Below are positions 1-64,000 of a stretch of DNA of 64,000 bases, in pieces. Below the pieces are notes generated by a model. The model did not search any database and was not told where the DNA came from. It was given only the letters and a program-made list of their open reading frames with translations. Positions within the stretch are counted from its first letter, which is position 1. The number at the start of each line of letters is the position of its first letter. The translations under genes and the position numbers were made by a program. The DNA is from Bacteroidota bacterium (lineage in GTDB: Bacteria > Bacteroidota > Bacteroidia > Chitinophagales > BACL12). The stretch covers positions 1 through 64,000 of the forward strand of contig WGOA01000021.1 of the NCBI GenBank assembly GCA_016124275.1, given 5' to 3'.

Positions 1-3000
1 AAAGCTTTGTCGCGCTCGCCCAGTTCCAGCAACATGTTGGCAATGCCCACCATGTTCATGTCGTAGGGCAGGCTGGTGGGAGGGAAGACGGTGATCATTC
101 GATCCAGAACCTCAATGGCCTGTTGGCGGCGTTCGGTGACCTGGGAAGGCGAAGCACCGGTTTCTCCGTTCATAGCCATGGCCAGGCTGTCATCCAACTG
201 ACCGAGCATACTTTGGAGGGCATCGGCGCGGGCAGCTTCGTTAATTAGGTCGAAGGCCAGTTGTTGGTACAGCAAGTACTTGATGGACAACATGGCGTTG
301 AGCGCGGAGGGATCCTTGTAAATGGGCTCTCCTTTTTCAATGCCACCATAACGGAAGTTATCCGACATGAGCAGGTCGTACATGACCTGGGTATTCATGT
401 TTTGGCTGTAGCCTGTCCGTCGCCCACTGTCATCGGGCTTTTCGACCGGAACAAATTTGTAGCACATGCCATCGTGGCGGAAGTATTTCTCCAGACCGAG
501 AAACGCATCGCTTTGCACCGTCATGGCAAAGTAAATCGGGCGCTCCCAGTTGTTGGCCCCGATGATGTCCAGGGTCATGAGGTCGTTTTTGTACAAGCTT
601 TGCTTGTTCAGGTTCACCGTCATTTGCGGCACCACGTAAGGGGCTTCTTCGGCTGTGACGGTGCCGTTTTCGATGACTTTCTGGCGATCAACCGGAATGC
701 TGATTTGGCGTGTGGGTACGTAGGGATTCGGGCTTTCGCGGATGAATGCGATAAAGCGGTTGATGTCAATGCGTTGGTCTTTGAACTTGCTCTTCTCGTC
801 AAAGTCCAGGTAAACATTGTTGTCCGCCTGCACGTCTTCTTCGGTGAGCGTCATAGGCACCGGCGCGGCGTCGTTCACTGCGCGGCGAAGTGCGTTGATG
901 TACCAATCAACCCCCAGCAAACTCAGGTTCACGATCCGAATATCCGTGCGCACGTTTTCCACTTCCTGGGCATACCACAGCGGGTAAGTGTCGTTGTCTC
1001 CCTGAGTGAAAAGAATGGCGTTTTCAGCGCAACTGTTCAGGTAATTGCCCGCTACATCGCGTGCAAACAGGCGGTTGGAGCGGTTGTGGCTGCCCCAGTT
1101 TTCAAAGCCCATCAGGAGCGGAACAACAGCGCAAAGCGCAGTCAGTGCCACCGCATGGCCCGGCTTTCCGGACAGTACTTGCCCGAAGCCGATGGCCATT
1201 CCACCGAAAACAGCGGTGACCAACAGCGAGAAGGCCAGCAACAGAACGAAGGGCATCAGTGCGTACTGCGTCAGTCCGGTCAGGAACATGATGGCTGCGA
1301 AGATGGAAACGCCCGCCAGGTAGGTGCCAAGTGCTTTGCGGTCGCGGCCGATTTCCAGCAGGGCCATTACCCCCATGCCTGCCCAAATAGCAAAGGCAAA
1401 GAAAGCGCCTACCAAGGCGTAGTCGCGCTCCCGGGGTTCAATGGGCGGCTGGTTGGAGTTGACCAGGTTCATGACACCCATGAAAAAGAAGAATACGAAA
1501 ACCACCACGAATCCGCGTTTGTCATTGCGGTACTGCCAGACCATGCCGAGCAAACCGAGCACAAAGGGGAGGAGGTAATATTTGTTGCGGCTGGGATCCT
1601 GCGTTTCCGTGATCGGCAGGTTTTGAAGCTGGGCGTGTTTGGTTTTGTCAATGAATTCAAGACCGGTAATCCAGTTGCCGTTTTTGTAGCCGTCGGCGAG
1701 GTAACCCTGGCGGTCGTTCTGGCGCCCGGAGAAATTCCACATAAAATAGCGCCAGAACATATACCCGAGCTGGTAATCAAAGAAATAACGGAGGTTGTCG
1801 CCGTAGTTGGGCATGTAATTGGCGCCTTCGGCTTCGCTCAGCCCGAGGAAGGCGTAGTACATGGACAAGTGCCGGCCCTCCGGAGAGCCCATGCGCGGAA
1901 AAAATACCTTTTTGTTTTTCTGCACCAGGCTTGCGACTTCCGGGGGCATAGTAGCCGGGTTCAGGTTTGGATATACCGAACGAATATCGTATACGTATTC
2001 TTTCTTTTGTCCAATGATTTTGTATTCTCCGTCCGCTTTTCGGTAGATGGGTCCTGCGTCTTCGGCACTGACGGGACGCGCAGTAAAATAGGTTCCGAAG
2101 AACAGATCGCGGCTGCCGTACTGCTCGCGTTTCAGGTAGCTCAGGAAGCTGTGCACATCCGTGATGCCGTTCATGTTGATGGACGGCTGGGCGGCTGCCC
2201 GGATCAGCACCATGGCGTAGGAACTAAAGCCCATGAGCAAAAACACCAGGCTGAGCAGCGCGGTGTTTAGCCACTGCCGGCCGTTATTGGCCGACCAGCG
2301 GATGCCCCAGGCAATGCCGCCAAGGATGACCAGGCTGAACAGGATAATGCCGCTGAGGAAAGGCGCGCCGAGGTCATTCACAAAGAAGACATCGAGGTTG
2401 GCAGCCATGGCAATGAGGTAGTCCAGCACAATGTAGAGGATGAACACCAAAATGCCGATGGAGACCCCCGCGGCGGCCAGAATACCCTTGGTACTGACCT
2501 CAAAACGGCGGAAGTAATACAGGAAAACAATGGCCGGTATGACCAGCAAACTGAGCAGGTGCACTCCGCCGGACAGCCCCAGCATGAGGGCCACAAACAA
2601 CAACCAGCGGTCTGCGCCGGGTTCATCAGCCACGCGGTCCCATTTGGTCATGGCCCAGAAGATGAGGGCATAGAAAAACGTTGCCAGCGCGTACACTTCC
2701 GCTTCGACCGCTGAAAACCACATGGACGTCATGAACGTGCCAATGCCGGCAGCAATCAGTCCCGAACCAATGGCAGCCGCTGTTTTAGCCGAATCCCAGC
2801 TGCCGTTGCGCACCAGGACTTTTCGGGCGAAATACGTAGTGCTCCAGAACAAGAACAACACTGCAGCCGAGCTGCTGAGCGCTGAAAAGAGGTTCATCAT
2901 CACGTCGGCGTTGGCTACGCCGCCTCCGAGGAGCGTGAAAACCCGACCGACCATGAGAAAAATGGGGGCGCCAGGCGGGTGGACCACCTGGAGCTTGTAA

Positions 3001-3128
3001 GCAGCAGAGATGAATTCACCGCAGTCCCAGAAGCTGGCGGTGCCTTCCATGGTCAGTGCGTAGACCAGCGAGGCAAAAATGAAAACCAGCCAGCCGGCGA
3101 TGTTGTTAGCGCGATCAAAACCCGTCAT
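1..3128 (-). CDS. DUF2723 / TMEM260-like membrane glycosyltransferase (3' end cut off)
   Basis: Read on the minus strand from an ATG at 3128 and still open at the left edge, so about 1042 residues are visible and the C-terminus is missing. The N-terminus shows the family hallmark: a first membrane segment, then TASFWDCGEF and VHPPGAPIF. About ten further hydrophobic segments follow, then a long extracytoplasmic part containing TQGDNDTYPLWY. The visible end looks like TPR-type helices. DUF2723 proteins are GT-C-fold polytopic enzymes; the vertebrate relative TMEM260 is a protein O-mannosyltransferase for IPT (Ig-like) domains. A role in O-glycosylating exported proteins is therefore an inference. 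A TAACTTTG box lies 32 bases upstream of the start. Family assignment is confident, substrate is not. Confidence 0.85.
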   Translation of the reverse strand, partial: MTGFDRANNIAGWLVFIFASLVYALTMEGTASFWDCGEFISAAYKLQVVHPPGAPIFLMVGRVFTLLGGGVANADVMMNLFSALSSSAAVLFLFWSTTYFARKVLVRNGSWDSAKTAAAIGSGLIAAGIGTFMTSMWFSAVEAEVYALATFFYALIFWAMTKWDRVADEPGADRWLLFVALMLGLSGGVHLLSLLVIPAIVFLYYFRRFEVSTKGILAAAGVSIGILVFILYIVLDYLIAMAANLDVFFVNDLGAPFLSGIILFSLVILGGIAWGIRWSANNGRQWLNTALLSLVFLLMGFSSYAMVLIRAAAQPSINMNGITDVHSFLSYLKREQYGSRDLFFGTYFTARPVSAEDAGPIYRKADGEYKIIGQKKEYVYDIRSVYPNLNPATMPPEVASLVQKNKKVFFPRMGSPEGRHLSMYYAFLGLSEAEGANYMPNYGDNLRYFFDYQLGYMFWRYFMWNFSGRQNDRQGYLADGYKNGNWITGLEFIDKTKHAQLQNLPITETQDPSRNKYYLLPFVLGLLGMVWQYRNDKRGFVVVFVFFFFMGVMNLVNSNQPPIEPRERDYALVGAFFAFAIWAGMGVMALLEIGRDRKALGTYLAGVSIFAAIMFLTGLTQYALMPFVLLLAFSLLVTAVFGGMAIGFGQVLSGKPGHAVALTALCAVVPLLMGFENWGSHNRSNRLFARDVAGNYLNSCAENAILFTQGDNDTYPLWYAQEVENVRTDIRIVNLSLLGVDWYINALRRAVNDAAPVPMTLTEEDVQADNNVYLDFDEKSKFKDQRIDINRFIAFIRESPNPYVPTRQISIPVDRQKVIENGTVTAEEAPYVVPQMTVNLNKQSLYKNDLMTLDIIGANNWERPIYFAMTVQSDAFLGLEKYFRHDGMCYKFVPVEKPDDSGRRTGYSQNMNTQVMYDLLMSDNFRYGGIEKGEPIYKDPSALNAMLSIKYLLYQQLAFDLINEAARADALQSMLGQLDDSLAMAMNGETGASPSQVTERRQQAIEVLDRMITVFPPTSLPYDMNMVGIANMLLELGERDKA

Positions 3129-3160
3129 ACAAATGATATTGCCCTATTTTAAAAGAAGGT

Positions 3161-3168
3161 CAAAGTTA
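3161..3168 (-). promoter_or_regulatory. Bacteroidota -7 box (TAACTTTG) for the DUF2723 gene
   Basis: On the minus strand the octamer TAACTTTG matches TAnnTTTG and ends 32 bases before the ATG at 3128. No good TTG/TTTG element lies at the expected upstream distance, so this is a half-supported promoter. Confidence 0.4.
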
Positions 3169-3269
3169 ATGGAATAAACGGGATAGGGCTGTCATTTAGG
3201 GCCTTGCCATTGGTTGCCGCGTCGTACTTTTATGCCTTGCAAACGGTGTTTTGATAAACGGATAACCTT

Positions 3270-4067
3270 ATGGCCGTAATTCGGCAAGCGGTTTTGGACA
3301 ACCGCGAACAGTTCCGGCAGCAATTTGACGCCGGAAAGCCCTACCGCAACATTGTCATTGACAATTTTCTGGCCCCCGAGGTGGCGCAGTCGCTGTACGA
3401 CCACTTTCCCAAAGTGGAAGACATGCGCAAGCACTACAGCAACCTGAACGAAAAGAAGTCAGAAGGGTCCAGTTTTGATGTCTGGCACCCGGATTTTAAC
3501 CGGGTCCGCGAGGCCATCATGGGCCCGGAGTTTGTGGCCTGGATGGAGCATGTAACCGGCTTTAAACCCCTGGAATTGCCCGATGATCACAGGGGCAGCG
3601 GCCTGCACCAGGGCACAGACGGCAGTTACCTGGACATCCATGTGGACTTTTCCATCCACCCCATCCGCAACATTCACCGGCGGCTGAACCTGTTGATTTT
3701 CCTGAATCCGGATTGGAAGCCGGAGTACGGCGGGCTGTTGGAACTGTGGGATCCCAGGGTAGAACGGCTGGAGTACGAGATTCTGCCCTTGTTTAACCGG
3801 GCGGCCATTTTTGAGTGCAATGACGTTTCCTACCACGGTTACGACAAGATCTCCGTGCCGGAAAGGGTAACCCGCAAATCGTTTTTTGCTTACTACTACT
3901 CGCCGATTCAGGCCGATGTCAAGTACCACGATACCATTTTCAAGCCGCGTCCTTCGGATTCCAGGATGAAAAAAACCCAGACGGCCGTTAAGGAAAGCTC
4001 GAAAAACCTGATCAAAAAGTCCATTCAGCGGCTCGGACTTAAATCCTTGTTTGAAAAATTCGAATAG
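3270..4067 (+). CDS. 2-oxoglutarate/Fe(II)-dependent oxygenase, prolyl-4-hydroxylase-like
   Basis: 265 residues. The iron-binding triad is visible as H124-x-D126 in DIHVDFS and H189 in VSYHGYD, with R202 (RKSFFAYYY) as the likely 2-oxoglutarate-binding residue. This is the arrangement of the 2OG-Fe(II) oxygenase_3 / prolyl-4-hydroxylase-like proteins, which hydroxylate protein or small-molecule substrates using O2 and 2-oxoglutarate. There is no signal peptide, so it should be cytoplasmic. The last 40 residues are lysine-rich and outside the catalytic fold. The gene is transcribed alone, divergent from the DUF2723 gene. In Bacteroidota such enzymes often sit near glycan-synthesis genes; the substrate cannot be told from sequence. 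Confidence 0.8.
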   Translation: MAVIRQAVLDNREQFRQQFDAGKPYRNIVIDNFLAPEVAQSLYDHFPKVEDMRKHYSNLNEKKSEGSSFDVWHPDFNRVREAIMGPEFVAWMEHVTGFKPLELPDDHRGSGLHQGTDGSYLDIHVDFSIHPIRNIHRRLNLLIFLNPDWKPEYGGLLELWDPRVERLEYEILPLFNRAAIFECNDVSYHGYDKISVPERVTRKSFFAYYYSPIQADVKYHDTIFKPRPSDSRMKKTQTAVKESSKNLIKKSIQRLGLKSLFEKFE

Positions 4068-4093
4068 CCGTTTCCCGGTTTAACCAGAACCGC

Positions 4094-4101
4094 TATTTTT
4101 G
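4094..4101 (+). promoter_or_regulatory. Candidate -7 box (TATTTTTG) upstream of tRNA-Gln
   Basis: TATTTTTG matches TAnnTTTG and lies 53 bases before the mature tRNA. The upstream element is weak (TTTC at 4071-4074, 19-base spacer). Confidence 0.35.
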
Positions 4102-4154
4102 TGCTCCGTTATATCCCTGGGTAAAAACCGGGGGCATACAGAAACTTCGCTTGC

Positions 4155-4227
4155 AGGCCTGTGGTGTAACTGGCAACACGTCTGATTTTGGTTCAGAAGA
4201 GTCTAGGTTCGAGCCCTAGCAGGCCTA
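4155..4227 (+). tRNA. tRNA-Gln (anticodon TTG)
   Basis: A complete 73-base cloverleaf. Acceptor strands AGGCCTG (4155-4161) and CAGGCCT (4220-4226) pair, with discriminator A at 4227. The anticodon stem TCTGA/TCAGA closes the loop TTTTGGT, giving anticodon TTG. The T stem CTAGG/CCTAG closes TTCGAGC. The CCA end is not encoded. It stands alone between two protein genes and is followed 16 bases later by a strong terminator hairpin. Confidence 0.96.
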
Positions 4228-4243
4228 CATCTTGCCCATTCAG

Positions 4244-4273
4244 AAAAGGGGAGCCTGACCGGGCTCCCCTTTT
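4244..4273 (+). terminator. Rho-independent terminator after tRNA-Gln
   Basis: A perfect 12-bp stem, AAAAGGGGAGCC pairing with GGCTCCCCTTTT around a 6-base loop. Because the arms begin with four A and end with four T, it could work in both directions. It separates the tRNA from prs. Confidence 0.85.
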
Positions 4274-4450
4274 CCTGTCTTTTAGCGGCCTATTCCTGGC
4301 TTTTTCAGGCGGTTTCTGGCTTTTTCTGCTGGAAAGGTTCAAAGTAGCCCAGGGGTTAGCTGCCCCATGGCCCCGGGGTAGCTTCAAAAAAGCCCCAAAA
4401 AGAGGCCGCTCAAAGCGCGAAAACCCTTCGCCTGAAAGCCTGCTTTTGCT

Positions 4451-4458
4451 TATCTTTG
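4451..4458 (+). promoter_or_regulatory. prs promoter -7 box (TATCTTTG)
   Basis: An exact TAnnTTTG octamer 18 bases before the prs ATG at 4477. TTCG at 4427-4430, 20 bases upstream, is a one-mismatch version of the TTTG element. Confidence 0.6.
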
Positions 4459-4476
4459 CCCTTCCTTTCAAAAATC

Positions 4477-5409
4477 ATGGTCGTTAACGACGTAAAACTG
4501 TTCTCGGGTAGCCAATCCCAGTACTTGGCGGAGAAGATCGCTGACTATTATGGTCAGCCGCTCGGCAAGGTGGTGGTGGAGCGCTTCAGCGATGGCGAGT
4601 TTCAGCCCAACCTGCTGGAATCCGTCCGGGGCAACTACGTCTTTTTGATCCAGAGCACGTTTTCGCCGACCGACAACCTTTTTGAGCTTTTGTTGATGAT
4701 TGATGCCGCCCGGCGGGCTTCTGCGCATTACATCATTGCGGTTATTCCATTTTTTGGCATGGCCCGGCAAGACCGGAAAGACAAACCGAGGGTGGCCATT
4801 GCCAGCAAACTGGTGGCCAATTTGCTGGTTTCAGCCGGTGCCAACCGCGTCATGACCATGGACCTGCACGCCGATCAGATTCAAGGATTTTTTGACATTC
4901 CGGTGGACCACCTGCAATCCACGGCTGTTTTTGTGCCTTATTTAGAGAAGATGAACCTGGACAACCTGGTTTTTGCTTCTCCGGATGTCGGCAGTACCAA
5001 ACGGAACCGGACTTATGCCATGCATTTCAATACCGACCTGGTCATCTGCGATAAATACCGCAAGAAGGCCAACGAAGTAGCCGAAATGACGGTCATTGGC
5101 GAAGTCAAAGGCAAGGATGTGGTCATTATTGACGACATTGTGGACACTGCCGGAACGCTTTGTGCTGCTGCCGATGCCCTCATTGACAAAGGGGCCAGCA
5201 CTGTACGGGCCTTCGCCACCCATCCTGTTTTGTCCGGCAAAGCTTATGAACGCATCGAGAGTTCCGGGTTGCAGGAGCTCTACGTCACTGATACCATTCC
5301 GCTTCGCAAGCGATCCTCCAAAATCAAAGTGGTTTCGGTGGCTAAGCTCTTTGGAAGGGCTATCCGCCATACCCACGAACACCGTTCCATCAGCTCGCTC
5401 TTCCTTTAA
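4477..5409 (+). CDS. prs: Ribose-phosphate pyrophosphokinase (PRPP synthetase)
   Basis: Makes 5-phosphoribosyl 1-diphosphate from ribose 5-phosphate and ATP, feeding purine, pyrimidine, His, Trp and NAD synthesis. The 310-residue product shows the catalytic-histidine segment DLHADQIQGFF near residue 131, RQDRKD near 98-102, and the PRPP-binding loop DDIVDTAGT at 219-227. An in-frame TTG at 4456 would add seven residues, but it lies inside the promoter box and no family member starts that way, so I chose the ATG at 4477. The gene heads the prs-rplY-pth cluster common in Bacteroidota, with 60 bases before rplY. Length and motifs are normal. Confidence 0.97.
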   Translation: MVVNDVKLFSGSQSQYLAEKIADYYGQPLGKVVVERFSDGEFQPNLLESVRGNYVFLIQSTFSPTDNLFELLLMIDAARRASAHYIIAVIPFFGMARQDRKDKPRVAIASKLVANLLVSAGANRVMTMDLHADQIQGFFDIPVDHLQSTAVFVPYLEKMNLDNLVFASPDVGSTKRNRTYAMHFNTDLVICDKYRKKANEVAEMTVIGEVKGKDVVIIDDIVDTAGTLCAAADALIDKGASTVRAFATHPVLSGKAYERIESSGLQELYVTDTIPLRKRSSKIKVVSVAKLFGRAIRHTHEHRSISSLFL

Positions 5410-5469
5410 CCAAGGAGTGCGTCCCTCAACCGACTTTCCCCAAGAATAAACCGCTATAACCAGCGCGCC

Positions 5470-6114
5470 ATGAAGACCATGACCATCGAAGGCCAGATCC
5501 GCAACGATCTGGGTAAAAAGGCCTCCAAATCCCTGCGTCGGGACGAAAACGTTCCCTGCGTGCTTTACGGTGAAGGCCAGAACATCCATTTTTCGGCACC
5601 GCTGACGGCATTCCGCCACGTGGTGTACACCCCGGATTTTCTGAAAATTGACCTGAATCTGGACGGTGCCCATTACGAGGCCATCATTAAGGACATTCAG
5701 TACCATCCCGTCAAGGATGACATTACTCACGTTGATTTTCAGCGCCTGAGCGATGGCAAAATTCTGACCACCCAATTGCCGGTCAAACTGGTGGGTTCCT
5801 CGCCCGGTGTCCGCGAAGGGGGCAAGATGAAGGTCCGCGTGCGCAAGCTCAACGTCAAAGTTGCCCCGAAGCACCTGGTCGAATACATCCCGGTTGACAT
5901 CAGCGAATTGCAGTTGGGCCGTTCGGTTCGCATTGGCGATCTGAAGGTCGAAGGGGTGCAGATCATGAACAGCCCAGGTATCCCGGTGGCCACTTGTGAG
6001 ATTCCCCGCGCGCTTCGCGGTAAGACGGCTGCTGCCGAAGCTGTTCCGGCAAAAGGGGCTGCTAAAGCTGCTCCGGCCAAGGCTGCACCCGCCAAAGCTG
6101 CTCCAGCCAAGTAA
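5470..6114 (+). CDS. rplY: 50S ribosomal protein L25, Ctc type
   Basis: 214 residues. It begins with the L25 N-terminal domain (5S rRNA-binding; RNDLGKKASKSLRRDENVPCVLYG at about 11-34) and continues into the C-terminal TL5/CTC beta domain, as in long-form L25 proteins. The last 35 residues are a low-complexity Ala/Pro/Lys tail built from near-repeats of AAPAK, typical of the disordered tail of Bacteroidota L25. It follows prs by 60 bases and precedes pth by 28, and is probably co-transcribed with both. The antisense frame stays open across the repeats but is not a gene. Confidence 0.95.
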   Translation: MKTMTIEGQIRNDLGKKASKSLRRDENVPCVLYGEGQNIHFSAPLTAFRHVVYTPDFLKIDLNLDGAHYEAIIKDIQYHPVKDDITHVDFQRLSDGKILTTQLPVKLVGSSPGVREGGKMKVRVRKLNVKVAPKHLVEYIPVDISELQLGRSVRIGDLKVEGVQIMNSPGIPVATCEIPRALRGKTAAAEAVPAKGAAKAAPAKAAPAKAAPAK

Positions 6115-6142
6115 GACTGGTTGGCCTAAGGCCTCCTGACAC

Positions 6143-6706
6143 ATGCGCTACCTCGTGGCTGGACTGGGCAATGTGGGTTCCGAATATGCCGGTACCCGAC
6201 ACAACATCGGTTTCGATGTGGTGGACTACCTGGCCCGCAAGCACGAAGTGGCGTTTGCGTCCGATCGTCTGGCCGACGTGGCAGAGATCAAGTACCGCGG
6301 CCGTTTCCTGCGCTTGATCAAGCCTTCTACCTACATGAATCGCAGTGGGCGTGCCATCAAGTATTGGATGGAGCAGGACAAAATCAGTGCAGACCGCCTG
6401 TTGGTCATTGTGGACGATCTCAATTTGCCCCTCGGCAAACTTCGCATGCGCACCAAAGGCAGCGATGGTGGGCACAACGGGCTGGCGGACATTCAAGCGG
6501 TTTTTGGACACACCAATTACGCGCGCCTTCGGGTGGGCATTGGCAGTGAGTTTTCCAAAGGAGCACAGGTGGACTTTGTGCTCGGCCGCTGGTCGTCAGA
6601 AGAAAGCAAGGCGCTCGTGGAGCGCATCCCCCTGGCCGCTGAAGCGGCTTTGCGCTTTTCAGCCCAAACCGCAGGGCAAGTCATGGAATGGGCCAATGCG
6701 CAATAG
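6143..6706 (+). CDS. pth: Peptidyl-tRNA hydrolase
   Basis: Releases tRNA from prematurely dropped peptidyl-tRNA. The 187-residue length is normal. Key residues are visible at the positions known from E. coli Pth: catalytic H20 (TRHNIGF), N66 (TYMNRSG), D92 (VDDLNLP) and N112 (GGHNGL). It is the third gene of prs-rplY-pth and ends 40 bases before the next gene, with no terminator between. Confidence 0.96.
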   Translation: MRYLVAGLGNVGSEYAGTRHNIGFDVVDYLARKHEVAFASDRLADVAEIKYRGRFLRLIKPSTYMNRSGRAIKYWMEQDKISADRLLVIVDDLNLPLGKLRMRTKGSDGGHNGLADIQAVFGHTNYARLRVGIGSEFSKGAQVDFVLGRWSSEESKALVERIPLAAEAALRFSAQTAGQVMEWANAQ

Positions 6707-6746
6707 GGTTACTGATAACTTTACGAACTGGTAAAGCCTTTCACCC

Positions 6747-7415
6747 ATGACCTGTTATTGTATAGGAAGAAATTATGCTGAACACGCCGCAGAGTTGGGC
6801 AACGCAGTCCCCGACAAGCCGCTGATCTTTGCTAAGCCTTCCACGGCGTTGCTTCAGGACGGCAAGCCCTTCGAACTGCCGGATTTCAGCCAGGACGTGC
6901 ACTATGAGACAGAGTTGGTGCTGCGGGTCAGCAAGCGCGCGCAACGTATCGATGCCGCCGAGGCCTGGAACTACGTGGACGCGCTCACGATTGGGGTGGA
7001 CCTTACCGCCCGCGACTTGCAAAATGCCTTAAAAGCCAAGGGTCAGCCTTGGGAAATTGCCAAAGGTTTTGACGCGAGTGCGCCCATTGGCCGCTTTGTG
7101 CCTGTTCCGCAAGCCCTTAAGTTCGGGGGAATTGCCTTCGAGGGCCGCATCAACGGTGCCAGTGTTCAGCAGGGCCATACCCGCGATATGATTTTCCCGG
7201 TTCCGGCCTTTATGGCCTATCTTACCCGCTTCTTTACCTTGATGCCCGGCGATTTGCTGTTTACAGGAACACCGGCAGGGGTAGGACCGCTGCGTGCCGG
7301 CGATCATTTTGAAGGGTGGTTGCTGGAGGACGAAACCATGCAATCGGCCGAAAAAGCCTCGGAAAAGCAACAAAAGCTGCTGGATTTCGAAATACTGGGT
7401 CATGGGGAACGGTGA
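6747..7415 (+). CDS. Fumarylacetoacetate hydrolase family protein
   Basis: A 222-residue single-domain FAH-fold enzyme. The metal-binding set E54-x-E56 (HYETELVL) and D85 (GVDLTARD) is intact, as is the ALKAKGQPWEIAKGFD segment that usually lines the active site. Members hydrolyse or decarboxylate 2-oxo acids, including oxaloacetate and acylpyruvates, so the exact substrate is open. It is cytoplasmic. Its stop lies 10 bases before the fused E1 dehydrogenase start, so the two are probably one transcript, which suggests 2-oxo-acid metabolism. A near-consensus TAACTTTA box lies at 6716-6723. Confidence 0.85.
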   Translation: MTCYCIGRNYAEHAAELGNAVPDKPLIFAKPSTALLQDGKPFELPDFSQDVHYETELVLRVSKRAQRIDAAEAWNYVDALTIGVDLTARDLQNALKAKGQPWEIAKGFDASAPIGRFVPVPQALKFGGIAFEGRINGASVQQGHTRDMIFPVPAFMAYLTRFFTLMPGDLLFTGTPAGVGPLRAGDHFEGWLLEDETMQSAEKASEKQQKLLDFEILGHGER

Positions 7416-7425
7416 AACGGAGGCT

Positions 7426-9480
7426 ATGGCAATAGGGTTGGACATTTTGGTGAAGGCCTATCGCCACATGTGCGTAAGCCTGGCCATGTCCGAGACTTAT
7501 GACCGCAACCGGACCGTTTGCTACTACGTGCATGCCAACGCCCGCGGCCACGAGGCCATTCAGTTGGCTGTAGGCATGCAGCTCACTCCTGCGGATTGGG
7601 TTTCGCCCTACTACCGCGACGACGCGATGCTGTTGAGCATGGGTTGGGCGCCCTTCGACCTGATGTTGCAGTTGATTGCCAAAGGCAGCGACCCGTTTAG
7701 CGGGGGCCGCAACTACTACAGCCATACCTGTTCGCGCCGGGAGGATCGGCCCAAAATGCTGCACCAAAGCAGTGCCACGGGCATGCAGGCCATTCCGGCT
7801 ACCGGCATTGCGCAAGGATTGCGCTACCTGGAGCAGCAGGGTTTGGGCAACGCAGCGGACCGACCGCTGGTGGTTTGTTCGCTGGGCGACGGGTCCATGA
7901 CAGAGGGTGAAGTGGCTGAGGCGCTGCAATTCGCTGCGCTCAAGCAATTGCCCATCGTGTTTCTGGTGCAGGACAACGACTGGGGCATTTCGGTTAAGGG
8001 CGATGAAGCCCGCACCATGAATGCGTATGAATATGCCGCCGGCTTTGAAGGCCTGGCGCGCAAAAGCATTGATGGCGCGGATTTTCAGGAGAGTTGGGAG
8101 TCGGTGCAGGAAGTTTTTGACTGGGTGCGCCGACACCGCAAACCCGCCCTGTTGCACGCGCGGGTGCCGCTGCTGGGCCACCACACCTCTGGCGTAAGAA
8201 AAGATATGTACCGGCCCGACGATGATCTGGCCGAACACCAAAGCCGCGACCCACTGCCCAGGCTTGAAGCGTTGTTGCTGGAACAAGGCCTTACGCCAGA
8301 GCAATTGCAGGAAATTCGCCGGGAGACGGCGGCCTTGGTTGAAGCGGATTTTGCCCGGGCTGTTGAAGCACCGGAGCCTGATCCAGCCCGTGTTTCTGAC
8401 CACGTTTTTGCGCCGGCACCGTACGTTACCGAGCAGGGGGAGCGCGCACCGGAAGATGCCGGAAAGGCCATCATGGTGGATGCCGCCCTGCACGCCATGG
8501 ACGAAATTTTGCGCAGCTGTCCTGAAGCCCTGCTTTACGGGCAGGACGTGGGACGCCGTCTGGGCGGGGTTTTTCGCGAGGCTGCATTATTGGCGCAGCG
8601 CCACGGCGATGAACGGGTGTTCAATACCGCCATCCAGGAAGCCTACCTGATCGGCTCCACGGCAGGCATGTCGGCCACCGGTTGCAAGCCCTTCGTAGAG
8701 ATCCAGTTTGCCGATTACATCTGGCCGGGCGTTAACCAGTTGGTCAGCGAGTTGAGCAAGAGTTGCTACCTGACCAACGGCCTGTTTCCCGTCTCTGCGG
8801 TCATTCGGGTTCCCATCGGCGCCTATGGCAGCGGAGGTCCCTACCACAGTGGTTCGGTGGAATCGGCTTTGTTGTCTATTCGCGGCATTAAAATAGCCTA
8901 CCCCTCCAACGCAGCTGATATGAAGGGGCTGCTCAAAGGAGCTTTCCACGACCCCAATCCGGTGATCGTGCTGGAGCACAAGGGCCTCTATTGGTCTAAA
9001 GTTCCCGGCACACAAGCGGCCAAATGCACGGAACCCGGCGAGGACTACATCGTGCCGTTGGGGCTGGCGCGCGTGGCGTTGGCCGCCGACGAAGCGCTGG
9101 TATCAGGGGGTGAAAGTATTGGAATCATAACGTATGGTATGGGCGTGCATTGGGCGCTTAATGCCGCACCAGCTTTTGAAGGAAGGGTAGAGGTGCTCGA
9201 TCTGCGGAGCCTGCATCCTCTGGACGAAGAAGCCGTCCTGCACCAGGCTAAGCGCCACGGAAAAGTGTTTGTGCTCACCGAAGAGCAATTAGAAAATTCA
9301 TTTGCCGAATCCCTGGCCGGGCGCATTGCGGCTAAGGCTTTCCGCTACCTGGATGCTCCCGTGGCCACGCTTGGCGCGTTAAATCTACCCGCCGTTCCCC
9401 TGAATTCCGGATTGGAAAAGGCCATGTTGCCAAATGTGGAAAAAGTTTCCGCAGTCATTGAGCAACTGCTGGCCTATTAG
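7426..9480 (+). CDS. 2-oxoacid dehydrogenase E1, fused alpha and beta subunits (branched-chain/2-oxoisovalerate type)
   Basis: 684 residues from the ATG at 7426, the first ATG after the upstream stop; in-frame codons further upstream overlap the FAH gene. Residues 1 to about 320 are the alpha part with the thiamine-diphosphate motif GDGS (154-157) to N184. Residues about 346-684 are the beta part, starting IMVDAALHAMDEI and containing the transketolase-like pyrimidine-binding region and C-terminal domain. E1 decarboxylates the 2-oxo acid and passes the acyl group to the lipoyl domain of E2; no E2 or E3 gene is in this window. The fused form is common in Bacteroidota. Branched-chain specificity is inferred from family resemblance. 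Confidence 0.9.
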   Translation: MAIGLDILVKAYRHMCVSLAMSETYDRNRTVCYYVHANARGHEAIQLAVGMQLTPADWVSPYYRDDAMLLSMGWAPFDLMLQLIAKGSDPFSGGRNYYSHTCSRREDRPKMLHQSSATGMQAIPATGIAQGLRYLEQQGLGNAADRPLVVCSLGDGSMTEGEVAEALQFAALKQLPIVFLVQDNDWGISVKGDEARTMNAYEYAAGFEGLARKSIDGADFQESWESVQEVFDWVRRHRKPALLHARVPLLGHHTSGVRKDMYRPDDDLAEHQSRDPLPRLEALLLEQGLTPEQLQEIRRETAALVEADFARAVEAPEPDPARVSDHVFAPAPYVTEQGERAPEDAGKAIMVDAALHAMDEILRSCPEALLYGQDVGRRLGGVFREAALLAQRHGDERVFNTAIQEAYLIGSTAGMSATGCKPFVEIQFADYIWPGVNQLVSELSKSCYLTNGLFPVSAVIRVPIGAYGSGGPYHSGSVESALLSIRGIKIAYPSNAADMKGLLKGAFHDPNPVIVLEHKGLYWSKVPGTQAAKCTEPGEDYIVPLGLARVALAADEALVSGGESIGIITYGMGVHWALNAAPAFEGRVEVLDLRSLHPLDEEAVLHQAKRHGKVFVLTEEQLENSFAESLAGRIAAKAFRYLDAPVATLGALNLPAVPLNSGLEKAMLPNVEKVSAVIEQLLAY

Positions 9481-9515
9481 GAGGGCTTGGTGGTTCTAAA
9501 AGCGCCACCTGCGCA

Positions 9516-9547
9516 TTTGCCCAGTTTTGAGGATAAGGGTAGCTTTG
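9516..9547 (+). promoter_or_regulatory. metK promoter, TTTG-N20-TAGCTTTG
   Basis: The best-formed Bacteroidota promoter in the window: TTTG at 9516-9519, a 20-base spacer, and TAGCTTTG at 9540-9547, 18 bases before the ATG. Confidence 0.7.
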
Positions 9548-9565
9548 CGCCTCAATTGACTGCAA

Positions 9566-10819
9566 ATGCCCTACTTCTTTACTTCTGAGTCGGTGTCGGA
9601 AGGCCATCCTGACAAGGTAGCCGATCAAATTTCAGACGCCATTCTCGACCATTTTCTGGCCCAGGACCCCGAAAGCAAAGTGGCTTGCGAGACGCTGGTG
9701 ACCACGGGGCTCACCGTGTTGAGCGGCGAGGTTCGCTCCAAGGCATGGGTAGATGTGCAGAACGTGGCCCGCGACGTGATCCGCAAGATTGGTTATGTTC
9801 ACAGCGCCTATAAGTTTGACGCAGATGCCTGCGGGGTCATTTCCGCTATCCACGAGCAAAGCGACGACATCTACCAAGGGGTTGCCAAGCCCAGCGCTGA
9901 AGAGCAAGGTGCCGGAGATCAGGGAATGATGTTCGGCTACGCCACCAATGAAACGGCCAATTTTATGCCGTTGGCCCTTGATCTTTCACATGCGTTGTTG
10001 CGCGAACTGGCCACCCTTCGCCGGGAAGGCAAACTGATGCCCTACCTGCGCCCGGACGCCAAAAGCCAGGTAACCATTGAGTACAATGACGACAACAGCC
10101 CGCGCCGCATTGAAGCGGTTGTGGTGAGCACCCAGCACGACGACTTTGATTCCGAACCCAAAATGCTGGCCCGCATCAACAAAGACGTGCGTGAAATTCT
10201 CATTCCGCGTGTGTTGAAGAAGCAGCCAAAGGCCATCCAGAAGTTGTTTGGCGCTGACATCAAGTACCACATTAATCCCACAGGCAAATTTGTAATCGGC
10301 GGCCCACACGGCGACACCGGGCTTACCGGCCGCAAGATTATTGTGGATACTTACGGGGGGAAGGGCGCCCACGGCGGCGGCGCCTTCTCCGGCAAGGACC
10401 CGTCTAAGGTGGACCGCTCGGCCGCTTACGCCGCCCGTCATATTGCTAAAAACCTGGTAGCTGCCGGTGTGGCCGACCAGATTTTGGTGCAGGTCAGCTA
10501 CGCCATTGGGGTGGCGCAACCCATGGGTATTTTTGTGGATACTTATGGAACAGCCAAAGTTGATCAGTCGGATTCGCTGATCGCGGAGAAGGTAGGTGAT
10601 TTGTTTGATATGCGTCCAGGCATGATTGTCAAGCGGTTAAAACTCAAGAATCCCATTTACAGCGAAACCGCAGCTTATGGACACATGGGGCGCACTCCTG
10701 AAACCAAGACCGTAGAATTCAAGGCCAATGGCAAGGTGATCAGCAAAAAGGTGGAGACATTCACCTGGGAAAAGCTCGACTACGTACCGGCCGTTAAAAA
10801 GGCTTTTGGGTTGAAGTGA
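9566..10819 (+). CDS. metK: S-adenosylmethionine synthetase
   Basis: Joins methionine and ATP to form the methyl donor AdoMet. The 417-residue product starts directly with the family motif [17 protein letters not shown] (H14 and D16 in GHPDK). It also carries [12 protein letters not shown] near residue 115 and the phosphate-binding [16 protein letters not shown] region near 268-284. It has its own promoter and a terminator 35 bases after the stop, so it is a single-gene transcript. Confidence 0.97.
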
Positions 10820-10854
10820 GGACGAAACCCCTTCGCCCGAAATAAAATGTTTGG

Positions 10855-10879
10855 AAGGCCCTTCGGGGCCTTTCTTTTT
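10855..10879 (+). terminator. Rho-independent terminator after metK
   Basis: AAGGCCC (10855-10861), a TTCG tetraloop and GGGCCTT (10866-10872), followed by TCTTTTT. Confidence 0.88.
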
Positions 10880-10941
10880 GATGGGGTATCGCCTTATCTT
10901 TCGTAAGGACTCGTAGCCCATAACCCCCAATTTTTGTTGCT

Positions 10942-12852
10942 GTGAAAAATAGACATATCTTATCTTTTGCTGTAATGGTTTCGCTTGCGGCTAATGCTTT
11001 CGCCCAGCCGTTTGCTTTCACAAAAGCGGATGCCGCTGTGGGCATTAGTCATGTTTACGGCAATACCAATTTTATGGGCGGGGGAATGGCCTGGTTTGAC
11101 TACGACAACGATGGTTGGGAAGACCTCTACCTGGCCGGAGGAAACCTGCGCGATGCCTTGTACCGCAATAATGGCGACGGAACATTCACCGAAGTTGGCG
11201 TGGCGGCAGGGCTGAACATTACCAATGGCTTTGGCACGCACGCAGTAACCACCGGTGATTATGACCGCGACGGCGACCGCGATGTGTTTCTGACGACGCT
11301 GAACAGTTGGCCCAACCACCTGCTGCGCAATAACGGGGATGGCACCTTTACGGATGTGTACCTTGAAGCGGGTTTTGCAGGTGAAGTGGCCTGGAGCTCT
11401 TCAGCAGCTTTTGGCGATTACAATCTGGACGGTTGGCTTGATTTGTACGTAGGAAATTATGTGGACAACATGGCCATCACTTATGACAGTGTTGGTATTG
11501 TCAATGGTTTTGCGCACGATTGCCGCCCCAATTGGCTCTACGTCAACAACGGAGATGGCACCTTTACCGAAGTGTCCGAATTGCTTAGGGCAGACGCTGA
11601 TACGGGTTGTGTTTTGGCAGTAACCTGGTCAGACTTTGATCGCGATCAGGACGTAGATATTCTCATCGCAAACGACTTTGGCGAGTTCATTGTGCCCAAT
11701 CAATTGTTGCGCAATGACCAGCCAGGCGCGTTCCAGGATGTCAGCGTTACAAGCAACGCCAACGTTGGAATGTACGGCATGGGCATCGCTATCGGAGACT
11801 ACGACCATGACGGCGACCTGGACTATTACGCCACCAACATTGGGTTGAACCACTTGTACGTTAACAACGGCGATGGCACATTCAGTGATGGTACTGCCGC
11901 CGCTGGCGTCGAAGACATTTGGGTGCGCGATGGCTTTTACACGGTTGGCTGGGGAGCCGCCTTCGTGGATCTGGACAACGACACCTGGCAGGACCTCTTA
12001 GTCAGCAACGGCCACATTCCCGCCGCACCGTTTATCCGCAATGACATCAACAATCCCAACCGGATCTTTCGCAATAATGCCGATGGCACCTTCACCGATG
12101 TTGCCATGGCATCCGGCATGGATGATGTGGGCGTTGCCCGCGGATTGGGCGCTTGCGACTACGACAAGGACGGGGACATGGACGTTGTTTTCGGCAACAT
12201 TGACAGCTACTATACCCCCGGTGAAGACAAAGTTTCTTTTTACCGCAACGACCTGAGCGGCGGCGGCAACTGGCTTGGCGTTAAATTGGTCGGCGTGGTC
12301 AACAACCTGGATGCATTCGGCGCAAACGTAGTCATTAATGCAGGCGGTCAATCCTGGATTGATGAGGTCAGCGGCGGCTCCAGCCACGGTTCCCAGAGCG
12401 GTTCTATCCTGCATTTTGGCCTTGGTTCTGCTGGTTTAGTGGACGAGCTGACCGTCTATTGGCCGGGTGGTCGCACACAAGTCTTGGAAGATGTGCTTCC
12501 CAATCAGATCATCACCATAGTAGAGGATACTTCTGGAATTGTAGAGCCCGTTGGCCTGCCTGGTTTTTCTCAGGGGCTGGGAATGCAGGTGCGCCCCAAT
12601 CCGGTGGTTTCCGATACGCGCATCAGCCTTGAGCTGCCCGCTGCGGTACCTTCCGCCCGCGTCACGGTAATGGATCCTTCCGGCCGTTCGGTGGCGTTGG
12701 TGCACGCTGGTGCGCTGGCTGCAGGCCGGAACGACTTTCTGTGGAATGGCACCGACGCCTCCGGGCAGCGGCTGGTACCGGGAACCTACCTCGTATCCGT
12801 TGAACTGGGCGACCAGCAGCGCTTTGTGGAAAGGGTGGTGGTGGTGAGGTAG
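10942..12852 (+). CDS. FG-GAP/VCBS repeat and ASPIC/UnbV protein with T9SS C-terminal domain (CRTAC1-like)
   Basis: 636 residues. A GTG start at 10942 gives a complete signal peptide ending AANAFA; the next in-frame ATG (10975) would remove its charged end. Seven calcium-loop repeats of the form D-x-D-x-D-G are visible (DYDNDGWEDLY, DYDRDGDRDVF, DYDHDGDLDYY and others), predicting a beta-propeller. An ASPIC/UnbV domain follows (about 445-515), then a FlgD-like T9SS type A domain with RPNPVVSDTRI and a final VVVVR. Export through T9SS and attachment or release at the cell surface follow from family knowledge. The ligand is unknown. It ends 7 bases before a compositionally different gene. Confidence 0.88.
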   Translation: MKNRHILSFAVMVSLAANAFAQPFAFTKADAAVGISHVYGNTNFMGGGMAWFDYDNDGWEDLYLAGGNLRDALYRNNGDGTFTEVGVAAGLNITNGFGTHAVTTGDYDRDGDRDVFLTTLNSWPNHLLRNNGDGTFTDVYLEAGFAGEVAWSSSAAFGDYNLDGWLDLYVGNYVDNMAITYDSVGIVNGFAHDCRPNWLYVNNGDGTFTEVSELLRADADTGCVLAVTWSDFDRDQDVDILIANDFGEFIVPNQLLRNDQPGAFQDVSVTSNANVGMYGMGIAIGDYDHDGDLDYYATNIGLNHLYVNNGDGTFSDGTAAAGVEDIWVRDGFYTVGWGAAFVDLDNDTWQDLLVSNGHIPAAPFIRNDINNPNRIFRNNADGTFTDVAMASGMDDVGVARGLGACDYDKDGDMDVVFGNIDSYYTPGEDKVSFYRNDLSGGGNWLGVKLVGVVNNLDAFGANVVINAGGQSWIDEVSGGSSHGSQSGSILHFGLGSAGLVDELTVYWPGGRTQVLEDVLPNQIITIVEDTSGIVEPVGLPGFSQGLGMQVRPNPVVSDTRISLELPAAVPSARVTVMDPSGRSVALVHAGALAAGRNDFLWNGTDASGQRLVPGTYLVSVELGDQQRFVERVVVVR

Positions 12853-12859
12853 ATGCGCT

Positions 12860-13909
12860 ATGAAATCAATCTTGGTTAGTTTGTTAGGATTCTCATGGCT
12901 TTGCATTGCTTTTACAGGGTTCAACTCCCACAGCCCAACTCCATATATACTTCCTGAAATAGGTGAAATAGGTGAATTGAATATTCCTCTTGATAACCCT
13001 ATGACAGAGGAGGGAGTTGCATTGGGAAGACTATTATTTTATGAAGAGTTGTTGTCTTCTGATGGCAGCTTCAGTTGTGGCTCATGCCATAAACAGGAGT
13101 TGGCATTTACGGATGGCTTAGCTCGAGCTATCGGTTATAGGGGAGATACACTGGACAGGAACACCATGACATTGGTCAACCTGGCCTGGCAACAAGAGTT
13201 TTTCTGGGACGGCCGGGTTAAGACGTTGGAGGCACTGATTGAGGTACCGATTACCGATCCCCGTGAAATGGGGCAGGATACCGTTGTTTTAGTACAATTG
13301 TTGCAGAATCATGAGCATTATCCGCGGTATTTTGGCCAGGCATTTGGTTCCGAAACGGTCACTTTTGAGAACGTTTCAAAAGCAATTGCACAGTTTCTCA
13401 GGACAATAGTTTCTCCAGGGATAAAATTGCCGGATAGCTTATTAAACATTCCACCAGACAATGTGAGTGAAACAGAATTTGTGTCCTCTCAGTTTTATGA
13501 TAACACAATGAGAGCAGTATACTTTCGATTAGCAGATATGTGTGGATCTTGCCATAGTAGCCAAGTGTATGGTGGCCTTTCAACTAATTTCAATTTGGTA
13601 AACTCGGCAGATAGTTTGCTAAAAGTCCCCCCATTACTAAACATATTGTTAACAGGCCCATATATGCATAAAGGCCAATTTAGTTCATTGGAGGAAGTAA
13701 TCAATCATTATGACCAGCATATTGAAGCTTTAGCTTATCTGAACAGAAAGGGAAACGAGGCGCCGATGGTGAGCAAGTTGAGCGCTTATGATAAGCAGTA
13801 CCTTCCTGAATTTTTAACTTTGTTTGTAGATTCAAATATACTATTAAATGATTCTTATGGTAATCCCAAAGAAGCCGCAGACTATGAATGGCCGGCATTT
13901 TTGCATTAA
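12860..13909 (+). CDS. Di-haem cytochrome c peroxidase, MauG/CcpA family
   Basis: 349 residues with an N-terminal signal sequence. Two haem c sites, CGSCH at 73-77 and CGSCH at 228-232, and the conserved PYMHKGQF (M269/H270) segment followed by LEEVINHYD identify the bacterial peroxidase/MauG family. Members act in the periplasm, reducing peroxide with cytochrome electrons or oxidising protein side chains. The gene is AT-rich compared with its neighbour (about 38-47% GC in counted 60-base stretches versus about 63% just upstream). It lies only 7 bases after the ASPIC protein, so it may be co-transcribed, but its base composition suggests separate ancestry. There is no nearby cytochrome c or methylamine-dehydrogenase gene. 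Confidence 0.9.
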   Translation: MKSILVSLLGFSWLCIAFTGFNSHSPTPYILPEIGEIGELNIPLDNPMTEEGVALGRLLFYEELLSSDGSFSCGSCHKQELAFTDGLARAIGYRGDTLDRNTMTLVNLAWQQEFFWDGRVKTLEALIEVPITDPREMGQDTVVLVQLLQNHEHYPRYFGQAFGSETVTFENVSKAIAQFLRTIVSPGIKLPDSLLNIPPDNVSETEFVSSQFYDNTMRAVYFRLADMCGSCHSSQVYGGLSTNFNLVNSADSLLKVPPLLNILLTGPYMHKGQFSSLEEVINHYDQHIEALAYLNRKGNEAPMVSKLSAYDKQYLPEFLTLFVDSNILLNDSYGNPKEAADYEWPAFLH

Positions 13910-14232
13910 TTTTTTTGCCACATTAAGACAAAGCAATATGTTTTAATTATTTAAATTTTTTATTTAAGTAGAAAGTATTGAAGAAGACCAAGGGTCAATT
14001 GCCAATAATTTTTATCTCTTTTGAAATAGAAATCACTTCCTTATCTTTAGGTATGATAATCTCTTCTACCACTAAGTTAATTTAACTGGCTGTGTAAGTA
14101 TTTGATTATCATTCTGTTGAATTTTAGCTCTTCAATCAAGCCCTATTGAGCAATCAGGATTCTTAATCCCATTACTTAAAATCCCAAATCGAGTATTCAA
14201 CAGTCCTTCTCTCATCACTCACGCATCACTTC
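13910..14232 (+). other. AT-rich intergenic region before the giant surface-protein gene
   Basis: 323 bases with long A/T runs and no credible ORF. The only signal recognised is a promoter-like pair at 14019-14049. No clear terminator follows the peroxidase gene. Confidence 0.6.
14019..14049 (+). promoter_or_regulatory. Candidate promoter for the giant protein, TTTTG-N18-TATCTTTA
   Basis: TTTTG at 14019-14023 and TATCTTTA at 14042-14049 (one mismatch to TAnnTTTG). This would give a leader of about 180 bases. Confidence 0.4.
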
Positions 14233-17200
14233 ATGAATCCACGTCTTCTACTCACACTTTTCCTGCTTTGGTGTCAATTGGCCTTAGTCTCGCAGACTGT
14301 CAATGTTGAGATTGATGGTGATGATTTGTATTATTCTGAGTCAGGTTGTAGCGATTGTTGGGCAGGGCCAGATACAAGATGGCGCTCTCGTGTTACACTT
14401 AACTCGACAAATTACGACTGGAATGTTGACCGAGATGATATCTCAACTTGCGGTTGGCAGGGGATTACCAATTATTCTTGGGTAAATCCGGTTGGCTCAA
14501 ATGCTTTGGACGCAATAAGCCTTTCATTCGATGGCTTTGAAGAGGACGATTGGCCTTGTGTTTTCTTTGGGAGTGATGATGCAATTTGTGGAGGATATGC
14601 CAACCTAAGGACCATTAACAATATCTGTGACAATAATCCGTACCAGTGGAATTATTTTACAGAGACACGCACCTGCTCAGGTGGAGATGGCTCTGGAGAA
14701 TATCGTGTATATTGGTCATATTATTGGTCGTACACCCAAGCGCCTACCATAACTCAACAACCTGACGCCGCTGGGTTGGGTGGATCCTCACGCAATGTTT
14801 GCGAGGGAACTCCATTAACGCTCCAAACCACATTCGCTACAAATGATTGTGGAGGCGTTTGGGCCAGGCACATCAAATGGCAATCGGCTACAAGTTCCGG
14901 TGGTCCATGGACAGATATCGGGGGGGCTACTTCAGCATCTTATGTTCCCCCGCAAACTATAGGAACGCGGTACTACCGTTGTTTGGCAACTTCAAACAAT
15001 TCAGCTGTATTTACTTCGCTCACTACTACTTCGAATACGGTTACGGTGACCTATTATTCCAATGCGGATAATTTTTGCGCTGCTCCAGATTGTGATTTTA
15101 TCTACATAGCAACTTTTGGAACTGATGCCCCGGGCAATGGAGGTCCTAACAATCCCTTCAAGACACTTGGGTATGTCTTAAATAACTACAGCACAGTTGG
15201 CGGCGGTAAAACACACATTCGGATGGAGGGGAAAAGTTCACCTTCATCATCGGATTATCTTGAGAATGTGATTATTACCATGCGAAGCAATCTTTTTATA
15301 GAAGGAGGTTTTGAGGTATCTGGGGCGGCTCCTCGCTCTTGGAAGAAGAATTCTACTTTCCATACACTTTTATCCTGCAGTGGTGCGGAGTCAATCAGTA
15401 CTACAGTGGGCCACCTTATGGGGATAAAGGCGGTAGGCGTAGACAACTGGACCTTACAGGATTTAAGAATTACTACTGGCGCAACTACAGCTAAGACTTC
15501 CTTGGGTCATGGGTATTCTAATATCGCAGTTTATGCAAATGATTGCGAGAATTATAATATAACTCGTTGTGCCATTACGTCTGGGGCAGCATCTGCAGGC
15601 AATGGAGGTGCGAGTGGTAAAGGTGGAAACCCAGGCGTCCAAGGTAATACAGGTGGTAACGGTGGTTGCGATTATTATTGGGGTTGTGGTTCAGCACCAG
15701 GTGGCGGAGGTGGAGCTGGCCGTGAGGGTGGCGGAGGAGCAGCAACCGGGCCATTGGCTGGCGGAGTGGCCATTGGCACAAATGGGGCTGGTGGCGGTGG
15801 TGGAACAGGTGGTAATGGTGGCGCAGGGAGTGCCGGACGGTGTTCGGGGACGAACACTGGCTCTGGTGGTAATGGTGGCACAGGAAACAACGGAGCCAGC
15901 GGAGGAGCTCCTTCAGCTGGCAACGGTGGAACTTCAGGTGGTGGCGGTGGTGCCGGCAATTCTGGAGTAAGCGGAAGTTGCAATAGTGGTAACAACGGTG
16001 TTTCAGGATCTAATGGTGGGGATGGTGGCGTTGGCACAGCCGGCACTACACCAGTCGCCGATGCTTACGCAAGTGGTTATTTCACACCAACCGCCGGTAC
16101 CAATGGCGGTGGGGGTGGTGGCGGTAAAGGCGGTGGCGGTGGTGAAGGTGGAAGTGGTTCCACCGACTCAGGAACCTGTGATCGCGATGGGGGCCAAGGC
16201 GGTTCAGGCGGCGGCGGCGGTGGCGGCGGCGGCGCTGGTGGGTATGGCGGCGGCGGCGGCGGCGGCTCTTTTGGAATTTTTTGCTGGGGAGGCAATGGAA
16301 CATTAACGAATCTTAACCTCAATACTGGTAATGCGGGATCTGGCGGATCCGGCGGATCTGGTGGCTCAGGCGGCGGCGGCGGCGGCGGTAGGGGGATTGG
16401 TACTGGAAACTGTGGAGGTGGAGACTCGGGCGAGGGCGGTGGTTCGGGCGCTGGAGGAACAGGAGGCACTGGTGGTGCAGGTGGAACCGGCAGGGCTGGT
16501 GCTCGCTATGCAATTGCCACTCAGAACAGTGCTGTGGTCACGCAAGTAAACTTTACCGCAACGGTTACCCCCAATTCTTCTACTTCAGGTGGAGCTGTGA
16601 CAAACCCTGCTTCATTAATCGTAGATATTACCCGATCCAACACTCCGGGCAAAGCATGCATCAATTCAGAGATAGATGTGGCCAAAGGAACAGGTACTTG
16701 GGCACTGCCAACAGGGTTGACTCTGGTCAACGATGTAACGGCTTCCACAACATCTTACATCACTGCTACTGCAGCTGTAAAAATCACGACCAATACAGCC
16801 GGTGTTTATGATTTAGTACTCAGCTCTGGGACGTATGATAACTTTTTGACTGTTTCAAATGTACCGAGAACCCTTCCCGTTATTAGTCCGGCTACCTCCT
16901 CAATCTGTGTGGATGGAACAGTAGCCTTGACGGTCAGTGACAGTTATGATGATCCTTTGGAGTATGAATGGCTGGTTTATACAACTTCACCAAGTTCCAC
17001 AACATTTAGTTCTACTTCCGAAAGTTTTACCACACCCGCATTTACTGCGACGGGGACGTACACGGTTCGATACCGTGAACGGCATGAATGTTGTGGTTGG
17101 AGTCGTCCTGTTTTCGCAACGATAACTGTAAACAATCAACCAAGTGCCCATACATTAACTCCAGTGCCCAATGCGACTTCAGTCTGTGTTGGTAGCACGC

Positions 17201-20200
17201 CTTATGCCACGTTCGCTGGGGCCGGCGGTGGCGGCGGGACAGTTACCGATGAGTACGAAATCAGCACGGATGGAGGCGATACCTGGACAAGCTATACGGT
17301 GTCATCAGGCACTGGAGCTTCCATCACTACTACGGGGTTGTCTGGTGAAACAATAGTTTTAAGGACGCGCCGGACGGCAACTGGAAGTGGTTGTGGAGAC
17401 AGCGATTATAACCAGCATAGCTGGCAGGTTCTTCCAGATCCAATTGCTCCATCGCTTGATTCGGCTACACCAGCTTCAGCTACCGTAGTTTGTACCGGGG
17501 CTCTCGTTAATGCTGCCATTTTGCCGGGCACGGATGGAACTGGGACATGCACAGATTCCTATCAGTTTACCGTCACAGGAGGCACCCCTTGGAGTACATA
17601 CACTCCATCGGGGAACATTACTGCTGCCGGGGCAGGGACCAACTATGTACAAGTTCAGACCCGCAGGGTTTGCGATGGCAACGGTTGTGACGGTACCGGT
17701 GAAACTTTTGCAACCATCGCCCAATGGACCGTTGTAACCGATCCGATAGCGCCGACATTAAATACAGCAACACCGACCAGTGGAACCACTGTTTGTGTGG
17801 GCGCAACTGTAAAAGCTACGGCGAATGCAGGGAGTTCTGGAACAGGTACATGCAGTAATGAATACCGATTTACAGTTGATGGTGGAGCCAATTGGAGTAC
17901 CTACACACCAGGCGATGATATCACTGCAGTTTCTGCAGGCACCAATCGCATTCAAGTCCAAGCCAGAAGGGTATGTGATGGCAATGGTTGCGATGGAGCT
18001 GCAGAAACGTTTGCTACCATTGCGCAGTGGACAGTTAACAATGATCCAACGGCACCAACGGTACTTTCCATTTCTCCTCCTTCCGGATCCACTGTTTGTT
18101 TCGGTACCTCGGTAGCCGCATCTTTCCAATTGTACACAAATGGCACGGGAACTTGCGTAAATGAATACCAGTACACGACAGATGGAGGTGCGTCTTGGGA
18201 TCCATACACGGCCGGATCGTCCATTGTGCCCGATAATGAAGGTACCGGGGCAATACAAATTCAAACGCGAAGAGTTTGCGATGGATTAGCCTGTGATGGT
18301 TCCGGCGAGACTTTTGCTACAGTTGCCAGTTGGAATGTGCTTCCGCAGATCAATTTTGGAACTGTTGATAATACGGCAGAAGCTATTTGCTATGGTGAAG
18401 ACCCATCCGTGATCACCTTGAGCGCTGCACCTTCTGGCGGCAGTGGAGTGTTCGAATACCAATGGGCTTTTGTGAACGCAGCCGTTGGCTGTCCTGCTGG
18501 TACAGGTCTGTCCGGGTTCACTGAAATTTCGGGGGCCACAAGCTCGAGTTATGATCCGCCTGCATTGACTACAACAAGAACATACGCTGTGCGAGTCGAT
18601 CCAGTCGGCAGCCCAGATTGCGCTGTTGAAACATGGGCCACTAATTGCCGTGTCATAACAGTTCAACCAAACGTGAACTTTGGCACCATTAGCGGAACAG
18701 CTGAAACTATTTGTTTTGGGGGGGATCCTGGAAACATCGCATTTACTACCTCCCCCTCTGGGGGCAGTGGCCTCTTTTCGTACCAATGGTACTCACAATC
18801 TGGCGCTGTAGGTTGCCCAACAGGAACAGTAACGACAGGATGGGATCTTATTTCTGGTGCCACGGCAGCTGCTTATGACCCTCCATCTGGTTTGGGTGCA
18901 ACCACTACTTACGCAGTGCAAGTCAATGAGAATGGTACCCCAGATTGTGGCCCCCCTACCTGGGCTTCAAACTGCCGCGTTGTCACGGTAGTTGCGGATC
19001 CTGCGGCACCATCCGCCACAAAATCACCCAATGTTGCTGGGGTATGCGAAGGAACTACTCTGACGTTAACCGGCGTTACGGACATGGGTGGCGGCACGGG
19101 TACCTGCAACATCGAGTACCGATTCAATACGGGTTCCGGATTTGGATCCTGGGGTGCCTCCGTCCCATCCTTCGCAGCGGTTGAAGGAACCAATGTCATC
19201 GAAGTGCGCAAAAACTGCTCCGGCAACGGTTGTGATGCTGCGACAAACTCTTTCTTCTGGACGGTTGCAGCCAATCCCACTGTTGCAAATGCTGGTGCAG
19301 ACCAGGGCAACTGTGCAGGTGGAAGCTTCACGCTTGCAGGCAACGTTCCAACGGTTGGAAGTGGAGTTTGGTCCGTACAAAGTGGAACGGCTACTGTTCC
19401 TGTGCCTACTTCTGCATCTGCTTCGGTTACAGGGGTACCGCTTGGCACCAGCGCAACTCTGCGCTGGACCATAAGCAGCGGTGCTTGCCCGGCAAGTTTT
19501 GACGAAGTTGTCTTAACCAATGAAACAGCACCATCCGCTGCTGTCATTACCTCGGCAGATTACACCTGTGCCGGCTCAACCTTTGAGCTTGTTGGGGCCG
19601 CCGCAGCGGTCGGGGAGGGTTCATGGAGCATTATTGCAGGTTCTGGAACGCTCACTCCTGACTTGGCGTTGCCAAGGCTGGCTGATCTGAGCGGGTTGAC
19701 CATGAACAGTTCAGTCACCGTGCAATACACCGTCAGCAATGATCCAGGTAGCTATTGCGCCGATGAAACGGTACAGACCACTCTGAATTACCTGACAGCG
19801 CTTGCCACGGCTGCTGATCCCAACGTAACGTGTACGCCCATTCCAAGCGGCGGCACCCAGTTCTGGGCCTCTGACGATGGTGAAAAGCTCTACGTCGGCT
19901 TGAATCCCAATGGCAACAACATCGGCGCCACAACGGTTGAACTTCCTGGCTCGGACGCATTTACCACCCCCGGTTCGTATTGGGGTGGCTTAGGGGATGT
20001 GCCGAACGGTGCTTATGGCGCAGGTGCCTCTAACCCAGCCCGGATGCCTTCTTCAAGCATGACCTGTCCGGATGAACTGTTTGTCGAAGACATTTTCGAA
20101 ATTGATGTAACCACTCAGCCGACGTTAAATGATCCGGTGTTGACACTCTATGTCCCCAAGACTAAGTGGGATGATTTTGTCGATAACGGCAACACGTGGC

Positions 20201-21003
20201 TGGACGCCGTAGCCGGTCGTAGAAGCAGTTACGATGCATGCTATAATGGTTTCCCGGCTCCAAGTGCTGCACCAACTACTAGCAATGTGGCCGTAACCGG
20301 CTACCACGATGATGGCCGCAGTCTGCACACCGTCAATAGCGTAACTTATGATGCGGGTGGAGATTTCTACGCCATAACCTTTACTACGGATCGTTTCTCC
20401 GGCTTCGTGATTCACGGATCGGGTTCCGGCGATCCGCTCCCGGTGCAGTTGGTTTCGTTTACCGGCCAGCATGTAAACGGCGTGAATGAGCTAAACTGGC
20501 TGACAGCCTCTGAGGTGAATGTATCGCACTTCGAAGTGGAGCGCTCCTCAAATGGCAAGGATTATGAAATGCTGGGTGCCGTTGAGGCAGCTGGCAACAG
20601 CACCGAGCCTCGCAATTACTCCTTCATGGATCGGAACCTGCATCCAGGGGGCTTGTACTATCGCTTGAAGATCGTAGACCAGGACAACACGTATGAATAC
20701 AGCGATGTTGTTTACCTGAGCACGAACAACGGTGTGGCCATCAACCAGTACATCAACATTGTCCCGAACCCCTTCACAGACAAGTTTGAGGTGCAGTTCT
20801 ACCAGGCGCGGAGCGGTCAGTATCAGGTAGTGATCACTGATATAGCTGGCCGTCCGGTTGTGGAAGTCACGCGTCAGGGTTCGAAGGGCCTCATTGCCGT
20901 TCCGCTGGACTTAAGCGCAGAAGCAGCCGGTTCCTACTTGGTACAAGTAATCCGCGAAGACGGCATGCGCTTGATGCGCCAGGTGGTTAAATCAACAGAT
21001 TAA
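14233..21003 (+). CDS. Giant T9SS-secreted protein: beta-helix with glycine-rich block, Ig-like repeats, type A sorting domain
   Basis: 2256 residues. Order: signal peptide ending LALVSQ; a Cys/Trp-rich N-domain (about 25-175); an Ig-like domain (about 176-280); a right-handed beta-helix-like segment (about 290-450); a glycine-rich block at about 453-760 of G/GG/N/S/A repeats; a return to beta-rich sequence; Ig-like repeats at about 965-1685, including three of exactly 101 residues and two of exactly 108; further Ig-like domains; then FTGQHVNGVNELNWLTASE and a T9SS type A domain from about 2165 containing IVPNPFTDKFEV. It is expected on the cell surface, perhaps as an adhesin; that role is inference. 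The central two-thirds is AT-richer than the end. A terminator follows. Confidence 0.85.
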   Translation: MNPRLLLTLFLLWCQLALVSQTVNVEIDGDDLYYSESGCSDCWAGPDTRWRSRVTLNSTNYDWNVDRDDISTCGWQGITNYSWVNPVGSNALDAISLSFDGFEEDDWPCVFFGSDDAICGGYANLRTINNICDNNPYQWNYFTETRTCSGGDGSGEYRVYWSYYWSYTQAPTITQQPDAAGLGGSSRNVCEGTPLTLQTTFATNDCGGVWARHIKWQSATSSGGPWTDIGGATSASYVPPQTIGTRYYRCLATSNNSAVFTSLTTTSNTVTVTYYSNADNFCAAPDCDFIYIATFGTDAPGNGGPNNPFKTLGYVLNNYSTVGGGKTHIRMEGKSSPSSSDYLENVIITMRSNLFIEGGFEVSGAAPRSWKKNSTFHTLLSCSGAESISTTVGHLMGIKAVGVDNWTLQDLRITTGATTAKTSLGHGYSNIAVYANDCENYNITRCAITSGAASAGNGGASGKGGNPGVQGNTGGNGGCDYYWGCGSAPGGGGGAGREGGGGAATGPLAGGVAIGTNGAGGGGGTGGNGGAGSAGRCSGTNTGSGGNGGTGNNGASGGAPSAGNGGTSGGGGGAGNSGVSGSCNSGNNGVSGSNGGDGGVGTAGTTPVADAYASGYFTPTAGTNGGGGGGGKGGGGGEGGSGSTDSGTCDRDGGQGGSGGGGGGGGGAGGYGGGGGGGSFGIFCWGGNGTLTNLNLNTGNAGSGGSGGSGGSGGGGGGGRGIGTGNCGGGDSGEGGGSGAGGTGGTGGAGGTGRAGARYAIATQNSAVVTQVNFTATVTPNSSTSGGAVTNPASLIVDITRSNTPGKACINSEIDVAKGTGTWALPTGLTLVNDVTASTTSYITATAAVKITTNTAGVYDLVLSSGTYDNFLTVSNVPRTLPVISPATSSICVDGTVALTVSDSYDDPLEYEWLVYTTSPSSTTFSSTSESFTTPAFTATGTYTVRYRERHECCGWSRPVFATITVNNQPSAHTLTPVPNATSVCVGSTPYATFAGAGGGGGTVTDEYEISTDGGDTWTSYTVSSGTGASITTTGLSGETIVLRTRRTATGSGCGDSDYNQHSWQVLPDPIAPSLDSATPASATVVCTGALVNAAILPGTDGTGTCTDSYQFTVTGGTPWSTYTPSGNITAAGAGTNYVQVQTRRVCDGNGCDGTGETFATIAQWTVVTDPIAPTLNTATPTSGTTVCVGATVKATANAGSSGTGTCSNEYRFTVDGGANWSTYTPGDDITAVSAGTNRIQVQARRVCDGNGCDGAAETFATIAQWTVNNDPTAPTVLSISPPSGSTVCFGTSVAASFQLYTNGTGTCVNEYQYTTDGGASWDPYTAGSSIVPDNEGTGAIQIQTRRVCDGLACDGSGETFATVASWNVLPQINFGTVDNTAEAICYGEDPSVITLSAAPSGGSGVFEYQWAFVNAAVGCPAGTGLSGFTEISGATSSSYDPPALTTTRTYAVRVDPVGSPDCAVETWATNCRVITVQPNVNFGTISGTAETICFGGDPGNIAFTTSPSGGSGLFSYQWYSQSGAVGCPTGTVTTGWDLISGATAAAYDPPSGLGATTTYAVQVNENGTPDCGPPTWASNCRVVTVVADPAAPSATKSPNVAGVCEGTTLTLTGVTDMGGGTGTCNIEYRFNTGSGFGSWGASVPSFAAVEGTNVIEVRKNCSGNGCDAATNSFFWTVAANPTVANAGADQGNCAGGSFTLAGNVPTVGSGVWSVQSGTATVPVPTSASASVTGVPLGTSATLRWTISSGACPASFDEVVLTNETAPSAAVITSADYTCAGSTFELVGAAAAVGEGSWSIIAGSGTLTPDLALPRLADLSGLTMNSSVTVQYTVSNDPGSYCADETVQTTLNYLTALATAADPNVTCTPIPSGGTQFWASDDGEKLYVGLNPNGNNIGATTVELPGSDAFTTPGSYWGGLGDVPNGAYGAGASNPARMPSSSMTCPDELFVEDIFEIDVTTQPTLNDPVLTLYVPKTKWDDFVDNGNTWLDAVAGRRSSYDACYNGFPAPSAAPTTSNVAVTGYHDDGRSLHTVNSVTYDAGGDFYAITFTTDRFSGFVIHGSGSGDPLPVQLVSFTGQHVNGVNELNWLTASEVNVSHFEVERSSNGKDYEMLGAVEAAGNSTEPRNYSFMDRNLHPGGLYYRLKIVDQDNTYEYSDVVYLSTNNGVAINQYINIVPNPFTDKFEVQFYQARSGQYQVVITDIAGRPVVEVTRQGSKGLIAVPLDLSAEAAGSYLVQVIREDGMRLMRQVVKSTD
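15589..16512 (+). repeat. Glycine-rich low-complexity block in the giant protein
   Basis: About 920 bases dominated by GGN codons, encoding roughly 308 residues of imperfect GG-N-GG, GGAG and GGSGG units with runs of up to nine glycines near 16211-16265. Occasional Cys, Trp and charged residues break the pattern. The opposite strand reads as open proline-rich frames only because of composition. Such tracts in beta-helix proteins may form polyglycine-II helix bundles. Confidence 0.9.
17440..18348 (+). repeat. Three tandem 303-bp Ig-like repeats
   Basis: Units at 17440-17742, 17743-18045 and 18046-18348, each exactly 303 bases (101 residues). Each starts P-x-A-P, contains GTGTC and ends in RRVCDG-x-x-CDG followed by ETFAT and a W. 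DNA differs at many third positions while the protein pattern is kept, so the duplications are old. A related but more divergent unit precedes them. Confidence 0.9.
18349..18996 (+). repeat. Two tandem 324-bp Ig-like repeats
   Basis: Units at 18349-18672 and 18673-18996, each 108 residues, starting INFGTVD and VNFGTIS. Both share the AEAICYG/AETICFG, PSGGSG and YDPP motifs and end WATNCRVITV or WASNCRVVTV. Confidence 0.88.
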
Positions 21004-21067
21004 GTGAGACAATTCCGCTGGGGACGCTAAAGAATCCGCTCCCAACATATTTTTGGCCATCAACCAC

Positions 21068-21106
21068 AAACAGCCGACTCCTTACCGGGTCGGCTGTTTG
21101 CTTTCA
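21068..21106 (+). terminator. Hairpin terminator between convergent genes
   Basis: AAACAGCCGAC (21068-21078) pairs perfectly with GTCGGCTGTTT (21089-21099), followed by GCTTTC. The T tract is modest. The A/T ends of the stem make it usable from either side, fitting its place between the giant gene and the minus-strand gene ending at 21192. Confidence 0.65.
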
Positions 21107-21191
21107 AACTGTAGGGAGGGAGTACGGTGCGGCCAGAGAAGCGAGTAGCGTCGCGACTCAGGCTGTGTTTACGATCAGGGGGGGCGGCTGA

Positions 21192-23048
21192 CTAGCGCAA
21201 GAGCGTCAACGCGCCGGTATAGGTCCAGCCTTGTTGACCGTCAAAAACGCGGAGTATATAGAAGTACGTGCCATCCGGCAGGTTGTCGCCGTTCCAGTCG
21301 TTCTGGTAGGCATCGGTTCGAAAAACCTCGTGCTCCCAGCGATTGATGATCCAAATTTCGTGCTGGTCAAATGCTTGTAAAGCGGTTATGGTCCACTCGT
21401 CGTTGAAGCCATCGCCGTTGGGGGTAATGACGTCCGGGATAAACAGATCGGGGACTGTGGGCAGAACTGGCACGTCGCTTACGCGAACGGTTATCCAGGC
21501 CTGGCTGCAAAGGCCCGCTTCATCGCAATGTTCGTAGCGGAATCGGTCCAGCCCGGTTTGCTGACCTGCGGTATAGGTCAAGCCATCTGCATTCCGTGCA
21601 ACTTGGCCTAAAAGCGGATCGGTGCGGAGGACAAAGCTGCTCGGGTTCCAGTGGCCATTCCCCGGTTGATCGTTGAGGAAGATGGCAAGCGACATGCTAT
21701 CGTTCACAAGAACGTTGTATTCGTCATCCTGGCATGCCGGCGTTGAGCAAATCACCTTTAAGCGTACTTCAGCAGTATCGCATAGGCCATTTTGATCGCA
21801 CACGGAGTAGCGAAAGGAGCTTTCGCCGCAGGTAAGTGGAGCCGGAGTGGCTAACAGCATACCGCTGATGCCGTCCAGGACTACAGCGCCAGCGGACCAG
21901 GCATCAATCAATTGAAGCGTGGAAGGCACCAATGGGGAGGAACCGCTGGCATCATTGGTCAGGACAGCAATGGAAACCGCTGTTGTCCAGGGCGTTTCGA
22001 TAACATCGTTTACCAGGTTAGGCCCTACCGGATCCACTGCTTCCATCACGCGCACTTGCACCCACGTGGTATCGCACAGTCCTTCTTCATCGCAGATTCG
22101 GTAATTGAAACTGTCCAATCCATAGAAGCCCGGCATGGGGGTGTAAAGAATTTCACCGGTGGCTGGTTCCAGGTTCGCTGAGCCCCCCGTTGGAGCAGAA
22201 GTGAGGGTTAAAGACCCGGGATCAAGAATGCCGTCCATGTCAATATCGTTGTCCAGGACAGCAACCAGAACCGCACTGAGTTCTGTGGTTACGCCGGAGT
22301 CAGGCACGGCCAAAGGCGCAATGTAGATGCGTTCCACGGACACAGCATCAATGAAGTAGTAGGCCATGGCCGAAGCCCAGGGTTGAAGATCTGTCCGGGT
22401 CGTACTTGCATCTCCTTGAAAATTGCCTAAAATGAACGCTTGTTCACCTCCGCTGGCTTCGAATTCACCATATACAGGGGTCCATCCGGATAGGTTATCA
22501 ATAGGCAGGCCGGAGTATTCTACTTGTGGAACTAAGCTGTAGGGAGGCAGCCCCAACGCGGGATAGTCCGTTGGCGCTCCTGTCCAAGGTTCAACGCTGT
22601 CGGTCAGATACATGCCCAGATTATCTGTGGCATAGCGGTAGGCGTCCCCTACACTGAGCATAAAACGGATGGCATAAAATTTACCACTGACCAAGGGTTC
22701 GCTCAATTGGCCCTTGATGTACTCCCGGTAATTGGCAAAACCGCCATAGACGTTGGTGTCTACGTAAGATACCAGTCCTGCATAGGCATTCCCATCAAAG
22801 GCTGCCTCTGTCCCAAACCCGTTTGACGGAGTGGAAATGGATGGAAAGGTGGTGCAACTGTGAAAGTAATCAGGCGTACCTGGCGTCGGTTTTCCCCAAT
22901 GTGTGGCCCGATTCATTTGATCGATGAACGTGGGGCAGGTGGTATAGTCTTCAAAGCTTGGATTCAATACTAAATTCTGCCCTTTGGCAGGTTGAATGAC
23001 TCCTAAAAAGCTTAAAATACACCATGAATATGCGAGCAACCGATCCAT
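21192..23048 (-). CDS. Secreted protein with tandem Ig/cadherin-like domains and T9SS type B (gliding-motility) C-terminal domain
   Basis: 618 residues from the ATG at 23048, chosen because MDRLLAYSWCILSFLG gives a standard signal peptide ending AKGQ; the longer in-frame start adds a non-signal stretch. Residues about 25-240 resemble the lectin-like N-domain often found in such proteins (NLVLNPSFEDYTTCP). Three domains of the DVIE/VLxND type with YxxCDExGLCD motifs follow. The end is the type B sorting domain: FIPDVITPNGDGFNDEW, WNGDNLPDGTYFY and a final LTLLR. Such proteins are exported by T9SS and stay on the surface. It is convergent with the giant gene. Its exact function is unknown. Confidence 0.87.
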   Translation of the reverse strand: MDRLLAYSWCILSFLGVIQPAKGQNLVLNPSFEDYTTCPTFIDQMNRATHWGKPTPGTPDYFHSCTTFPSISTPSNGFGTEAAFDGNAYAGLVSYVDTNVYGGFANYREYIKGQLSEPLVSGKFYAIRFMLSVGDAYRYATDNLGMYLTDSVEPWTGAPTDYPALGLPPYSLVPQVEYSGLPIDNLSGWTPVYGEFEASGGEQAFILGNFQGDASTTRTDLQPWASAMAYYFIDAVSVERIYIAPLAVPDSGVTTELSAVLVAVLDNDIDMDGILDPGSLTLTSAPTGGSANLEPATGEILYTPMPGFYGLDSFNYRICDEEGLCDTTWVQVRVMEAVDPVGPNLVNDVIETPWTTAVSIAVLTNDASGSSPLVPSTLQLIDAWSAGAVVLDGISGMLLATPAPLTCGESSFRYSVCDQNGLCDTAEVRLKVICSTPACQDDEYNVLVNDSMSLAIFLNDQPGNGHWNPSSFVLRTDPLLGQVARNADGLTYTAGQQTGLDRFRYEHCDEAGLCSQAWITVRVSDVPVLPTVPDLFIPDVITPNGDGFNDEWTITALQAFDQHEIWIINRWEHEVFRTDAYQNDWNGDNLPDGTYFYILRVFDGQQGWTYTGALTLLR

Positions 23049-23391
23049 ATTAATATCGCGTCTAAACGTTACGTTCCAACCATTAAAGCTCAAGGTGCTA
23101 AACATGGCATTTACTTGCTATGCCGAACCTGCGGCGTTTGTGACGGTATGTCCGGGCGAAATGCGGTATCGCTGAAAACAGCGAAGCCATTAAATATTGC
23201 GATTTATTTGTTTGATAAATCGTTGAAATAAAGCGACTTGATAGATTGGTGCCGTGCTGCTTAATCATGCCCATCCACGCTTGCGTAATAGAGATTATGG
23301 TTGAATATTGCGCAACCTTTGGCCAAACCAGGACCATTTGAAGCAGCCAGCAGTAGCAATAAACAAGGGGACAAGCCCTATTTTTACGGCA
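23049..23391. other. Intergenic region between divergent T9SS-B gene and thyA
   Basis: 343 bases without a credible gene. It contains two hairpin-forming inverted repeats, TCGCTG-AAAA-CAGCGA at 23169-23184 and CGATTTAT-N7-ATAAATCG at 23200-23222. A TATTTTTA box at about 23378-23385 lies immediately before the thyA start. Confidence 0.6.
23200..23222. promoter_or_regulatory. 23-bp inverted repeat (possible operator)
   Basis: Perfect 8-bp arms CGATTTAT and ATAAATCG around a 7-base spacer. It lies between divergent genes, 152 bases from one start and 170 from the other. It has no T tract, so it is not a typical terminator. Confidence 0.4.
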
Positions 23392-24186
23392 ATGCGGCAA
23401 TACCACGACTTGCTCCAACGCATCCTGACAGAAGGGGAGGAGAGAACCGACCGGACCGGCACCGGCACGGTAGGCATTTTTGGGCACCAGATGCGCTTTG
23501 ACCTCCAAAAGGGCTTTCCGCTGGTGACCACCAAAAAGCTGCACCTGCGTTCCATCATCCACGAATTGCTCTGGTTCCTGCAAGGAGACACCAACATCCG
23601 ATACCTGAAAGAGCACGGCGTGCGCATTTGGGACGATTGGGCCGACGAAAACGGCGACCTCGGCCCGGTTTATGGCCACCAGTGGCGCTCCTGGCCTACG
23701 CCCGACGGTGGAACGGTTGACCAGATCCAACAAATTCTGGACACGCTCCAAACCCGGCCAGACTCGCGGCGCATGATTGTCAGTGCATGGAATGTGGCTG
23801 ATGTGGGACGAATGGCCCTTCCCCCGTGCCACTGCCTTTTCCAGTTCTATGTGTCGGGTAACCGACTTTCCTGCCAGCTCTACCAGCGCAGCGCGGATGT
23901 TTTCCTGGGCGTGCCGTTCAACATAGCATCGTATGCGTTGCTTACCCTGATGGTTGCGCAAGTTTGCAATTTGCAGCCGGGCGAATTCATTCACACATTT
24001 GGCGACGCTCATCTTTACCGAAACCACCTGGACCAGGCCCGGCTTCAGCTGACCCGCGACCTGCGGCCGCTGCCTGAAATGGTGCTCAACACGGAGGTTC
24101 GCGATTTGTTTGCTTTCCGCTACGAAGACTTTACTCTGCAGAACTACAACCCCCATCCGCACATCCCTGCAGCGGTATCGGTATAG
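23392..24186 (+). CDS. thyA: Thymidylate synthase
   Basis: Methylates dUMP to dTMP using 5,10-methylenetetrahydrofolate, which becomes dihydrofolate. From the ATG at 23392 the protein is 264 residues, the same length as E. coli ThyA, and the nucleophile falls at C146 ([11 protein letters not shown]) as in E. coli. RTGTGT (about 21-26), [16 protein letters not shown] and the substrate loop [14 protein letters not shown] are intact. A longer in-frame start at 23308 was rejected because it adds an unmatched 28-residue extension. It is followed 27 bases later by folA, which recycles its dihydrofolate product. Confidence 0.97.
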
Positions 24187-24213
24187 TATTTTCATTAATA
24201 ATATAGCTTAATA

Positions 24214-24783
24214 GTGATTATATCTATTGTTGTTGCTGCTTCCCGGAATGGTGTTATCGGCGTGGACAATACCATTCCCTGGCACCTGCCCGATGACTTG
24301 AAGTACTTTCGGAAGTTGACTACCGGCCATCATGTCATCATGGGTCGGAAGACCTTCGAGTCTATTGGCAAGCCCTTGCCCAACCGAACCAACCTGGTCA
24401 TCACCCGAAACCCAGATTTGGCCATGGAGGGGGTGACCATTCTCCCGACAGAAGGAGTGACCAACTTCCAGGCAGAGGGTGTTTACCTCCTGCCCAGTTT
24501 TGCGCAGACAGTGGATCAAGCCTTCCAGGCTGGCGAAACAGAAGCCTTTGTTATTGGCGGCAGTGAGATTTATCGCATTGCTTTGCCCCATACCCGCAAG
24601 CTTTACTACACCCGCGTCGAAACCTGGGTTGAAGAAGGGCATGCATTCTTTCCAGAACCGGATGATTCCTGGGTGCTCCAAAGCGAGCAGCATCACCCGG
24701 CAGATGAGCGCCACGCCTTCCCCTTCACGTTCCAGGAGTATGAACGCAGGCAGGCTGTTACGGAGGAAGGTGCAGTACTCTGA
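24214..24783 (+). CDS. folA: Dihydrofolate reductase
   Basis: Reduces dihydrofolate to tetrahydrofolate with NADPH. It starts with GTG at 24214, giving MIISIVVAASRNGVIG; the acidic catalytic residue is D27 in WHLPDDL. GRKTFESIGKPLPNR and the nucleotide-binding FVIGGSEIY are present. It has 189 residues, slightly longer than the usual 160-170, with a short divergent C-terminal tail. It is paired with thyA in a probable operon. Its last 26 bases overlap the 3' end of the convergent minus-strand T9SS gene. Confidence 0.95.
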   Translation: MIISIVVAASRNGVIGVDNTIPWHLPDDLKYFRKLTTGHHVIMGRKTFESIGKPLPNRTNLVITRNPDLAMEGVTILPTEGVTNFQAEGVYLLPSFAQTVDQAFQAGETEAFVIGGSEIYRIALPHTRKLYYTRVETWVEEGHAFFPEPDDSWVLQSEQHHPADERHAFPFTFQEYERRQAVTEEGAVL

Positions 24784-26443
24784 ACATTTGTTCAGTCGAA
24801 GCGCCCCACCGGAACTGGTACATCCCGGCAGGCAGCGCATCCGGCAACGTCACGTGGTACCTGGATGAAACACCAGCATCGAAATGCTGACCAGGATGTT
24901 GACTACTGTTTGATTCGGGACCACTGATGCAACGAGCAATACCCTTGCCCATGAGCCGACCTTGCAAGTCGTAGAGTTGCCATTCGCCAGGTTGCCCTTG
25001 GTCCAAAGAAGCGGGCAAAGCAGGCGCCGCGACCCAAAACTGGCCTTGCGTTGGATTGGGCCAAAGCAACGGTTTGAGTGCGGCATCATCTGGCAATGGC
25101 CTGCCATGGACCAACCCACAGACCGCTCGCTGGCTGCCGTTGTAATCCACCTGCATCAGCCTGTAGAGGGCACCACTAGGAGGGCAAATGGAATCCCAAA
25201 AGCGATAGGACTGCGGTTCAATCGTGGTGCCTGCCCCTTCCAGAAAGGCCAAGCTTTGCCAGGCATCATGCGCACCCCGTCGCTGTACTTCGAATCCCCG
25301 ATTGCTCAATTCGCTTTCGGTGGACCACTGCAAGAGGACGGCCCCAGGCAGTGCCGTGACGACCAGTCCGTGGCAAGTCACTGGCAGGGGAGAAGCCCCC
25401 AGAGACAGTGTCCATGCACCGGCCTCTTCGGCATGAAAGCTTATGGTGGAAACCAAAGGCTCGCCGCTGCTCCCGATCCCCGGCCCTTCCCAGCCCATTC
25501 CAGGCACCCAGCGTTGGGCCAGCAAGGTGGCTTCAGACCCAGCAACCCCTCCACTGGCTTCCGTCGACCGGTACCGCAGCGTAACAGCACTGCCGTTTTC
25601 GCCCGGATCGATGATCCAGAATCGATCAAGGGTCCAGGGCGCATTGTCGCCTCCGGCATCCTCGCTGTACAAGTCGGTTACAGGCAAGGGCAGGTAACGC
25701 CCGGTGCCGGGCAGCGGCAGATTATCCGGTCCGGTTCCATAGGTAGACATATGGAAGGACATGCTCCCAGGTAAAGGCGTAAACTCCACGCTCAAATCTG
25801 GTCCGGCAACCCCAAGTGGAAGGACATATTCCGGCGGACTCGGCCCGGCATTAACCTCCCAGCTTACGGTACCGTAATCCGGAGCTGCGTCAGGATGCGT
25901 TTCCGACACCAGCCAGCCACCATCCTGCCAGGCAAGGCTAGCAGGATCAGTGTTCAGCAGCTGCAGTTCATGGCCTTCAAGCGATAGCGCATTACCGACA
26001 CCGAGCAACAAACTGTCCCGGATGGTCAACGAAGCAGAAAGCCCGAAAGCCCCCCCTGAGCTCGCCAAAAGCAACGTGGGCAATTCCACCGTAACCGCGC
26101 CGCCAATTTGCGCACCCGAAGCAGCCAACACGACGCAACCCGAGCCCCCCACCCCCCCGGCCAACCCGTTGTTGTCCGTCCAATCCGCGCTGCCCCCGGC
26201 TCCGCCGCTGCTTCCACCCCCCAACACCAGCGCACCGTCCAGCAGGATTTGCCCCTCACCAGACAGCACCACGCCGCCCTGCACATAGACGCGCGCCCCC
26301 GCCTGCAGCACCAGGGTGTCGGGGCTTTGCACGTACAACAAGTTCTGCGAATGGCCGGCGGCGGGCCCGAAGACAAAGCAAACCAGGGCTGCAGGGAACC
26401 TGCCCAGCATCCGCAACAACCGATTAAAACAAACTTTTTTCAT
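24758..26443 (-). CDS. Secreted protein of unknown function with T9SS type A C-terminal domain
   Basis: About 561 residues from the ATG at 26443, which gives a clean signal peptide (MKKVCFNRLLRM followed by a hydrophobic core, ending GHSQ); the ORF could open slightly earlier at 26467. The N-terminal third is a beta-rich repeat with a short glycine-rich stretch (GGGSSGGAGGSADW). The middle part is typical of T9SS cargo. Then come HGLVVTALPGAVLLQWSTESELSNRGFEVQRR and a type A sorting domain with WPNPTQGQFWV. No enzymatic motif was recognised. A 16-bp palindrome lies 3 bases before the start. Confidence 0.8.
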   Translation of the reverse strand: MKKVCFNRLLRMLGRFPAALVCFVFGPAAGHSQNLLYVQSPDTLVLQAGARVYVQGGVVLSGEGQILLDGALVLGGGSSGGAGGSADWTDNNGLAGGVGGSGCVVLAASGAQIGGAVTVELPTLLLASSGGAFGLSASLTIRDSLLLGVGNALSLEGHELQLLNTDPASLAWQDGGWLVSETHPDAAPDYGTVSWEVNAGPSPPEYVLPLGVAGPDLSVEFTPLPGSMSFHMSTYGTGPDNLPLPGTGRYLPLPVTDLYSEDAGGDNAPWTLDRFWIIDPGENGSAVTLRYRSTEASGGVAGSEATLLAQRWVPGMGWEGPGIGSSGEPLVSTISFHAEEAGAWTLSLGASPLPVTCHGLVVTALPGAVLLQWSTESELSNRGFEVQRRGAHDAWQSLAFLEGAGTTIEPQSYRFWDSICPPSGALYRLMQVDYNGSQRAVCGLVHGRPLPDDAALKPLLWPNPTQGQFWVAAPALPASLDQGQPGEWQLYDLQGRLMGKGIARCISGPESNSSQHPGQHFDAGVSSRYHVTLPDALPAGMYQFRWGASTEQMFRVLHLPP

Positions 26444-26446
26444 GGC

Positions 26447-26462
26447 CGGACAATTTTGTCCG
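26447..26462. promoter_or_regulatory. 16-bp palindrome CGGACAA-TT-TTGTCCG just before a T9SS gene start
   Basis: Perfect 7-bp arms with a 2-base centre, three bases upstream of the ATG at 26443. The position is where a repressor or an RNA structure could control translation initiation. Confidence 0.4.
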
Positions 26463-26578
26463 ACCAAATTGCGGCCTTGCAGTACCGCGCGCTACAAAAG
26501 CCCTAAAAAGCGCTGCCGATGTGGAAAAGTTTTACGGCTGCCCGGCTGGCAGCCGGCAGCCGGCCCGATAAGCACAGC

Positions 26579-27271
26579 TTACCCCCCCTTCTCCTCAAAC
26601 TGAAACTTGAACCCCATCCGTTTGCCAGTGGCAAAAGCACTGTTGTTCTGCTGGGTAATTTTTTGTTGCACGGACATCACCTGCACTTGTTCGTATGGCG
26701 GCACCAGCAGGTCCAGATCAATGGCATAAATCATAGCAGATTCTATGATGGCGCGAATGTACACATCGTTCAATTCCGCATTGGCGATGTCATTGTACAA
26801 AAATCCAAGTTGACGCTTACCTTCTACAAAGAAATGACCTTCGTTGTTGATAAAAATCCGGGCAATAAGGTACCCAACGTCCAGCGGGCGCTGCTGCTTA
26901 ATCGAATCATACAAAAAGTTATGCACTTGGATCATGCCGCAATACGCCCGGTTCGGATTTTCGCGCACATACTCTGTCTGAAAAATCGGATGCGTGGGTT
27001 CAAAGCTAAAAATGTTGGAGTGCATCGTAAAAAACAGCGTGTCACCGCCAAACGAAACCTGCGCTTCAAACTCACCCAAATCGCTGACTATGAAACGCGG
27101 AGGATCGGACTGCTTGGCCAATTCAGCCGTGTACTCGCCTTCTAAGCGCTGCAAAATCTTTTTAAATTGGGCGAAATGCTTATGTGTCTGCGCACAAAGG
27201 TGTTTCTTAAGCGTTGCCTTGTCGCGCAACATGCCCAACACAAGATCCCGTCCATTTTCAAGATTCGACAT
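26579..27271 (-). CDS. Conserved hypothetical protein (Bacteroidota)
   Basis: 230 residues from the ATG at 27271 (MSNLENGRDLVLGMLRDK); an in-frame start at 27316 adds 15 residues but lies within the promoter. No signal peptide, membrane segment or known catalytic motif is visible. It is a mixed alpha/beta, probably cytoplasmic protein containing FEAQVSFGGDTLFFTMHSNIF and LDVGYLIARIFINNEGHFFVEGKRQ-type strands. The C-terminus is glutamine-rich (QQKITQQNN), ending in a basic KRMGFKFQFEEKGG. It follows proS by 64 bases on the same strand and may share its transcript, though it has its own promoter-like sequence. I believe it is a conserved family but cannot assign a function. Confidence 0.75.
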   Translation of the reverse strand: MSNLENGRDLVLGMLRDKATLKKHLCAQTHKHFAQFKKILQRLEGEYTAELAKQSDPPRFIVSDLGEFEAQVSFGGDTLFFTMHSNIFSFEPTHPIFQTEYVRENPNRAYCGMIQVHNFLYDSIKQQRPLDVGYLIARIFINNEGHFFVEGKRQLGFLYNDIANAELNDVYIRAIIESAMIYAIDLDLLVPPYEQVQVMSVQQKITQQNNSAFATGKRMGFKFQFEEKGG

Positions 27272-27289
27272 AACACGTTCAGTTAACTG

Positions 27290-27320
27290 GAAAAATACAT
27301 CGCACGCAATCCGCACTCAA
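27290..27320 (-). promoter_or_regulatory. Candidate promoter TTG-N20-TATTTTTC (minus strand)
   Basis: On the minus strand TTG (27320-27318), a 20-base spacer and TATTTTTC (27297-27290), one mismatch from TAnnTTTG, 18 bases before the ATG at 27271. This supports the shorter start of the hypothetical gene. Confidence 0.45.
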
Positions 27321-27335
27321 CCCCTTCGCCCTAAA

Positions 27336-28817
27336 TTAATAGGCCCGCGCAAAAAGCACCCGCCGCGCGCTGGGCTTGCCGCTGAGCACACAAACCCCGG
27401 CACCGTCAGCGTCCAACTCCTGGCCGTCCATGGGAATGCAGCGGATGGTGGCTTTGGTTTTCTCTTTAATGGCCGCTTCGGTTTCTGCCGTGCCGTCCCA
27501 ATGCGCGTACACGAACCCGCCCAATTCCAGAACCTCCTGAAACTGGTCAAAGTTCTCCACCCGTTGAATGTTTCCGTCGCGGTAGCGGCGGGCGCGTTCA
27601 AACAAATTGGTCTGAATCTCCGACATCAGGGCCTCCACGCGGTCGGCCACCTGGGTCAGGGGAAGGGTCTCCTTGCTTCGCTCATCACGACGCGCCACTT
27701 CCATGGTTCCGTTCTCTAAATCGCGGCCGCCCATGGCCAGGCGCACAGGCACCCCGCGCAGTTCGTGCTCGGCAAACTTCCAGCCCGGACGCTTGGTGTC
27801 GTCGTCGTCCACCTTGACGCGGATACCGCGGCGGCGCAATTCCGCCGCCATGGCCTCAACAGCCGCCATCAGGTCGGCGTTGTCCTCTTTGCCTTTGGCA
27901 ATCGGAATCAGCACTGCTTGAATCGGGGCCAGTTTGGGCGGCAGCACCAGGCCTTCGTCGTCGCTGTGCACCATAATAAGCGCACCCATCATGCGGGTCG
28001 AAACGCCCCAGGACGTGCCCCAAACCAGGTCGCGTTCGCCTTCTTTGTTCAAAAACGTCACGTCAAAAGCGCGCGCAAAATTCTGCCCCAGAAAGTGCGA
28101 CGTGCCCATTTGCAGCGCCTTGCCGTCCTGCATCAGCGCCTCGACAGTGTAGGTGTCTACGGCTCCGGCAAAGCGCTCGGACTCCGATTTTACCCCTTTG
28201 ATGACCGGAATAGCCAACGTGCCCTCCATGAATTCGGCGTACACGTTGAGCATTTTCACCGACTCTTCCACCGCTTCAGCCGCCGTTGCGTGCGCGGTAT
28301 GCCCTTCCTGCCAGTAAAACTCGGCGGTTCGCAAAAACAGCCGGGTGCGCATTTCCCAGCGCATCACATTGGCCCATTGGTTAATCAGCAGCGGAAGGTC
28401 GCGGTAGCTTTGAATCCAGCCCTTGTAGGCGTTCCACATGAGGGTCTCAGAGGTAGGGCGAATAATCAATTCTTCCTCCAACTTGGCCTCGGGATCCACC
28501 ACGATGCCGCCCTGCCCGTCATTTTTCAGCCGGTAATGCGTCACTACGGCACACTCTTTGGCAAAGCCCTCCACATGCGCGGCCTCTTTGCTGAAAAAAC
28601 TTTTGGGAATCAACAGCGGAAATGCCGCGTTCACATGGCCGGTTTCTTTAAAGCGCCGGTCCAAAACGTCTTTCATGGCCTCCCAAATGGCGTAGCCATA
28701 AGGCTTAATCACCATGCAACCGCGAACGGCGGCGTACTCGGCCATGCCGCTTTTGAGCACCAGATCGTTGTACCATTGGGCGTAATCTTCGCCCCGAGTC
28801 GTCATGCTTTGGCCCAT
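27336..28817 (-). CDS. proS: Prolyl-tRNA synthetase, archaeal/eukaryotic type
   Basis: Charges tRNA-Pro. 493 residues from the ATG at 28817 ([18 protein letters not shown]); an in-frame extension up to 29069 has no family match and overlaps the divergent lipoprotein gene. Class II motif 2 ([16 protein letters not shown]) and motif 3 ([12 protein letters not shown] with [11 protein letters not shown]) are intact. The sequence lacks the editing insertion of the bacterial type, and the C-terminal zinc-binding-like domain ends in Tyr, both features of the archaeal/eukaryotic form. This form is usual in Bacteroidota, so it is not evidence of recent transfer. Confidence 0.96.
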
Positions 28818-28989
28818 TTGGCAAATTGATCGTAAATTGGTATAGTATTTGAGTAGAAATGCCCGTAGGCGAGGGCCAAAGGTAACGAATCTGCTTCGGC
28901 CATTAAATGGCCCCCTGTAGTTCGAAGCGCTTTGGCACTTACTGCAACCTGTTCCCGCCAACCACCTCCTCCATTTAAAGGAAAGGACT

Positions 28990-30903
28990 ATGAAAGCTCT
29001 GGTCATTCTCATCGCCTCCGGTACCTTGTTACTGACATCTTGCGGACGCTCCGGCATCTCGCAGCGCACGGTCGTTGACGACGTGTACTACAGCCCTTCC
29101 ACCGACATCAATACTGGCGATTACGAAACCTATTCGGATAACCGGAGCAACCAGGGCAATGGGCAGCGGAACAGTTCATCCAGCGCTCAAAGCCGCACTA
29201 CGGCACCGTCGGTCAATACCGATTCGTATTCCTGGTACGACCAGAGCAACGCCAATTCCAGCTACCTCGGCAGCGAGCGCATGGAGCCGGTGCAGGAGCC
29301 CGCGCAGCAACAAACGCAGCAGCAGCCATACTCCACCGAGCAGCGCACAGACGGCAGCGGTGATACGTACATCTACAATTACTACGACGACAATTATTAC
29401 AACGACGACGATTACTTTTTCAGCAGCCGCGCCCGCAGGCTGTACACGCCCGTTTTTGGGGCCACCTATTTCAGTCCTTTTTACGATCCCTTCTTCACCC
29501 CTGGCATCAACATCGGCATCGGCTACGGTTTCGGCGGTGGCTGGGGTGGCGGTTGGGGTAACCCTGGCTTCGGCTGGGGCGGCGGCTGGGGTGGCGGCTG
29601 GGGCTGGAATCGCCCCTGGGGGTATCCCGGCTGGGGTGGAGGTTTTGGCTGGGGCGGTGGCTGGGGCTATCCCGGCTGGGGCGGCGGCTGGGGCTATCCC
29701 GGTTGGGGCTGGGGTGGAGGCTGGGGCTATCCCGGATGGGGTGGCGGCTTTGGTTGGGGCGGCGGCTGGGGCAATCCCTGGTGCCCGAATCCCTGGGGCT
29801 ACGGCAACGGTTTTGGCTACAACAACGGTTTTGCCGGCGGCGGCGACTACTCCGGCGGGGGCATCTATTACGGTCCACGCAACCGACCCGGCAGCAACAC
29901 CACCACTGATCCCCGTCCGAATTACCTGAACAACATTGACGATTATACCCCGCGCACCGGCGGTTCCAGCGCTACCGACGTTGATCGCGACGCGCCAACT
30001 CCTACCGTTCGCGACCGCTCAGACGCAGGCTACACCACGGCACCGGCAGTGACGGCTCCCGATCGTCCAACTGATCGCCCTACTCCTGGCTTTACCCGCC
30101 CGGGCGCAAGCACCACTGGAACGGGTGTTTCTGCACCCGCTTCTCCGGAAGGTCCTGCAACTGCACGTCCTGCTGATCGCGTCGTTCCGGGGTTCACCCG
30201 ACCTGGCGCATCCTCCGGCACAGGCAGCGGAACAGCTGCTCCTGCCACAGCTAACCCAAACCGTCCGTCTGGTGGCGTTGTTGACCGCCCATCAGCCGGT
30301 GGCGTTGAACGCCCGGCCGCAGGTGGCTTTGACCGTCCCGCGGGCAGCACCATTGACCGCCCTTCCCCGGGCAGTGCTGAACGTCCGGTTACTGGCATAG
30401 CAGACCGACCTACCCCTGGCTTTTCCCGCCCTGGTGCAACCACCGGCAGTGACATGACAGCCGCGCCTTCCCGCACCCGCGTTGAGCAACGACTGCCTTA
30501 CAACGGCGTTCGCCAACCGGAACCGGCAGGTGGCTATGCACCCAGCTACGGCGGCTCGCCTTCGGCAGCCCCAGGGTACTCACCATCGCGCTCTACTCCC
30601 GGTTATGACCGCGGCTCCAAACCTGATGTGAATCCGAATCTCGGTCCGGCACCAGCACCATCCCGCAGTCCTTCCGCGGCCCCTTCGCCCGCAAGCCCAG
30701 GCCGTTCCTCCGGATCGGGCATTTTTGGCGGAAGCCGCAGCACACCGAGTTCGCCGAGCCGGGTTAGCCCATCGTCTGGCGGCAGCCGTTCGCCAGGCTC
30801 CTTTTCAGGCGGCGGTTCCCGCTCATCGGGGGGCAGCAGCGGCACGCGCTCTTCGGGCAGCAGTGGTGGATCCCGCTCCGGCGGCGGTTCCCGTCCGCGC
30901 TGA
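28990..30903 (+). CDS. Lipoprotein with Gly/Trp-rich and Pro/Arg/Ser-rich repeats
   Basis: 637 residues. The signal peptide ends in the lipobox LLTSC, so C18 should be lipidated. An Asn/Ser/Gln-rich region (19-120) is followed by a Tyr/Asp cluster ([16 protein letters not shown], about 130-146), then about 95 residues of Gly/Trp repeats such as GWGGG and YPGWGGG. Then come repeats of [12 protein letters not shown] and [10 protein letters not shown] type, ending in a Ser/Gly/Arg tail. No enzymatic domain. AAAGGAAAGG lies just before the ATG, an unusually Shine-Dalgarno-like sequence for this genome. It precedes a FadL-type outer-membrane protein by 143 bases. A surface-layer or matrix structural role is a guess. 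Confidence 0.82.
29533..29800 (+). repeat. Gly/Trp codon repeat block
   Basis: Imperfect repeats built on GGCTGGGG and GGCTATCCCGG, encoding GGGWG and GYPGWGGG units. At least four copies of the YPGW unit are visible between about 29620 and 29740. Confidence 0.85.
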
Positions 30904-30924
30904 TAACATCGGGCATCCGATCGC

Positions 30925-30954
30925 GCTGGCAAATGCTGGCAAATGCTGGCAAAC
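30925..30954 (+). repeat. Three 10-bp direct repeats (GCTGGCAAAT/C)
   Basis: Units at 30925-30934, 30935-30944 and 30945-30954, with a fourth partial copy near 30993-31004, in the gap between the lipoprotein and the outer-membrane protein. The spacing is one helical turn. Confidence 0.7.
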
Positions 30955-31046
30955 GCTTGCAACCCGGCAAACCCCGCATGGTTAGCGCTTGCGCAAATGC
31001 TGGCCTTTAAGCAAACGTAACTTTTATCATGATCAATCCGATCGCC

Positions 31047-32555
31047 ATGAAACGCAAAATTTTCCTGGTAGGCACCGCGCTTTGTTTGTCCTTCTTTGGC
31101 CAGGCCCAAAACGATGCGGATGCCCTCCGCTACGCCATGCTGCAATTTGGTTCAACGGCCAGGGCTACTGGTGCCGGTGGAGCCTTTGGAGCCGTCGGGG
31201 GCGACTTCGGAGCCGTCAGTATCAATCCCGCCGGTCTTGGTGTGTACCGAGGGTCAGAATTTCAGTTCAGCCCTGGCTTTTCGTTCACCGGCGCTTCGAC
31301 CGATTATTACAACGGCTTGGTCAACGACAGCAGAGCCAATGCACACATCGGCTCCATGAGCCTGGTCTTCACCGACCTCAATGACCGCTACCGCTACGGT
31401 TCCGGCATGCGCAGAGCTTCCACAAGTTTTGCTATCGGCGTCAACCGTTTGGCCAACTTCTCCTCCGGACGTGAGTTCAATGGCTTCAACAGCAACAATT
31501 CGCTGTTGGACTCCTACACCGAATTTCTCAACAGCGGGTCGGGCACGCCTCCCGCTGACGCCTTCAACGCGGATCCGTTTGGCGCCGGCCTGGCCTATGA
31601 TGCCTTTCTGCTCAACCCCATACCCGGCGATACCTCGCGCTACTTTAGCGTGGTCCCCGACGGCAACGTCACGCAGAATCGGCGCCTGACCTCGCGCGGC
31701 TCGGTGTCTGAAATGGTCATTGCCATGGCCGCTAATTTTGGCCACAAATTCTACATCGGCGGCTCGGTGGGCATTCCTTTCTTAAAGTATGTCGAAGATG
31801 CGGTGTACTCTGAGAGCGACACTGAAGGCAACATCCCCGGCTTTAGCTCGTTCAGCCAGCGCAACCTGCTGGAGACCCGCGGTACTGGCCTCAACGCCAA
31901 ACTCGGCATTATTGTGCGGCCAGTAGAAGCGCTGCGCTTGGGCGCTTCGGTGCACAGCCCAACCCGCTATCGTTTGCGCGATGAATTCAGTTCGGAGATC
32001 AACTCGGACATTGAGACCAATACCTACCAGGTTTTCTCGCCGTTTGGCTTTTTTGATTACACCCTCCGCAGCCCCTGGCGCGCGGTTGCTTCAGCAACCG
32101 TCTTGGTCAAAGAGTATGGTTTTCTATCGTTTGACTACGAGTACCTCGACTACGGATTCAGCGCGTTTGATTTCAGCCGCGGCGGTTTCGGTTTTGAAGC
32201 TGTGGAAGCTGAAATCAACACGCAGATTGACGGAAAATATACCAACGCCCACAATTTACGCGGTGGGGTAGAAGCCGTTTCCGGTGCCATGCGTTTCCGC
32301 GCGGGATACAGCTACCTCGGCACGCCCTTCGCCGAAGGTCGGGCTACCGCCGACGCAGACCTTAGCCGGCACTCCTTCCACGGCGGTCTCGGCTACCGCG
32401 GCGAAAGCTTCTTCGTTGACCTCAGTTACGTGCACAGCCTGAGCACTTTCGGTGAGGCACCCTACCAGTTGGCCGACATCAGCGAGCCCATTCCCTTTGC
32501 CCGCACCGAGCAAACGGTGGGTACGGCAGTGCTGAGCATGGGCGTGAGGTTTTAA
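31047..32555 (+). CDS. OmpP1/FadL/TodX-family outer-membrane protein
   Basis: 502 residues from the ATG at 31047, giving the signal peptide MKRKIFLVGTALCLSFFGQAQ; the ORF also opens at 31029. The N-terminus has the family pattern: DALRYAMLQFGSTARATGAGGAFGAVGGDFGAVSINPAGLGVYRG, where the NPAGL segment belongs to the FadL hatch. Alternating beta strands continue to a terminal aromatic-type residue (MGVRF), as in outer-membrane barrels. Relatives are often labelled hemin receptor without proof; transport of hydrophobic compounds is the family role. The stop codon shares the bases TTAA with the stop of convergent murB. Confidence 0.85.
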   Translation: MKRKIFLVGTALCLSFFGQAQNDADALRYAMLQFGSTARATGAGGAFGAVGGDFGAVSINPAGLGVYRGSEFQFSPGFSFTGASTDYYNGLVNDSRANAHIGSMSLVFTDLNDRYRYGSGMRRASTSFAIGVNRLANFSSGREFNGFNSNNSLLDSYTEFLNSGSGTPPADAFNADPFGAGLAYDAFLLNPIPGDTSRYFSVVPDGNVTQNRRLTSRGSVSEMVIAMAANFGHKFYIGGSVGIPFLKYVEDAVYSESDTEGNIPGFSSFSQRNLLETRGTGLNAKLGIIVRPVEALRLGASVHSPTRYRLRDEFSSEINSDIETNTYQVFSPFGFFDYTLRSPWRAVASATVLVKEYGFLSFDYEYLDYGFSAFDFSRGGFGFEAVEAEINTQIDGKYTNAHNLRGGVEAVSGAMRFRAGYSYLGTPFAEGRATADADLSRHSFHGGLGYRGESFFVDLSYVHSLSTFGEAPYQLADISEPIPFARTEQTVGTAVLSMGVRF

Positions 32556-33580
32556 CCCACCCGATTCACCTCCGGCACCAGCGTCACGCCAAATTGCTGC
32601 AACACCGCCTCGCGGATGTCGCAGGCCAGTTGCCAGATTTCGGCGCCGGTCGCGCCCCCGTAATTGACCAGCACCAAAGCCTGTTGCGCGTGAGCGCCCG
32701 TGTTGCCTAGGCGTTTTCCCTTCCAGCCGCATTGCTCAATGAGCCAGCCTGCGGCCAGCTTGATCATGCCCTCTCCACCCGGATACTGCGGCATGCCGGG
32801 AAAGCGATCAGCCAACTCCGCGGCCTGCGCTGCGCCGACCTCCGGATTCTTAAAGAAACTGCCCGCGTTGCCTAGCACCGCAGGATCTGGTAATTTTGAT
32901 TGACGTATATTGATTACTGCCTTGCTAACATCGCTCACGGATGGTTCCACTATACCCATCTGTTTCAGCGTATCCTGAATGGCACCATAGGTTACATTCA
33001 ATGTTGGGCGAAGGGCCAGGCGTACCGTAAGTGAAAGTATGGCGTAGTGCCCGGCGGCCTGGCGCTTGAACACCGATTCGCGGTAACCGAATTGACAAGC
33101 TTGTCGGTCAAAGCGCAAGACTTCCCCGCTCTGCAAATCCAGCGCTTCCAATTCGTGAAAAACGTCTTTGAGTTCTGCACCGTAGGCGCCGATGTTTTGC
33201 ATAGGAGCCGCACCGCACAACCCTGGAATCAGGCTGAGGTTTTCAAGGCCGCCCCAGCCTCGCTCTACAGCATAGTGCACCATGTGGTGCCAAAGCACTC
33301 CTGCTCCTGCGCGCAGCAAAACGTGCGATCCGTCGCTGTCTACTTCTGCCAGGCCGCCGAGGCGGTTGAGCAGCACCAAACCGTCAAAGTCGCGCACGAA
33401 CAGCACGTTAGATCCGCCGCCGAGCAGCATCCGCGGGCGATCGCGGAACTCGGGGTGGTTCCACAACGCCCATAGGGTTTCGGGTTGATCCGCTACGGCC
33501 AGCGCGGAAGCAAAGGCATCCGTTCCAAAGGTGTGGTAGGGGCGGAGCGATACCTGACGCTGAATAGGGGGAAGGCTCAT
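32552..33580 (-). CDS. murB: UDP-N-acetylenolpyruvoylglucosamine reductase
   Basis: The FAD enzyme that completes UDP-MurNAc for peptidoglycan, using NADPH. 342 residues, a type I MurB length. LLGGGSNVLF (FAD binding, about 52-61), SLIPGLCGAAPMQNIGAYG, GYRESVFK (catalytic Arg) and LGNAGSFFKNP (catalytic Ser) are visible, with the C-terminal Glu in PEVNRVG. A TAGCTTTG box ends only 8 bases before the ATG, implying a nearly leaderless message. Its 3' end overlaps the upstream barrel gene by four bases. Confidence 0.96.
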   Translation of the reverse strand: MSLPPIQRQVSLRPYHTFGTDAFASALAVADQPETLWALWNHPEFRDRPRMLLGGGSNVLFVRDFDGLVLLNRLGGLAEVDSDGSHVLLRAGAGVLWHHMVHYAVERGWGGLENLSLIPGLCGAAPMQNIGAYGAELKDVFHELEALDLQSGEVLRFDRQACQFGYRESVFKRQAAGHYAILSLTVRLALRPTLNVTYGAIQDTLKQMGIVEPSVSDVSKAVINIRQSKLPDPAVLGNAGSFFKNPEVGAAQAAELADRFPGMPQYPGGEGMIKLAAGWLIEQCGWKGKRLGNTGAHAQQALVLVNYGGATGAEIWQLACDIREAVLQQFGVTLVPEVNRVG

Positions 33581-33588
33581 GGCAAGCG

Positions 33589-33596
33589 CAAAGCTA
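33589..33596 (-). promoter_or_regulatory. murB -7 box (TAGCTTTG)
   Basis: An exact TAnnTTTG on the minus strand, 8 bases before the murB ATG. No well-spaced upstream element was found. Confidence 0.45.
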
Positions 33597-33670
33597 GGGG
33601 TTGCGGACCAAGCGGGTCGCGTTTATCGGGCAAACTTGCGCAGCGAAAGGTCCCCCTTCACCCGAGACCC

Positions 33671-35293
33671 TTACCCCCCAACTCGGTTCAAACCTGCCTT
33701 AGCCTTGCTTTGCAGCGAGTTGCGGTACTCGTGGTCCTTCATTTTCAGGCTGCGGCGAAAGTAAACAGCGGCCTTTTCTTTGTTGCCTTCCTGTTCGTAG
33801 AGGTAACCCAAATGCAAGGCGGCGCTGGCGGCGAAGTAATAGGGCAGGGTCTCACCGTTTTGCAGGGCAGCCTGGTAAAAGCCCTTGGCCTGTTCGGGCA
33901 TGCCGGCCTCGTCGTAAATGCGGGCAGCACGGTAGGTGAATTCCACCTGCTCGGCGGGGGTGCGGAATTGCTCCATCTTTTTGCCTTCCAATCCTTGCAA
34001 GGCGCGTTTGTAATAGCCGCCGTCAAAGAGCAGGCGTGTTTTGAGCAGCAGCGAATTGGGTGCAGTACCGCGCAGCGCCTCCTTTTCAGCCTGTTTGTCG
34101 TCGTCGATGATGCTGACACCCCGCTGCTTGCACAGGATCATGTACTCGGTGTAGCGCTCAGGGCGCCCCTGCACCAGGTGATGCCAGGCCAGCTTTTGGT
34201 AACATTCGCGCACGTAATTGCGGCCTTTGAACGTTGCCAGGAATTTTTCGAGAGGAAGGTGCGCATCGCCGTCTAAGCGGCGCAGTTTGGCCAGCCCCAG
34301 CATAAAGTCCAGGTAGGCAAAGGAAAGGTACTCGGACGTGCGGGGGGCGTTGGTCAACAACCGGATGGCCTCGTCGTTGCGGCCGGTACGCATGGCTACT
34401 GAAGCGGTGATAAAATGGTTGAGCAGATTGCCGCGCAGGGCCAGGCGCTCTGTGCTGACGGTTTCCCAGGCGCTTTCGGGATCGTTCTCCAGGTACAGCG
34501 ACATCAGTGCATAGTACACCAGCGCTTCCTGTTCAAACACAAAATCGTTGCTGGCTGACCAGCGCAGCAGGGCGCGCATTTCGCCCATTCCCTGGTCAAT
34601 GTCGCCGTCAAGGCCCACCATGCGAGCCCCCCATTGGTACTGGTCGGGAATAGCGCCGATAATGGCATGCAACAGCGCCAGGCTTTTTGCCGTGGGCTTA
34701 AAATCGGGGAAAAGCCGCTGGTTTTCCTGCAACAGCAGGTAAGCTTTGCGGATTTCGCGGAATGCACTAAGGTATTCTTCGAATTTCAGGCGCGCCAACG
34801 CCCATTGCAGGTGCAGCTCAGCTTCGGTATAGCGGTAGTAGGGCGAATTTTTGTCCCCTTTGCTCAGTTCGCGCAGCCGCTGCGCTTTGTTGGGCTCGCG
34901 CTTGTCAAATTCGCTGCGCTCTTCGCCGATGTAGCAGACAAAAAAGTCGGCGTAATTCTCTAAAAACCAGGGCAGGCGGTTGCCGGGATTTTCGCGTTTT
35001 TCGGCCTCCAGCAGGGCGAGGCCTTCTTTGATCCGCAGGGCGAAAATGAGGTCGTACGCCTGGCGGCAGCGCGTGTTGAAATCATAGCACTGCGTGCAGG
35101 GGGAGGGTGCAAGCGCTGTGGCCTGGGCTTGGGCTTGAACAAGCCCTGGGGTTTGAGTCAACGCCTGAGCGTGCGCACCAACGTCAGCGGCCCATCCAGT
35201 CCGCGCGAAAAAAAGCGCAAAACCCCAAAAAATAACATAAGTTATGGTACTTGCGAAGCTTGTCGCGGCAAGGGCGCGAGGCAGGGCAAACAC
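33671..35293 (-). CDS. Exported TPR-repeat protein
   Basis: 540 residues. The first 36 form a probable signal peptide ending GWAA, followed by an Ala/Gln/Thr-rich stretch and a Cys pair (PCTQC). The rest is helical, with TPR-like repeats clearest at the C-terminus (AARIYDEAGMPEQAKGFYQAAL, then AALHLGYLYEQEGNKEKAAVYFRRSL). A GLDGDIDQGMGEM segment in the middle is reminiscent of TTC39/Iml2-type proteins (low confidence). It is the last gene of a minus-strand operon, starting 3 bases after the zinc-ribbon gene stop. Function unknown; a scaffold role is likely. Confidence 0.72.
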   Translation of the reverse strand: MFALPRALAATSFASTITYVIFWGFALFFARTGWAADVGAHAQALTQTPGLVQAQAQATALAPSPCTQCYDFNTRCRQAYDLIFALRIKEGLALLEAEKRENPGNRLPWFLENYADFFVCYIGEERSEFDKREPNKAQRLRELSKGDKNSPYYRYTEAELHLQWALARLKFEEYLSAFREIRKAYLLLQENQRLFPDFKPTAKSLALLHAIIGAIPDQYQWGARMVGLDGDIDQGMGEMRALLRWSASNDFVFEQEALVYYALMSLYLENDPESAWETVSTERLALRGNLLNHFITASVAMRTGRNDEAIRLLTNAPRTSEYLSFAYLDFMLGLAKLRRLDGDAHLPLEKFLATFKGRNYVRECYQKLAWHHLVQGRPERYTEYMILCKQRGVSIIDDDKQAEKEALRGTAPNSLLLKTRLLFDGGYYKRALQGLEGKKMEQFRTPAEQVEFTYRAARIYDEAGMPEQAKGFYQAALQNGETLPYYFAASAALHLGYLYEQEGNKEKAAVYFRRSLKMKDHEYRNSLQSKAKAGLNRVGG

Positions 35294-35296
35294 GGC

Positions 35297-36052
35297 TCAG
35301 ATTTCTTCCACCAGACCGGCAATCTCCGGGTCAACCAGGATGCGGCCGCAGTGTTCGCAAACGATGATTTTCTTGCGCTGGCGAATGTCCATCTTGCGCT
35401 GCGGGGGTACTTTGGAGTAGCAGCCGCCGCAAGAATCGCGCTCGATGCTGACCACCGCCAGGCCATTGCGGTAAGACTTGCGAATGCGCTCAAAGGCGGT
35501 AAGCAAACGATCATCCACCTCGTTGGTGGCATCTTCCAGCTGCTTGTTCAACGCCTGCTCTTCCTTCTCGGTCTCTGCGATGATTTTGGACAGTTCGCCT
35601 TTTTTGGCGCCCAGGTCGGCCGTGCGGGCATCAATGATGCTTTGGGCTTCGCTGAGGTACTGTTTTTTACCCACCATATCGGCTTCGGCATCGCGGATGC
35701 GCTTTTCGCCTAACTGGCTTTCCAGCGTCTGCATCTCAATCTCCTTGGTCAGCGCGTCAAACTCGCGGCTGTTCTTGACGTTCTTCTGCTGGGCTTCGTA
35801 CTTCTTGATCTGAGCCTGGGCGTCTTTAATGACGTTTTTGCGGTCGGCAATGGTTTTGTCGAAGGTGTCAATTTCGGTCTTCAACTTTTCCATGCGGGTC
35901 TGCAGCCCTTCAATTTCGTCTTCCAGGTCTTTGACCTCAATAGGCAATTCGCCTTTCAGAATAACGATTTCGTCAAGCTTGGTATGAATGGTCTGCAGGT
36001 GGTGCAGGGCGCGAAGCTTGTCTTCTACAGTGTATTCTTTTACGACGGCCAT
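35297..36052 (-). CDS. Coiled-coil protein with C-terminal C4 zinc ribbon (zf-RING_7/CT398-like)
   Basis: 251 residues. About 1-190 is a long heptad-rich helical hairpin (KLDEIVILKGELPIEVKDLEDEIEGL and following). A zinc ribbon follows with CGGC and CEHC pairs separated by about 23 residues. This is the architecture of the PF02591 family, found across bacteria and thought to act as an adaptor on nucleic acids or membranes; no firm role is known. The start codon overlaps the Nif3-family stop by one base (TGATG), so translation is probably coupled. Confidence 0.88.
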   Translation of the reverse strand: MAVVKEYTVEDKLRALHHLQTIHTKLDEIVILKGELPIEVKDLEDEIEGLQTRMEKLKTEIDTFDKTIADRKNVIKDAQAQIKKYEAQQKNVKNSREFDALTKEIEMQTLESQLGEKRIRDAEADMVGKKQYLSEAQSIIDARTADLGAKKGELSKIIAETEKEEQALNKQLEDATNEVDDRLLTAFERIRKSYRNGLAVVSIERDSCGGCYSKVPPQRKMDIRQRKKIIVCEHCGRILVDPEIAGLVEEI

Positions 36053-37158
36053 CAGAAATAATTTACGGGATTGGTAACGATGCTGGTCAAACGAACGGCA
36101 AAGGTATCAAATTTCCCGGACAGGAACTCGGCCAAAAGCCCGGCTGTAAACTGTTCGCTCTCGTAATGACCCACATCGGCTAGCAAAATCCGGCCCTCCG
36201 CGTCAAAAAATTGATGGTACTTTACATCTGCGGTGACAAAAGCCTGCGCCCCCGATTGCAAAGCCTTGGAAATCAAGAATATACCTGCCCCACCACAAAG
36301 GGCCACGCGCTGAATGGGCAGCCCGGTCAGCGGACTGTGGCGCACGCAAGGGGTCCTGAACCGGTCTTTTAAAAGGGCCAGAAAATCAGGCTCGGCCAGC
36401 GGCTCGGGCAAGGTCCCGACCAGACCATGACCAACTTGGGGGTGCTCATTGAGCAGGGGGTACAGGTCATAGGCCACTTCCTCGTACGGATGGGCTTTTT
36501 TTAACAGGCGAAGGACTTCCGCTTCCTTGTGCCGCGGCAGCACCACTTCAATGCGGGTTTCGCGCTCCATGTGGTCCTGGCCGCGTTGGCCAACATATTG
36601 CTCGGTTCCCGCAAGACCCCGAAAAGTCCCTTCACCCTCTGTATTGAAACTGCAATGATCGTAGTTGGATATTACCCCGGCCCCGGCATCGAACAAGGCT
36701 TGCCTGACCTTCGTGGCCCATTCCACCGGAACAAACGTGACCAGCTTGAGGAGCAGTTCGCGTTTAGGGGCCAAAATTTGTCGCTTCGTCAACCCAAGAC
36801 GGTCCGCCATGCGGTCGTTTACCCCGTTGTGCACCGCATCCAGGTTGGTGTGGGCGGCAAACAAGGCTACGTTTAGCCGGATAGCCGTTAACAAGGCGCG
36901 CTCTGCATACGTGCGCCCGGTCAGACTTTTCAGCGAACCGAACAGAATGGGGTGATGCGCCACCACCAGGTTGCAGCCCGATTCTGCGGCTTCGCGAATC
37001 ACCTCTTCGGTGCTGTCCAGGCAGCAAAGCACGCCGCTGACGGGCTGATCCGGGTCACCGCATAAAAGGCGGGCGTTATCGTAGCTTTCCTGGTAGGCGG
37101 GCGGGGCCCAATCAGCCAGTGCCGCTATGACATCGCGGACGCGGACGGTGCTGACCAT
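36052..37158 (-). CDS. Nif3-like dinuclear metal-centre protein (YqfO type)
   Basis: 368 residues, the long form with a CutA1/PII-like insertion between two Nif3 halves (VVLPRHKEAEVLRLLKKAHPYEEVAYDLY, about 205-235). Metal-binding residues are visible in VVAHHPILF, AHTNLD and GHYESEQF. The family binds two metal ions and is related to GTP cyclohydrolase-like enzymes, but its physiological role is unsettled. It lies between the lipoprotein (2-base gap) and the zinc-ribbon protein (1-base overlap). The Nif3/zinc-ribbon pairing is a recurring gene order in Bacteroidota. Confidence 0.93.
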   Translation of the reverse strand: MVSTVRVRDVIAALADWAPPAYQESYDNARLLCGDPDQPVSGVLCCLDSTEEVIREAAESGCNLVVAHHPILFGSLKSLTGRTYAERALLTAIRLNVALFAAHTNLDAVHNGVNDRMADRLGLTKRQILAPKRELLLKLVTFVPVEWATKVRQALFDAGAGVISNYDHCSFNTEGEGTFRGLAGTEQYVGQRGQDHMERETRIEVVLPRHKEAEVLRLLKKAHPYEEVAYDLYPLLNEHPQVGHGLVGTLPEPLAEPDFLALLKDRFRTPCVRHSPLTGLPIQRVALCGGAGIFLISKALQSGAQAFVTADVKYHQFFDAEGRILLADVGHYESEQFTAGLLAEFLSGKFDTFAVRLTSIVTNPVNYF

Positions 37159-37160
37159 GG

Positions 37161-37949
37161 TTACTTGTAGTTGATCTCCAATCCCATGTCCGTTTTGCCA
37201 TCCAGCAGTTCCAGAAAGTTAAAGCTGCGGGTCACGGTGCTGCCATCTTCGCTGATGGAATAATCCAAGCCATTGACCTTTTTGACTTTTCCAGGCAGGA
37301 CGTATTCTACTTTATACAAGGCGTCGCCCATCATCATTTTCATCATTTCCAGTTCTTCTTCAGCTACATCCTCCATGCCGCCCTCGTTTTTGCTGGCCTT
37401 GCGGGTTAACTGCCCGGGCTTAAAGGCGTATTGGTCTTCTGAAGAACCCAGGAACATGTCATTGGCTTCTCCATCATCGGATCCCAGCGGGGTGTCAAAG
37501 GCGCTCAAACCTGTGGACATGTCCATGCTGAATTTGTTCACCTCGTCGATGCTGTTGAACGGCAAGGCTATCGTGTAGATTAAACTCGGCGAGAAGCCAT
37601 CCATGTTCAACCAGATGGTGCCGTTTTTGGTGATTTCCGGGTGCTGCCAGAGCTGCTTAATGGAATCGTGCATGTCTGCAAAGCGAATCATGGTATCCAT
37701 CGAGTACTCCAGGGCAACGTCCTGCTCAGAAGCCGTGGAATCGCCAAAATTGGAGAAGCTCATGATCATGGTCATCATCTGGCTCATGTCCATTTTGACC
37801 AGATATTCACCGCTGCCGTCTTTTTTCAGGGCAATGCGTTCCAGAATTTCAATGCAGGAGGTGGAACTGACCATGACCATCAAACCCAGCACAGGAAGGA
37901 ACATCCGACGAATGGTTGGAAAACTGATCGGAAAAGAGAAAAGTTTCAT
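37161..37949 (-). CDS. Lipoprotein of unknown function
   Basis: 262 residues. A hydrophobic leader ends in VSSTSC, a plausible lipobox, although the charged N-region is long; an in-frame Met at residue 16 (MFLPVLGLM) is an alternative start. The mature part begins with IEILERIALKKDGSGEYLVKMDMSQM, a pattern seen in a family of envelope proteins (CxE-x-I followed by KKDGSGxY). It is rich in Met and acidic residues in the middle. It is the first gene of the four-gene operon with Nif3, zinc-ribbon and TPR proteins, with 2 bases between it and Nif3. Function unknown. Confidence 0.75.
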   Translation of the reverse strand: MKLFSFPISFPTIRRMFLPVLGLMVMVSSTSCIEILERIALKKDGSGEYLVKMDMSQMMTMIMSFSNFGDSTASEQDVALEYSMDTMIRFADMHDSIKQLWQHPEITKNGTIWLNMDGFSPSLIYTIALPFNSIDEVNKFSMDMSTGLSAFDTPLGSDDGEANDMFLGSSEDQYAFKPGQLTRKASKNEGGMEDVAEEELEMMKMMMGDALYKVEYVLPGKVKKVNGLDYSISEDGSTVTRSFNFLELLDGKTDMGLEINYK

Positions 37950-38121
37950 GCGTATTTTTTAGTTTTTTTGGCCTTCCTCTCAGGGATTTATCCAGTTTGG
38001 AACCGAAGCCTGAGCGTTGTTCAACCCTCAGCATTTGGCTCGATCGCAGTCCTGGGTTCGCCGGAGGAAGTTGCCGTGCCGAAGGTACGCTGGTTTGGCC
38101 ACATCGGAATAACTTCGGGGC

Positions 38122-39321
38122 ATGAACGGCAGCCCTTCCCGCGTCTTGCTTTGGCCTTTTTCCGTGCTTTACGGGGCGGGCAGCGCTTTGCGCAACCTTA
38201 TGTTCGACGCTGGCTGGCTGCGATCTTTTGCCTTTGATTTTCCGGTCATCGTGGTGGGTAATCTTCAGGCGGGTGGCACGGGCAAGACCCCTTGCGTGGA
38301 ATACCTGGTTCGAAAGCTGTCCGAGCGCTATGCGGTGGCTGTGCTTAGCCGCGGCTATGGGCGCAATACCCGCGGGTACCTGTTGGCTGGTCCCGAGGCT
38401 ACTGCCGACGATATCGGCGATGAGCCACTGCTGCTTAAACGCCTGCACCCTTCGCTGGAACTGGCGGTTGGCGAGCAGCGCGTTCCGGCCATTCCTGCGC
38501 TGCTGACCGATGCTCCGCAAGTGGAGGTGATCGTTTGTGATGATGCGTTTCAACACCGCCCTCTGCGCGGCGGGTTCAATCTGTTGCTCACAGGGTATGA
38601 TAAGTTGTACATAGATGATGCTATGCTTCCTGCCGGTCGGCTGCGCGAATCGGTTAGCGGTGCGCGGCGCGCACAGGCGATCGTGGTAACGGGATGTCCT
38701 TCGGATTTGTCGGAAGTTATACGCCAGGACGTAACGCGTCGTTTGCGGGTGCGCGGCGATCAGCCGGTGTACTTTGCCGGTTCGGTGTATGGTCAACCGT
38801 ATAAGCTGGGGCATCCGGCTAATTTTTCTGAAGGCGATGTCGCCGGGCTGGATGCTTCTTCCGTACCTGGGGCCTTGAAGGTTCCGGTGGAGGGGGTAGC
38901 CCAAGGTGGCAGGCCCGACCAGCCCTTGCGGCTTGTGCTGCTGACGGGTATTGCGCGGTCCGGGCGGGTGAAGCAGGCGCTGGAGAGCGGCGCGGTTGCT
39001 GCGGATACGGGAGCCCTTCCCCCGATAGTTTCGGTAACGCACCTGAGTTATCCCGATCACCACATCTGGCAGTCCCGCGATTTGGAGCGCCTGCGCCGCG
39101 TGTATGCCCGGGAAGCGGCAGCAGGTCCTTGCATCATTTTGACCACCGAGAAAGATGCCGTGCGGTTGGATGCGCATGCTTCGGCTTTAGCGGATTTACC
39201 GGTGTATGTGTTGCCGGTGCGCATGCAAATTCCTTTCGGCGCTGAGGCAGCGTTTGATGCGATGTTGTTGCGTTATGTGGAAGGCGCATTGGCGAGGCAG
39301 GACAAGGTAAGCGCAGGGTAG
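38122..39321 (+). CDS. lpxK: Tetraacyldisaccharide 4'-kinase
   Basis: Phosphorylates the lipid A precursor at the 4' position at the inner membrane. 399 residues. It has an N-terminal membrane-anchoring segment, Walker A in NLQAGGTGKTP (about 47-57), then LSRGYGR, the GDEPLLL motif and CDDAFQHR, all diagnostic. An extra region of about 40 residues (about 232-275; FSEGDVAGLDASSVPG) sits before the LVLLTGIARSGRV segment, longer than in E. coli. It confirms a lipid-A-making diderm. Divergent from the lipoprotein operon; a TAACTTCG box (one mismatch to TAnnTTTG) lies 4 bases before the ATG. Confidence 0.93.
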   Translation: MNGSPSRVLLWPFSVLYGAGSALRNLMFDAGWLRSFAFDFPVIVVGNLQAGGTGKTPCVEYLVRKLSERYAVAVLSRGYGRNTRGYLLAGPEATADDIGDEPLLLKRLHPSLELAVGEQRVPAIPALLTDAPQVEVIVCDDAFQHRPLRGGFNLLLTGYDKLYIDDAMLPAGRLRESVSGARRAQAIVVTGCPSDLSEVIRQDVTRRLRVRGDQPVYFAGSVYGQPYKLGHPANFSEGDVAGLDASSVPGALKVPVEGVAQGGRPDQPLRLVLLTGIARSGRVKQALESGAVAADTGALPPIVSVTHLSYPDHHIWQSRDLERLRRVYAREAAAGPCIILTTEKDAVRLDAHASALADLPVYVLPVRMQIPFGAEAAFDAMLLRYVEGALARQDKVSAG

Positions 39322-39433
39322 AGGAGCATGAGGCCATTACCGTGCAGCAAATAGCGGGGCAGCTGCCCTGCCCATGCTGAATCGGTCAAAGGAGCCGTAT
39401 TTTTAACAGGAAAATCCAAAAATTAACTACACG

Positions 39434-40273
39434 TTGCAACGAGTCATTGATAGCGTCCGCGAGGCGGAACAGTTTATCCGCACAAAAGCAGGCATAACAG
39501 CGGACACAGAGCCTGAATTCGGCATCATTTTGGGCACCGGTCTGGGCGGGTTGGTCGGCGAAATTGAGATAGAAGCAGAGATTCCGTACGAGATCATTCC
39601 CCATTTTCCGGTTTCCACCGTGGAAAGTCACAAGGGACGGCTGCTTTTGGGCAGGCTGAGCGGTCGGCGGGTCGTGGCGATGCAAGGCCGGTTTCACTAT
39701 TACGAAGGGTATTCTGCGCGGGACGTGGTTTTTCCGGTGCGGGTCATGAAGTTTTTGGGCATTCGCAGGCTGTTCGTGAGCAATGCTGCGGGCAGCTTGA
39801 GTGAAACCATTGGCAAAGGCGACCTGATGGTGCTGCGCGACCACATCAATTTGTTGCCGGAAAGTCCCTTCCGGGGTGCGCATGAGCCGGAGTTTGGGCC
39901 GCGTTTCCCGGATCCTCTGGGTACCTATGACCTGACCATGGTTGCCCGGGCTCTCGAAATTGCAGGCGAAAAGGGCATTCGTTGCTTTGCGGGCGTGTAT
40001 GTTTCCGTGGCCGGACCGCAGCTGGAGACGGCTTCAGAATACCAGTACCTTCACCGCATTGGCGGTGATGCTGTAGGCATGAGTACAGTGCCTGAGGCGC
40101 TGGCAGCCAAGCAAATGAATATTCCAGTTTTTGCCATATCGGTAATCACGGACAACGGGTATCCGCCCTCGGTGGTAGAGGCAACCAGCCTGGAAGATGT
40201 CATTCGGGTGGCATCGCAGGCAGAGCCCCGGATGACGGCCATCCTGTGCGCATTGGTGGCCGAGGCGGAGTAG
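39434..40273 (+). CDS. punA: Purine nucleoside phosphorylase (PNP family 2, inosine/guanosine type)
   Basis: Splits purine nucleosides with phosphate to base and ribose 1-phosphate. 279 residues from a TTG start; no ATG or GTG lies in frame nearby, and the TTG gives the expected N-terminus MQRVIDSVREAEQFI. ILGTGLGG, the phosphate-binding GRFHYYEGY, VSNAAGSLS and GPQLETASEY are intact, and the ITDNG (Asn) segment indicates 6-oxopurine specificity. It follows lpxK by 112 bases; this lpxK-pnp order with a following porin is common in Bacteroidota. Confidence 0.95.
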   Translation: MQRVIDSVREAEQFIRTKAGITADTEPEFGIILGTGLGGLVGEIEIEAEIPYEIIPHFPVSTVESHKGRLLLGRLSGRRVVAMQGRFHYYEGYSARDVVFPVRVMKFLGIRRLFVSNAAGSLSETIGKGDLMVLRDHINLLPESPFRGAHEPEFGPRFPDPLGTYDLTMVARALEIAGEKGIRCFAGVYVSVAGPQLETASEYQYLHRIGGDAVGMSTVPEALAAKQMNIPVFAISVITDNGYPPSVVEATSLEDVIRVASQAEPRMTAILCALVAEAE

Positions 40274-40393
40274 CAGCGGTCCAGGAGCAAAATGGGGGCG
40301 GAGAGGCCTTCCTTTTTTGGGGGCATGGCCAGGAAGAAAGTTTCGGCGCAACACCGTAGCAGAATCCCTATGCAAGGCCTCAGGTTTTGGGGC

Positions 40394-40401
40394 TATTTTT
40401 G
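40394..40401 (+). promoter_or_regulatory. -7 box TATTTTTG six bases before a start codon
   Basis: Matches TAnnTTTG; the ATG at 40408 follows after six bases, so a transcript from here would be leaderless or nearly so. No TTG element is well placed upstream. Confidence 0.4.
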
Positions 40402-40407
40402 AAGTCT

Positions 40408-41838
40408 ATGGAATTCCCCTCATTTGCTGCTGCGCGGGCGCGTTGCCTTCGCGCATTTGTCGCCTTTTTGGCCCTGACGGCAGGACACGTGGCGTTTGCT
40501 CAGTCGGTTTCGCTGGAACTGTTGTACAACTGGACGAACCCCAACTTTGCTCCGTCCACGGTTTTTGCCAACACCTACAACGAGTGTTGGGGCTTTGTGC
40601 AGGATGGCAAAGAGTATGGCGTGATCGGCACCAGTTGGGGCACCCATATTTTTGATCTGAGCGATCCGGAAAACATTCGGCCTGTGGATTCCGTGCAGGG
40701 GGCATTCAGCGGTCCAGGCGTTATTCACCGCGATTTTGAAGACTACAAGGGCTACTTGTACGCCGTTTGCGATGAGGGTTCCGGCATTTCCACCTTGCAG
40801 ATTATGGATTTGCGCTACCTGCCGGATTCGGTGTCGGTGGTGTACGACAGCAAAGACTTGCTCTCGCTTACCCATAACATAGCCATTGATACGGTTTATG
40901 GGCGGCTCTATTGCTTCCTGGTTGGGTTTGCCCCGGGATTTTCATCCATGGCCATTTTTGACCTGGCCGATCCGGAGAATCCTTCGCTGATGGCCATACA
41001 CAATGATGGCACGCAAGTACACGACGGCTATGTGCGCGACCATATTGTGTACATGAACGATGGTTACAACGGGCGCGTCCTGGTGATGGATTGGACGGAT
41101 ACAGACAATCCGGTGGTATTGGGCAGCATTGACAGCTACCCGGATCGCGGGTACAACCACAGCGGCTGGTTGCACGATACCGAGCCCGTATTTGTGTTTG
41201 CCGATGAGAACCACGGCGCGTTGATGAAAGTGCTTGACGTGAGCGATCTAACGGACATCAATGTGCTTTCCACTTTTGCCAGCGAGGTTGATCCGATGTC
41301 TATCGTGCACAACCCGGTTTTCCGCGGCGATTATTTGTTCAGCGCGCACTACCACGATGGCTTGTACATTCACGACCTGAGCGACCCGACGAACCCAACC
41401 TATGTTACCCATTACAAAACATATGTTCCAACGGACCACACTTCATATCGCGGGGCCTGGGGGGTTTACCCGCGCCTGCCCAGCGGGCTGATTATCGTCT
41501 CCGATATGCAGTACGGGTTATTTGTCTTCCGGGCCAATGGATTGGGCCTGGGCCAGGAAGTTGTACCCCCGTCGTTTGCAGTCACAGGCGTTTCGCCCAA
41601 CCCTTTTGCCGAGCGGTTGTTGGTGCAGATCCAGGCACAGGAAGCGGTCAAAGCGCGAATTTTCCTCAGCGACATGCAGGGGCGCATTGTTTGCGAGCGG
41701 ACGCTGAACCTGATGGCTGGTGCCAACAGCCTGGATTGGCCAATGGACGCTGAACTTGCCACAGGGCTCTACGTGCTTCGACTTGAATCAGGAGCGGTCC
41801 AATTCAGTGAACAATTGGTCAAGTTTGGTCGAGATTGA
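40408..41838 (+). CDS. Choice-of-anchor B family secreted protein with T9SS type A domain
   Basis: 476 residues from the ATG at 40408, giving a signal peptide ending HVAFAQ. The body is a LVIVD-type beta-propeller: repeated units such as THIFDLSDPENIRPV, MAIFDLADPENPSLM, VLVMDWTDTDNPVVLG and LYIHDLSDPTNPTYV. A linker and a type A sorting domain end the protein (VSPNPFAERLLVQI through QLVKFGRD). The propeller family is known from bacteria and archaea with different surface anchors, hence the name; its activity is unknown. It is probably co-transcribed with the porin that starts 5 bases after its stop. Confidence 0.87.
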   Translation: MEFPSFAAARARCLRAFVAFLALTAGHVAFAQSVSLELLYNWTNPNFAPSTVFANTYNECWGFVQDGKEYGVIGTSWGTHIFDLSDPENIRPVDSVQGAFSGPGVIHRDFEDYKGYLYAVCDEGSGISTLQIMDLRYLPDSVSVVYDSKDLLSLTHNIAIDTVYGRLYCFLVGFAPGFSSMAIFDLADPENPSLMAIHNDGTQVHDGYVRDHIVYMNDGYNGRVLVMDWTDTDNPVVLGSIDSYPDRGYNHSGWLHDTEPVFVFADENHGALMKVLDVSDLTDINVLSTFASEVDPMSIVHNPVFRGDYLFSAHYHDGLYIHDLSDPTNPTYVTHYKTYVPTDHTSYRGAWGVYPRLPSGLIIVSDMQYGLFVFRANGLGLGQEVVPPSFAVTGVSPNPFAERLLVQIQAQEAVKARIFLSDMQGRIVCERTLNLMAGANSLDWPMDAELATGLYVLRLESGAVQFSEQLVKFGRD

Positions 41839-41843
41839 AGCCA

Positions 41844-43847
41844 ATGAAGCCGGCGCATGTTTGGCTTTTTGCCCTGTTGCTGCTTGGGTTTTCCTGGTCA
41901 GGCCAGGCGCAGTCCATAGATCCGCTTACCGGCCTTCCTTTTGCAGAAGACTCGCTGGCGTTTGCTGCCGATAATTTGTTGCAGGATACCATAGAGTATG
42001 ATATCCGAAACGCCCGCGCGGATTTTTTTCTGCCCGGTCAGCCTTTTGCGTTTTTACCGCTGGATACCAGCATTGCGCGTTTTCAGGATTTTGATCCGGC
42101 TTTTACCGGAATCATGGATCGACAGACGCTGGGCAACGTCGGGCAAGCCACGCAACCGTTGTGGCACGCTGCGCGGGGCACAGTGGGCATTGATCTGGCA
42201 GAAGACCCATACCGGCCCTACCAGACCCAGCCAGACAGTTTGCGCTACTACCGGGTCAACAAACCCTATACACAATTGCGCTATGCACTGGGCTCTGGCG
42301 TTCAACAACGCCTCAATTTCCGGCATGCGCAGAACATTATGCCCAACCTGAACGTGAGCCTGGATTACACGCGCACCGTGTCAGAGGGTCAGAGCAACCA
42401 GCAAAAAGCGGGGGTGCACGACTTGGGAACTTCTGCCTGGTTTCGCACCCGCGACCGGCGCTATGGCGTGAATGCCGGGTACTTGTTCAGCGCTGTTACC
42501 GCGGAAGAGAACGGCGGTGCGGCCATCGATTCTGTGTTTGGCTTTACCCCTCGCGATGCCGCGCCCGTGCAATTGGCAGACGCCTTAACGGAGCACCGCC
42601 GCCAGTCGTTTCAAGTGCAGCAGCATCTTTTCGGGGGAAGGGCCGCCGGACCCGCGGCGGCGGAAACCGCGCTGTTTTTGCCGCTTGATTCCGCGTCAAC
42701 TGCCGCCGCGCAGACGGGGTTGCCCCGCATTCACACGCCGGTAAACCCGCGTTGGCGAGTCTGGCACAGGTTGGAATGGTCCACCGATCAAAGGGCTTTT
42801 TACGATGCGCAGCCGGACACCAGTTTTTATGGCCCCTTTCTTTTTGAGCCGGATACGTTGCGCGCAGACTATTCCTTGCAGCGGGTTCAGAACACCATTG
42901 GCCTGGCCAGCGCAGACGAGGCCGATACCCTGCCCAGAAGCCTCCATTATCAGGTGTCGTTGGTGCATCGCTGGGATCGGGTGCAACAGACAGCCGGGTT
43001 TCGCAGCCTTCAGGATTTGTTGGCCCAAGGCAACCTTCGCTGGTTGCCGGGCAGCCCTGCACCAGGGGATACGCTGCATGGGTTTCATCCACTGGCAGAA
43101 GCGGAGTTTGAGGGCAATCGTTTTGGCGAATGGGATGCCGGGCTTCGGCTCGGCTTTCGCAGCAGGCAACACCGCCTTTCGCTCGGTATAACCGCGCAGC
43201 GTTTCCAACCCAGCGAGCAGCAGGACTTCTTTTTCTCTGCGCCGTTTTTCTGGCAGCTTGATCTGGGTGCGGAGCGGCGGCTGATCCCGGAATTGCGCTA
43301 CCAGCACAGAATAGCGGGCATGGATTGGGCGCTGAAAGTGCACCAGGTTCAAGACCTTTTGTATTGGAATGAGGATGCGCAGCCTGCCCAGGTCAATGGC
43401 TCAACCCGCATCTGGCAGGCGCTGCTGCGCCAGGATTTTCAGTTGGGGCATTGGCACCTGGACAACACGGTGGCGCTGCAACATACGGAGTCTGCGGTGC
43501 TGAATTTGCCCATGTATGTTGGGCGGCATAGTTTTTATTATGAAGGATTCTTTTTCGAGAATGCCCTGTTTGCGCGTATCGGTACCGATGTGCGTTTTCA
43601 AAGCGCGTACACGGCTGACGCCTGGAATCCGCTAACGGCAACCTTCTATCTGCAGAATAACGTGATGCCGGATACCTACCCGGTGGTGGATTTGTTTTTT
43701 TCGGCCATCATTGACCGGGCGCGCATCATGATTAAAGGCGTTAACCTGGCGCAGGGCTTGTTTGCACCCGGCTGGTACCAAACCCCGGATTATCCCATGC
43801 CCAATCGGGGCTTTGTGCTGCAGATTGATTGGCGTTTCTGGTATTGA
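41844..43847 (+). CDS. Putative porin, Porin_10 family
   Basis: 667 residues from the ATG at 41844 (the ORF opens with TTG at 41835), giving a signal peptide ending WSGQAQ. The N-terminal region carries the family pattern: FLPLDTSIARFQDFDPAF, LGNVGQATQPL and RYYRVNKPYTQLRYALGSGVQQRLNFRHAQNIMPNLN. Long amphipathic beta strands follow, ending in LQIDWRFWY, with a terminal aromatic residue as expected for an outer-membrane barrel. Its substrate is unknown. Confidence 0.85.
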   Translation: MKPAHVWLFALLLLGFSWSGQAQSIDPLTGLPFAEDSLAFAADNLLQDTIEYDIRNARADFFLPGQPFAFLPLDTSIARFQDFDPAFTGIMDRQTLGNVGQATQPLWHAARGTVGIDLAEDPYRPYQTQPDSLRYYRVNKPYTQLRYALGSGVQQRLNFRHAQNIMPNLNVSLDYTRTVSEGQSNQQKAGVHDLGTSAWFRTRDRRYGVNAGYLFSAVTAEENGGAAIDSVFGFTPRDAAPVQLADALTEHRRQSFQVQQHLFGGRAAGPAAAETALFLPLDSASTAAAQTGLPRIHTPVNPRWRVWHRLEWSTDQRAFYDAQPDTSFYGPFLFEPDTLRADYSLQRVQNTIGLASADEADTLPRSLHYQVSLVHRWDRVQQTAGFRSLQDLLAQGNLRWLPGSPAPGDTLHGFHPLAEAEFEGNRFGEWDAGLRLGFRSRQHRLSLGITAQRFQPSEQQDFFFSAPFFWQLDLGAERRLIPELRYQHRIAGMDWALKVHQVQDLLYWNEDAQPAQVNGSTRIWQALLRQDFQLGHWHLDNTVALQHTESAVLNLPMYVGRHSFYYEGFFFENALFARIGTDVRFQSAYTADAWNPLTATFYLQNNVMPDTYPVVDLFFSAIIDRARIMIKGVNLAQGLFAPGWYQTPDYPMPNRGFVLQIDWRFWY

Positions 43848-43924
43848 GTCCGTTCCTGGAAATCCGCGCGCTAACAAACCTTAACAATTCCGATAAAAGG
43901 TGTTCCTTAGATTCGGCGCCGGAA

Positions 43925-43939
43925 CAGGGTAACACCCTG
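43925..43939. repeat. Small palindrome CAGGGT-AAC-ACCCTG before the ABC genes
   Basis: Perfect 6-bp arms with a 3-base loop, 35 bases upstream of the ABC ATPase start; it could be an operator or a leader hairpin. Confidence 0.3.
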
Positions 43940-43974
43940 AGCGCCTACATTCCATAGAACGTTATCTGGAATTC

Positions 43975-44847
43975 ATGAAACTGACCATTCAAGGCCTGAA
44001 CAAGCAATACGCCAACGGCGTGCATGCCCTTCACGATGTGCACCTGGAGATTGGCACCGGAATGTTTGGATTGCTGGGCCCGAATGGGGCGGGTAAATCA
44101 TCGTTGATGCGCACGCTGGCAACCCTGCAGGACGCAGACAGCGGCCAGGTTATGCTCGACGACCTGGATGTGCTTAAGGACAAGGATGCTGTGCGCAAGA
44201 TTTTGGGTTACCTGCCTCAGGAGTTCGGGGTGTATCCGCGCACCTCAGCCACCGATCTGCTGCATCATCTGGCCGTGCTCAAGGGCTTTACGGCCACTAA
44301 AGAGCGCTCGGAGATGGTGGATTACTTGCTCCAGAAGGTGAACTTGTACGAGCACCGCAAAAAGGCGGTCAGCAGCTATTCGGGGGGCATGCGCCAGCGT
44401 TTCGGCATTGCGCAGAGTCTGATTGGAACGCCCAAACTGGTTATTGTGGATGAGCCTACGGCGGGGCTTGACCCCGGCGAGCGCAACCGATTCTACAACA
44501 TTCTGAGCGAGATCGGGGAGCAGGTTATCGTGATTCTGTCCACCCACATTGTGCAGGATGTGCGCGAATTGTGCGTGAACATGGCCATTATGGACAAGGG
44601 GAAGGTGCTATATGCCGGAACCACGGATGACGCCTTGCTGCTCATTCGCAACAAGGTGTTTGAAAAGCGGGTGGAGAAAGACAACCTGGAGCACTACCAG
44701 CGCAACTACCCGGTCATCAGCAACAAGTTGGTCGGGGGCAAGCCCCAGATTCATGTGTACGCGGAGGCCATGCCGGCTGATGGATTTATTCAGGCTGAAG
44801 AAACACTGGAAGATGTGTTTTTTGCCAAACTGCACGAATTAATCTAA
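43975..44847 (+). CDS. ABC transporter ATP-binding protein
   Basis: 290 residues. Walker A GPNGAGKSS (35-43), Q-loop Q82, signature SSYSGGM (133-139), Walker B LVIVDEP with E160, and the switch His in LSTHI are all intact, so it should hydrolyse ATP. A C-terminal extension of about 70 residues follows the nucleotide-binding domain. It lies 4 bases before the permease-peptidase gene and is its obvious partner. The substrate is unknown. Confidence 0.94.
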   Translation: MKLTIQGLNKQYANGVHALHDVHLEIGTGMFGLLGPNGAGKSSLMRTLATLQDADSGQVMLDDLDVLKDKDAVRKILGYLPQEFGVYPRTSATDLLHHLAVLKGFTATKERSEMVDYLLQKVNLYEHRKKAVSSYSGGMRQRFGIAQSLIGTPKLVIVDEPTAGLDPGERNRFYNILSEIGEQVIVILSTHIVQDVRELCVNMAIMDKGKVLYAGTTDDALLLIRNKVFEKRVEKDNLEHYQRNYPVISNKLVGGKPQIHVYAEAMPADGFIQAEETLEDVFFAKLHELI

Positions 44848-44851
44848 GGCC

Positions 44852-47800
44852 ATGTGGATATTTTTTAAGCACGAGGTTCAGTTTTGGCTGACCCGCCCGA
44901 TGGTCTGGATTTTTTTGGGCATCATCACTTTGCTGGTGATGGGAGCCGTTTCGTCTGACCAGGTGCAGATCGGCGGCGGAGTGGGCAGCGTTTACAAAAA
45001 CGCTCCATCCGTTATTCAGAACTACTACGGCGTCATGTCGCTGCTCTGTTTGCTGATGACCACTGCGTTTATGAACGCATCGGCCAACCGCGACTTTTCA
45101 ACGGGCATGTACCAGTTTGTCTTTACCTCGCCCATTAAAAAGCGGGACTATTATTTTGGCAAGTTTTTCGGGGCGGCACTGGTAGCCATGATTCCGCTTC
45201 TGGGGGTTACCCTGGGCGCACTGATTGGCCCTTTGATGCCCTGGGCACAACCCGAGCGCTACGGCCCGATCATCTGGCAGGGGCATTGGCAGGGCCTGTT
45301 GAGTTTTGGCATTCCAAACACCCTGATCACCGGCGTTTTCTTGTATGCGCTGGCCATGTTGTTTCGCAACAACATTGTGTCATTTGTCGGGGCCATGCTC
45401 ATTCTGGTGCTGTACGTCGTCAGCCAGGGCTTCATGGAAGACCTGGAAAAAGAATGGCTGGCTAACATCCTGGATCCCTTCGGTTTTTATGCTCGCGGTA
45501 TCCTGACCAAGTACAAGACCATTGATGAACTCAACGCCGCAGCCACACCGCTTTCAGGCCCCTTCCTCCTGAACCGATTGTATTGGCTGGGCATTAGCCT
45601 TGTGGTGTTGCTGGGCATTTACACGCGTTTTTCGTTCAATGCGCGCAATGAAAAGGCGGGCAGCAAAGCCAATAAAAAGGCGGAAATCGCCACCACGAAA
45701 GACGCTTCATTCTGCCCACAGGCTGCGCACGGTACCCAGGTGCCGCGCTCCTTTACCGCGCCCCCTCAACGCGGGTTTTCATGGGCCACGCTTTGGCACC
45801 TGATTGTGTTTGAGTGCAAGGCCATTGTCCGCAACCAGACCTTTGTGGTCATTCTGCTCATCGGCATCATCAACCTGGTGGCCAGCCTGACCAGTTTTAC
45901 AGGGCAGTATGGCCTGGCAAAATTTCCGGTCACCTATGACGTGGTGGATACCATTCGCGGCGCGTTCTACCTGTTCCTGATCGGCATCATTACTTTTTAC
46001 TCCGGGGTGCTGGTTTGGAAAGAGCGCGACGTCAGCATACACGACATCCAGGACGCGACGCCCGTGGGCAGCGGGGTCTATTTCAGCGCCAAACTACTGG
46101 CCATGCTCTTTGCCGTCTTCCTGGTGTTGGCCACAGCCATGTTGGTCGGCTTGGTCGCGCAGCTGGCTTTTGGGTACACCACCTTTAAAATTGGCGTGTA
46201 CGTGCAATCGCTGTTGGTGCTGGATATGCTGGAGTTTAGCTACCTGGTGATTATCGCGCTGCTGATGCACTACCTGATCAACAACCGCTACATCGCCTAC
46301 TTCGCTTTCATAGTATTTGTTGTGCTCAACAGTTTTATCTGGTCCGCCCTCGAGATTAACTCTAACATGTTGCCCTTTGGTGCGGTGCCCTTCGCCCTAT
46401 ACTCGGATATGAATGGTCTGGGCCCGTTTGTACCGGGGCTGCTGGGTTTTCACAGTTACTGGTTCTTGTTCAGCTTGCTGCTTAGCCTGGTTATCTACAG
46501 TTTTTATGTCCGGGGAAGGGAGACCGGATTCAAGCACCGCCTTAGCACGGCATCCGCCCGCTTGCGCTCCCGATCAGGCGTCCTGGCCGTGTTGGCCTTG
46601 CTCTTTTTGACCTGTGCCGGCTTTGTGTATTACAATGCGGAGGTGCTGAACGAATACACCTCGTCTAAAGAAGACCAGCGCCGTCAGAAAGAATACGAAT
46701 TAACGTATAAGAAGTACGAGGGTATTGCCCAGCCGCGCTGGGTAGCGTTGGACTACGCCATTGACTTGGAACCCTACAGCAGGGATATGACCGTCCGCAC
46801 CAAAGCGGTGCTGGTGAACAAAAGCGCGGAGGCCATTCCGGCGCTTCATTTTACGCTGCCTTCGCTGGGCGACTCCCTGCACATCGATATTCCCGGAAGT
46901 GTATTGACGCTGGACGACGAGCGGTTGCAGTACCGCATTTACACGTTGGCGCAGCCCATGCAACCGGGAGATTCCTTGCACATCACTGTGCGTGCCGCAG
47001 CGAAAACGCGCGGTTTTGAGAACGAGGTGTCGTTTACACAGCTCACGCAGAACGGCACGTTCTTCAACAATTTTGACATCATGCCCGGACTGGGCTACAA
47101 CAGCGGCTACGAAATTGGCGACAAGAACCGGCGAACCAAACTGGGGCTGCCGCGCAAGTTGCGGATGCCCAAACTTGCCCCTGCCGATTCCCTTGCGCGA
47201 AGCAACAACTACCTTTCGCAAGATGCCGATTGGGTGCAGGTGCATACCGTCATCAGCACGGCTCCCGATCAGATTGCCGTAGCGCCGGGAAGTCTGGTTC
47301 GCGAGTGGCAGAAGGATGGCCGCCGCTACTTTGAGTACCAACTGGACCAAACGTCACTGAATTTTTATTCGTTTATCTCCGCCCGCTACGAAGTGGCCCG
47401 CGAGACATGGAACGGTGTGGATCTGGAGGTGTACTACGTGGCCGAGCACGCCTACAATGTGCCCAACATGCTCAAGAGCATGCGTAAATCGCTGGAGTAC
47501 TACACGGCCAATTTTGGCCCGTATTACCACAAACAATGCCGCATCATTGAGTTTCCGCGCTATGCCGACTTCGCTCAGGCCTTTCCGGGCACCATGCCTT
47601 ACAGCGAGGGCATCGGTTTCATTGCTGATTTGCGCAAGGTCAAGGAGGGGGAGATTGACATGGTCTTTTATGTGGTGGCGCACGAAATGGCCCACCAGTA
47701 TTGGGCCCACCAGGTGATGGGCGCCAACATGCAAGGCAGCGAAATGCTCAGCGAAAGTTTCGCCCAGTATTCCGCGCTGATGGTCATGGAAAACGAGTAC

Positions 47801-48463
47801 GGCAAAGACCGGATGAAGCGCTTTTTGACGTATGAAATGAACAGCTACCTGGAGGGCAGGGGCGGGGAGTTTGAGGCGGAGCGGCCGCTGGCGCTGACCG
47901 AAGCGCAAGGCTACATTCACTACAACAAAGCGTCTGTTGTGCTCTACTACTTCAAAGAGATGATCGGCGAAGCGCAGGTGAACAAAGCGCTGCGGCAACT
48001 GGTGGATCGCTTTGCCTACCAGGACCCGCCATACCCCACTTCCATGGATGCGTTGGAGGCATTCCGGGCAGTAACCCCCGATTCGCTGCAGTACCTGGTG
48101 GATGATTTGTTCCTGAACATCACCCTGTTCTCCAACCGGGTGGTTGATGCCGACGTAAAAACGGTGGAAGGGGGCTATGAGGTCACTTTCTCTACCCTGT
48201 CAGAAAAGTTCCGCAGCGATTCACTGGGCAAAACCACTGACCTGACCATTAACGACTACCTGGACATCGGGGTGTTTGCCAAAGCCGGGAAGAACGAAGA
48301 ACTCGGAAAGGCGTTGGTGTTGAAGCGGGTCAAGTTGAACAAGGCGGAGAATACCTTCACCTTCAAGGTTTCCGAAAAGCCGGAATTGGTGGGCATTGAT
48401 CCTTACAACTACCTGGTGGATCGCATCCCGGATGACAATACCGAGAAACTGAGCATACCATAG
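44852..48463 (+). CDS. ABC-2 type permease fused to M1-family metallopeptidase
   Basis: 1203 residues. About 1-260 is a first six-helix ABC-2 permease half, 263-306 a hydrophilic linker, about 310-590 a second permease half, and about 640-1190 a peptidase M1-like region beginning WVALDYAIDLEPYSRDM. The zinc site is HEMAH (944-948) with a Glu in LSESFAQY. The spacing is HEXXH-x19-E rather than the usual x18, and the GAMEN exopeptidase motif is replaced by TMPYSEGIGF. With the ATPase upstream, the protein probably exports or extracts a substrate that the periplasm-facing peptidase processes; this is inference. The same fusion is known in other Bacteroidota. Confidence 0.9.
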   Translation: MWIFFKHEVQFWLTRPMVWIFLGIITLLVMGAVSSDQVQIGGGVGSVYKNAPSVIQNYYGVMSLLCLLMTTAFMNASANRDFSTGMYQFVFTSPIKKRDYYFGKFFGAALVAMIPLLGVTLGALIGPLMPWAQPERYGPIIWQGHWQGLLSFGIPNTLITGVFLYALAMLFRNNIVSFVGAMLILVLYVVSQGFMEDLEKEWLANILDPFGFYARGILTKYKTIDELNAAATPLSGPFLLNRLYWLGISLVVLLGIYTRFSFNARNEKAGSKANKKAEIATTKDASFCPQAAHGTQVPRSFTAPPQRGFSWATLWHLIVFECKAIVRNQTFVVILLIGIINLVASLTSFTGQYGLAKFPVTYDVVDTIRGAFYLFLIGIITFYSGVLVWKERDVSIHDIQDATPVGSGVYFSAKLLAMLFAVFLVLATAMLVGLVAQLAFGYTTFKIGVYVQSLLVLDMLEFSYLVIIALLMHYLINNRYIAYFAFIVFVVLNSFIWSALEINSNMLPFGAVPFALYSDMNGLGPFVPGLLGFHSYWFLFSLLLSLVIYSFYVRGRETGFKHRLSTASARLRSRSGVLAVLALLFLTCAGFVYYNAEVLNEYTSSKEDQRRQKEYELTYKKYEGIAQPRWVALDYAIDLEPYSRDMTVRTKAVLVNKSAEAIPALHFTLPSLGDSLHIDIPGSVLTLDDERLQYRIYTLAQPMQPGDSLHITVRAAAKTRGFENEVSFTQLTQNGTFFNNFDIMPGLGYNSGYEIGDKNRRTKLGLPRKLRMPKLAPADSLARSNNYLSQDADWVQVHTVISTAPDQIAVAPGSLVREWQKDGRRYFEYQLDQTSLNFYSFISARYEVARETWNGVDLEVYYVAEHAYNVPNMLKSMRKSLEYYTANFGPYYHKQCRIIEFPRYADFAQAFPGTMPYSEGIGFIADLRKVKEGEIDMVFYVVAHEMAHQYWAHQVMGANMQGSEMLSESFAQYSALMVMENEYGKDRMKRFLTYEMNSYLEGRGGEFEAERPLALTEAQGYIHYNKASVVLYYFKEMIGEAQVNKALRQLVDRFAYQDPPYPTSMDALEAFRAVTPDSLQYLVDDLFLNITLFSNRVVDADVKTVEGGYEVTFSTLSEKFRSDSLGKTTDLTINDYLDIGVFAKAGKNEELGKALVLKRVKLNKAENTFTFKVSEKPELVGIDPYNYLVDRIPDDNTEKLSIP

Positions 48464-48506
48464 GAAATGTTGCATACTGGTATGGCCTCTGCCTTGAGGA
48501 ATACCC

Positions 48507-49793
48507 TTAGGTTTTCTGGTTCTTCTTCTTGGCTGCGGGAAACAAAATGTTGTTCAGGATCAGGCGGTACCCGGCGCTGTTGGGGTGCAGGTTGAGATCG
48601 GTGGGCGGATCGCCAACATAATGTTTGTAATCTTCTGGATCATGGCCGCCGTAAAAGGTCCAGGTGCCGTAGCCGTATTCGCCGTGCAGGTAGCGGGTTT
48701 CGCCGGCGGCTTTGTTTTGGCCCAAAACCAACACATGCGATTTGACTAAATCTTGCCGAAAGGCGGTGCTTTGGCCGTAGAACCCTTTGATGGTTCGGGT
48801 GTGGCACTGCGTGAGCATGGTGGGGATGGGATCCCATTTAGCGGAAAACTCGAAGAGAGTAAAGTAGTCCACTTCCATGGAGACCTGGCGGTCCAGGCTC
48901 ACGTCAATGTTGGAATGTTCGTACTCGTTGGGGTTGGTGCTCAGGCGAAAGTCCTGGAAAGCAAACGTTTTGCTGTAGTCGAGGCGTTCCTGGGCATCGG
49001 CGTCCATGGGGGTTCCGTCAAACGGGGCGGGGCAAATGTCAATGCCTTCTGCAGCCAGCGCGATGTCGTAGGTGTCGGCGGCGGAGCACATGGCAAACAG
49101 AAAGCCGCCTCCGGTAACGTAGTCCCTGATTTTATGGGCTACCGCAAGCTTTAGATCGGCTACGCGGGTATAGCCGCGCGATGCGGCCAGTTGTTCCAGA
49201 ACGCGCTGGTTTTCCTGGTACCAGGCGGCATTTTTGCTGGAAGCCCAGAACTTGCCGTGTTGCCCGGTAAAATCTTCGTGGTGCAGGTGCAGCCAATCGT
49301 ATTCCGGCAGGCGGTTGTCCAGCAATTCATCGTCGTACACCACGTCATAGGGAATCTCTGCGTAGGTGAGCACCAGGGTTACGGCATCGTCCCAGGGCAG
49401 TTTGTTTTTGGGCGAATAGACCGCCACTTTGGGCGGCTTATCCAACTTGACCACGTCCATGTTGGCTTCCGGATTGCCAATTTCGGATAGAATCTTGGCG
49501 TACTGCGCATCGGCCAGCACCTCGTATCCGACACCGCGCACCACACATTCGGTCTCAAACTCGCGCACATAGGGAAAGGCAAAACTGCCCCCGCGGTAGT
49601 TCAACAGCCAATCGGCCTTTCCCCCGTTTTGCAAAACCCAAAACGTGATGCCGTAAGCTTTGAGATGATTGGGCTGCCTGCTGTCCATGGGCAGCATAAT
49701 GTAGGAAGCCGATGCGGCATGAGCGAGCAGCAGCAAGAGCGCAACAACGGGAATCCGGCTGCTTTGCAGCAGCCGGGATATAGAGGCATTCAT
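48507..49793 (-). CDS. Conserved secreted protein, family commonly mislabelled asparagine synthetase B
   Basis: 428 residues with a signal peptide ending AASASY. The mature sequence contains MDSRQPNHLKAYGITFWVL, WLLNYRGGSF, YSPKNKLPWDDAVTLVLTYAEIPYD, HHEDFTGQHGKF, GGGFLFAMCSA and YGTWTFYGGHDPEDY. From memory of this family, these blocks are strongly conserved in Bacteroidota. There is no N-terminal catalytic Cys, no glutaminase domain and no PP-loop ATP site, and the protein is exported, so an asparagine synthetase role is not supported. GGGFLFAMCSA and the final GGHDPEDY suggest a class I amidotransferase-like or ThuA-like fold, which is tentative. The gene is 66 bases downstream of icd on the same strand. 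Confidence 0.85.
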   Translation of the reverse strand: MNASISRLLQSSRIPVVALLLLLAHAASASYIMLPMDSRQPNHLKAYGITFWVLQNGGKADWLLNYRGGSFAFPYVREFETECVVRGVGYEVLADAQYAKILSEIGNPEANMDVVKLDKPPKVAVYSPKNKLPWDDAVTLVLTYAEIPYDVVYDDELLDNRLPEYDWLHLHHEDFTGQHGKFWASSKNAAWYQENQRVLEQLAASRGYTRVADLKLAVAHKIRDYVTGGGFLFAMCSAADTYDIALAAEGIDICPAPFDGTPMDADAQERLDYSKTFAFQDFRLSTNPNEYEHSNIDVSLDRQVSMEVDYFTLFEFSAKWDPIPTMLTQCHTRTIKGFYGQSTAFRQDLVKSHVLVLGQNKAAGETRYLHGEYGYGTWTFYGGHDPEDYKHYVGDPPTDLNLHPNSAGYRLILNNILFPAAKKKNQKT

Positions 49794-49859
49794 GGCAAAA
49801 AGATAGTCCTTATGCCGGTAAATACGCCTTTTAAAGGTGGAATGTTGTGCAGCGGTGTC

Positions 49860-51140
49860 TTAGGCTTCCACTAAGCTCATGCAGGCGATAATCTCTGTGC
49901 CGAACTCAGAACAGCGCAGCTCTGTTGCACCTTCCATCAGGCGGGCAAAGTCGTAGGTGACGCGTTTGCGGCCGATGGCGGCATTAACACCCTGGTAAAT
50001 AAGATCGGCGGCTTCCTGCCAGCCCAGGTGCTCAAAGAGCATGGCGCCGGACAAAATCACCGATGAAGGGTTGACCTTGTCCAGGTTGGCGTACTTGGGC
50101 GCCGTTCCGTGCGTGGCTTCAAAGATGGAGTGCCCCGTGATGTAGTTGATGTTTGCTCCGGGAGCGATGCCAATTCCCCCGACCATGGCAGCCAGGGCAT
50201 CGCTGATGTAGTCGCCGTTGAGGTTCAGCGTGGCGATGACATCGTAGTCCTGCGGGCGGAGTTGAATTTGCTGCAGGAAGGCGTCGGCGATGGTGTCTTT
50301 GACGATGATTTTACCGGCGGCTTCAGCGGCTTTTTGCGCGGCATTGGCGGCGTCAGCTCCCTGCTGTTCAGCAATGCGGTCATACTGGGCCCAGGTAAAG
50401 GTATGGTCGCCGAATTCGCGCTCGGCCAGCGCGTAGCCCCAGCTCTTGAACGCACCTTCGGTGTATTTCATGATGTTGCCCTTGTGCACCAGGGTGACCG
50501 ACTTGCGCTTTTGATCAACGGCGTATTGCAAGGCGGCGCGCACCAGGCGTTCGGTGCCGTCTACAGAAACCGGCTTGATGCCGATGCTGGAGCTCTCGGG
50601 AAAGCGGATTTTGCTCACCCCCATTTCCTCTTGCAGGAACTTGATCACCTTTTTGACCTCGTCCGTGCCTGCCATCCACTCGATGCCGGCGTAGATGTCT
50701 TCGGTGTTTTCGCGGAAAATGACCATGTCCACCAGTTCGGGGCGTTTAACCGGCGAGGGCACGCCCTGGAACCAGCGCACAGGGCGCAAACAGGCGTACA
50801 AATCCAGTTTTTGGCGAAGGGCCACGTTCAGCGAGCGAATGCCACCGCCGACTGGTGTGGTCAGTGGGCCTTTGATGGCGATGAGGTGCTGGTCGATGGC
50901 ATCCAGAGTTGCCTGAGGCAGCCATTCTCCTGTCTGGTTAAAAGCTTTCTCGCCGGCCAGTACTTCCAGCCATTCCACTTTGCGGGTATCCCCATAGGCT
51001 TTCTGAACGGCGGCATCAAAAACACGCACGGATGCGGCCCAGATATCCGGTCCGATACCGTCGCCTTCGATGAACGGAATAATGGGATTAGCGGGAACCT
51101 GCAGTTTGCCGTTCTGGATGCTGATGCTTTGGGCGCTCAT
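49860..51140 (-). CDS. icd: NADP-dependent isocitrate dehydrogenase
   Basis: Oxidises isocitrate to 2-oxoglutarate in the TCA cycle. 426 residues, like the E. coli enzyme. The substrate-binding Ser lies in [40 protein letters not shown] and the cofactor segment GTAPKYAN, whose Lys-Tyr pair indicates NADP rather than NAD, are present. The start at [16 protein letters not shown] is normal. The next gene downstream on the strand is the secreted unknown at 48507-49793; a functional link is not implied. Confidence 0.96.
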
Positions 51141-51318
51141 GGGGAATTTTTGAAGGGAAAAACCCGGTTTTTGTGTTAACTTGAAAACTAAAAATGACGG
51201 CCTTTTTTTAAGGCTATTGCCGGGCCAAAAGGAAGCACAAAATACGATTTCCCCGGGGAATGGCTGCTGCTTTCCAAGCAGTCTTTACGCAATGTTCACA
51301 ACTGCTTTTGCCTAAAAC

Positions 51319-51352
51319 GGAAGCGCGGAACCATATGAGTTCCGCGCTTTCC
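51319..51352. ncRNA. Strong hairpin, possible small RNA or structured leader
   Basis: AAGCGCGGAA (51321-51330) pairs perfectly with TTCCGCGCTT (51340-51349) around a 9-base loop, and the stem extends further with one bulge; outer GCCT/AGGC bases flank it. No T tract follows, so it is not an ordinary terminator. A structured RNA is a guess. Confidence 0.25.
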
Positions 51353-51704
51353 AGGCAATCTAATGTGGTGGAGGTACAATATAACGAGTGGAGATCAGAT
51401 ATGGACTAACCTTAAACCAAAACAACAGGACTAAGATAGCGGCACTTTTTCGGCAGGCAAATAGCCTTCTCCGGACGATAATTCTGATTATTAGGATTCA
51501 AAAAACGGGTATTGGCCGGGAAGAGCGCAGTGATTTTTTCTGTTTTTGGGCAGTTTATCCGGGTTTAGGACCCAGACCGTGCACCAGTTTTTTGTTTCAA
51601 ATACCTTGAACGGCGCGAAAAAAAAGCCACATTCGCCCATTTTTTAACGTTTCCTGACGCTTTCATGACGGCCAAAGCCGGGCTTTCGGGTGCTTGTCCC
51701 GATG

Positions 51705-51712
51705 TAGCTTTG
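51705..51712 (+). promoter_or_regulatory. ruvB -7 box (TAGCTTTG)
   Basis: An exact TAnnTTTG match 56 bases before the ruvB start. TTTC/TTCG at about 51684-51688 is a weak upstream element. Confidence 0.45.
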
Positions 51713-51768
51713 CCGGACAAGGCCCTTCGACCTGACGGTTTAACCTGCCCGCTTTGCGGAGCTGTTTT

Positions 51769-52797
51769 ATGATCAACCCACACCTGGACCCCACCGACGA
51801 CCGATTTTCGCCCGCTGAACAGGAGGTGGAGCGCGCGCTGCGCCCGCGCCTCTTTGACGATTTTGCCGGCCAGCCGGGCCTGGTGGACAACCTCCAGGTG
51901 TTTATTCAGGCAGCCCGCCAGCGTGAGGAAGCCCTGGACCACCTGCTGCTGCACGGCCCTCCCGGTTTGGGTAAAACCACCCTGGCGTTCATCGTGGCCA
52001 ATGAATTGGGCGTGAACATCCGGGTTACTTCGGGTCCGGTGCTGGAAAAGCCGGGCGATCTGGCCGGTCTCTTAACCGGGCTTGAGCCCCGCGATGTGCT
52101 CTTTATTGATGAAATCCACCGGTTGAGCACGGTGGTGGAGGAGTACCTCTACCAGGCCATGGAGGATTTTAAGCTGGACATTATGATTGAAAGCGGGCCC
52201 AACGCGCGCTCGGTGCAGCTCAAATTGCATCCGTTTACGCTGGTTGGCGCCACAACGCGGTCGGGCATGCTGTCGTCGCCGCTGCGGTCGCGCTTTGGCA
52301 TTACCTCGCGCATTGCGTACTACCCGGCCGATGTGCTCGAAGGCATTGCCCGGCGTTCAGCCGGCATTTTGCAAGCGTCTATTACGGCGGAAGGGGCCCG
52401 TGAAATCGCGCGGCGAAGCCGGGGTACCCCGCGCATTTGCAACAACCTGCTGCGGCGGGTGCGCGATTTTGCCCAAGTCAAAGGGAGCGGGGTTATTGAT
52501 GGGGACATTGCCCGGTATGCGTTGACTGCCTTAAATGTTGACGAGCACGGTCTGGATGAGATGGACAACCGCATTCTGGAGGCCATCATCGACAAATTCA
52601 AGGGCGGTCCGGTGGGCATCAGCACCATTGCCACGGCCGTAGGGGAGGAGCCGGGCACCTTAGAAGAGGTGTACGAACCTTACCTGATCCAGGAGGGCTA
52701 CCTCAAGCGCACCCCGCGCGGCCGGGAGGCTACCGACCGGGCCTACCGCCACATCGGGCGCACACCGCCGAGTGCCAGCGGCGATTTGTTCGGGTGA
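51769..52797 (+). CDS. ruvB: Holliday junction branch-migration helicase RuvB
   Basis: ATP-driven motor that moves Holliday junctions with RuvA. 342 residues from the ATG at 51769 ([18 protein letters not shown]); a TTG five codons earlier was rejected. Walker A GPPGLGKT (63-70), Walker B FIDEIHRL, sensor 1 [16 protein letters not shown] with the arginine finger, and the C-terminal winged-helix ([10 protein letters not shown], then [17 protein letters not shown]) are all present. ruvA and ruvC are not nearby. Confidence 0.97.
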
Positions 52798-52863
52798 GTG
52801 CAGTGGAGTGCGGGCGGGGCGTTGATGGGGTTCAGCGCGCCAACAGGCTGTTTCCAGGGCTGC

Positions 52864-52897
52864 GCTGTTGTACAGGGCGCAGAAGCCCTTCGCCCGA
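52864..52897 (+). repeat. Short dispersed repeat ending CCCTTCGCCCGA, right copy facing left one
   Basis: About 33 bases running from CTGTTGTACAG to CCCTTCGCCCGA, just after the stop of the outer-membrane-barrel gene. It is a diverged inverted copy of the repeat at 53518-53589. Confidence 0.55.
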
Positions 52898-52899
52898 CC

Positions 52900-53613
52900 T
52901 TAGAAAATATAGGAACCCCGAAACGTGATGGCGCGGTTTGTCAGGCCGCTGACGAGGGGATTGTTGGCCTCGCCAAAGGAGAGCAGGGAGCCGGAGTAGC
53001 GCAGGCCGATGCCGATGTGCTCCTGGACCAAAAAAGTGGCGGTGACCAGATAACCGAACTCGCGGGGCTCGAATAGCCCTTCGTCATTTTGCTGCTCAAT
53101 GCCATCCAGGATGCGCTTGAAGCCAAAGAGGTTGCCGTAGCTGAAGCCGCCGGAGAAGATCATGCGGTCTTTGTCGTGGTAGCTGATTTGCACCGGCAGA
53201 TCCACGTAGTTGAGCACCAGTTTGTCAATGGGAAAGCTGCCCGGGCGGGTGCGGCTGCCTTTTTGGGTAAAGAGCAGTTCCATGCTGACGCTCAGGGTGC
53301 GCGCCTGGTTGAGCATGACGAACACCCCTGCGCCTGCGTGAAGGCCCACTTTGTGAAAACCGGCCAGATTGTCGCCGTCTACCTGGCTCACGTTCATGCC
53401 CAGCACCGGGTAGCCGCGGAACACGGATTGGCGGGGTTCGCTTTGGGCGCTCAAGGGTTGGGCTCCTGCGAGCGCGAGAAGCAGCACAAGCAATGGGGTA
53501 AGGGAGGCAAGGATTCCGGGCGAAGGGGCTGTGCGGCGCTGTGCAGCAGTTTTGGGCGAAAGGGCAGCGCGGCGCTGTGCAGCTGTTTTGCAGGGCAACA
53601 TGGTATTCAACAT
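52900..53613 (-). CDS. Outer-membrane beta-barrel (PorT-like/porin family) protein
   Basis: 237 residues. The core, from SVFRGYPVLGMNVSQVDGDNLAGFHKVGLHAGAG through ELLFTQKGSRTR, YVDLPVQISYHDKDR and the final strand AITFRGSYIF, matches the outer-membrane beta-barrel family PF13568. The signal peptide (ILASLTPLLVLLLALAGAQPLSAQ) is preceded by an odd 33-residue N-region made from a 36-base tandem repeat (TAAQRRAALSPK and TAAQRRTAPSPG), so the true start may be downstream at a non-ATG codon, or the repeat inserted into the gene start. It is convergent with ruvB. Confidence 0.75.
   Translation of the reverse strand: MLNTMLPCKTAAQRRAALSPKTAAQRRTAPSPGILASLTPLLVLLLALAGAQPLSAQSEPRQSVFRGYPVLGMNVSQVDGDNLAGFHKVGLHAGAGVFVMLNQARTLSVSMELLFTQKGSRTRPGSFPIDKLVLNYVDLPVQISYHDKDRMIFSGGFSYGNLFGFKRILDGIEQQNDEGLFEPREFGYLVTATFLVQEHIGIGLRYSGSLLSFGEANNPLVSGLTNRAITFRGSYIF
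53518..53589 (-). repeat. Two 36-bp tandem repeats at the 5' end of the barrel gene
   Basis: Units at 53518-53553 and 53554-53589 on the plus strand share GGGCGAA, GCGGCGCTGTGCAGC and a GTTTT end. They encode the duplicated N-terminal segment of the barrel gene on the minus strand and match, inverted, the element after its stop. Confidence 0.75.
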
Positions 53614-53653
53614 CCGGTGGAAAGCTTATGGCGGCAACCCGCAAGGGCTTGGT

Positions 53654-53661
53654 TATCTTTG
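53654..53661 (+). promoter_or_regulatory. -7 box TATCTTTG for the small conserved gene
   Basis: An exact TAnnTTTG, 32 bases before the ATG at 53694; no clear upstream TTG. Confidence 0.45.
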
Positions 53662-53693
53662 AACCAGAGCCGCACCTGCGGTTTTCGCTGACT

Positions 53694-54020
53694 ATGGCTT
53701 TCAAATATACACCCGCAGCCCTCAAGAAACTGGAGACCCTGTTCAAAGAAGCGGGCTACATCGTGCGCTTTGAGCGCGGCAATTTTACCTCCGGTTACTG
53801 CGTGCTGGAGCAGAAAAAAGTGGTGGTCATCAACAAGTTTTTTGACCAGGATGCCCGGATTAACTCCCTGCTGGACATTCTCTCGCAGGTGGATTTGGAC
53901 CTGAGCAGCCTCTCGAAGGAATCGGCGGCATGGGCCAGCGAGTTGATTGCCATGCGCGGCCAAAGTACCGCAGAGGCCGTCGTGCAGCCCGATCCTGAAC
54001 CCAGCAACCAAGCGGTGTGA
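53694..54020 (+). CDS. Small conserved hypothetical protein
   Basis: 108 residues from the ATG at 53694, 32 bases after a TATCTTTG box; the longer ORF from 53541 runs through the repeat and promoter and is not credible. The sequence MAFKYTPAALKKLETLFKEAGYIVRFERGNFTSGYCVLEQKKVVVINKFFDQDARINSLLDIL resembles, from memory, a short family found throughout Bacteroidota; the C-terminal 25 residues look disordered. No signal peptide. Its stop overlaps the MBL-fold gene start by four bases (GTGA), so translation is probably coupled. Function unknown. Confidence 0.8.
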   Translation: MAFKYTPAALKKLETLFKEAGYIVRFERGNFTSGYCVLEQKKVVVINKFFDQDARINSLLDILSQVDLDLSSLSKESAAWASELIAMRGQSTAEAVVQPDPEPSNQAV

Positions 54021-54784
54021 AGGTTACCTTGCTGGGCACCGGCACTTCCGGTGGTGTTCCCCTGATTGGGTGTTCCTGCCCGGTTTGTCGGTCCACAGAC
54101 CCGCGCGACCAGCGTTTGCGCAGTTCAGCGCTGCTGACGGCGGAAGATGGAAAGCACGTGGCCATTGATTGCGGCCCCGATTTCAGGCAGCAGATGCTGC
54201 GGGCGGGGGTAGGTGATCTGGAGGCCATCGTGTTCACGCATGAACACAAAGACCACACCGCCGGGCTTGACGACGTCCGCGCCATCAACTTCGTGCAGAA
54301 AAAGCCGGTTGCGCTGTACGCAACCGCTTCGGTGTTCAAGGCAATAAAATCGCAGTACGAGTATATTTTTACGGAGAATACTTATCCGGGATTGCCCCAG
54401 GTTACCCTGCAGGAAATAGATGGAGAACAGCCTTTTGAAGTGGCCGGCATGACGTTTTTGCCCATTCCGGTCATGCATTACCGGCTGCCGGTGTTGGGTT
54501 TTCGCATTAAAGATTTTGCGTATGTCACGGACGCCAACGAGATTTTGCCCCTCGGCATGGAGCGCTTGCAGGGTTTGAAAGTGCTGGTGCTCAACGCGTT
54601 GCGTCGCGAAACGCACATTTCGCATTTCACCCTGAACGAGGCGCTCGAAATGGCCGCTGCCCTGCAGCCAGAGCAGACCTGGCTCACCCACATCAGCCAC
54701 CAAATGGGGCTTCACCACCTGGTGGATCCTGAACTGCCCAGAGGGGTAAGTTTGGGATTTGACGGTGTAGACTGCTATATTTAA
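54017..54784 (+). CDS. MBL-fold metallohydrolase, PhnP-like
   Basis: 255 residues from a GTG that overlaps the previous stop. The metallo-beta-lactamase motif HEHKDH is visible (THEHKDHTAGLDD), with later ligands in the VMHYRLPVLGF and THISHQMGLHH segments. The N-terminal GTGTSGGVPLIGCSCPVCRS, with its Cys pair, is characteristic of PhnP-like phosphodiesterases, which hydrolyse cyclic phosphate products. No phosphonate-degradation genes are present, so the role here is probably different. It is cytoplasmic and coupled to the upstream small gene. Confidence 0.9.
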   Translation: MKVTLLGTGTSGGVPLIGCSCPVCRSTDPRDQRLRSSALLTAEDGKHVAIDCGPDFRQQMLRAGVGDLEAIVFTHEHKDHTAGLDDVRAINFVQKKPVALYATASVFKAIKSQYEYIFTENTYPGLPQVTLQEIDGEQPFEVAGMTFLPIPVMHYRLPVLGFRIKDFAYVTDANEILPLGMERLQGLKVLVLNALRRETHISHFTLNEALEMAAALQPEQTWLTHISHQMGLHHLVDPELPRGVSLGFDGVDCYI

Positions 54785-54917
54785 GGGCTGCCCTGGTGAA
54801 CAACCGGCCTTTGTCATCGTTTTGCCATACCCACAGGCGCGTTGAACCCAATTGGATTTTGCAGTGTTGGCCCTCAAGTTGGTCTATTTTAAGAACCCCC
54901 TCTAACACCCTCTTTGC

Positions 54918-57875
54918 ATGAAACGTACGTTGTACCCCGGGCTCCTGGTGAGCTTGTTTTGTTTAACAGCCGGAGTCCTGACGGCTCAGCAAGACCAGAG
55001 CACCTGGTCGGGCTATACCATCAGCGAATACAACATCATTCACCAGCGCAATCCAGCGCGTCAGGCAGAACTGCGCAAGCAGGAAGCCTGGCAGGATTTC
55101 CGTGCGGAAAATGGGGCTTGGTACGTGGAATTTGATGAAAACAGCGGATTGCCACTGCGCGCTTCCGGTCCCGCTTTTGCGGTTGATGGCGGCAGCCCGG
55201 AAGACAAGGCTACCCGTGTTTTGGGCGAAACGCTTCGCGGCTTCGAGCTGCCCATGAGCAATTTGGAACTGGTTTCTTCGCGCACCCACGGCAAGTTTCA
55301 CTACGTTGATTTTCAGCAGCGCTATAGTGGACTGCCCGTGCTGGATACGCGCGCTACCCTGCGCTTTACGCTGGATGGCCGCCTGGTGATGTTCGGGCTC
55401 AATTTGCATCCGCAGATGGTTGCGGAGGCAACGCCTGCCCTTTCGCCCGAGGCTGCTGCTGCCGCTTCCGGAGCGGGATTACCCACGGCCATTACCACGG
55501 CAACGGTGAATCCGGAGCTGGCCTTTTTGCCCGTACTTGGCGCTGGCGGCGTGGAGTATCGCCTCGTTTACCAGGTGGAATTGCACACGGAACCGTTGAA
55601 CGGCATTCCAGGGTATTTTGTGGCCTTGGTGGATGCCCGGACCGGGGAAGTGTTGCGTCGTCAGAGCCGCGTGCACGATTGCGCGCATGCGCTGGCCGCT
55701 GATGCAGAAGTGGAGGGAACCATTACCGACAATCCCCTGGTGGCCACCGAAGTGCGCGGCTTGCCTTATGTCCGCGTGAATGTGGCCGGCACCAATTACT
55801 ACACGGATGAACTGGGCATGCTCAGCATTCCCACGGTGGTAGCGCCTGAATCGGCAACGGTTTATCTGGAAGGGCTTTTTGCCCGAATCTATGTGGGGGC
55901 TTCTTCCACAGCCCTTACCTCTTTTGTCACCACCATCAACCCGGGCACCAACGTGATCAGTTTTGATGCGGCAGCCACGACCCGGCAATTGTCGGCGTAC
56001 TACCACACCAACATTGTCCACGATTTCATGAAGTCGTTTTTCCCTACGTTTACGGTGTTGGATTTTCCGTTTACCGTAAGGGTTGACCGGACGGATGGAA
56101 CGTGCAATGCATTTTACGACGGAAGCAGCATCAATTTCTACGCAGCAGGCGGCGGGTGCCCGGCTACTTCGCTGTTCAGCGATGTGGTTTACCACGAGTA
56201 TGGCCATGGCCTGAACTATGACGTTTACGATTTCTTCGGCGACTTTTCCGGCATGGGCAACGGCGCTATGCAGGAGGGTTACGCCGACATTTGGGGCTTG
56301 TCCATAAGCGGCGATCCGATCCTCGGTGCTGGTTTTTCTGGTCCAGGCACCGACGTGCGTCGCTATGACATTGATCCCAAAGTATTTCCGGAAGATCTGG
56401 TTGGCCAGGTGCACGCCGATGGTGAAATCATAGCCGGAGCCTGGTGGGATTTGAGCGAAGAGTTTGGTTCGCTGAGCGACATGACCGATTTGTGGATCAA
56501 TACTTTCCCGGCAACCATTGATGGACCGGATGGCGATGAGGGATCCATATACAGCGATGTGTTGCTGGAAGCGTTGCTTCAAGATGATGACGATGCGGAC
56601 CTGAGCAACGGGACCCCGCGCGACATTGCTATCATTACTGCTTTTGCGATTCACGGAATCACGTTGTTGGCCAATGCCGAACTGGACCATACACCTGGTA
56701 TTGCAGCAGCGGAGGCGCCGGTTGCCATCAGTGTTGGCCTGGATGTTGATTTCCCTGCCTATCTCGGTGATGTAACGTTAAGATGGCGGCGCCAGAACGA
56801 ACCGGTGTGGAACACGGTATTGCTGGGCGAAGCCAGCGCTGGGGAATATGCCGTGGATCTTCCGGCACAGCCAGCTGGCACCATTTTGGAATACTTTTTT
56901 GAAGTAAGTGACATCTTTGGCGCCAAAGCGCTGACCAAACCTTTTGAATCCGATCTGACTGCAGATCCAAACCTTCCTTACTTCACCTTGGTCGGTTTTG
57001 CGCTGCAGGAGCGGGAAGACTTTGACAATTTTGCCGGCGATTGGGAGATTGATCCTAACGGAACAGACAATGCCGCTACCGGCCAATGGGAGATTAATGT
57101 TCCGCAAGCTTCTTCGGTGGGCGCTGGTTTTGTGCAACCAGGCATAGACAACACAACCGATAACTTCTTGAATTTTTGTTTGGTTACCGGGGCGAATGGT
57201 TATTCGGCTTCGAGCAGCGTCAATTTTGACATTGACGGCGGAGAGACCAGCGTAAAGTCGCCGGACTTTGACGCTACGGCTTACGACGATCCGGTATTGA
57301 GTTTCTACCGCTGGTTCTCGAACGACCGCGGGCTCAACCCAGGCAACGATCCTTTTGAGGTTTTCATTGCCAATGACGGTGCTACCTGGGTTCCAGTTCG
57401 GAATACAAAAAGGGCTGACGCTTCCTGGCGCCAGGATGTGATCCGGATCAGCGACTACGTAGGGGCAACGCCAACGGTGTCTTTGCTGTTTATTGCTTCC
57501 GACCGTCTTGTTCCCAGCTTGCCCTCTGACGGCGGTAGCCTGGTGGAAGCCTTGGTGGATGACTTGTTTTTGTACGGCATCGGCGATCCGGTGATCGATA
57601 CCACGTCTGGCATCAACGATCCGCTTGCGGCTGGCTTTGTATCCGTTTTCCCCAACCCAACGGGAGGTGCGTTCCAGGTGAGTTTGCCGAACGGATTGTC
57701 GGTGCAGGCGGTAGAAGTGGTGAACAACGTCGGGCAGTTGCTCTGGCAGAATAACCCTTCGCCCGGAAGTTCAACCTTGCAAGTACCGGACTTAGGGCTC
57801 GCACCTGGCGTTTATACGGTGAAGGTGTTGAGCGGGCAAACCTGGTCAGCGCAGCGCGTGGTGGTTACACGATAG
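54918..57875 (+). CDS. M36 (fungalysin) family metallopeptidase with T9SS type A domain
   Basis: 985 residues. Signal peptide ending GVLTAQ; an FTP/pro-domain (about 30-230) with LELVSSRTHGKFHYVDFQQRYSGLPV; a PA-like insertion; then the catalytic domain with zinc site H426-E427-x-x-H430 (YHEYGHGLNYD) and third ligand E453 (MQEGYADIWGL). After the catalytic domain come beta-sandwich regions and a C-terminal sorting domain (VFPNPTGGAFQV through QRVVVTR). It should be secreted through T9SS as an inhibited precursor and act as a neutral protease outside the cell. Length is typical of T9SS M36 proteins. A terminator follows. Confidence 0.92.
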   Translation: MKRTLYPGLLVSLFCLTAGVLTAQQDQSTWSGYTISEYNIIHQRNPARQAELRKQEAWQDFRAENGAWYVEFDENSGLPLRASGPAFAVDGGSPEDKATRVLGETLRGFELPMSNLELVSSRTHGKFHYVDFQQRYSGLPVLDTRATLRFTLDGRLVMFGLNLHPQMVAEATPALSPEAAAAASGAGLPTAITTATVNPELAFLPVLGAGGVEYRLVYQVELHTEPLNGIPGYFVALVDARTGEVLRRQSRVHDCAHALAADAEVEGTITDNPLVATEVRGLPYVRVNVAGTNYYTDELGMLSIPTVVAPESATVYLEGLFARIYVGASSTALTSFVTTINPGTNVISFDAAATTRQLSAYYHTNIVHDFMKSFFPTFTVLDFPFTVRVDRTDGTCNAFYDGSSINFYAAGGGCPATSLFSDVVYHEYGHGLNYDVYDFFGDFSGMGNGAMQEGYADIWGLSISGDPILGAGFSGPGTDVRRYDIDPKVFPEDLVGQVHADGEIIAGAWWDLSEEFGSLSDMTDLWINTFPATIDGPDGDEGSIYSDVLLEALLQDDDDADLSNGTPRDIAIITAFAIHGITLLANAELDHTPGIAAAEAPVAISVGLDVDFPAYLGDVTLRWRRQNEPVWNTVLLGEASAGEYAVDLPAQPAGTILEYFFEVSDIFGAKALTKPFESDLTADPNLPYFTLVGFALQEREDFDNFAGDWEIDPNGTDNAATGQWEINVPQASSVGAGFVQPGIDNTTDNFLNFCLVTGANGYSASSSVNFDIDGGETSVKSPDFDATAYDDPVLSFYRWFSNDRGLNPGNDPFEVFIANDGATWVPVRNTKRADASWRQDVIRISDYVGATPTVSLLFIASDRLVPSLPSDGGSLVEALVDDLFLYGIGDPVIDTTSGINDPLAAGFVSVFPNPTGGAFQVSLPNGLSVQAVEVVNNVGQLLWQNNPSPGSSTLQVPDLGLAPGVYTVKVLSGQTWSAQRVVVTR

Positions 57876-57925
57876 GGTGGAGCGGTTAAATGCGCCCCAC
57901 TTTACTCATAATTTGTATTTTCAAT

Positions 57926-57954
57926 CCGGCCCCTCTGCGGGCCGGGTTTTTTTT
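57926..57954 (+). terminator. Rho-independent terminator after the M36 peptidase
   Basis: CCGGCCC (57926-57932), a 6-base loop, GGGCCGG (57939-57945), then G and eight T: the most canonical terminator in the window. Confidence 0.95.
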
Positions 57955-57970
57955 CTGAACACCTTCCTCT

Positions 57971-59668
57971 ATGCGCACTTCTTTTTTGCAGTTGCCCGCG
58001 TTTGTGCTGGCGTTTTTTTTGGGTTTCGAGGTACAGGCGGCTGAATCGCCGAGCCTGGATGAACGGATTAACTCCGTGGTGGAACCGGCGTCAAACGCGG
58101 TTGGAGGGTTGTTGTTTACGCCATTGACCTTTCGGGCACCGGAACTTTCGCCGGTGGCGGGAAGGGTCACGGCTGTGGACGAAGAAGCGCGCACGGTGAG
58201 CATTATGGCCGCTGATAGCACCGTGCAGACCATTGCGCTGGAAAAGAAGGGGCTGATTTTGGCCATTCCCGGACGCGACCTGGCCGCAGGGGCAGCGCTT
58301 ACCGCGGGAATTCAGATTCCGTTCATCCTGGCCTGGTTGATCATCGGAGCGGTGTTTTTTACACTGGTATTTCGGTTTGTTAATATTCGATTGTTTAAGT
58401 TGGCTATTGATGTGGTGCGGGGCAAGCACGATGACCCGGATGAACCGGGGGAGGTTTCGCACTTTCAGGCGTTGTCGGCTGCGCTCTCTGGCACGGTGGG
58501 CTTGGGCAATATCGCTGGCGTGGCAATCGCCATCAGCATTGGTGGTCCCGGCGCAACCTTTTGGATGATCCTGGCCGGGCTTTTGGGCATGAGCACCAAA
58601 TTTGTGGAATGCACGCTTGGGGTCAAGTTTCGGCACATTGATCCCGAAGATGGCGAAGTACACGGTGGGCCGATGTGGTACCTGAGCCGGGGCATCAAAC
58701 AGCGTTTTAACGGGTCGATGTTTGGTACCATTCTGGGCACTTCGCTGGCCATCCTTTCTGCTATCCTGATTATTGGTGGGTCGTTTGGCGGAGGCAACAT
58801 GTTTCAGGTAAACCAGGCAGCCTCACAGTTCACAGCGGTGACTGGGTTATTGCAAGGGCAGAGCTGGATTTTTGGTTTGATTATGGCCCTGGTGGTGGGC
58901 GTGGTCATTTTAGGCGGCATACGGAGCATAGCTAATGTTACGGATAAAGTAGTGCCGTTTATGTGCGGTATTTATGTGGTTGGTGCGCTGGTGGTCATCT
59001 TTGGGAGCATCGACAAGCTGGGTTGGGCCATGGGCGAGATTTTTACCGGTGCGTTTCAGGCGGAGGCCGCCTATGGAGGGTTCATTGGTGTGTTGATTCA
59101 GGGCTTTAGAAGGGCAGCGTTCTCTAACGAAGCGGGAGTTGGGTCAGCGTCCATCGCCCATTCCGCCGTAAAAACAGATATGCCGGCATCAGAGGGCATT
59201 GTTGCATTGTTAGAACCATTTATTGATACTGTGATTATTTGTACCATGACGGCGCTGGTCATTGTGATCACCGGCGAGTACCAGAATTTCAGCGGTGATA
59301 CGTCCACTGCAGCCGGGGTGGCCTTGACATCCTCTGCTTTTGCGCAGGTCATTTCGTGGTTTCCGTATGTGCTGATGGTGGCCGTCGTGCTTTTTGCTTT
59401 TTCTACCATGATTACCTGGTCGTATTACGGGTTGCAGGCCAGCAAGTACTTGTTCGGCGACAAGCTCTGGGTGGATTACGGCTACAAGCTCATTTTCTGC
59501 CTGATGGTGATTGTGGGTGCTGCCATGAACCTGGGAGCGGTGACGGACTTTTCCGACGCGATGATTTTGGGAATGGCCTTCCCGAATATTTTAGGTTTAT
59601 ATTTATTGTATCCGTATGTACAACAGGAGCTGGATCGCTACCTCAAGCATTTGAAGGGAAGGCGCTGA
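57971..59668 (+). CDS. Alanine/glycine:cation symporter (AGCS family)
   Basis: 565 residues. An N-terminal signal-like hydrophobic segment, then a non-membrane domain, then about ten transmembrane segments. The family core is clear: [38 protein letters not shown], then ECTLGVKFR and the [16 protein letters not shown] segment. It imports alanine or glycine with Na+ or H+. Unusually, about 65 residues (about 50-115, [27 protein letters not shown]) are inserted before the first main helix; typical members have a much shorter N-terminal loop. Confidence 0.92.
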
Positions 59669-59739
59669 TTTTTTCCACATTCGGAATTTGATTTTACGCG
59701 TTGGGCGGCTGTGTTTTAGCCGTTGCCTAATCTCGCGTT

Positions 59740-60810
59740 ATGAAATTTTACAGGCGAAGGGCTATGAAAGCCCTGCGGGTTCAGTGCGTCAATGGCCTGG
59801 ATCTTGCGCGCCGCGAGCGCGATGGCATTGCGGTGCTGTTGTTGGCGGCCATGCTTTTGTTGGCCTTACCGGAATGGACCCGGCACCGGCAGGCCGTGAA
59901 GTATGCGTCGTGGTGGGGAGATCTGCCGGCTAACACCCAGCGCTGGCTGGATTCGCTGCACCAGGAGTACCGGATTGCGGATACCTTGTTTGTGTTTGAT
60001 CCCAATACGATTGGGGCGGAAGACTGGATGCGGCTCGGCGTGGCGGCATCGCTGGCACGCCGGGTGGAGCGCTACGTGCAGGCGGGGGGACGCTTTCGCG
60101 AGCCCACCGATTTGCTTCGCGTGTATGGTTTTCCGGAAGAGGAGTATGAGCGTCTGTCGGCTTGGGTGGCGATTGAGGCTGGGGGGGATGGCGGTCGGGG
60201 TAGCTCGGGTGGTTGGGGTGGTTCGAGCGGCCAGGGTAGCTCGGGTGGTTGGGGTGGTTCGAGTGGTCGGGGTAGCTCGGGTGGTGGGGGTGGTTCGGGT
60301 GGAGGGGGTGGACGAGGCGGCGGAAGTGGTGCGAACGATGCAGAGGGTGGCGAGGGGGCGCCGGGGTTCGCACGGGCGTCACGCGGGTACGAGGGTCCGG
60401 CCATAGACGTCCGTAACGCGGGGGTGGGGGATTTGGATCAGTTGCCGGGCATTGGTCCCAGTCTGGCAGGCAGAATACTTCGGTACCGAAGCCGTTTGGG
60501 CGGGTTCTACACCGCTGATCAAGTGGCAGAGGTGTACGGACTGGATACGGCCGTTTACAAAGAGATTCGGCCCCATTTAATGTGCAGCCCGGGTCCGCTG
60601 AAAAAACTGGCTATCAACGAAAGTCCGCTGGATAGTTTAAAAAAGCACCCCTATTTGCCCCCTTGGGTGGCCGCGGATATTGTAGCCTACCGCAACAAGC
60701 ATGAGGGCTTTGTGAGCCTGGATGAACTGCGATCGATTCGTTCTTTAAAAGACTCGCTGCACCAAAAAGTGTTTCCTTATTTGGAATTGGGTACCTGGAA
60801 AGCCAATTAA
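59740..60810 (+). CDS. ComEA-like helix-hairpin-helix protein with Gly/Ser linker
   Basis: 356 residues. A membrane segment at about 30-46 follows a basic N-terminus (an ATG at 59764 is an alternative start). Three ComEA-type HhH repeats are visible: about 86-145 (FDPNTIGAEDWMRLG), 222-283 (IDVRNAGVGDLDQLPGIGPSLAGRIL) and 291-350 (INESPLDSLKKHPYLPPWVAADIVAYR). A low-complexity Gly/Ser/Trp linker (about 148-205) separates the first from the second. HhH domains bind duplex DNA, so a membrane-anchored DNA-binding role, possibly DNA uptake, is plausible; no com genes are nearby. Confidence 0.85.
   Translation: MKFYRRRAMKALRVQCVNGLDLARRERDGIAVLLLAAMLLLALPEWTRHRQAVKYASWWGDLPANTQRWLDSLHQEYRIADTLFVFDPNTIGAEDWMRLGVAASLARRVERYVQAGGRFREPTDLLRVYGFPEEEYERLSAWVAIEAGGDGGRGSSGGWGGSSGQGSSGGWGGSSGRGSSGGGGGSGGGGGRGGGSGANDAEGGEGAPGFARASRGYEGPAIDVRNAGVGDLDQLPGIGPSLAGRILRYRSRLGGFYTADQVAEVYGLDTAVYKEIRPHLMCSPGPLKKLAINESPLDSLKKHPYLPPWVAADIVAYRNKHEGFVSLDELRSIRSLKDSLHQKVFPYLELGTWKAN
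60196..60303 (+). repeat. Three 36-bp tandem repeats in the HhH protein linker
   Basis: Units at 60196-60231, 60232-60267 and 60268-60303 encode R/QGSSGGWGGSSG-type 12-residue repeats; the third is diverged. High identity between the first two suggests recent duplication and length variability. Confidence 0.88.
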
Positions 60811-60847
60811 CCTGCAAGCAATTGACTGAAGGAAGCCCGGCTTTGCC

Positions 60848-60855
60848 TACCTTTG
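60848..60855 (+). promoter_or_regulatory. Acyl-CoA dehydrogenase -7 box (TACCTTTG)
   Basis: An exact TAnnTTTG 68 bases before the start; TTG at 60822-60824 lies upstream with a 23-base spacer. Confidence 0.5.
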
Positions 60856-60923
60856 CCCTTGGATTCACCTTGACCTGCGCAGATGCGCAACCCGGGAAGG
60901 TAACCTTTCGTAATCCCTCTTTC

Positions 60924-62093
60924 ATGAACGCTCCTTCTGCTCTGGCTACTTCCGTTGACTTCTCCGTTCCAGAGAACGTTACCATGATTCGGCAAATGGC
61001 TCGTGACTTTGCCGAAAAGCACATTCGACCCAACATTATGGAATGGGACGAAGCGCAGCATTTTCCCGTTGACCTGTTTCACCTGTTGGGAGAGCAGGGT
61101 ATGATGGGCGTGTTGGTGCCAACCGAATACGGAGGGGCTGGTTTGGGTTATTACGAATACGTGGCAGTCATCGATGAGATCTCCCAGGTTTGTGGGTCTA
61201 TTGGGTTATCGGTTGCGGCTCATAACTCCCTTTGCACCGGGCACATTCTGCAGTTTGGCAATGCCGAGCAAAAGCAGCGCTGGTTGCCTAAGTTGGCAAC
61301 CGGTCAGTGGATTGGGGCCTGGGGTCTGACAGAACCAGGAACAGGCTCTGATGCCATGAACATGAAAGTGGTGGCCCGTCAGGAGGGCACGGATTGGGTG
61401 CTCAATGGCACCAAATGCTGGATTACGCATGGCAAATCCAGTAATGTAGCCGTGGTGATTGCCCGCACGGGAGAGCCGGGGGACAGCCATGGAATGACCG
61501 CTTTTGTGGTGGAGCGCGGAACGGCGGGCTTTACGGCTGGAAAGAAAGAAAACAAGCTGGGAATGCGGGCCTCGGAGACGACTGAAATGATTTTCAGCGA
61601 TTGCCGCATTCCCCAGGAAAATGTGTTGGGCAAAATTGGCGATGGGTTCATCCAGGCTATGAAAATCCTGGACGGTGGTCGCATCTCCATTGCGGCCCTT
61701 TCTCTCGGAATTGCCCGCGGTGCTTATAAGGCGGCTGTTAAATACGCCAAGGAACGCGAGCAGTTCGGCAAACCGATTGCTCAGTTTCAGGGCATCGCCT
61801 TTAAGTTGGCGGACATGGCTACAGAGATTGAGGCATCGGAATTGTTGATCAACAAAGCTTCTGACCTTAAAAACCGCGGCCAAAAGGTTACGGATATTTC
61901 CGCTATGGCCAAGTACTACGCTTCAGAAGCTTGTGTGCGCATTTCTACGGATGCCGTTCAGGTTTTTGGAGGCTATGGCTACACCAAAGACTTCCCGGTG
62001 GAGAAGTTCTACCGCGATTCCAAGCTTTGCACCATCGGGGAGGGCACATCTGAAATCCAAAAACTGGTTATTGCCCGCGAAATCCTGCGTTGA
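60924..62093 (+). CDS. Acyl-CoA dehydrogenase
   Basis: 389 residues from the ATG at 60924 (MNAPSALATSVDFSVPEN); an earlier in-frame start at 60822 lies upstream of the promoter box. FAD enzyme of beta-oxidation or branched-chain degradation. LTEPGTGSDA and WITHGKSSNVAVV (FAD/substrate region), GMRASETTEMIFSDC and YGYTKDFPVEKFYRDSK are present, and the catalytic Glu lies in IGEGTSEIQ. The last part, VARQEG and REILR, is normal. Chain-length specificity cannot be read. It may pair metabolically with the E1 dehydrogenase, but that is not evident from position. Confidence 0.95.
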   Translation: MNAPSALATSVDFSVPENVTMIRQMARDFAEKHIRPNIMEWDEAQHFPVDLFHLLGEQGMMGVLVPTEYGGAGLGYYEYVAVIDEISQVCGSIGLSVAAHNSLCTGHILQFGNAEQKQRWLPKLATGQWIGAWGLTEPGTGSDAMNMKVVARQEGTDWVLNGTKCWITHGKSSNVAVVIARTGEPGDSHGMTAFVVERGTAGFTAGKKENKLGMRASETTEMIFSDCRIPQENVLGKIGDGFIQAMKILDGGRISIAALSLGIARGAYKAAVKYAKEREQFGKPIAQFQGIAFKLADMATEIEASELLINKASDLKNRGQKVTDISAMAKYYASEACVRISTDAVQVFGGYGYTKDFPVEKFYRDSKLCTIGEGTSEIQKLVIAREILR

Positions 62094-62145
62094 TTGCCAA
62101 AAAGAAGTACCTTTACCGTCCAAATTCTTCGAATCAAGACCTGAT

Positions 62146-62337
62146 ATGCTCATTATTGATGCTCGCGAAAGCGATTCCCTCGACAAGGCCCTGAAGAAAT
62201 ACAAGCGCAAGTTTGAAAAAGCCGGCACCCTCAAGGAGCTGCGCAAACGCCAGTATTTTACCAAGCCCTCCATTACTCGCCGTCAGGAGTTCCTGAAAGC
62301 TGCGTATAAGCAGGAGATGTACGGAAACCAGGGGTGA
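62146..62337 (+). CDS. rpsU: 30S ribosomal protein S21
   Basis: 63 residues (MLIIDARESDSLDKALKKYKRKFEKAG, then KRQYFTKPSITRR), the normal length and sequence of bacterial S21. In Bacteroidota S21, with S18 and S6, hides the anti-Shine-Dalgarno sequence of 16S rRNA, which fits the rarity of SD sites here. No SD-like sequence is seen upstream of this ATG (bases AAGACCTGAT). The stop overlaps the xerC start by four bases (GTGA). Confidence 0.95.
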   Translation: MLIIDARESDSLDKALKKYKRKFEKAGTLKELRKRQYFTKPSITRRQEFLKAAYKQEMYGNQG

Positions 62338-63269
62338 ACCAGACGGTTCACAGTCCCATTGACCGTTTTCTAAGCTGGCTCCGTTTTGAAAAGCGGTACA
62401 GCCCCCACACCTTGGAGGCCTACCGCAGAGATTTAGGCCAGTTCCTCCATTTTACTGAAGAACTACATGCTATCCCGGCTCACCAGCCGGGTTTAGTGCG
62501 TCATGGACACGTCAGAAGCTGGATGGTTTCGCTGATGGATCAGGGTGTAAAGGAGCGGTCTATTGGCCGCAAGCTCTCCTGCTTAAAGACCTATTGGCAC
62601 TTTTTGTTGCGAGAAGGGCTCACCAAGCTGGATCCTACCGCCCGCGTCCTCACCCCCAAAATGCCCAAAAGGTTGCCTGCCTATGTAGAGGCGGTTGATT
62701 TGGATCGTTTGTTTGTTATGCTGGAGGCCGAAGAGGGTGGGGTTGAGGTCCTTCCCGGATTCAGCCGGTTGCGGAACCGGACCCTGTTGGAATTGCTCTA
62801 CAGCACGGGCATTCGCCGTGCAGAGCTCATTGGGTTGAACCACGAAGACGCTGACTTAGCCGCTGGTGTTCTTTTGGTGCGGGGTAAAGGAAACAAAGAA
62901 CGACTGTTGCCCTTGAGCCACGACCTTTCGACCAAATTGGAACCCTACCTGAAAACCAAAGCGACGCTTTTTGGCGTTGGCGCTAAGGAACCTTTGCTGG
63001 TCACGGATAAAGGGGTGCGGATGTACCCTTCGTTTGTCCACCGGATCGTGCGGAATCACCTAACTTTAGTCACGACCATTCAGAAAAAGAGTCCGCACAT
63101 TTTGCGCCACAGCTTTGCTACGCATTTGTCCAATGCCGGAGCGGATTTGAATGCTATAAAGGAACTTCTTGGACACAGCAGCCTGGCCTCAACCCAGGTT
63201 TATACCCATAATTCCATTGATCGGTTAAGGGAGGTTTACCGGAAAGCCCACCCTCGTGCCGACGAATAA
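62334..63269 (+). CDS. xerC: Tyrosine recombinase XerC/XerD
   Basis: 311 residues, starting with GTG inside the rpsU stop overlap. Resolves chromosome dimers at dif with a partner recombinase. All catalytic residues are present: R161 (TGIRRAEL), K185 (GKGNKER), H255 and R258 (HILRHSF), H281 (LGHSS) and Y290 (TQVYTH), plus the N-terminal SAM-like core-binding domain. It is the housekeeping rpsU-xerC-hpf arrangement, not a phage integrase, despite the tRNA genes downstream. Confidence 0.93.
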   Translation: MNQTVHSPIDRFLSWLRFEKRYSPHTLEAYRRDLGQFLHFTEELHAIPAHQPGLVRHGHVRSWMVSLMDQGVKERSIGRKLSCLKTYWHFLLREGLTKLDPTARVLTPKMPKRLPAYVEAVDLDRLFVMLEAEEGGVEVLPGFSRLRNRTLLELLYSTGIRRAELIGLNHEDADLAAGVLLVRGKGNKERLLPLSHDLSTKLEPYLKTKATLFGVGAKEPLLVTDKGVRMYPSFVHRIVRNHLTLVTTIQKKSPHILRHSFATHLSNAGADLNAIKELLGHSSLASTQVYTHNSIDRLREVYRKAHPRADE

Positions 63270-63282
63270 TCCCATTGAACAA

Positions 63283-63588
63283 ATGATGCAAGTACAGATC
63301 AATGCCGTTCATTTTACGGCGGACAGCAAGCTCGAAGAATACATCCAGCAGCGACTCGAAAAGTTGACCACTTTTTACGATAAGATTCAGGGGGCTGAGG
63401 TGTACCTGAAATTGGAAAATGAAGGCGGTCCGGTCCGCGATAAGGTGGTGGAAATCAAACTAACGGTCCCGGGAGCCATTCTTTTTGCCAAAGAAACCGA
63501 TAGAACCTTCGAAAAAGCGGCCGATGATGTTGCGGAAGACCTTAGAAGTCAACTAGTTAAGTACAAAGACAAAATCCGCGCCAAATAA
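63283..63588 (+). CDS. hpf: Ribosome hibernation-promoting factor, short form
   Basis: 101 residues from MMQVQINAVHFTADSKLEEYIQQRLEKL (ATG at 63283; the next ATG at 63286 is equally possible; the upstream GTG at 63256 overlaps xerC). The S30AE beta-alpha-beta fold is recognisable. It lacks the C-terminal dimerisation extension of long HPF, so it is the YfiA/HPF short form that occupies the A and P sites of idle ribosomes. The gene closely follows xerC. Confidence 0.92.
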   Translation: MMQVQINAVHFTADSKLEEYIQQRLEKLTTFYDKIQGAEVYLKLENEGGPVRDKVVEIKLTVPGAILFAKETDRTFEKAADDVAEDLRSQLVKYKDKIRAK

Positions 63589-63598
63589 TTTCGGAAGC

Positions 63599-63631
63599 TT
63601 TTCCCGGTTCAAACTAAAATGCTTAAATTTG
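63599..63631 (+). promoter_or_regulatory. tRNA cluster promoter, TTTTC-N20-TAAATTTG
   Basis: TTTTC at 63599-63603, a 20-base spacer, and TAAATTTG at 63624-63631, matching TAnnTTTG; 63 bases before tRNA-Thr. Confidence 0.55.
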
Positions 63632-63694
63632 CAAGCCTTTTCAGAACGTAAGTTGTGCAAAGGTTTGTTCTTCCACATACTGGGAAGCCCGTAT

Positions 63695-63768
63695 GCCGGT
63701 GTAGCTCAGTTGGCCAGAGCAGCTGATTTGTAATCTGCAGGTCGGGGGTTCGAATCCCTCCACCGGCT
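63695..63768 (+). tRNA. tRNA-Thr (anticodon TGT)
   Basis: 74 bases. Acceptor GCCGGTG pairs with CACCGGC, discriminator T, no encoded CCA. The anticodon loop TTTGTAA gives TGT. The anticodon stem GCTGA/TCTGC has a U-U mismatch at its third pair. The D arm is GCTC/GAGC; the T arm GGGGG/CCCTC contains one G-U pair. Confidence 0.93.
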
Positions 63769-63837
63769 CGTAAAAGGCACAACGGAAACATCGGCTCGGG
63801 CAGCCAACCGAAATCTGAAAGGATTTCGTCCGCAATC

Positions 63838-63920
63838 GGGGAGATACCGAAGTGGCCAAACGGGGCAGACTGTAAATCTGTTGTCTTACGACTTCGTAGG
63901 TTCGAATCCTGCTCTCCCCA
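63838..63920 (+). tRNA. tRNA-Tyr (anticodon GTA)
   Basis: 83-base class II tRNA. Acceptor GGGGAGA and TCTCCCC pair; anticodon GTA in the loop CTGTAAA closed by the CAGA/TCTG stem; long variable arm TTGTCTTACGACTTCG; T loop TTCGAAT. CCA not encoded. Confidence 0.95.
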
Positions 63921-63964
63921 CTAAAGTTTCTGGTTTTACCACCCGAAACAAAACGCGGAAACAA

Positions 63965-64000
63965 GCGGGAGTAGCTCAGTTGGTAGAGCATCAGCCTTCC
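63965..64000 (+). tRNA. tRNA-Gly (anticodon TCC), cut off at the right edge
   Basis: The first 36 bases of a tRNA: acceptor GCGGGAG, D arm GCTC/GAGC, then the anticodon stem TCAGC and loop starting CTTCC, so the anticodon is TCC. The 3' half is outside the window. Confidence 0.85.

Follow-up and report, generated by a model that had tools for sequence, protein, structure and literature searches.

The question raised by this locus is whether the long glycine-rich block inside a giant protein is a folded and maintained part and, if so, what such a part would do. The gene lies in the window, by which we mean the whole stretch of 64,000 nucleotides that was analysed, and its features are collected in Table 1. 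A first-pass annotation had given both the reading frame (14233-21003) and a block of about 308 residues at 15589-16512, and both assignments were confirmed, the frame coding for 2256 aa and the block comprising 308 codons for residues 453-760. Its description of the block had to be corrected in two respects. The glycine content, which had been put at two-thirds, is 150/308 or 48.7% when measured over the whole block, and 68% is reached only in the densest 50 residues. Furthermore, the block is not one single glycine-rich piece, because a rung of about 24 residues, SFGIFCWGGNGTLTNLNLNTGNAG, divides it into two loops.

Table 1. Features of the giant gene, numbered from the first letter of the window.
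Feature	Residues	Position	Strand	Basis
Open reading frame of the giant surface protein, 2256 aa		14233..21003	+	Read from sequence
Probable Sec signal peptide (MNPRLLLTLFLLWCQLALVS)		14233..14292	+	Sequence read directly, cleavage site by eye
Predicted beta-helix segment before the block	285-452	15085..15588	+	Alignment A2; family signature for homolog searches
Rung 1 (YSNIAVYANDCENYNITRCAITSGAAS region), last repeat ahead of loop 1	~427-452	15511..15588	+	Similarity of rung 1 and rung 2
Glycine-rich loop 1, non-glycine inserts between glycine-rich stretches	453-678	15589..16266	+	Glycine pattern, homolog comparison
Insert CDYYWGCGSAP, varies among block types		15667..15699	+	Type A alignment; read from sequence
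Insert TTPVADAYASGYFTPTA, landmark Y..P kept across block types		16045..16095	+	Alignment A1
Insert TDSGTCDRD, type A marker		16162..16188	+	Alignments
Rung 2 (SFGIFCWGGNGTLTNLNLNTGNAG, ~24 residues), splits the block	~679-702	16267..16338	+	Rung repeat test; strands in both low-confidence models
Glycine-rich loop 2, length similar in most homologs	~703-756	16339..16500	+	Family alignment
Beta-type segment after the block, conserved C.NSEI motif	757-880	16501..16872	+	Family alignment
About three Ig/PKD-like repeats of ~100 aa (DPxAPxL...VCxG...RRVCDG)		17440..18342	+	Limits by eye
T9SS type A C-terminal sorting domain	2177-2252	20761..20988	+	TIGR04183, PF18962

The division into two loops was examined with a repeat test across the family. 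Rung 1 is similar to rung 2 in register with z=15.1 over 60 homologs, and z=5.2 is obtained over 41 homologs without the residues that had been used to pick rung 2; the similarity between rung 0 and rung 1 has z=5.1. Because rung 1 resembles rung 2, the long loop sits between two solenoid repeats. A third rung after loop 2 was unsupported by the same test, in which rung 2 was compared with rung 3. In the homologs where rung 2 could be located, the length of loop 1 is 160-261 residues, and rung 2 and loop 2 together span 68-98 residues, or 44-46 in three of these homologs. Alignment A1 shows that in the landmark Y..P of the insert TTPVADAYASGYFTPTA the P is invariant and the Y nearly invariant. 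Of the 62 blocks compared, 33 have an even and 29 an odd number of cysteines, which does not point to full cysteine pairing inside the block. In the blocks that we call type B (L015, L016, L021, L024, L026, L027 and L055), a cysteine-rich sequence CNxFGCNAxGC ... GTCCxCxCG is recurrent. The family alignment and the rung repeats support the beta-type character that had been read in the sequence flanking the block, but Pfam does not; there, the pre-block segment (21 members, E<=0.1) had no match other than a weak one to Ig_7 in two members.

Homologs were collected with this pre-block segment, residues 285-452, as a query at E<=1e-3, and 58 of the 299 genomes from the window's order gave matches, at up to five places per genome. 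The giant-protein family is patchy in this order; a profile built from 24 pre-block segments (A2) found it in 2 of 396 genomes across the phylum, in 1 of 6 genomes of the window's own family and in 7 of 7 genomes of another family of the order. The position of the block is constant, and in all 62 of the 62 non-redundant homologs with enough downstream sequence it comes after the same beta segment. A contig profile search with an almost pure-glycine pattern yielded one relative. A PHROG search gave no match for the family, PDB sequences gave nothing convincing (a weak tail-spike hit has E=0.16), and neither the phage and plasmid collections nor a single-sequence scan of viral contigs gave a match.

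The spacing of glycines was compared with composition shuffles. In the window block, the coincidence of glycines has z = 6.9 at lag 3 and z = 5.5 at lag 6, and at both lags z is larger than 2 in 62/62 homolog blocks; lags 1, 2 and 4 exceed this value in 8%, 15% and 2% of blocks, respectively. Runs of at least four GXX triplets cover 70.5% of the block (shuffles 32.5%, maximum 55.2%), and GGX runs of at least four triplets cover 24.8% of it against 1.9% after shuffling. This period-3 arrangement would fit three residues per turn, as in polyglycine II (PGII) bundles of the GGX type (PMC10216338, PMC13243192). The positive control, gp38 of phage S16, which is a solved PGII sandwich, has a lag-3 z of only 0.48, and thus the periodicity is compatible with PGII and is no proof of it. 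A collagen-like triple helix was also considered and was set aside, proline making up 2% of the block.

Period-3 glycine in every homolog block is not expected from a flexible, disordered low-complexity spacer, produced by replication slippage and having no folded structure, although the glycine richness itself, the small tandem repeats inside the block and the differences in its length among homologs would all agree with such a spacer. The spacer is also disfavored by the steadiness of loop length and the invariance of landmarks within a type, and slippage by the finding of only three short and imperfect tandem arrays in the window gene. Selection on amino acids gives a further argument against it. 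Within a type the block is under strong purifying selection, with dN/dS of about 0.03-0.13 in the eight within-type pairs having dS < 1.4, and between the window and homolog L012 the block has dN of 0.28 against 0.54 and 0.44 for the flanks. On the basis of the low within-type dN/dS and of a block dN lower than that of the flanks, the block is a maintained part of the protein and not filler. The very low confidence of the structure models could be quoted in favor of disorder; AlphaFold2 on a single sequence and on two sequences gave mean pLDDT of 33.3 and 32.4 for the modelled segment as a whole, with its beta part. Since the beta part was modelled as poorly as the block, these models are no evidence of disorder, and with such values throughout they speak neither for nor against PGII. 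Both models place paired strands at the rungs, which lends weak support to these repeats. Taking these points together, we regard a disordered spacer as improbable.

Comparisons between closely related genes revealed that the block has been exchanged as a cassette, with the remainder of the protein retained. The genes L097 and L098 have 93.3% DNA identity over 6.7 kb that end shortly ahead of the block and 83.3% identity over 1.4 kb beyond it, and across the block only two 45-nt repeat matches can be aligned. In the pair L100/L101, the identities on the two sides are 82.0% and 79.6%, and the alignment gap coincides with the block. At the protein level, one pair stops aligning at the edge of the block, and the other does so about 40 or more residues ahead of it. 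High flank identity goes with low block identity in L020/L065, where the flanks are 80% and 90% identical and the non-glycine block identity is 18%, and in L026/L030, where the corresponding values are 86%, 90% and 23%. The converse was found for the window block, which aligns with that of L012 (68% nt over 716 bases) and with that of L028 (66% nt over 455 bases), while the segments before and after it do not align in either case. Phylogenetic tests agree with these identities in that the flank and block trees conflict, although the p values carry less weight because the clades were chosen with the pairwise identities already known. The clade of the window, L012 and L028 is rejected by the flanks (p-AU 4.5e-7) and supported by the block (100/97.5), and block data reject the flank-supported clades {L026, L030, L055} (p-AU 1.5e-6), {L020, L064, L065} (p-AU 3.5e-6) and {L011, L012, L049} (p-AU 9.9e-7). 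Slippage does not give a shared type in distant genes together with different types in close relatives. The set contains one genome per species, so that exchange within a species is not visible in it, and many of the genomes are drafts.

Draft genomes call for attention to metagenome assembly, because mis-joins are possible in low-complexity DNA, many of the genomes are fragmented, and the gene in L097 and in L100 reaches a contig end or the edge of the retrieved sequence. That the swaps are artefacts of this kind is nevertheless very improbable, because the pairs are independent, L098 and L099 are in the interior of long contigs (85 kb and 538 kb), the reading frame is uninterrupted across the block, and one pair stops aligning about 40 codons ahead of the low-complexity DNA. 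In L034, L037 and L068, which share one block type, nucleotide identity falls at mid-block to 31-33% in one 60-base window and returns to about 80% or more in the stretch after this drop. Exchange or rapid divergence may also affect segments shorter than the full cassette. Neither the two-loop build nor the cassette exchange had been seen in the first-pass annotation, and both are stronger points than the PGII fold.

The protein that carries the block is probably exported by the type IX secretion system. The T9SS signal noted earlier proved to be a type A sorting domain, with TIGR04183 at E=2.4e-7 and PF18962 at E=5.4e-7, both over cut-off, and the machinery is encoded in the same genome, where the PorU and SprA families score 1340.7 and 2521.9 bits, again over cut-off. 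The N-terminal Sec signal appears plausible by eye, and a location of the protein at the cell surface would follow from this set of features. The sorting family was reached in only 1 of 4 homologs scanned. The Ig-like arrays that had also been reported after the block stand in part; the repeats are visible by eye near residues 1070-1370, but no Ig family was over cut-off in a Pfam scan of the window protein. Among the homologs scanned, L105 is the only one in which Ig_7, PKD_5 and PKD_6 are over cut-off. Three large open reading frames elsewhere in the window's genome (G000:C34, C66 and C6; L002-L004) match the C-terminal ~200 residues of the giant protein with 29-34% identity, and this match leaves out the glycine-rich part.

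We also looked at the neighborhood of the gene. Four genes occupy positions 10942-23105, between those for SAM synthetase (9566-10819) and thymidylate synthase (23308-24186). Their products are an FG-GAP/ASPIC protein, a di-haem cytochrome c peroxidase, the giant protein and a T9SS protein of the CHU_C type that has Big_9 domains. In relatives, identity is 73-78% for thymidylate synthase but only about 34-42% for the best matches of the peroxidase. This interval is possibly a variable region. When an empty site was searched for in the nearest genomes, the contig in the genome of the same genus was found to end within the neighboring CHU_C-type gene.

For the structure of the block, we propose that a predicted right-handed beta-helix has the long glycine-rich loop inserted between two successive repeats, with the short loop following the second of these. 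Most likely, the two loops would run to and fro and pack together as a single rigid bundle of PGII helices on the side of the beta-helix, and the non-glycine inserts, which often contain cysteine, would be the turns of the bundle. The swapped module would then most likely present a changeable binding surface, and the protein would be an adhesin or recognition protein. By a narrow balance of probability we favor this reading, namely an exchangeable PGII-type recognition module on a giant T9SS surface adhesin.

A PGII bundle could instead have a mechanical or physical job, such as a stiff stalk, a matrix scaffold or a contact to ice or surfaces, with no specific recognition involved. One such bundle is the snow flea antifreeze protein (PMC13243192), and large PGII sandwiches tolerate changes of size (PMC10216338). 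We consider this account unlikely, because the module has been replaced in nearly unchanged genes, as diversifying recognition would give, and a scaffold would need no different sets of inserts. The module may also be exchanged because it is a target of phages, grazers or neighbors, so that a swap allows escape, or because it serves kin recognition and not the binding of a substrate. Its exchange as a unit and its presence in 1/6 genomes of the window's family would suit this idea, and an exchange of domains and alleles is reported for surface proteins of P. gingivalis, a T9SS bacterium (PMC5266723), which is a precedent for the present exchange. The picture expected in the sequences is the same as that for substrate binding, and the arguments for escape or kin recognition are indirect; we give this reading a rather low probability, comparable to that of the mechanical role.

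The proposed recognition module can be compared with gp38 of Salmonella phage S16 (PDB 6F45), in which turns of 18 and 77 residues in a five-ring beta-helix form a polyglycine sandwich (37 glycines among 73 residues), and whose hypervariable tips are linked to host range (PMC6851490). By the title of Trojet 2011, cited in that paper, gp38 is a modular determinant of host specificity. In gp38 two glycine-rich extensions leave the turns of a beta-helix, as is predicted for the block; both alternate glycine-rich motifs with variable segments, and both are about half glycine (37/73 vs 150/308). Unlike gp38, the block is about four times longer, has its long loop first, shows a strong period of three that is absent in gp38, and belongs to a T9SS bacterial surface protein instead of a phage fibre tip. 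The comparison of the block with the gp38 sequence gave BLASTP E=2.5, a family-profile score of -21.7 bits and an hhalign probability of 0.2%; with no detectable homology, this is a resemblance and not membership of the gp38 family. More generally, sequence searches found no homology to PGII proteins. The earlier proposal of a PGII bundle on a T9SS-exported adhesin therefore holds in part: period-3 glycine, the two-loop plan, purifying selection and the T9SS genes speak for it, but homology to gp38 was not found and gp38 itself is without the lag-3 signal.

Several other glycine-rich proteins are similar in some features. Mycobacterial PE_PGRS proteins also have GGX-type repeats over hundreds of residues, and modelling has represented them as PGII sandwiches with a modular size (PMC10216338). 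The block differs from these in lying inside a beta-solenoid-like protein, in its cysteine-bearing inserts and in T9SS export, and Pfam and NCBIfam scans found no PE domain in the giant protein. The snow flea antifreeze protein is likewise a glycine-rich PPII/PGII helical bundle (PMC13243192), the fold that we predict here, but it is a small stand-alone animal protein, neither embedded in a beta-helix nor exchanged. The glycine-rich domain of ALK/LTK, as cited in PMC13243192, is a PPII bundle in a receptor, but this receptor is a eukaryotic kinase. Ig/PKD-like repeats are shared by the window protein with the SprB-like and CHU-type giant T9SS surface proteins, for which our literature search, itself incomplete, found no description of a glycine-rich exchangeable module inside a beta-helix.

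PGII bundles are rare among solved structures, and the authors of the S16 study were aware of just four others with similar motifs (PMC6851490). A cellular PGII family, with several copies in some genomes, would help us learn how glycine-rich chains fold rigidly, and the cassette exchange makes the function testable, because it can be asked whether binding follows the module. In its fullest form, the proposal is a family of adhesins with an interchangeable gp38-like PGII sandwich, several times the phage size and reached independently, whose specificity is changed by a swap of the whole module; we hold this tentatively, its chances being somewhat less than even. If it is true, phage tips and bacterial surface proteins would share one plan for changeable recognition.
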